In this document: piece by piece, positions 1 through 20,113 of the stretch | How positions within the stretch are numbered: the stretch's first letter is position 1 | Layout: each line of letters begins with the position of its first letter | Source: a virus | Strand: one strand, 5' to 3' | IMG/VR virus record: IMGVR_UViG_3300021197_001785 | Span: 1 to 20,113 of that record | DNA length: 20,113 nucleotides | Made by a program: the position numbers and the translations under genes | The notes under the pieces: generated by a model | Seen by the model: only the letters and a program-made list of their open reading frames with translations | Database searches by the model: none | Told to the model about the DNA's origin: nothing

Positions 1-342
1 CAGAAACTTTGCGTCATCTTCCTCACGTTTTTGAAATTGTATAAACGCATAATACGCAACTAAGATACGTCTCTCAATTTCTGGCTCTTGCGCTAGTCGT
101 TTCTTTAAATCTCGCTTTTCGACAATGCTTTTAACGTCTGCTACTTCATCAGGGAACAGGTCAGCCGACTTGATAACTTTAATTGCCCTTTTTAAAGTTG
201 CCTTTTTAAGCTCGTCTTTTCCTTGCTTGTTTTTGTCTGGGCCGTATCGTTCAGCCCAATCTTTATTCCAACCGCCAGCACCGACAACTGTTGACGTTTC
301 CATACCCCAACGAGAAACGCCCCACTTCGATGCGCCCCACAT
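1..342 (-). CDS. Phage protein of unknown function, partial (3' end off window)
   Basis: The frame is open from an ATG at 342-340 to the left edge (114 codons, no stop), so the C-terminus is missing. The ATG overlaps the portal stop as TAATG, so translation is probably coupled. The N-terminus has a repeated Trp-Gly pattern (MWGASKWGVSRWG). The rest is charged and Lys/Glu-rich (for example KDELKKATLKRAIKVIKSAD) and looks helical. The place right after the portal suggests a head-assembly or virion protein, but I do not recognise the family. Existence of the gene is well supported by coupling and the long open frame; function is not. Confidence 0.8.
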   Translation of the reverse strand, partial: MWGASKWGVSRWGMETSTVVGAGGWNKDWAERYGPDKNKQGKDELKKATLKRAIKVIKSADLFPDEVADVKSIVEKRDLKKRLAQEPEIERRILVAYYAFIQFQKREEDDAKFL

Positions 343-2711
343 TAGTTAGCTTCTTCGATAACCGTTTCCATACCCACAGGCTGACCATTCTCATCACGCA
401 CAATTCGTTTCGGTGCGGTAAGAGCTTGGGCAAGTAAAGCCATTTGAGTATCTTGCGCTTGCTTTGCTGTCTCGACAGCTTCTGATGCTATACGCCTGTC
501 CTCTTCAACGTCATCTGCGTTGCGTAGCCCTTTGCTTGCCAGATCATCAAGACGGTTCTTGCGGTCAGTTGTCATTTTAATTTCTTCTAAATCAAAATCA
601 CTTTGTGCCTGCGCCGCCTTTAAGTTTAACTCCATCTCTTTGAGATCAAGCTCACGGTCTTTTTGTTCAGCAATCTTTGCGTCAACTTCTCGCTCATGTA
701 TCGCCTTGGCTTTTTCTAATTCCATTTTCTGAACGTCAGTTAGGCTTTGATTTTTTAACGCCTCGTTCTCAGCTTGGAGCTTCTGCATCTCTTGGGCAAT
801 GACTTGCTGTTGCTCTTGCATTTGAACTTTGGCTTGCTCAATTTGCTGTTGCATTGCCATAACTTCTGGATTCTGACCTTCTTGGTCTGCTTCCTCTTCC
901 TGCCTCATCTCAGGCGGTAACAAATGCTTTAGGCGTTTTGCTAATTTATCACTGCCTACAAAGTCCATATGCTCTAATAAACTGTCTCCAAGAAAAGCCG
1001 CCGCATTTGGAACTTGCTTCATAATCTCAATAAGTGTCTCACGGGTTTCTTCGCGTTGCGTTGCAAAACTTGGCCCACTGGATACAGTAACGTCATAACG
1101 ACCAACAGATAAATTATACAACGCTTTCTCTCCGTTAAGACCCTTCTGGTAAGCTCCACCAGCCTGTTGTGTAAGGTTTATAACTTCTTCAGCACGATCC
1201 TCACCCAATATGCGAATGGTTTCTTGTGGGCTGTATACGCTTGGGATAATTTCTAGGAGGCAGTTACCAGCATACTGAATAGCACGATTGAGGTTATCAA
1301 GAAAATGAAAGTTTGATACGTCACCTTGTCTCTCCCTCGCTAGAATTGCCCTGCCTGATGTCTCGTTTGATCTCGCACCTAGTGAGCTATCAAAAATGCC
1401 CGTAATTGCCTTCATGTCATCGTTGGAGTTCATTGCTTCTTGCAATGCACCTGCTGGAACCCCAGCAAATGATTGACGCTGTGGAACACCGCCTGCGGCT
1501 GGGTCATATTCTAAATGACTGTGAGAACGGGTATTTGCACTTGCCCACTTTGCCTCTTGCCCCTTTGGGATAAAACCCTTCGGGCCGACCCAAGGTGACT
1601 TCGGTGCTAGTGCAACCAGTTCAGTAGATGCGCTACGCCAGAAGTTAAACATCATCTGGCTATCTTTTGCATCTCTGATCATTGACTTGAACGTGCGCTT
1701 ACCATCAACAAATATTTCGTCACCCCAGACAGGGCAAATTGGTATCATTGATCCCGGCCAGTTATCTTCCTCTAAAACCTCAACGCCATTTATGATGCGC
1801 CTTGTGACATCGTGGTACATCGATTCACGCTCTTGCCTGACCTCAATACCAGATGCGGAAATAAATGCGTTAGCTAACTCCTCATCGCTACCACCTTGGA
1901 CGGTCATATCAATGCCACCATCCTCAAAGAACTTCTTTGCCATGATTGGAAGCTGATCTTCACGAACGGCCTGCGTTTCCATTTGCCCAGTTTGAGGGTT
2001 CATAACAGCAATCTGCAAGAGCTTGCGTTTCTTTTCTTCTTTTAGCCAATACTCCGCAATTCTGATATGGTCATCGTTAATCCACTGCTCTGCGCTGTCG
2101 TCTCTCGTATCTCCATCAAAGGCAATCATCGAGCCTTTAGGATAAATCTTTTTGTATTCCTTTTTATTCATAAACTCAGAGACAAATGCGTACTCCCAAT
2201 CGGACGCATCAAACGCTGTTGAACTTGTGTCCCAGTGAACCATCAATGGATTCGGTATGCGGTCAATTTTTGCCTGCAAAGAAAAACTATCTTCATTTGC
2301 CCAATCAATGCTCAATCTAAAAAAGCCAAAGCCACCTGTAACAGAATGATCTATCGCAGTGTCATAAGCTACATCTGCATTAGATACTCGCTCGATTGAT
2401 CTTAACAAACCACCAATAACTTGTGCCGTCTCTTCGTCAGCCCCGTTGTCTACGGGTGAAACTTTCATCGATGGTTTATTTTGTCTGCTCTCGTTTACCA
2501 CCGCCCGTATTAAAGCTGGGAGTTTGTTTATAACGAGAACTGGACGCCCCTCTTGCCGTCTTTGCTTTTTAACAGCGTCAGGCCATTGGTCATTTAATCT
2601 TGAGAACTTCCAATCGGCATAATAGTCTTCACGATTGGCCTCAGAGCCTTCTTGCGATACAGCAAAACGATCTTGAGCGTCTTTGATTACTTCGTCTGTT
2701 ACATCTACCAT
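342..2711 (-). CDS. P22-like portal protein
   Basis: Forms the dodecameric ring at one head vertex through which DNA is packaged and ejected and to which the tail attaches. The 789-aa product is of the size usual for P22 gp1-type portals. It opens with the typical block YYADWKFSRLNDQWP, then RPVLVINKLPALIRAVVNE, and continues through the wing/stem region. The C-terminal part (about residues 640-760) is a long Gln/Glu/Lys-rich segment likely to form a coiled-coil barrel. I place the start at 2711, where ATG overlaps the terminase stop (TAATG) behind AGGAAG. An in-frame ATG at 2726 would add five residues and has a less well-spaced SD. It lies between terminase and the WG-repeat protein, the usual packaging order. 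Confidence 0.95.
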   Translation of the reverse strand: MVDVTDEVIKDAQDRFAVSQEGSEANREDYYADWKFSRLNDQWPDAVKKQRRQEGRPVLVINKLPALIRAVVNESRQNKPSMKVSPVDNGADEETAQVIGGLLRSIERVSNADVAYDTAIDHSVTGGFGFFRLSIDWANEDSFSLQAKIDRIPNPLMVHWDTSSTAFDASDWEYAFVSEFMNKKEYKKIYPKGSMIAFDGDTRDDSAEQWINDDHIRIAEYWLKEEKKRKLLQIAVMNPQTGQMETQAVREDQLPIMAKKFFEDGGIDMTVQGGSDEELANAFISASGIEVRQERESMYHDVTRRIINGVEVLEEDNWPGSMIPICPVWGDEIFVDGKRTFKSMIRDAKDSQMMFNFWRSASTELVALAPKSPWVGPKGFIPKGQEAKWASANTRSHSHLEYDPAAGGVPQRQSFAGVPAGALQEAMNSNDDMKAITGIFDSSLGARSNETSGRAILARERQGDVSNFHFLDNLNRAIQYAGNCLLEIIPSVYSPQETIRILGEDRAEEVINLTQQAGGAYQKGLNGEKALYNLSVGRYDVTVSSGPSFATQREETRETLIEIMKQVPNAAAFLGDSLLEHMDFVGSDKLAKRLKHLLPPEMRQEEEADQEGQNPEVMAMQQQIEQAKVQMQEQQQVIAQEMQKLQAENEALKNQSLTDVQKMELEKAKAIHEREVDAKIAEQKDRELDLKEMELNLKAAQAQSDFDLEEIKMTTDRKNRLDDLASKGLRNADDVEEDRRIASEAVETAKQAQDTQMALLAQALTAPKRIVRDENGQPVGMETVIEEAN

Positions 2712-3967
2712 TAGCTTCCTAACCATCCACCTTCTTCAGCGTAGTTATAAAATTCTTCTGTTGGTTTCCCACGCTCAGTCGTCATGCCGGGAAACAATTC
2801 TGTAAACGCCCAGATCATCGCTTCAGCCCTGTCGGGAGACTTTGATCCCTCATACCCACTGCTCGTAAACAAACAAAGCTGGTCTTCTAACTCTGGGAAA
2901 CTTCCCACATGGCTAATCCTATTTACAGGATACAGCGCACTGATCGGCTCTGCGCGAACGTGCTTGCCTCTTGTTGCGTGAACTTCAGTAACTGGCAGTC
3001 CTCGCCTTATCGTTTGAAGGGTATGACGGCACATATCACCGCCTTGATTCTTCTCAATAACGACTTGATCCGCTTCCCACTTGTCGAACATTGCAACGGC
3101 TCTTGTTGCCCATTGATGTGGTGATCCATGACAGCTACCATCTTCCAATAAGTAACCATGACCATTCCCGTCAACACCGCATACCACAATTCCATGTTCG
3201 TCTGAATTTTCTGTGTCACTTACCGCTGGGTCAACTGCCACAACGATACGCTCTAAATCATTAGGGTAACTATCACGCCTATTGTCGTGAATAACTTGCC
3301 TACTCCAAATTGCCCCGATTGCTTGTGGCTCAAACTCACCTTCCCAGATATGGGAATATCGGTCAGGGTTATTCTTCTTGTCGAATAAACGCTCCTCCTC
3401 TAATTCATTTGGGAAGAACTGGTTGTTAAAGTAATTTGCTTTAATAACGATAGAGGACTCTGGTATCTCTTGGCCTCTAAGTAATCTGTCTACACTGTCG
3501 CTTGCGTTTCTTGGGTTCCAAGAGAACCACAACTCCGAACCGGGAGCGCGAATGGTTGGCCTTAATAATTCTAACGACCTCTCCGATAATGTCTGGGCTT
3601 CCTCGCACCAAGCTACATTGTAACCTTCCAGAGATTTTATGCTTTCCGCTGTATGGTCTTGCATACCAACAAAACCAATTAATCCGTTGCCAGGTGTTTT
3701 TATTTGCGTTGCTTGTACTTCAAACTTGCTGCCTAAACCTAAACGTTCAATCGTATCAGCTATGAGTCTCAAGGCACTTTCTTTGAGCGACTTCTGAACT
3801 TCTCGAACACACACTGCACGAAAGCCCTCTTCTTTTGCAGCCCTTATAACCAACATAGTTGCAAAGTTATGAGACTTGCCAGAACCTCGACCACCCCACG
3901 AACCTTTGTATCTTCCCTTCTTTTCCCACAATGGTTTAAAAACATCAGGAACAATAAACTCAGTCAT
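2711..3967 (-). CDS. terL: Terminase large subunit (PBSX/Terminase_3 type)
   Basis: The ATP-driven packaging motor and nuclease that pumps DNA into the prohead and cuts it. The N-terminal ATPase domain has a Walker A GGRGSGKS at residues 25-32, a Walker B-type segment ending in CEEAQ near residue 120, and a coupling-like WFSWNPRN. The C-terminal RNase H-like nuclease domain begins at VVAVDPAVSD, with further acidic residues in LLEDGS and VVIEKNQGGDM. The 418-aa length fits the family. The start overlaps the preceding stop as ATGA (3967-3964), so it is coupled to the small protein upstream, the likely small subunit. Confidence 0.97.
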   Translation of the reverse strand: MTEFIVPDVFKPLWEKKGRYKGSWGGRGSGKSHNFATMLVIRAAKEEGFRAVCVREVQKSLKESALRLIADTIERLGLGSKFEVQATQIKTPGNGLIGFVGMQDHTAESIKSLEGYNVAWCEEAQTLSERSLELLRPTIRAPGSELWFSWNPRNASDSVDRLLRGQEIPESSIVIKANYFNNQFFPNELEEERLFDKKNNPDRYSHIWEGEFEPQAIGAIWSRQVIHDNRRDSYPNDLERIVVAVDPAVSDTENSDEHGIVVCGVDGNGHGYLLEDGSCHGSPHQWATRAVAMFDKWEADQVVIEKNQGGDMCRHTLQTIRRGLPVTEVHATRGKHVRAEPISALYPVNRISHVGSFPELEDQLCLFTSSGYEGSKSPDRAEAMIWAFTELFPGMTTERGKPTEEFYNYAEEGGWLGS

Positions 3968-4215
3968 TCAAATTTAATCTGTATGTCTATTGCGTGATCC
4001 ACCTCACCCGAAAGCTCCACGCTAGATAAATCTGGAAGCGTTTTCTTTAACAATCCAAGGGCCACAGTAATTTGATCTCTGCTCATTTGAACTGGCTTGC
4101 CCGACTGTGGGTCAAGATCATTGTTTGCAAACATATTCAATCTGTTAACTAACTGACTGGTCTTTATTTTGTCCCTCGTATGTGCGTCATGCTTTGGGTT
4201 TAATCTTCGTGCCAT
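3964..4215 (-). CDS. Probable terminase small subunit-like protein
   Basis: An 83-aa protein ending four bases inside the large terminase gene (ATGA), the usual place for the small subunit that recognises DNA and regulates TerL. The N-terminus is basic (MARRLNPKHDAHTRDKIKTS). The middle has helical segments (SQLVNRLNMFANN and SRDQITVALGLLKKTLPDLS), and the C-terminus is acidic with alternating hydrophobic residues. Similar short proteins with the ALGLLKKTLPDLSSVE segment occur before TerL in many proteobacterial phages, often unannotated or called TerS. The start at 4215 overlaps the methyltransferase stop as TGATG. The functional call rests mainly on position and that segment. Confidence 0.6.
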   Translation of the reverse strand: MARRLNPKHDAHTRDKIKTSQLVNRLNMFANNDLDPQSGKPVQMSRDQITVALGLLKKTLPDLSSVELSGEVDHAIDIQIKFE

Positions 4216-4727
4216 CAGCTTCTCCCCACAAAGACTGTTTCTGCAAACAAGTCATTGTCAAAGAGACCCCAAACGCAATTATCTTTTCCTGTCGTATTGC
4301 CGAACCATTTCACTCGACCAATACTGATAATTTTTTTACAGCTTACCATGAAAGGTATTGCTTGCTTGGTGTGCATCCAATCGGCATCGAATAAAAGCCA
4401 CGTTGGTTTTCTCACCCGAAAGAAATCAATTAAAGGATGTAATATATTTCGATCCCAAGGAGGGTTTGTTATTACATATTCTGATTTTATATTTCTGACT
4501 TCAGTAAAATCTTTTTTTATTATTCCTTCATGTTGCGGTTCGATGTCACTTGCCCACAAACAATTCCCACCATAATATTCAAGGTGGTTGCACAACGCTC
4601 CATTACCAGCGCAAGGTTCCGCAAAAGTAAAATCTTGTGATAAATGTTTTATAAGCGGTTCAACTGCCTCTATCGGTGTTGAATAAAAATCTCTTTCTTT
4701 TCTTTTGAAATTTGATCGTTTGCCCAT
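4215..4727 (-). CDS. Phage SAM-dependent DNA methyltransferase, probably N6-adenine type
   Basis: A 170-aa class I methyltransferase. The SAM-binding motif I is FAEPCAGNGAL at about residues 34-44, and the catalytic motif IV is NPPW at about 88-91, the D/N-PP-Y/W signature of amino-methyltransferases acting on adenine or cytosine N4. The N-terminal RDFYSTPIEAVEPLI is typical of small phage enzymes of this kind. No restriction partner is visible, so a solitary enzyme that alters phage DNA, for instance against host restriction, is likely. The start ATG is preceded by AAGG at longish spacing. Its stop overlaps the next start (TGATG). Substrate base and recognition site cannot be read from the sequence. 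Confidence 0.85.
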   Translation of the reverse strand: MGKRSNFKRKERDFYSTPIEAVEPLIKHLSQDFTFAEPCAGNGALCNHLEYYGGNCLWASDIEPQHEGIIKKDFTEVRNIKSEYVITNPPWDRNILHPLIDFFRVRKPTWLLFDADWMHTKQAIPFMVSCKKIISIGRVKWFGNTTGKDNCVWGLFDNDLFAETVFVGRS

Positions 4728-4755
4728 GTGAGAAGCCTTTCATTAAGGATGTTCT

Positions 4756-4941
4756 CTAGTGTACTGTGTTAAAAAGTTCGTCTTGCATTTCGGCATAGCT
4801 TACAAGCATCACACCTAATTTTGCTAAGACCTCGCTGATCTCTTCGATGTTATAATTCTCATCGATAAGTTGTGAGAAAATATCTGACGCTATTTCGTCA
4901 CCATTCTCTAAAACTTCTTCGATTTTTATAATTTTGTCCAT
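4756..4941 (-). CDS. Small acidic protein of unknown function
   Basis: A 61-aa acidic, apparently all-helical protein beginning MDKIIKIEEVLENGDEIAS. The start at 4941 is chosen because GAGGTG lies five bases before it. An in-frame ATG at 4956 lacks such a site. It is the first gene after the terminator at 5024-5052 and so may head the late packaging operon; the methyltransferase follows 28 bases later. No family recognised. The strong ribosome-binding site supports that it is translated. Confidence 0.7.
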   Translation of the reverse strand: MDKIIKIEEVLENGDEIASDIFSQLIDENYNIEEISEVLAKLGVMLVSYAEMQDELFNTVH

Positions 4942-5192
4942 GCTCACCTCATTCAATAGCCTCTCGCCTAAATCTCTAGTTTAAAATATTTCTGTTACCG
5001 ATAGATTTTGCGTAGGCTAAACGTAAAAAACCCCACATTACTGCGAGGCTTTAATTCCAAATTCTAGGCATAGGTGTTGCGATGCGCTAATTATCGTTCT
5101 TTTAAATTTTATGCGCAATACTTAAATGAACTTTTTTAATTTTTTTACAACAAAGATAATATTGCAATAATAATATCAATCATTTTATTTTC
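4942..5192 (-). other. Gap between early and late minus-strand operons
   Basis: A 250-base AT-rich gap with no gene of normal length. It holds the minus-strand terminator at 5024-5052, a possible 12-codon ORF at 5145-5183, and a copy of CTAGTTTAA at 4976-4984 that matches nine bases of the immunity operator at 9161-9173. A promoter for the late genes is expected between 4942 and 5023, but I see no convincing -35/-10 pair, which would fit a late promoter that needs a phage factor. Confidence 0.5.
5024..5052 (-). terminator. Rho-independent terminator
   Basis: Read on the minus strand, the stem AAGCCTCGC pairs with GTGGGGTTT (9 bp including three G-U pairs) around a six-base loop, and a run of six T follows the G run. 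It would end transcripts of the early operon (9093 to 5193) before the packaging genes. A terminator here, just after the two unknown early genes, is where a lambda-Q-like antiterminator would act. Confidence 0.7.
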
Positions 5193-5606
5193 CTAATAAA
5201 GTTGAAGTGATTTCTTAAACATCTCAAAGTCAATTTTCTCGCCATCCATAATGCACCGCATGATGCTACAAAAATTTTTATACCCAAATCTTCTGACAAC
5301 CTTGTTCGACCATTCCCGATATAATTTGCCCTCTTTTGGCTCTGGATTATTTGTAGAGCCAACCCGACCCGTTGAGCTATAATCTTTAACTTTGTAATCT
5401 ATATTACCAGAAGTGACTTTTTTCCCTACTCTTATTTTAATAACAATCTCTTCTAACACAGCATTTAATTTTCCAGATGCTGCCCAAATTAAAATCGGGT
5501 CTGGATGTTTACGAGCATGATCTAAAGTCTCTGGCGTAGTAAAGCCATGATTTTTCTCCGACTGCTCAGTTTTGTCTTCATCCAATATATTTACTCTTTT
5601 TCCCAA
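5193..5606 (-). CDS. Unknown protein, last gene of the early operon
   Basis: A 137-aa, basic, soluble product with no motif I can name. The middle is rich in Gly, Ser, Lys and Pro (YSSTGRVGSTNNPEPKEGK), followed by an aromatic and basic helical C-terminus (WSNKVVRRFGYKNFCSIMR). No ATG start is available: the frame opens with TTG at 5606 inside the upstream gene, or with a second TTG at 5585 behind an AAAGAG. Position before a terminator and the late operon would suit a late regulator; this is inference from location only. Confidence 0.65.
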   Translation of the reverse strand: MGKRVNILDEDKTEQSEKNHGFTTPETLDHARKHPDPILIWAASGKLNAVLEEIVIKIRVGKKVTSGNIDYKVKDYSSTGRVGSTNNPEPKEGKLYREWSNKVVRRFGYKNFCSIMRCIMDGEKIDFEMFKKSLQLY

Positions 5607-5983
5607 ATTTTTAATTGATGTTTACTCACAGTATTTTTATGCTCGTCTTTCTCAAACGGACATCCTTCAATGTTGCACGGCATAGTGTGATCTTCTGGCA
5701 CTGGGGTTTGATGCCTGCCAATTAATGAAATCTGGCAATGATCGCAAATGCCCACGACTTTTAAATTTCTCGCTTTCCGTCTCAGCACATCTAAATTGCC
5801 TTCATCTACAGCTTTTAAAACTTGTTTTACGTAATAAATAATTGCTTTAGGATTATTAATTCCAGACATTCGTTGCATGAAATGTTTCACTGCCAAACGA
5901 TCTTTTTTCAATCTCGTCTTCAAAAGATAATTTTCTTCTCGCAATTCTTTGCTTATTTTTTCACTTAACTGCGTTCTACTCAC
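5591..5983 (-). CDS. Unknown coiled-coil protein with a Cys cluster
   Basis: A 130-aa protein starting with GTG at 5983 that overlaps the previous stop (GTGA) behind a good AAGGAAAG. Residues 1-35 are Leu/Lys/Glu-rich and probably coiled coil (EELREENYLLKTR-like). The C-terminal half has Cys pairs, CDHC and later CNIEGC, with nearby His residues, a plausible small zinc site. A DNA- or polymerase-binding regulator is possible given its place at the end of the early operon, but I do not recognise the family. Confidence 0.7.
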   Translation of the reverse strand: MSRTQLSEKISKELREENYLLKTRLKKDRLAVKHFMQRMSGINNPKAIIYYVKQVLKAVDEGNLDVLRRKARNLKVVGICDHCQISLIGRHQTPVPEDHTMPCNIEGCPFEKDEHKNTVSKHQLKIWEKE

Positions 5984-6528
5984 GAAACTTTCCTTGCCAC
6001 ATTCTCAAAATTAATATTGCCTTTGCTTTGCCGTAAAAGATTATTGTTTTTCCACTCAGCAATTTTCTCGCTAGGAATCGTTATGTCTAATTCAGCATCA
6101 GGATTTTCTCGTAATATTTTTACAGCTTGCCCAATCAAATATTTTCGAGCGTCTACAAAAAAGCCTTCCCTGTAAGCCCGTAAGTTTTTATCAAGTTTTT
6201 TGTTAGCGTAATCGTGCGCTTGATTTGTTCTTTTGACTGCCCTCATTTCATCGCTGTCAGTTTCTATCGGCTGGTCATACCCCCCTAGTTTTTTACAGGC
6301 GGTAATAAACTCACCGCTGGAAGGCCAGTTTTTATATTTGTGGTTTTTCCTTACCGTGTGAAACGCTTGCTTTAAAATCTCTTCGGAGAAATTTTTAAGG
6401 TCATCAACGTAATCGCCAATTATTATTTCAAGATTCCCATCTGGTGCTTTCCAACCGCGCTCTTGCATCGGTGAGATAATGCACTTTTTTACTTTTGATT
6501 TAACTTCTAAACTATATAAACTACTCAT
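5980..6528 (-). CDS. Possible phage replication protein (helicase-loader-like)
   Basis: A 182-aa protein placed two genes after the O-like initiator, where lambda P-type helicase loaders usually sit. Residues about 35-85 contain a helical block with the pattern KNFSEEILKQAFHTVRKNH followed by WPSSGEFITACKKL, like the short domain near the start of several phage loader or loader-inhibitor proteins. The remainder is basic with helices, and no Walker motif is visible, so it would not be a DnaC-type ATPase. The start overlaps the methyltransferase stop (ATGA), and its own stop overlaps the next GTG. Function is inferred from context. Confidence 0.55.
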   Translation of the reverse strand: MSSLYSLEVKSKVKKCIISPMQERGWKAPDGNLEIIIGDYVDDLKNFSEEILKQAFHTVRKNHKYKNWPSSGEFITACKKLGGYDQPIETDSDEMRAVKRTNQAHDYANKKLDKNLRAYREGFFVDARKYLIGQAVKILRENPDAELDITIPSEKIAEWKNNNLLRQSKGNINFENVARKVS

Positions 6529-7622
6529 AATAATTCACTTTCAAAAATTGCCGTAAATATCTCAGATGCTACCTGAGGAACAATCGCATTGCCCAACGCT
6601 TTCAGCCTCTTAGCCCTGTCCTTCTGCCCTTTAGTCACTCTTGGGACTCCTCGTTCCCAACCTTCGTCCACCCAGGTGGATAGCCTTGGAGTATTTCTAC
6701 CCAATCGGCTGAAAGTTGGTGATCGTTTTGATGCGTCCTCACTGCTTCGTCCAGATTGGCTTTGTATGTCGGACTGCCCATAAACCTGTTTTTCACTGCT
6801 CCCTTGGAATTTGCTGAACTCGGTGTCGGCCACATCTTTTGCTCTTCCATCACTACTTTTTGTCCGAGTGTCGCTAACCCTGGGTTCTTTATTCTTGATG
6901 GTGGTACTGTGCTTCCATCTTTGTAATCCCGCGCTCTGGGTGTCGGCCACATTTTCTCCGCATGGTTCACCGCATCCCTCAGCTTCACGCCCCACCTCAC
7001 CCCTTCCTTGTTCTTCCGACTGAAGCTGCCGTTCTGAACTATTCCCCCCTCCACATCCGCTGCCCTTGGTGTCGGCCACCATCCGCTGTTCATGCTGGGA
7101 GCCATCTGGTTCGCCTTGGCTGTGGGCGTATGCAATAATCCAGACTCTTTGGCGTCTGTGCGGGGCGTTTTTGGAGACAGCTCCAAATACGAGCGGCCAC
7201 GCATGGTAACCTTCATTTGAAAGACTAAGTAACACCTCGTCGATTCCCATTGAGAGGTGACCAACAACATTTTCAAAAACGCATACATTGGGTCTTGTTT
7301 GCTTAACGATTTCAAGCACCCACGGCCAGATGTGACGGTCATCTGCCGTGCCTTTGCGCTTCCCAGCTTGGGAAAAGGGTTGGCAAGGATATCCCGCTGT
7401 GAGGATTGAGACTTTACCGAAGTCTTTGGGGAAGGTTTTGACATCTTCGTAGATTGGGACGTTAGGCCAGTGCTTTCCGAGGACTTGCTGGCAGAACTTG
7501 TCTGGCTCACAGAAGGCGATTGTGGAAACATCTCGATTTGTTCTTCGTCCAGCGTCTGCGATTGCGAGGGCAAATCCTCCGATTCCGCTGCAGAGGTCAA
7601 GATGTGTGATTTCTCCATTCAT
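6525..7622 (-). CDS. DNA (cytosine-5)-methyltransferase, phage Dcm-type
   Basis: Transfers methyl from SAM to C5 of cytosine in a specific DNA site. All core motifs are in frame over 365 aa: motif I LDLCSGIGGFA (8-18), motif IV with catalytic Cys80 in GYPCQPFSQAGKR, motif VI ENV (117-119), motif VIII HRRQRVWIIA (about 155-164) and motif X-like LGNAIVPQ near residue 343. The variable recognition region (about 170-300) is hydrophilic and built of repeated VADT/VSDT units. The start ATG overlaps the previous stop (ATGA) behind GGAGG with four bases spacing. A second long open frame, 6635-7618, overlaps almost the whole gene. No restriction endonuclease is nearby, so it is probably a solitary modification enzyme. 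Confidence 0.95.
   Translation of the reverse strand: MNGEITHLDLCSGIGGFALAIADAGRRTNRDVSTIAFCEPDKFCQQVLGKHWPNVPIYEDVKTFPKDFGKVSILTAGYPCQPFSQAGKRKGTADDRHIWPWVLEIVKQTRPNVCVFENVVGHLSMGIDEVLLSLSNEGYHAWPLVFGAVSKNAPHRRQRVWIIAYAHSQGEPDGSQHEQRMVADTKGSGCGGGNSSERQLQSEEQGRGEVGREAEGCGEPCGENVADTQSAGLQRWKHSTTIKNKEPRVSDTRTKSSDGRAKDVADTEFSKFQGSSEKQVYGQSDIQSQSGRSSEDASKRSPTFSRLGRNTPRLSTWVDEGWERGVPRVTKGQKDRAKRLKALGNAIVPQVASEIFTAIFESELL
6635..7618 (-). CDS. Overlapping alternate-frame ORF with WPTP repeats
   Basis: A 327-codon frame on the same strand as the methyltransferase but in another phase, open along nearly its whole length. Its ATG (7618) lies four bases after the methyltransferase ATG (ATGAATG) and can use the same GGAGG at eight bases, a better spacing. 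The N-terminal third is Ser-rich and low-complexity. Then come LVTSQWESTRCYLVFQMKV, LLHTPTAKAN, and three units headed WWPTPRAADVEGG, MWPTPRARDYKDG and MWPTPSSANSKG, ending in DWVEILQGYPPGWT. From memory, proteins with repeated (W/L)PTP units and a WVEWLMGFPxGWT-like end are common in phage and bacterial databases near cytosine methyltransferases. It may be a real overprinted gene or an echo of the VADT repeats; I cannot decide from one sequence. Confidence 0.35.
   Translation of the reverse strand: MEKSHILTSAAESEDLPSQSQTLDEEQIEMFPQSPSVSQTSSASKSSESTGLTSQSTKMSKPSPKTSVKSQSSQRDILANPFPKLGSAKARQMTVTSGRGCLKSLSKQDPMYAFLKMLLVTSQWESTRCYLVFQMKVTMRGRSYLELSPKTPRTDAKESGLLHTPTAKANQMAPSMNSGWWPTPRAADVEGGIVQNGSFSRKNKEGVRWGVKLRDAVNHAEKMWPTPRARDYKDGSTVPPSRIKNPGLATLGQKVVMEEQKMWPTPSSANSKGAVKNRFMGSPTYKANLDEAVRTHQNDHQLSADWVEILQGYPPGWTKVGNEESQE
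6822..7080. repeat. Three spaced copies of a 12-base repeat inside the methyltransferase gene
   Basis: GGTGTCGGCCAC occurs at 6822-6833, 6939-6950 and 7068-7079, 117 and 129 bases apart, both multiples of three. On the coding strand each encodes VADT in the methyltransferase frame and WPTP in the overlapping frame. A diverged fourth unit encodes VSDT. The spacing suggests internal duplication of a roughly 40-codon unit in the target-recognition region. Confidence 0.8.
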
Positions 7623-8233
7623 ATTGCCTCCAGTATTTTGTTGACCTCATCAGATCGGTCAGGTTTTTCTTGAGAAAATTCAATTTTTTTGTTCAGCCAA
7701 GTTACACCAAAGGACATTCGGCAGGATTTTATTTCTGTTCCTTTTTCAATATGCCAAGCTTTCCACAAATTAAATTCAGTCGGGATGTTCAAAGAGGGAA
7801 ATTGTTTCGATAATTCAGTGTTCCACTTTTCTGGTAAAACTAAATCTTCAGAGAAAATTATTTTTGGCTTAATCTTCTCTTCTCTTCTCTTTACTATATT
7901 CTCTTTCTCTTCTCTTCTCTTCTCTATGTCATCAACTTGATATCCTTCTGATATCATCTTGTTATCATCTTGAATAATCCAATGATTTAAGTGGCTTATA
8001 GATTTTTCAATAACTTTGATATCTTTACGTAATCGAAATGATATAGTTTTGATATCAGGGAGATATCCATCTGTCTCAGAACCCAATAACCATAATTCTA
8101 CAAGTATTTTTGCATCGATTGGTTCTAAATTTGCCCACTCAATATCATTCAATAATCCGCGATAAACTTTGATCCAAATTGGGCTTCTATCTTTGAAATG
8201 TTGAAAGTCATTCCAGTTTTTAATTTTATACAT
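7619..8233 (-). CDS. Phage replication initiator (lambda O-like organiser)
   Basis: A 204-aa protein with an N-terminal winged-helix-like region of the phage replisome-organiser type: WIKVYRGLLNDIEWANLEP, then ILVELWLLGSETDGYLPDI and ISFRLR. A charged linker follows (KRREEKE/KRREEK repeats, about 107-123). The C-terminal domain (FSEDLVLPEKWNTELSKQF to MSFGVTWLNKKIEF) resembles ends of phage initiators that contact the loader or helicase. The coding DNA for the linker and the stretch before it carries the iteron array and pyrimidine tract described separately, as in lambda O. The start at 8233 overlaps the previous gene by eight bases behind AAGGAT. Downstream are the methyltransferase and the possible loader. 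Confidence 0.75.
   Translation of the reverse strand: MYKIKNWNDFQHFKDRSPIWIKVYRGLLNDIEWANLEPIDAKILVELWLLGSETDGYLPDIKTISFRLRKDIKVIEKSISHLNHWIIQDDNKMISEGYQVDDIEKRREEKENIVKRREEKIKPKIIFSEDLVLPEKWNTELSKQFPSLNIPTEFNLWKAWHIEKGTEIKSCRMSFGVTWLNKKIEFSQEKPDRSDEVNKILEAI
7873..8070. other. Putative replication origin: 11-bp iterons beside a pyrimidine tract, inside the initiator gene
   Basis: Copies of a TTGATATC-like word recur at exact 11-base steps. One cluster starts at 7937 (TTGATATC), 7948 (CTGATATC), 7959 (TTGTTATC) and 7970 (TTGAATAATCC). A second starts at 8016 (TTGATATC), 8027 (weak), 8038 (ATGATATA), 8049 (TTGATATC) and 8060 (GAGATATC). To their left, 7873-7925 is almost purely pyrimidine on the plus strand, with repeated TCTTC pentamers and an AT-rich break. 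Iterons beside an easily melted, strand-biased tract within the initiator gene match the lambda origin layout. Because 11 is not a multiple of 3, the repeat cannot come from repeated amino acids. Confidence 0.65.
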
Positions 8234-8420
8234 TGTTGATCCTTAATTGCGTCAGATATTCGGCTTCCGATTTTCTCTGACAGGTTGCACAAATATCCAC
8301 GCCACCTACTCTTATTATTTCTGTTGTCTCAGTTTCAGTAATTTCACAGAAATGCCTTCTGATTATTTTTTTTGGTTGTTTATTTACGAATCCTTCCCCT
8401 CGACATTCGGGACACTTCAT
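8226..8420 (-). CDS. Mini zinc-finger protein (DnaJ-type CxxCxGxG)
   Basis: A 64-aa protein opening with MKCPECRGEGF, a DnaJ-type CxxCxGxG half-site, and carrying a second pair, CATC, near residue 44. Four Cys could bind one zinc. Between them is a basic then Thr/Glu-rich stretch. Such small proteins are frequent in phage early operons and may bind nucleic acid or a host protein. It overlaps the nuclease gene by four bases (ATGA) and the initiator by eight. A relative-looking CPRCRGEG protein lies at 17367-17501. No specific function can be assigned. Confidence 0.75.
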   Translation of the reverse strand: MKCPECRGEGFVNKQPKKIIRRHFCEITETETTEIIRVGGVDICATCQRKSEAEYLTQLRINNV

Positions 8421-8734
8421 TTTTTTATAAGCTCTAAAAATACTTGTTCTGGGAGAACGAAAAACGGGTCTTGCCTGTCCTCTTTAATCACAAGAAAATC
8501 ATTGTCCCCCAGTGCGTCTCGCCAAAATTTCGGAATTGCTTTTCTAGCTTTCACCTCTCCACAAAATGGGGCTGGCCTGCCAGCAACGTAGACATCTACG
8601 TCGTGTGATTTTGTTGCCCCAAATTGCCCACGCCTTGCATCTATTCGTTCGGCCTTATTCCCATTGTCTTCAAAAAGCTGAACAACCCATCGCTCAACGC
8701 GAGAACCTTTAATTTTTGCAGATCGACCACCCAT
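8417..8734 (-). CDS. PD-(D/E)xK nuclease, possible Holliday-junction resolvase
   Basis: A 105-aa protein with the pattern of an archaeal Hjc-like/VRR-type nuclease: an early Glu in SRVERWVVQLFED, then DVDVYVAG with the catalytic Asp, and GEVKARK supplying the E-x-K. It probably cleaves branched DNA formed during replication and recombination, but other PD-(D/E)xK activities are possible. The start is taken as the ATG at 8734, which overlaps the previous stop as TGATG. The TTG three bases upstream is less likely. It lies near the start of the replication operon, upstream of the initiator. Confidence 0.7.
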   Translation of the reverse strand: MGGRSAKIKGSRVERWVVQLFEDNGNKAERIDARRGQFGATKSHDVDVYVAGRPAPFCGEVKARKAIPKFWRDALGDNDFLVIKEDRQDPFFVLPEQVFLELIKK

Positions 8735-9093
8735 CAAGCGTATACGTCCACACCTGTGGTTTTCTTGGGAGCAACTTCTGTCGGCTCGTCTTTTAACGGT
8801 CTTGTTCTAAAAAACCCTTCGTATTCTGGGTAGTCTTTCATAAACTTACGAGAGTAATATCCTATCTTGTCGTTAGATATTTTGAAGTCTCCAGCGTCTC
8901 TCACGACTGAGGTCTCCCATCGGATACGGTTTATAATAAACCAAGCCGACAATTTTTGGTGACCACTTTCAATCGCTTCGAAGGTGAAACGTTTGAACAG
9001 ATTGTAGACATCAGGATGTCTTCCGTGCCATTCGACAAATTTTTGATAATTAGTTGGTTTAAAATTAATTTCAAAATTAAAATCTGTTTGCAT
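8734..9093 (-). CDS. Conserved phage early protein of unknown function
   Basis: A 119-aa protein, first gene of the leftward early operon. It has the pattern of a hypothetical family I recall from many proteobacterial phages: FVEWHGRHPDVYNLFKRF, GHQKLSAWFIINRIRWET, KISNDKIGYYSRKFM and a Pro/Gly-Phe-Phe-Arg element (YEGFFRTRP). It looks helical with basic patches; no catalytic motif is evident. AGGAG lies in the leader about six bases before ATG. The promoter should be that at 9172-9201. Its stop overlaps the nuclease start. Confidence 0.75.
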   Translation of the reverse strand: MQTDFNFEINFKPTNYQKFVEWHGRHPDVYNLFKRFTFEAIESGHQKLSAWFIINRIRWETSVVRDAGDFKISNDKIGYYSRKFMKDYPEYEGFFRTRPLKDEPTEVAPKKTTGVDVYA

Positions 9094-9108
9094 CTTTTTC
9101 TCCTAAAT

Positions 9109-9138
9109 TTGACAAGTTGATCTAAGTCGTGGTTTAAT
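9109..9138 (+). promoter_or_regulatory. Rightward promoter for the regulator genes
   Basis: TTGACA at 9109-9114, an 18-base spacer and TTTAAT at 9133-9138 form a near-consensus sigma70 promoter. Transcription would start near 9145 and run through the CTAG operators into the genes at 9215 and 9938, so the regulators could control their own synthesis. Confidence 0.55.
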
Positions 9139-9160
9139 ATACTAGCTATATTATTTATAA

Positions 9161-9173
9161 CTAGTTTAACTAG
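9161..9173. promoter_or_regulatory. Operator palindrome, leftward promoter copy
   Basis: CTAGTTTAACTAG has CTAG half-sites separated by five bases. A copy differing at two of 13 positions lies in the rightward promoter at 10300-10312. The similarity continues to 18 of 21 bases when the following eight bases are included. Confidence 0.6.
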
Positions 9174-9201
9174 ATTAATCTATTAATTAGTAATTTGTCA
9201 A
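9172..9201 (-). promoter_or_regulatory. Leftward early promoter overlapped by operator
   Basis: On the minus strand TTGACA (9201-9196), an 18-base spacer and a weak TAATCT (9177-9172) form a promoter for the replication operon. The palindrome CTAGTTTAACTAG at 9161-9173 touches the -10 and the start region, where a bound repressor would block transcription. It corresponds to lambda PR. Confidence 0.5.
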
Positions 9202-9214
9202 CTAAAAGGAAAAA

Positions 9215-9841
9215 ATGATGAACAACGTAAGAAAATTTAAGGACTACAAAAAAAATCAGCCATATAATAATTTTGAGAAAAGACACCCAGATTTGGCGCA
9301 ATGGATTGCGTCAAAATCTAACGGCCCCTTTTTTAAATTCTGCCAAATGTTAGCTGAAGATATTAAAGAATCACATGATCAGGTCTCATCAAAACCATGC
9401 ACTCAATATTTTTATTCAACACGCAATAGAAGAATGGTGGGTGGCGTTTTGATGGCAAATTTTTGGGAAGCAAATAAAAATAAATCGATGTCAATCGGTT
9501 CTCGTTTCGATAGTTTTTTATATATTGGAACGCCAAAAACAATCAAAACAATTTTAGATGAATGTGTTGACGGAGGGTTTGTTTATAAAGATAAACCACA
9601 CGCAACAGCAAGACATTGGACTGCCAAGTATGTTTATTTCCCAACACCTATTATGATTCAAAGTTGGATTGCAATGGCTGAACAAAAAATAAACAAACTG
9701 CACGAACTTAACATCACAAAAACCATGGATATAATAAACAGTTGGGATAATAAAAATACGGATTCAATTTTAAATAATCATCCTCATCATGAACAATTTA
9801 CGAATATGCTTCAGAGAGAAATTGAAAATATAATTGAATAG
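9215..9841 (+). CDS. Unknown immunity-region protein, possibly winged-helix regulator
   Basis: A 208-aa, Asn/Lys-rich protein starting ATGATG behind AAAAGGA (the second ATG, at 9218, is also possible). Residues about 92-120 (SIGSRFDSFLYIGTPKTIK then TILDECVDGGFVYKD) look like a winged-helix recognition helix followed by a wing, as in MarR-type regulators, followed by a basic, aromatic strand (HWTAKYVYFPTP). The C-terminus is helical. It is the first gene right of the control region and stands where lambda cI is. It is a candidate for the repressor of the shared CTAG operators, alone or with the HTH protein downstream. I do not recognise the family. Confidence 0.8.
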   Translation: MMNNVRKFKDYKKNQPYNNFEKRHPDLAQWIASKSNGPFFKFCQMLAEDIKESHDQVSSKPCTQYFYSTRNRRMVGGVLMANFWEANKNKSMSIGSRFDSFLYIGTPKTIKTILDECVDGGFVYKDKPHATARHWTAKYVYFPTPIMIQSWIAMAEQKINKLHELNITKTMDIINSWDNKNTDSILNNHPHHEQFTNMLQREIENIIE

Positions 9842-9870
9842 GGAATAATTCCCTAAGGAAAGTTTCCTTA
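9840..9870. repeat. Two abutting perfect palindromes after the regulator gene
   Basis: AGGGAATAATTCCCT (9840-9854, loop TAA) is followed by TAAGGAAAGTTTCCTTA (9854-9870, centre G), with centres 15 bases apart. The first overlaps the stop codon of the 9215 gene. Neither is followed by a T run, so they are not typical terminators. They could be operator sites for the HTH gene downstream or RNA hairpins protecting the transcript end. Confidence 0.6.
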
Positions 9871-9937
9871 TAGACACGATTAAGAAAACTTAATATTTTA
9901 TTAACTTGAACGAAAACAAAAACTGAGTTAATGAAAT

Positions 9938-10270
9938 ATGTTACAGATACTAGATAAATATCAACCAAGCGATACAGGGTACTACCCTAATGATAATATG
10001 CCAATAGAGAGAAGGCCAAAAGATTATGTTGAAGCCGCTGGCAAGAGATTGCGACAAGCAAGGCTTGCGCTTGGATTTTCGCAAAAAGATTTTTGTCAGT
10101 TATTAGATGTCAAAACGGGAATTTATAGCGCATGGGAAAATGGTAATTATTTAATTGATCCATTTATAGCGACAAAAATATCAAATGATTTTAACATTCC
10201 TATGGATTTCATTTATGGTGGAAAGAAAGATAATTTGCCTACGAAGCTAAGAGACTATTTATTTAATTAA
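9938..10270 (+). CDS. XRE-family helix-turn-helix regulator (Cro/CI-like)
   Basis: A 110-aa DNA-binding protein. The HTH_3-type domain covers about residues 34-95: GKRLRQARLALGFSQKDFCQ, LLDVKTGIYSAWENGNYL, then IATKISNDFNIPMDFIYGG. There is no C-terminal LexA/CI autocleavage domain, so induction would not be by RecA-stimulated self-cleavage of this protein. The start at 9938 has no clear SD; an in-frame ATG at 9998 would still keep the domain. It probably acts on the CTAG operators at 9161-9173 and 10300-10312 or on the palindromes at 9840-9870. Whether it is the lysogenic repressor or the Cro-like partner of the 9215 product cannot be told. Confidence 0.88.
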   Translation: MLQILDKYQPSDTGYYPNDNMPIERRPKDYVEAAGKRLRQARLALGFSQKDFCQLLDVKTGIYSAWENGNYLIDPFIATKISNDFNIPMDFIYGGKKDNLPTKLRDYLFN

Positions 10271-10290
10271 TTAGTTTTTTCTAGTAATAG

Positions 10291-10320
10291 TTGACATATC
10301 TAGGTAAACTAGATTAAACT
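10291..10320 (+). promoter_or_regulatory. Rightward recombination-operon promoter with operator in its spacer
   Basis: TTGACA (10291-10296), an 18-base spacer and TAAACT (10315-10320). The spacer contains the palindrome CTAGGTAAACTAG (10300-10312), a near copy of the operator at 9161-9173, so a bound repressor would sit between -35 and -10. Predicted start is near 10327, giving a leader of about 24 bases before the ATG at 10351. It corresponds to lambda PL. Confidence 0.65.
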
Positions 10321-10350
10321 CCTTATATCAACAGATATAGGAGTTTTTTT
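10318..10350 (+). terminator. Terminator overlapping the promoter start and SD of the next gene
   Basis: ACTCCTTATATC pairs with GATATAGGAGT (11 bp with one bulged T, loop AACA) and is followed by a run of seven T ending right before ATG 10351. It would stop transcripts arriving from the regulator genes. A transcript started near 10327 lacks most of the 5' arm and so should not form the hairpin. The 3' arm holds TAGGAG, the SD of the next gene, which would be masked only in read-through RNA. Confidence 0.7.
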
Positions 10351-10554
10351 ATGAGACAATTAGATGCAGTTAAAGTTAAAGATATTATTGATCAAGTTTA
10401 TAATTTGATTGATCAAGCTGAGTCTAAATTAAAAGCCGCTGAAGATCACGGTGCAGATTTGGATTTCGCTGAAAATCATTTCCAAGAACTTTTTTTAACA
10501 ATCAAAAACATTGAAGACGATTGCAATGAAGTTCTTCAAGAAGAGGCCGCGTAA
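10351..10554 (+). CDS. Small acidic protein, first gene of the recombination operon
   Basis: A 67-aa, strongly acidic, helical protein (heptad-like VKDIIDQVYNLIDQAESKL, then DCNEVLQEEAA at the end). The start is firm: TAGGAG lies seven bases upstream across a T run. As first gene of a PL-like operon it is placed like lambda N or other early modulators, but it is acidic and lacks an arginine-rich N-terminus, so it does not look like an N antiterminator. Function unknown. Its stop overlaps the next start as TAATG. Confidence 0.75.
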   Translation: MRQLDAVKVKDIIDQVYNLIDQAESKLKAAEDHGADLDFAENHFQELFLTIKNIEDDCNEVLQEEAA

Positions 10555-10673
10555 TGAGAAAAATATTACGCGAAACCAACTCCATAGAATTTGTCAAAGA
10601 TTTTTGCGCCCTAGCCTCGATTTTTGGGGCTGGGGTCATTTGGCTATTTGTGGGCGAGGCTTTACTGCCATGA
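10554..10673 (+). CDS. Tiny single-span membrane protein
   Basis: A 39-codon frame starting in the TAATG overlap with the previous gene and ending at TGA 10671-10673. After a charged start (MRKILRETNSIEF) it has one hydrophobic segment, LASIFGAGVIWLFVGEALL, long enough to span the membrane. Coupled start and stop overlaps on both sides (TAATG, ATGA) argue that it is translated. A role in membrane targeting or superinfection effects is possible, but nothing specific is recognisable. Confidence 0.6.
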   Translation: MRKILRETNSIEFVKDFCALASIFGAGVIWLFVGEALLP

Positions 10674-10768
10674 CCGCAAATCAAATCGAACGAATTTTAA
10701 TTATCAACCATAAGAAATATTATCAACTTTTAAAGGAAACGAAAAATGGCACAAGCAAAGAAACTTGA
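10670..10768 (+). CDS. Tiny basic protein between membrane peptide and Erf
   Basis: A 32-codon frame starting in an ATGA overlap (10670-10673) with the membrane peptide and running 23 bases into erf. The product, starting MTANQIERILIINHKKYY, is basic. The overlap supports translation, perhaps mainly to couple ribosomes to erf. There is no detectable domain. It fills what would otherwise be an unexplained 70-base interval. Confidence 0.4.
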   Translation: MTANQIERILIINHKKYYQLLKETKNGTSKET

Positions 10769-11459
10769 AGTAATCCCAACACCAATTACCCCAGTAGATA
10801 TGTTGTCTACTGTAATTGAGCGAGGTGGGGACATTAACATTGATCAACTCACCAAGTTGATTGAGCTTAATGAACGCTTCCAGCAAAGCGAGGCACAAAA
10901 AACATTTAATGTAGCCATGTCGGAATTTCGCAGTAAAGTAACAAGCGTTAAAAAAACAAAAGAAGCCTTCAATTATTTTTACGCTGACCTCAATGAAATC
11001 GTTAAAACGATTCAGCCAGTTTTAAAAGAGTGTGGCTTATCGCATAGCTTTAGAACTAAATACGATGAGAATGGAATCCACGTAACGTGCGTTATAAAAC
11101 ACATCGACGGTCACGAAGAAAGCACGACACTCTCTGGTGGGCCAGATGTATCTGGTAGCAAAAATTCAATTCAAGCAATCGGAAGTTCAGTGACGTACTT
11201 ATCTCGTTACACTTTGATGGCGATGTTGGGTCTTGCCGCAGTTGATGACGATGACGGTGCATCGGCTGATGAGAAAATGCCATTAGAGTTAATCACACCC
11301 GATCAAGTAAAAGACATTAAATCTAAAATAGAAAAAGCTGGGGTTACTGAGGATCGGATTACGAATGTTTGTAAGGTTAATAAAATTGAGGAAATACCAG
11401 CCGACTGTTTTGATAGCGTAATTAAAAAGCTCGACATAACTATTAAGGGGAAAAAATAA
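10746..11459 (+). CDS. erf: ERF-family single-strand annealing protein
   Basis: Binds single-stranded DNA and anneals complementary strands during phage recombination and genome circularisation. The 237-aa protein has the ERF superfamily core: FNVAMSEFRSKVTSVKKTK, YFYADLNEIVKTIQPVLKE, then SGSKNSIQAIGSSVTYLSRY and the GLAAVDDDDG turn that ends the domain near residue 175. The C-terminal third is a charged tail. An AAGGA lies nine bases before the ATG. It is followed at once by the YqaJ exonuclease (TAATG overlap), the usual annealase-exonuclease pair of a two-component recombinase. Confidence 0.92.
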   Translation: MAQAKKLEVIPTPITPVDMLSTVIERGGDINIDQLTKLIELNERFQQSEAQKTFNVAMSEFRSKVTSVKKTKEAFNYFYADLNEIVKTIQPVLKECGLSHSFRTKYDENGIHVTCVIKHIDGHEESTTLSGGPDVSGSKNSIQAIGSSVTYLSRYTLMAMLGLAAVDDDDGASADEKMPLELITPDQVKDIKSKIEKAGVTEDRITNVCKVNKIEEIPADCFDSVIKKLDITIKGKK

Positions 11460-12079
11460 TGGAACAAAGAACCCCAGAGTGGTTTGAAGTGAGGCGCGGT
11501 AAAGTTACCGCGTCCCATATGCGTGATGTCACATCCAAGGGGCGTGGCTCTCAACCATCAAAAACACGCGAAAGTTATATGACTAAACTTGCGGTTGAAC
11601 GCCTAACGGGTAACGTTGGTGACAATTTTACCTCGCAAGCAATGCAAGACGGCATAGACCGCGAACCAGATGCGATATCAAATTATGAATTTTACAAAAA
11701 TGTTGATGTTGATTTGATTGGTTTTGTGGATCACTTTAAAATTAAAATGTCTGGGGCTAGTCCAGATGGCTTAATTGGAGAGGAAGGCTTAATCGAAGTA
11801 AAATGCCCTAAAGCTACAACACACTTCGAATATCTTAAAAACAAAACAATCCCCTCTGAATATGTAAAACAAATGGATTGGCAACTTGCCTGCACAGGGC
11901 GTCAATGGTGCGACTTTGTATCCTTCCATCCAGACTTCCCTGAAGAGCTTCAGCTTCTAATTATTCGTCATAAAAGAGATGACCAAGCGATTAAAGAACT
12001 TGAGGAGGCGGTTCAGATATTTCTGGATGATTTAGATAAAACTGTTGCCGAATTAACCGACATGAGGACTGCCGCATAA
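11459..12079 (+). CDS. YqaJ-type (lambda exonuclease-like) alkaline exonuclease
   Basis: Digests 5' strands of double-stranded DNA ends to give single strands for Erf. The 206-aa protein starts with the family signature RTPEWFEVRRGKVTAS. A conserved Glu follows in DGIDREPDAI, the catalytic Asp is in ASPDGLI, and E-x-K is in IEVKCPK. The Q-rich helix and strand YVKQMDWQLACTGRQWCDF complete the PD-(D/E)xK fold. Its start overlaps the Erf stop. Confidence 0.93.
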   Translation: MEQRTPEWFEVRRGKVTASHMRDVTSKGRGSQPSKTRESYMTKLAVERLTGNVGDNFTSQAMQDGIDREPDAISNYEFYKNVDVDLIGFVDHFKIKMSGASPDGLIGEEGLIEVKCPKATTHFEYLKNKTIPSEYVKQMDWQLACTGRQWCDFVSFHPDFPEELQLLIIRHKRDDQAIKELEEAVQIFLDDLDKTVAELTDMRTAA

Positions 12080-12099
12080 ACGCAAATGAATTTTTGAAA

Positions 12100-12261
12100 A
12101 TGCTGTGTCTCATTATGGATATGTGCAAAAACGAAAAAGACTTAAAAGATTGGGCAAAAACAAACAGAAGTGAGTTTCAAAAAATACCGCCCAAGGAATT
12201 GGAATATTTTAGATTTTTATATAGCAAAAAACTGAAGGAGCTACGAGATGGAAAAATTTGA
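12100..12261 (+). CDS. Small conserved-looking early protein of unknown function
   Basis: A 53-codon frame filling the interval between the exonuclease and the SSB-like gene, which it overlaps by 14 bases. The product is charged and helical (KNEKDLKDWAKTNRSEFQ, then YFRFLYSKKLKELRDG). I have seen similar Trp-containing short helical proteins in phage recombination operons, but no name applies. The start is uncertain: ATG 12100, ATG 12115 or TTG 12094 are in frame and none has a strong SD. Confidence 0.5.
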   Translation: MLCLIMDMCKNEKDLKDWAKTNRSEFQKIPPKELEYFRFLYSKKLKELRDGKI

Positions 12262-12517
12262 ACACAAAGCTGGAAAAGGAAGTGTCTGGAAAAACGATGA
12301 CAAAGGGCCAGCTTTTCGAGGTAGTTTTAAAGTACATCGCGCAGTAAATGAGGGCGAGATTTTAGATATTGGTCTCTGGAATAATGAGACAAAATCAGGG
12401 AAAAAATATTACGGAATTACCATTCAAGACGAATGGATAAAACCAGATCAGCCAAAGGAAAGTGTGGAATCAGTTCAAGGGAATGGGCAAGACCTTGATG
12501 ACGAGATTCCATTTTAA
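12248..12517 (+). CDS. Small single-stranded-DNA-binding-like protein with SSB C-tail
   Basis: An 89-aa protein ending in DLDDEIPF, the acidic Phe-terminated tail by which SSB proteins recruit partners. The body is short and strand-rich with alternating aromatic and charged residues (GSFKVHRAVNEGEILDIGLW, then KYYGITIQDEWIKP), plausible for a compact OB-like domain, though shorter than bacterial SSB. Position after annealase and exonuclease supports a single-strand DNA role. GAAGGAG is about eight bases before the ATG. The tail identity is clear; the fold is inferred. Confidence 0.65.
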   Translation: MEKFEHKAGKGSVWKNDDKGPAFRGSFKVHRAVNEGEILDIGLWNNETKSGKKYYGITIQDEWIKPDQPKESVESVQGNGQDLDDEIPF

Positions 12518-12539
12518 TTAGGCGGTGGTTGAGCGTGCA

Positions 12540-12598
12540 ATAGGGTGCGTAAAAGACGTTGAGGGCCGCCATTCTTTCCTTCCCTCAACGTCACCTAT
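12540..12598 (+). ncRNA. Long hairpin in the leader of the HNH gene
   Basis: GACGTTGAGGG (12555-12565) pairs perfectly with CCCTCAACGTC (12582-12592) around a 16-base pyrimidine-rich loop. An outer helix pairs ATAGGGT (12540-12546, one bulged G) with ACCTAT (12593-12598), leaving GCGTAAAA unpaired on the 5' side. No T run follows, so it is not a simple terminator. It ends three bases before the SD GGGAG of the next gene, so a leader structure that affects translation or RNA processing is likely. Confidence 0.55.
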
Positions 12599-12611
12599 CT
12601 GGGAGATCGCT

Positions 12612-12989
12612 ATGAATATGATGATACCTAAATATGAATATGTGAGAGATAAAAAGTACAGAGAATGGATCAAGGAATTAAGGTGTAGTTTTTGCCTTAC
12701 AGAGTATTTACTAGACCCTCACCACGTAAAATTCTTAGGGGGGCAAGGTAAAGGGGGCAAGGGAAAACAGCCCTGTGACACGCGAATAACCCCTCTCTGT
12801 AGGCCACATCATACGCTTTTACATAACTGGCCTGCCGGGGAGGAATCCATCTGGGAGATTTGGAGCAGAGACCCCAAAAAGATAATGGAAACACTCTGGG
12901 AGATTTGGAATAAAGATTGGCCCAGATTACAAAAATTAGAAGTAGCAGAGAACTTTTTAAAGGAACAAGGTTTCAACAATGGAAAATAG
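12612..12989 (+). CDS. HNH-type nuclease (DUF968-like)
   Basis: A 125-aa protein with a zinc-bound HNH-type core: RCSFC pair, DPHHVKFLGGQGKGGKGK, CDTRITPLCRPHHTLLHN. It resembles the DUF968 proteins of lambdoid nin regions, thought to be nucleases acting in recombination. The C-terminal part repeats WEIW (SIWEIWSRD and TLWEIWNKD, from repeated TCTGGGAGATTTGGA). The start at 12612 is chosen because GGGAG lies six bases upstream; the frame also extends to a GTG at 12525, but that would translate through the long hairpin. It overlaps the next gene by 11 bases. Confidence 0.75.
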   Translation: MNMMIPKYEYVRDKKYREWIKELRCSFCLTEYLLDPHHVKFLGGQGKGGKGKQPCDTRITPLCRPHHTLLHNWPAGEESIWEIWSRDPKKIMETLWEIWNKDWPRLQKLEVAENFLKEQGFNNGK

Positions 12990-13293
12990 TACAATCGCAA
13001 AAAGATTTGAAGCGGCTGCCGAAGAATTTGCGGAAGCTCAAAACAAAAGCCTCCGAGCTAAAAATGAATTAAAAGCAATAACCTCAGTTATTTTTTTAAA
13101 GATGGCTGGCACGGTTAAAGAGCGAGAATGTCAAGTTGACATCGATGAAATTGTTGTTGCCAAAGAACTTGGATATGTAAACGCCCAGTGTGAGGAAAAT
13201 CTAGCCAAAGCAAAAAAAGAATCGATGTCAATTTTATTTGAGGAATGGCGCACTGCTAGGTCAGATCGAAGGGCTGAGATGAATTTAAGATGA
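12979..13293 (+). CDS. Helical protein of unknown function
   Basis: A 104-aa, Ala/Glu/Lys-rich, probably coiled-coil protein (AKRFEAAAEEFAEAQNKSLR at the N-terminus, KKESMSILFEEWRTARSDRR at the C-terminus). It starts at an ATG inside the end of the HNH gene, with AAGG further upstream, and ends in an ATGA overlap with the next gene. No family recognised; nothing suggests an enzyme. Confidence 0.75.
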   Translation: MENSTIAKRFEAAAEEFAEAQNKSLRAKNELKAITSVIFLKMAGTVKERECQVDIDEIVVAKELGYVNAQCEENLAKAKKESMSILFEEWRTARSDRRAEMNLR

Positions 13294-13751
13294 TTGCTAA
13301 ATTAAAATTGAAAACCTTACCTCTGACATTGAAAGAAGCAAATTTTTTTGTTTCGCAACACCACAGACATCATAAACCAGTTGTCGGGCATAAATTTAGT
13401 CTAGGAGCTTGTTTAGGTGAAAAAATAGTTGGCGTTTCTATTGTTGGAAGACCAGTCTCACGGCATCGTGACAATGGTTTAACTTTAGAGGTAACTCGTC
13501 TATGTACCGATGGGACGAGAAATGCTTGTTCTTTTCTTTATGGTGCGAGTGCTAAAGCGGCTTTTGCCCTTGGTTATAAAAAAATTGGCACATACATATT
13601 AAAAACAGAAAAAGGGGGAAGTTTAAAAGCCTCTGGTTGGAAAAAAATATCTGAAACAACAGGGAAGTCTTGGTCAGTGAAATCTAGACCAAGGGTAGAT
13701 ACTCATCCGTTGGAACCACGTTTTTTGTTTGAAAAAGATAAAACAATATGA
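13290..13751 (+). CDS. XF1762-family protein (GNAT-like fold)
   Basis: A 153-aa protein of the phage/prophage family named after Xylella XF1762. The hallmark pieces are present: HHRHHKPVVGHKFSLGA, VSIVGRPVSRHRDNG, LEVTRLCTDGTRNACSFLYG and a C-terminal SRPRVDTHPLEPRFLFE. The strand and helix order with a G-x-x-x-A stretch (ALGYKKIGTY) is compatible with an N-acetyltransferase-like fold. The substrate is not known to me. It overlaps neighbours by four bases on each side (ATGA), within the recombination operon. Confidence 0.85.
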   Translation: MIAKLKLKTLPLTLKEANFFVSQHHRHHKPVVGHKFSLGACLGEKIVGVSIVGRPVSRHRDNGLTLEVTRLCTDGTRNACSFLYGASAKAAFALGYKKIGTYILKTEKGGSLKASGWKKISETTGKSWSVKSRPRVDTHPLEPRFLFEKDKTI

Positions 13752-13978
13752 CCGACAACGTAAACCACCCCCCACACTATACCAATGGCGAGATTGAGTG
13801 CCTGGATGCCATTAAATCGGCTCTGGGGGCTGATGGGTTTAATGCTTACTTAAAGGGACAAGTCATTAAGTATCTGTGGAGAATGGATCATAAAGGCAAG
13901 CAAAAGGAAGACGCTGAAAAATCACAGTTTTACAATAATAAATTAGTGGAGCAATTAAATGAAACTTTACGCAGTTAG
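13748..13978 (+). CDS. DUF3310-family phage protein
   Basis: A 76-aa protein with the DUF3310 signature: NHPPHYTNGEIECLDAI at the N-terminus, FNAYLKGQVIKYLWR in the middle and a C-terminal helix KSQFYNNKLVEQL. Members are common in phages and sometimes annotated as nucleotide kinase, without strong proof. The ATGA overlap with the previous gene indicates coupling. Confidence 0.88.
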   Translation: MTDNVNHPPHYTNGEIECLDAIKSALGADGFNAYLKGQVIKYLWRMDHKGKQKEDAEKSQFYNNKLVEQLNETLRS

Positions 13979-14258
13979 ACTAGCAGACATAAAAGAGGCA
14001 GTTGGATTTGTTTGCGCTAAAAATGACGCAGATTTATTTTCGCTTGTTGATGAAATTATAGACCCCAATTTGTGTGAATATAAAATTATTGAATTTGGCG
14101 GTGGGATGTTTTTCTCAGGGAAGGCAAAAACTTTTCCAATCGATTTAGCTGATGAAGATAGTGTTATGGGAAATCTAGATTTATTGAGTGAAAATATAAC
14201 AAATGATTGCTCAGAAAATGACGGGTGGGATAAGCCACCATTATCTTGGAATGTCTGA
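13959..14258 (+). CDS. Hypothetical acidic protein
   Basis: A 99-aa acidic protein, strand-rich at first (MKLYAVRLADIKEAVGFVCA) and ending in a Trp- and Pro-containing tail (DGWDKPPLSWNV). It starts within the DUF3310 gene behind a GGAG at seven bases. It is probably a small alpha/beta protein; no family or function recognised. A gap of about 30 bases follows before the excisionase-like gene. Confidence 0.75.
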   Translation: MKLYAVRLADIKEAVGFVCAKNDADLFSLVDEIIDPNLCEYKIIEFGGGMFFSGKAKTFPIDLADEDSVMGNLDLLSENITNDCSENDGWDKPPLSWNV

Positions 14259-14289
14259 AATTTGACTGTAAAATGAAATGGGATTAATA

Positions 14290-14487
14290 ATGAAACGAGG
14301 ATTGAATAAAGAAGAGGCGGCAACTTACGTTGGGATCAGCAAAACCAAGTTTGATGATTTAGTTTCCGACAAGCGTATGCCTCCACCTAGATTAGCTGAT
14401 ACGAAAACAATCTGGGATATTCGTGAGCTAGACGATTTTTTTGAACGTTTGCCAGTTAAAGGTGAAAAACAAAAACTTTGGTATTAA
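14290..14487 (+). CDS. Excisionase-like small helix-turn-helix protein
   Basis: A 65-aa winged-helix DNA-binding protein of AlpA/MerR-type excisionase form: LNKEEAATYVGISKTKFDDL as the helix-turn-helix, then RMPPPRLADTKTIWDIREL as wing and helix. Directly upstream of the integrase gene (stop 14487, integrase ATG 14489), it probably directs excision by binding attP arms, perhaps the AACCCGTATT repeats at 15771-15795. The start at 14290 has GGGA about seven bases upstream; an in-frame ATG at 14278 lacks one. Confidence 0.8.
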   Translation: MKRGLNKEEAATYVGISKTKFDDLVSDKRMPPPRLADTKTIWDIRELDDFFERLPVKGEKQKLWY

Positions 14488-14488
14488 A

Positions 14489-15628
14489 ATGGATGCTAAA
14501 TTAAAATATCTTAATTTTATAAAGATAGATAATTACAAATATGTTTATGTTCGAAGATATAGAAGAAATTGTAAAGCTATCAAAATAAATGCTCCCATAG
14601 GTTCGACCGATTTTCTCATTGAATATTCTGCCGCAATAGCAAAACAAGAACGAATAGCTAACGTACAAAAAGCACCAAAAGACTCCCACGATACGCTTAA
14701 TTGGTTGTATGATAAATATGTGAAAAGTCCAGAATGGAAAGAATACGCTCCCAAAACACAAGAAACAAAAAAAGGGCGAAAGAAATATATTTTATCAGCA
14801 AAGCCCAGAGGCCAGACATTAGAATTTGGAGAGCAAGATTATACTTTGCTTGGAAGAACGCAAATGTATCAGTTAAGAGCCTACGCATTTGAAGTAAATG
14901 CAAGTGATACAAAAGATGGGGAATCGGGAAAAGCGAACAACTGGATGAAAGATTTAAGCGCATTGTTTAAATGGGCTATTCGCAGTGGAATTGCCCCTGA
15001 TCATTTTTCAAATCCTTGTACTGGGTTAGGTAAACTTAAAGAAGGTTCTGGTTACCACACTTGGACTGAGCAAGAATTAAAACAATTTGAAGATTATTGG
15101 CCCCTAGGAACAATGCCTCGATTAGCATATGAAATTTTATATAATACAGGGGCTAGAGTATCTGATGCATACCTTTTAGGTAAAATGCATGAGAAGAGTA
15201 ATATTTTAACTTGGAAACCGTTTAAAGGAAAAGACGAATATAAGAATGATGAGGAAGAAGATGAGGCACTTGAAGTCTCTATTCCAATTAGACCCGAACT
15301 ACGCAAAGGCATAGATGCAACTCCTAGCGGAAATCTTGTCTATTGTGCAAATTCGCATGGCACACCATTTCAAAGCGCAAAAGGTTTCTCGCAGTGGTTT
15401 GTTGAAAAAAAGAATAAAGCTGGTTTGCCAAAGAAGTGCGTACCACATGGTTTAAGGAAATGCGCCGCAAAAAGATTAGCTGAAGCTGGCGTTGGAGAAT
15501 ATATGCTAATGTCTATTATGGGATGGACAAATCCGACACAAGCCAAAAAATATATTGAAAAAGCCAGCCGTGCTAAAATGGCTAAATTAGGTATGGATAT
15601 GTTATCTGGAGAACAGAATAAAGACTAA
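14489..15628 (+). CDS. int: Phage integrase, tyrosine recombinase
   Basis: Inserts the phage into, and with excisionase removes it from, the host chromosome. The 379-aa protein has a basic N-terminal region suited to arm-type DNA, a core-binding domain (about 75-190) and a catalytic domain. The catalytic residues are Arg223 in GARVSDA, His320-x-x-Arg323 in HGLRK, Trp in IMGWTNPTQ in place of the second His, and nucleophile Tyr355 in KKYIEKA. The ATG at 14489 follows the upstream stop by one base; a frame extension to 14441 would lie inside the excisionase-like gene. The stop lies next to attP, the standard order. Confidence 0.95.
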   Translation: MDAKLKYLNFIKIDNYKYVYVRRYRRNCKAIKINAPIGSTDFLIEYSAAIAKQERIANVQKAPKDSHDTLNWLYDKYVKSPEWKEYAPKTQETKKGRKKYILSAKPRGQTLEFGEQDYTLLGRTQMYQLRAYAFEVNASDTKDGESGKANNWMKDLSALFKWAIRSGIAPDHFSNPCTGLGKLKEGSGYHTWTEQELKQFEDYWPLGTMPRLAYEILYNTGARVSDAYLLGKMHEKSNILTWKPFKGKDEYKNDEEEDEALEVSIPIRPELRKGIDATPSGNLVYCANSHGTPFQSAKGFSQWFVEKKNKAGLPKKCVPHGLRKCAAKRLAEAGVGEYMLMSIMGWTNPTQAKKYIEKASRAKMAKLGMDMLSGEQNKD

Positions 15629-15679
15629 AAGTGACAAACTTTATTTTAGAAAGTGACAAACTTTAATTTTATTCAATAA

Positions 15680-15692
15680 AATCAATACGTTA
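15680..15692 (+). promoter_or_regulatory. IHF-consensus site, left of core
   Basis: AATCAATACGTTA matches WATCAANNNNTTR at every defined position, within a 12-base word AATAAAATCAAT that recurs on the other side of the core. Confidence 0.65.
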
Positions 15693-15701
15693 TAAGGTAG
15701 G

Positions 15702-15720
15702 TGGTGACCCCTACGGGATT
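15702..15720 (-). other. attP core identical in form to a tRNA 3' end
   Basis: On the minus strand it reads AATCCCGTAGGGGTCACCA: the 3' side of a T-loop and T-stem, the acceptor 3' strand, discriminator and CCA. The match to tRNA form stops after the T-loop, where phage sequence begins. Strand exchange would rebuild the host tRNA 3' end. The tRNA species cannot be told from this piece. Confidence 0.75.
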
Positions 15721-15735
15721 ACGCAAATCTAATAA

Positions 15736-15748
15736 AATCAATGACTTA
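15736..15748 (+). promoter_or_regulatory. IHF-consensus site, right of core
   Basis: AATCAATGACTTA matches WATCAANNNNTTR at every defined position and lies 15 bases right of the core, about as far as the left site lies on its side. Confidence 0.65.
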
Positions 15749-15770
15749 GATAAAAGTTTGTCACTTTTAG

Positions 15771-15795
15771 AACCCGTATTAACCCGTATTAACCC
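15771..15795 (+). repeat. Tandem 10-base repeats in the right attP arm
   Basis: AACCCGTATT is repeated twice, followed by AACCC. The 10-base period puts the copies on one DNA face, fitting cooperative binding by a small protein such as the excisionase. Confidence 0.7.
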
Positions 15796-15850
15796 AGTAA
15801 AATGACAAACACTATTTCGGTTTATACTTAGAAATTTTGCATACCCTATT

Positions 15851-15877
15851 TCGGTGACCCCTATAACATTCGAACCC
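15851..15877 (-). other. Second, degenerate tRNA-3'-end-like sequence
   Basis: GGTGACCCCTA (15853-15863), the first 11 bases shared with the attP core, is followed after four different bases by ATTCGAACCC, the T-loop complement. This keeps the spacing of a real tRNA end, but the T-stem no longer pairs and no other tRNA parts lie to the right. It is probably a relic or a secondary site. Confidence 0.5.
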
Positions 15878-15880
15878 ATA

Positions 15881-16022
15881 ATTAATTTTATAAAAATGTA
15901 TATTAGAGCTTTACACCATTACCTGTTAATGGTACGCTAGGGCAACGCAACCAAAAAGTTTGGAGATGAAACAAAAGTTGATTTTATTGAATTATTGAAC
16001 AGAGCATAAAGGGGTAAAGCTA
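15881..16022 (+). promoter_or_regulatory. Leader and possible promoter of the small-gene operon
   Basis: TTTACA (15910-15915), a 17-base spacer and a poor TACGCT (15933-15938) make a weak promoter. The spacer is almost entirely the palindrome ACCATTA-CCTGT-TAATGGT (15915-15933), which could be an operator, as in the 10291 promoter. The remainder is AT-rich leader up to the SD AGGGG before 16023. Confidence 0.4.
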
Positions 16023-16199
16023 ATGGGAAAAATTGTTAAAGTAAAAATCTCTCACACTTTGGAAATTGATACTGAAAGTTGGGAAAATGAGTATGGGAAT
16101 AAATTTGATAGGTCAGATGCAGAGTGTATAAAGCTCAATTCTTGTGATTATATCAATCAACATTTCGAAAATTTAGGTGTTTTGAAGGAGCAAGGATAA
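16023..16199 (+). CDS. Small protein of unknown function, first gene of attP-adjacent operon
   Basis: A 58-aa product starting MGKIVKVKISHTLEIDTESW, with two likely strands followed by an acidic helix. AAAGGGG lies eight bases before ATG. Its stop overlaps the next start as TAATG, and the C-terminal KEQG is encoded by the AAGGAGCAAGGA that also serves as SD of the next gene. Short, coupled genes beside attP are often expressed from the prophage, but no function can be assigned. Confidence 0.65.
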   Translation: MGKIVKVKISHTLEIDTESWENEYGNKFDRSDAECIKLNSCDYINQHFENLGVLKEQG

Positions 16200-16444
16200 T
16201 GGAAAATGGTTTTATTATTAGTGTAACTATTTTATGGGGCGAGTCATCTGACATAGATTGTGACTATCCAAGAGATGAACCAGTAACATATAAATTCGAA
16301 AATAATGCAGAAAAGCAAGCATTCCTGTTAGGTGTGAACGAGGCTCGTGGGTGTTTAAGTTGGCGAACAATCGGGGAAAGCAATAGCGACTATCAAACAA
16401 TGGACGAGTACAGAATTGCAATTTCGAAAAAGGAGCAAGGATAG
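16199..16444 (+). CDS. Small acidic protein of unknown function
   Basis: An 81-aa acidic protein with strand-like N-terminus (FIISVTILWGESSDIDCDY) and a FLLGVNEARGCLSW segment. The start in TAATG is served by AAGGAGCAAGGA in the upstream gene, and its own end repeats that arrangement for the next gene, also encoding KEQG. No family is recognised. Confidence 0.7.
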   Translation: MENGFIISVTILWGESSDIDCDYPRDEPVTYKFENNAEKQAFLLGVNEARGCLSWRTIGESNSDYQTMDEYRIAISKKEQG

Positions 16445-16617
16445 TGGCAGACAAAGAGCATTTAGCTGAGTTAAATCGTATTCGGGTTCTGAGGCATTAT
16501 GAAAATAAGAAAGAGCAAGGCTTCTCAAAATTTACAGTTTTTTGTCACGTTGATGACAGGCCAGAAATTTTAGATTTTGCTAAGAAATTGAGAAATAAAA
16601 GAGAGGGCAAAGATTAG
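16444..16617 (+). CDS. Small basic protein of unknown function (GTG start)
   Basis: A 57-aa basic protein (start of product ADKEHLAELNRIRVLRHYEN) initiated by GTG in a TAGTG overlap with the previous stop, behind AAGGAGCAAGGA. The repeat of the same SD arrangement between all three genes supports it. The end overlaps by four bases the stop of the opposite-strand gene at 16614, so the operons are convergent with no room for a separate terminator. Confidence 0.6.
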   Translation: MADKEHLAELNRIRVLRHYENKKEQGFSKFTVFCHVDDRPEILDFAKKLRNKREGKD

Positions 16618-17330
16618 TCTCTTATATACCCCTCTCGTATCTCTGAGAGTATCCCTGATGCACTGTAATCACCTTCTGGGTCATCGTTCCCCACAAAGGT
16701 GCCAAATCGCTTCTCAGATACGTTAAAAACGGGGTAAAGAAACTCTCCTATATCCATATCGTACATTGCGTCATTGCCTGACCTCAAATGTACTTCGATA
16801 ATATGCTCACCTCGCCACTCAACATTTAAATCGTCTACATCATTTGGGAACCAGTGTGGCAAATATTGGCACTCTTTTGGAACTTCAATTCTCTCCCAAC
16901 TCTCAAATAGCCTTAAATTTCTATCGTTAACCTTACCTCGCATTGCGTGTATTGGCTCCCACGGATATGCGGAAGTATTACCGATAGCGTTAGTCGTCTT
17001 TTTATAATCAACCGAAACATGATCGCCTTTGAAATACTCGCACCAAAAATGGCTAGGGCTTAAATAAGCATGATCTCTGATTGCTTGGGAATCTTTTTCT
17101 GGGTCTAGCGAAATTACTTTTGCATCAATGCCCATCCCATAAAGATTATAAATTGGTCTGATGATGTACTTGCCCTTTTTAGAAATTGGAACACAAGCTG
17201 GGCCAGCGTCATATCCTAGAGTTAAGGCAAGTTCTAATTTATTAAAAATCCAACTGTTTTGGGGATATGCCTCCCAAGCGTCAACGTCATCCATTAGTGG
17301 CCTCGGAAATGAATTGTGTGCGTCCACCAT
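16614..17330 (-). CDS. Conserved-looking phage protein, perhaps ATP-grasp-like
   Basis: A 238-aa soluble, aromatic-rich protein. Segments GKYIIRPIYNLYGMGIDAKV and HFWCEYFKGDHVSVDYK remind me of the central strands of ATP-grasp ligases (a basic residue in the P-loop-like turn and an acid-rich strand), and of unnamed proteins in marine phages. The C-terminus is acidic (VGNDDPEGDYSASG). No lysis or virion motif is seen, although it follows the lysis genes on the same strand. No SD is evident before ATG 17330. The fold suggestion is weak. Confidence 0.75.
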   Translation of the reverse strand: MVDAHNSFPRPLMDDVDAWEAYPQNSWIFNKLELALTLGYDAGPACVPISKKGKYIIRPIYNLYGMGIDAKVISLDPEKDSQAIRDHAYLSPSHFWCEYFKGDHVSVDYKKTTNAIGNTSAYPWEPIHAMRGKVNDRNLRLFESWERIEVPKECQYLPHWFPNDVDDLNVEWRGEHIIEVHLRSGNDAMYDMDIGEFLYPVFNVSEKRFGTFVGNDDPEGDYSASGILSEIREGYIRD

Positions 17331-17366
17331 GATTTTATGAAAAATCTCTCGCGTGCTAAAAATCTT

Positions 17367-17501
17367 CTAATTATCCTCTTCAACTTTTTCACCTTGGCAA
17401 CACTCTTCGATATTACATTTACATTCTGTGCATTGTTCGTGTCCGTGAACAAACACCCTACCCTCTCCCCGACATCGAGGACATTTCTCGCCTTTTTCCA
17501 T
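17367..17501 (-). CDS. Mini zinc-binding protein
   Basis: A 44-aa, Cys-rich protein: CPRCRGEGRVFVHGHEQC, then CKC and CC, with eight Cys and two His in all, enough for one or two zinc sites. The start at 17501 is firm, with AAAGGAGG five bases upstream and TAATG overlap with the endolysin stop; a longer frame to 17594 lies inside the endolysin gene. It shares CPxCRGEG with the early protein at 8226-8420. Function unknown. Confidence 0.7.
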   Translation of the reverse strand: MEKGEKCPRCRGEGRVFVHGHEQCTECKCNIEECCQGEKVEEDN

Positions 17502-17956
17502 TAATCCTCCTTTAAAAATAACTGTTTTTCTGCCTCTCGCCTTTTGACTAATCCAGCCAATATACGCCCACCGCCTCTTCTCCACTGCCACCAAATATCG
17601 GCTGCACCTAAATAATCTCTTCTGTTTAAGCGCATTCTGATTTGACTTTTTTGGAAGTTGCCAGAGCCAATGTTAAAGGCAAGGCTTACACACGCTGAAA
17701 ACTGATTTAACGTAAGTGGCTGTTTAAGTAATCTTGCAACCGACACTTCAAATCTACTGAGGTCTCTCCGAAGTAGTAACTCCCCTTCCGCTTCGGTAAT
17801 CTCTCTATGATCGCGCTGAACGCGATGACCATCAAGACCATAAATTGCCCCGTAAGAAATAGTATATATATTGGAGGGACACAGATAAGGGCGAGAACTA
17901 AACCCCTCGAATCTTTTAATGAGGTTAACAGCTTCATCATTGGTTACTTGCTCCAT
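17501..17956 (-). CDS. Endolysin, GH24 lysozyme (E-C-T type)
   Basis: Hydrolyses peptidoglycan to release progeny. The 151-aa protein fits GH24 phage lysozymes. The catalytic pattern E-8-(D/C)-5-T is present as Glu17 (KRFEGF), Cys26 (PYLCPS) and Thr32 (YTISYG), the Cys form known from P1 Lyz-type enzymes. Later blocks LTLNQFSACVSLAFNIG and SQIRMRLNRRD match the family. There is no signal or signal-anchor-release segment from this start, so release through the adjacent holin is expected. I use ATG 17956; the frame extends to 18028 but inside the holin gene. It overlaps holin by 13 bases. Confidence 0.9.
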   Translation of the reverse strand: MEQVTNDEAVNLIKRFEGFSSRPYLCPSNIYTISYGAIYGLDGHRVQRDHREITEAEGELLLRRDLSRFEVSVARLLKQPLTLNQFSACVSLAFNIGSGNFQKSQIRMRLNRRDYLGAADIWWQWRRGGGRILAGLVKRREAEKQLFLKED

Positions 17957-18378
17957 TTTTGGGTAAGCCGATTGCCGAAATAAAATGAAATAATACTCGC
18001 AAAGATCAGCGAAGTTTCTGGGTTCCAAACCGTGTTGAACATTGCCGTATCAATGAACCCAAAGGCTAGTAAAATAGTTAGAATAAAAAACTCTAACGCA
18101 AAAAAAGCGCATATCGCTGGCCTAATTAAACCGCAGATATTATTGACCCATTGTGAGCTATTATTAGCCACTGTCTGCACTGTTTTCTGTATCTCTACAT
18201 TGGCGTCACCAATCGATGTAATAACCGCCTCTTCACGCCTGTCTGCACTCTGCTGGGCAATCATAGCAAGCTCGTGAGCCTTGTCTTTCGAGTCTTGCCT
18301 ACTTTCCATAATCTGTTTGAAAATGCTAGGGCCAGTGCTGGACACAAACCCTAAAACAGAACCTAAAATTGTTAACAT
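17944..18378 (-). CDS. Holin-like membrane protein (3TM holin type)
   Basis: A 144-aa protein with a short hydrophobic N-terminus (MLTILGSVLGFVSS), a charged helical segment (about 20-75) and two strong hydrophobic segments, about residues 83-108 (AICAFFALEFFILTILLAFG) and 120-136. It ends in FYFGNRLTQKWSK, like the Fy-FG-(D/N)-R end of 3TM phage holins. Such proteins make the membrane lesion that lets endolysin out. The gene is directly upstream of the endolysin with overlap, supporting the call, and starts in a TAATG overlap. Confidence 0.75.
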   Translation of the reverse strand: MLTILGSVLGFVSSTGPSIFKQIMESRQDSKDKAHELAMIAQQSADRREEAVITSIGDANVEIQKTVQTVANNSSQWVNNICGLIRPAICAFFALEFFILTILLAFGFIDTAMFNTVWNPETSLIFASIISFYFGNRLTQKWSK

Positions 18379-18590
18379 TAGACCTCTCTTATAATATCTC
18401 TTGTACTTTGGCTTAACTCCTCCAAAGCATCACCAACGGATGTATCTTCAAATTTACCGGGAAAAGAAAAAGCTGTGCCAACAGCCGTACCCTCTTGATT
18501 AAAATCTACGTGGCTGTAAAATTTGCCGAACGGGGTCTTTACTTTCTCTGTAATACAATAATATCTCGACACTTCTTTTTCCTTAATCAT
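18378..18590 (-). CDS. Hypothetical small protein in the lysis module
   Basis: A 70-aa protein, strand-rich at first (RYYCITEKVKTPFGKFYSHV) then a helix (DTSVGDALEELSQSTRDII). It starts in an ATGA overlap with the metallophosphoesterase and ends in TAATG with the holin. I have no family for it; it could be a small virion or regulatory protein. Confidence 0.7.
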   Translation of the reverse strand: MIKEKEVSRYYCITEKVKTPFGKFYSHVDFNQEGTAVGTAFSFPGKFEDTSVGDALEELSQSTRDIIREV

Positions 18591-19318
18591 GGCGTCTCTC
18601 CATTCCAGCGACCACCTTTTTCCAAAATCATAGGCAGTAACTTAGGTTGCCCACTTAGTATTGCCCCACAGCCGATTATAGGGCGTTTGAGCGTGTTTTT
18701 ATTGTATGCGAAGGCAAGTGAGGCATCGTCAATTAAACAGCCTACAGTCATGCCCCAGTTTAGCTCTAGGGGTGTTCCGTTATTAACAATTTCAAAGGTT
18801 CCGTGATGGTGGCCTTGAACAAAATTCATGCCAATCATCTCAACATTTCTTTTTGTTGAAACGCTCATTCCATGCACAAAATAAACATCTTTACCGCAAA
18901 TGTTTCGCGTGAAATGTGGTCTCCACCGCCAACCGTCTCCACGATTTCGGGCTATCGTGCCATCTGGCAAATGTTCGCCAAAAATAACGTCTTTATACCC
19001 CAAGAGCATATGTCGTGGAAAACCATGCGCTTTGCCTTTACGATAGTGCATTGACCCGTGATTACTATCGACCAGGTCAACAATGGGGAATACTTTCTCT
19101 AACTCCCAGAGAAACTCCCTCCCCTTTTTTAACTCGTCGCCAGCCGCGCTCAAATCGGGATCGCTGTCATGGAAAGACATGGCATGGTTATCAAGTTCGT
19201 CACCAATACAAACCACCCACCCAAACTTATATTTTCGTTTGAGAGCTTTTAAAAATTCTAAACTGTCAGGGTGGTGGTATGGTGCGTGTAGATCAGATAT
19301 AACTAATCCAGCATCCAT
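18587..19318 (-). CDS. Calcineurin-like metallophosphoesterase
   Basis: A 243-aa enzyme with metal-binding motifs in order: SDLHAPYHH (8-16), GDELDNH (about 39-45), SNHGS (about 84) in place of GNH(D/E), a later HG in YFVHGMSV and GHHHG near residue 170. This is the two-metal phosphoesterase fold; the DNA- or nucleotide-directed substrate is not evident. Similar genes are frequent in marine phages, often near tail or lysis genes. No SD is visible before ATG 19318. It is coupled to the next gene by ATGA. Confidence 0.85.
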   Translation of the reverse strand: MDAGLVISDLHAPYHHPDSLEFLKALKRKYKFGWVVCIGDELDNHAMSFHDSDPDLSAAGDELKKGREFLWELEKVFPIVDLVDSNHGSMHYRKGKAHGFPRHMLLGYKDVIFGEHLPDGTIARNRGDGWRWRPHFTRNICGKDVYFVHGMSVSTKRNVEMIGMNFVQGHHHGTFEIVNNGTPLELNWGMTVGCLIDDASLAFAYNKNTLKRPIIGCGAILSGQPKLLPMILEKGGRWNGETP

Positions 19319-19335
19319 ATTTTTTAACTACATTG

Positions 19336-19539
19336 TTAAATTAATTTTTCTTCTATCTTTACACATCCAGCCTTCGCCTCAACGATAGAGTGATTGCCTT
19401 GGTAGATAACTTTAAGAATATTAGCACCTCGTAAAAGACACTCTGAAAATGTTTTTGTCGGTGGCAAGGGATCATTTATTATTGTAGGGATACCAACTTC
19501 CCCAGTGTAAATGAATAAGAATACTACAGCTTTAAACAT
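19336..19539 (-). CDS. Small hypothetical protein, hydrophobic N-terminus
   Basis: A 67-aa protein. The first dozen residues (MFKAVVFLFIYTG) are hydrophobic and could be a weak signal or membrane segment. The rest is mixed, with Cys in FSECLLRGAN and AGCVKIEE. ATG 19539 directly follows the stop of the coiled-coil gene. No lipobox is seen near the N-terminus, so it is not a clear outer spanin. No family recognised. Confidence 0.6.
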   Translation of the reverse strand: MFKAVVFLFIYTGEVGIPTIINDPLPPTKTFSECLLRGANILKVIYQGNHSIVEAKAGCVKIEEKLI

Positions 19540-19893
19540 CTATTTCTCCACAGCCGGGTGGACACCATTGTGCATTTTTTCAAGTTTTGTTAATCGGTCA
19601 GAATTTGTTGAACTAGTAACCAAAATCCGCTCAATTTCACGATTATTAATCTCAAGTCGTTCTGGTGACATAATTCCTGATAAAACATGGGTTTTTTGTG
19701 CGTTCAGATCGATTAAATTTTCTTGACGGTCAGTTCTCTTATCCAAATCGCGCAGTCGCAATTCTACGTCAGTGCTGTGTTTATCTAACTGTTCAATTAC
19801 TGAGGAAAGTTTTTGTTTAACGATGGCGGCTGCTGAGACAATGCTAATTAACATACCCCCCAGCGTGATAATCAACTTTGCATCTATCTCCAC
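19540..19893 (-). CDS. Membrane-anchored coiled-coil protein (spanin-like form)
   Basis: A 117-aa protein with one N-terminal membrane segment (LIITLGGMLISIVSAAAIV, residues about 7-25), then a long charged coiled coil (KLSSVIEQLDKHSTDVELRL, DLDKRTDRQENLIDL) to the end. This is the form of inner-membrane spanins and of several phage membrane proteins encoded near lysis genes, but identity is not provable. The start is GTG at 19893; no in-frame ATG precedes the membrane segment. It follows the cut-off gene at the right edge by five bases. Confidence 0.7.
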   Translation of the reverse strand: MEIDAKLIITLGGMLISIVSAAAIVKQKLSSVIEQLDKHSTDVELRLRDLDKRTDRQENLIDLNAQKTHVLSGIMSPERLEINNREIERILVTSSTNSDRLTKLEKMHNGVHPAVEK

Positions 19894-19898
19894 TTGGC

Positions 19899-20113
19899 TT
19901 ACTCAGGAGCAGGGTATTTAGTTTTAACCGCCTGACGCTTTACTTCGAGAGCATCTGCATCAGTTGCACGACCTTCTACCTCTTTTTCCCACAGAGCTAC
20001 CATTAGCTCGTCTACACTAGGGTATGCGTTTTGACGGTATGCTTTATAATTGTCTGCATAGAACTCATCGTATGTTGGAACACCGTCTGAGTTTTTACCG
20101 TCTTTGTCAGTTC
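19899..20113 (-). CDS. C-terminal end of a phage gene, partial (start off window)
   Basis: The minus-strand frame is open from the right edge to TAA at 19901-19899 (71 codons). The end has the pattern YDEFYADNYKAYRQNAYPS, then DELMVALWEKEVEGRATDA and VKTKYPAP, which resembles the last segment of many marine phage tail or structural accessory proteins (AYP-x-x-x-(E/D)-L-x-x-L-W, ending in YP-x-P). It is the most upstream gene of the visible lysis module and probably continues a tail cluster. Confidence 0.75.
   Translation of the reverse strand, partial: TDKDGKNSDGVPTYDEFYADNYKAYRQNAYPSVDELMVALWEKEVEGRATDADALEVKRQAVKTKYPAPE

Follow-up and report, generated by a model that had tools for sequence, protein, structure and literature searches.

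Overlapping reading frames in a phage C5-cytosine methyltransferase locus probably encode the two halves of one split enzyme

Two long open reading frames run on the same strand through a cytosine methyltransferase locus, raising the question of whether the second frame is a gene and, if so, what its product contributes to methylation. The window (the whole 20,113 nt stretch of DNA that was analysed) is a virus record and belongs to a temperate tailed phage, as its phage genes include those for portal, terminase, Erf, RusA, integrase and endolysin. The methyltransferase ORF, here called alpha, starts at an ATG at 7622 and encodes 365 aa. The second ORF, beta, lies +1 relative to alpha, starts at an ATG at 7618 and encodes 327 aa, and leaves only the first four and the last 110 bases of alpha uncovered. 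The start region reads ACTGGAGGCAATATGAATGGAG, and GGAGGCAATATGAATG gives the sequence with the window-type alpha/beta start. A first-pass annotation had described both ATGs as part of ATGAATG behind one GGAGG, with the second frame open for 327 codons; coordinates and spacing (GGAGG to alpha ATG, 4 nt; GGAGG to beta ATG, 8 nt) were confirmed. The TGA stop of the upstream ORF (7621-7619) sits inside ATGA, overlapping the alpha ATG, and the beta ATG is the codon directly after that TGA, in the same frame as the upstream ORF. The features of this layout are as follows.

6525-7622, minus strand: alpha, C5-cytosine methyltransferase catalytic subunit, motifs I-VIII and X (PF00145, E 1.3e-36; phrog_363, E 1e-64)
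6635-7618, minus strand: beta, putative overlapping +1-frame subunit with a conserved N-terminal region, a WPTP cassette array and motif IX (phrog_1008; substitution tests)
7616-7622, minus strand: ATGAATG, in which the alpha (7622) and beta (7618) starts overlap (sequence; tandem starts in relatives)
7627-7631, minus strand: GGAGG Shine-Dalgarno (SD) sequence, presumably used by both starts
7619-8233, minus strand: replication-protein-like ORF upstream of alpha (phage replication-protein family)

The beta product had been called non-random on account of its WPTP units, and the underlying DNA bears this out. The 12-mer GTGGCCGACACC occurs in exactly three copies, at 6822, 6939 and 7068 (spacings of 129 and 117 bases), against a chance expectation of 0.42 copies at up to 2 mismatches. 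It is translated as VADT in the alpha frame and as WPTP in the beta frame.

7068-7079, minus strand: repeat copy 1 (VADT / WPTP)
6939-6950, minus strand: repeat copy 2 (VADT / WPTP)
6822-6833, minus strand: repeat copy 3 (VADT / WPTP)

Is the second frame kept open by selection? Expected stops were derived by synonymous permutation, which preserved the alpha protein and its codon usage. The beta frame of the window contains no stop where 6.6 were expected, and none of 2,000 permutations was stop-free; the +2 frame has about as many stops as expected. Each of the first 46 homologous loci likewise lacks a stop in the beta frame, where 3.4-10.7 were expected depending on the locus (P never above 0.008). 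Over 208 non-identical homologous loci, 0 stops were observed against 1,396 expected; since the loci share a phylogeny, summed expectations of this kind are descriptive, and the argument is carried by pairwise contrasts. The bias of searching with beta was meant to be removed by fetching 80 loci with the alpha alignment alone, these being the closest relatives of alpha and not C5-methyltransferases at large. Beta was present in all 80, none of which combined an intact methyltransferase with second-frame stops, and it lay in the +1 frame in 79. In the single exception (L284) the best beta match fell in a tandem duplicate; a +1 beta is present in the first copy too. The converse holds as well: with beta codons permuted, the alpha frame shows 0 stops in the cassette region against 995 expected in 207 loci, namely those in which the alpha ORF was found, a few AquI-like loci being counted only before the stop of alpha. 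That alpha is kept open through the cassette region is as expected if ribosomes must pass through it to reach motif X.

Substitutions were compared in 61 disjoint pairs of relatives, a few of which share a contig. Before beta, the rates per codon at alpha positions 1, 2 and 3 were.091,.032 and.301. Where beta overlaps the catalytic region they were.084,.042 and.140, from motif VIII to the end of beta (the last third of beta).176,.047 and.047, and after beta.053,.043 and.287. Alpha position 1 is the wobble position of beta, so the pattern in the cassette region is that of the beta frame; it was found in 58 of 60 informative pairs there and in 0 of 53 before beta. Classifying changes by the protein they alter gave the same reversal (44 pairs): in the cassette region, changes altering alpha only reached 2.70 times expectation and those altering beta only 0.48 times, compared with 0.36 and 2.97 times, respectively, before beta. 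Within the overlap the pattern thus moves to the second frame, which is not expected from the first frame alone. Beta is a real gene and the overlap holds two coding frames; in the last third of beta it is beta that is constrained, and alpha drifts.

The placement of start codons adds a further line of evidence. The beta ORF of most relatives begins some 50 codons inside alpha, immediately after a stop in its own frame, and its SD sequence is encoded within alpha (TAAAGGAGTTAGCCAATG is an example). Among the loci with such internal starts, 160 of 173 carry an SD and a start codon for beta, compared with 46.8 expected under synonymous permutation. In 33 of 254 loci, including the window, the beta frame is already open close to the alpha start, with 0 stops in that early part against 28.9 expected; in 16 of these 33 the two start codons lie 4 nt apart, mostly as (A/G)TGAATG. 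In the window's group, alpha third positions changed at 20 of 86 sites over beta residues 1-58 and at 21 of 48 after beta (Fisher p 0.019), modest evidence that the 58-residue N-terminal extension of beta in this group is translated and selected.

These results bear on the view that beta is spurious, open as a by-product of alpha residues and base composition, and as such a common database artefact. Alpha does impose part of the conservation of beta over motifs IV-VIII. The absence of stops with alpha protein and codon usage preserved, the reversed substitution pattern, the excess of internal SD sequences and the existence of natural forms without the VADT region of alpha nevertheless leave this view with next to no probability. 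Of the outcomes proposed earlier, a widespread spurious gene family is excluded by the retention of the frame in every alpha-fetched locus and by the substitution shift within the overlap, and true overprinting and a partner protein of the methyltransferase hold together.

What, then, does each frame encode? Alpha carries motifs I, IV, VI, VIII and X and a HhaI-like catalytic fold, as expected of a PF00145 member. Its AF2 model superposes on M.HhaI with a Z of 20 over 194 residues at 2.9 A, and PCQ (motif IV) and ENV (motif VI) are invariant in the alignment.

7575-7601, minus strand: alpha motif I, LDLCSGIGG (sequence alignment)
7362-7394, minus strand: alpha motif IV with the catalytic Cys, GYPCQPFSQAG (PCQ invariant in 32 rows)
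7131-7166, minus strand: alpha motif VIII region, APHRRQRVWIIA (alignment, profile)
6633-7103, minus strand: alpha residues 174-330, VADT region, predicted disordered linker (weakly constrained, kept open)
6546-6611, minus strand: alpha motif X, KRLKALGNAIVPQVASEIFTAI (in the alpha frame again, past the end of beta)

The alpha profile matched M.HhaI at 13-174 (E 4e-32) and, weakly, once more at motif X (294-318), with no profile match in the stretch corresponding to alpha 174-330. AlphaFold was mostly confident at residues 1-173 and 336-361, and pLDDT was below 50 throughout 174-330. Alpha thus has no recognizable target-recognition domain (TRD) and no motif IX, which a PF00145 member would be expected to carry in one chain with VIII and X and between the two; the corresponding segment is found in beta. 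We had considered the VADT region as an alternative TRD and dropped the idea, as alpha changes freely there and is predicted to be disordered.

Beta matches phrog_1008, a family named ‘DNA methyltransferase’, over residues 38-320 (E 2.8e-27), and can be divided as follows.

7154-7366, minus strand: beta residues about 85-155, conserved N-terminal region (ARQMTVTSG...STRCYLVFQ...) (conservation, AF2)
7079-7138, minus strand: beta cassette 1, LLHTPTAKANQMAPSMNSGW (cluster of 38 modules in 38 loci)
6950-7078, minus strand: beta cassette 2, beginning WPTPRAADVEGG, 43 aa (cluster of 18 loci)
6833-6949, minus strand: beta cassette 3, beginning WPTPRARDYKDGS, 39 aa (cluster of 7 loci)
6716-6832, minus strand: beta cassette 4, WPTPSSANSKGAVKNRFMGSPTYKANLDEAVRTHQNDHQ, 39 aa (found in L010, with related versions in other loci; divided in two by the script)
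6665-6715, minus strand: candidate beta motif IX, LSADWVEILQGYPPGWT (placed by relatives, single-chain and split, that have it between VIII and X)

The N-terminal region is predicted to form two helices and a beta hairpin (AF2 pLDDT mostly 52-84 by 10-residue block), and could possibly be an alpha-docking domain. The C-terminal end given for the second-frame product, DWVEILQGYPPGWT, is present, and the consensus of this end is L(N/S)x(x)WVE(W)LMG(Y/F)PxGWT. It resembles HhaI motif IX, LHPRECARVMGYPDSY. This resemblance by itself is a lead; the probable assignment of this end of the window beta as motif IX draws on relatives. Modelled alone with 28 homologues, beta reached a mean pLDDT of 55, and Foldseek returned nothing better than E 0.26 for this model. 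No solved structure was matched by the beta profile among PDB sequences, and the window beta had no significant match, and none to a methyltransferase model, in Pfam and NCBIfam.

Between these ends lies the variable part of beta. Cut at xTP anchors, it yielded 630 modules from 210 loci, falling into 46 clusters with three or more members and arranged in 170 distinct architectures, with the same module in differing positions and beside differing neighbours; the window beta has about four. Such modules may correspond to the tandem exchangeable recognition units of multispecific phage C5-methyltransferases. In 150 sampled pairs of loci with a module in common and differing architectures, module DNA was more alike than the catalytic region by >10 points in 33 pairs and less alike by >10 points in 12, which is suggestive of exchange of cassettes between loci. 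From their position, and by analogy with multispecific phage methyltransferases, each cassette may be a recognition unit.

The distribution of the arrangement, and the ways in which it is broken up elsewhere, bear on the relationship between the two proteins. A tblastn search with beta found it also in Paenibacillus larvae phages, Lactobacillus phages and marine phages; scans for the locus returned 39 viral loci with a single sequence, >422 viral loci with a profile and 248 bacterial genome loci from many phyla. Gene 58 of phage N15 (gp58; L290:1344-2354) has the same overlapping layout as the window, and the overlapping beta frame is also found in the enterobacterial phages SEN5 (L125) and K1G (L291, gp34/gp35). 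The suggestion that either annotation can hide the other was borne out: N15 and SEN5 have only alpha annotated, and in K1G and Paenibacillus phage Bloom both ORFs are annotated as ‘DNA methyltransferase’.

At loci L082 (identical to L132, Brevibacillus borstelensis), L093 and L136, alpha ends just after motif VIII, at about 170 aa, and the beta frame carries the cassettes, motif IX and motif X; the VADT region of alpha is missing. Residues 273-354 of the L082 beta match positions 256-317 of the 327-position C5-methyltransferase profile phrog_363 (E 1.3e-7). Because the automatic ‘AquI-like’ class proved to be largely a regex artefact, the AquI-like loci used here are those read by eye (L082/L132, L093, L136, L122 and L124). 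The two halves form distinct ORFs with a partial overlap in the actinophages Ovechkin and DrYang. In the actinophages DotProduct (gp64) and Akhila (gp60) a single chain contains motifs I-VIII, LPTP cassettes, the IX-like FPEWMMGWPAGW and then X, and phrog_1008 covers the cassette/IX segment of the Akhila chain (residues 295-482). Relatives thus carry the beta segment between VIII and X or joined with X. Both frames, as described above, are under selection. At the Akhila locus (L292:1355-1696) a +1 ORF like the N-terminal region of beta persists, with cassettes, IX and X now in the alpha frame. This suggests that a frameshift fused the two ORFs of an ancestor into the single chain, or that the change went the other way.

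Single chains in this order make it plausible that a fused enzyme would be viable, and we considered programmed +1 frameshifting after motif VIII, producing a fused chain of the alpha start, the WPTP region and motif IX. However, the beta frame is already open and constrained over the catalytic region, long before a shift could be of use; for most betas there is a dedicated SD, with the start immediately after a stop in the beta frame; and motif X remains in alpha, requiring a second shift back. We consider such frameshifting improbable. We give an equally low chance to the view that beta, though real, is not the specificity part and arose by overprinting as an accessory protein, such as one that inhibits a host system or stabilizes alpha. 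The want of a recognizable fold for beta alone, and an N-terminal region that is a separate conserved unit, would suit an accessory protein. Split and single-chain relatives, though, have the same cassettes and motif IX inside the methyltransferase, alpha is without these parts, and the cassette region is conserved in beta and drifts in alpha.

The explanation that we favour, with considerable confidence, is a naturally split C5-methyltransferase in overlapping frames, in which a catalytic alpha and a beta supplying recognition and motif IX complete one enzyme. Under this model, one C5-cytosine DNA methyltransferase would be encoded as two polypeptides: alpha (frame 0) with motifs I-VIII, a long unstructured stretch and motif X, and beta (frame +1) with the target-recognition region, about four WPTP cassettes and motif IX. 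Beta would bind alpha and thereby complete the enzyme, with one target recognized per cassette or pair of cassettes. The single GGAGG at ATGAATG, beside the stop of the preceding gene, would serve both starts and give coupled, roughly balanced synthesis of alpha and beta. The likely benefit would be modification of phage DNA against host restriction, with specificity altered by cassette exchange.

A broader reading, towards which we lean only slightly, is that of a widespread phage system in which a specificity subunit with combinatorial recognition cassettes is overprinted on the catalytic subunit. The catalytic frame would then be a passenger in the cassette DNA, a linker leading to X, with tandem ATGAATG starts in some groups and extra specificity subunits that can be added. 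The last point refers to a viral contig (L284:133-1952) with a tandem duplication, in which an intact alpha and beta are followed by a complete beta whose alpha is truncated and decayed. It has the look of a single catalytic subunit served by two specificity subunits, and it speaks for the independence of beta in the favoured model.

Naturally split C5-methyltransferases have precedents. M.EaeI is one, grouped with M.EcoHK31I, whose specificity is YGGCCR. Lee, Kam and Shaw (1995) reportedly found the small M.EcoHK31I gene nested within the large one in a different frame, and both proteins necessary for methylation in vitro. A Klebsiella aerogenes plasmid locus (L293) was rejected as the EaeI system, having phage-type neighbours and no annotated restriction gene. 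M.EcoHK31I consists of two polypeptides, the large with motifs I-VIII and X and the small with motif IX, and its TRD has been placed in the large subunit (PMC3404938). The window system resembles it in that alpha has I-VIII and X, with motif IX, by homology, in the small subunit. It differs in that the recognition-type cassettes are in beta, the matching stretch of alpha being predicted to be unstructured and weakly constrained; it is also phage-borne, with no restriction enzyme recognized beside it, and has shuffled cassettes and a tandem ATGAATG start. A further likeness is the small gene inside the large in another frame. The window system probably works like M.EcoHK31I. M.AquI is a two-subunit C5-methyltransferase naturally split after motif VIII (PMC3404938), and the loci L082/L132, L093 and L136 divide comparably, with IX and X in the second polypeptide. 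The window differs from the AquI type, as motif X is in alpha (6546-6611) and the genes overlap almost completely.

Multispecific phage C5-methyltransferases include, judging by titles cited in PMC8936443, those of SPR, SP-beta, phi3T and H2. Like the window system they are phage-borne, with several units in a variable region, target-recognizing there and putatively so in the window; those enzymes are single chains, whereas the window's units lie in a second frame. The phrog_1008 family unites the window beta with the same segment of single-chain enzymes, but the entry as returned gives the name ‘DNA methyltransferase’ alone, and leaves overlap and segment function unstated. Our literature search found no paper describing overlapping frames in phage C5-methyltransferases; the beta ORF is already annotated in K1G and Paenibacillus phages, and it is an explanation of the overlap that this search did not find.

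It is rare for two constrained proteins to share a long same-strand overlap. This one extends across many phage lineages, among them the classic laboratory phage N15, and many bacterial phyla, and offers an uncluttered setting in which to study how sequences evolve when two frames are read. On the favoured model, many phage C5-methyltransferases cloned or annotated as a single ORF would lack the target-recognition half, and their specificity could be neither assigned nor tested from alpha alone. The cassettes would represent a large natural set for reading cytosine-methylation specificity.

Three further observations were made at these loci. In KT997847 (L004:1893-2821) a one-base frame break close to an A-run separates motif I, read in the beta frame, from the remainder of alpha in the other frame; either a sequencing error or a genuine shift may account for it. 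Gordonia phage Hans (L126) has an annotated LAGLIDADG endonuclease ORF in another frame within the methyltransferase region, and a similar ORF is found in DotProduct (L123). Finally, the window itself contains a second, short DNA methyltransferase-like ORF at 4215-4727 on the minus strand (phrog_799, E 2e-32).
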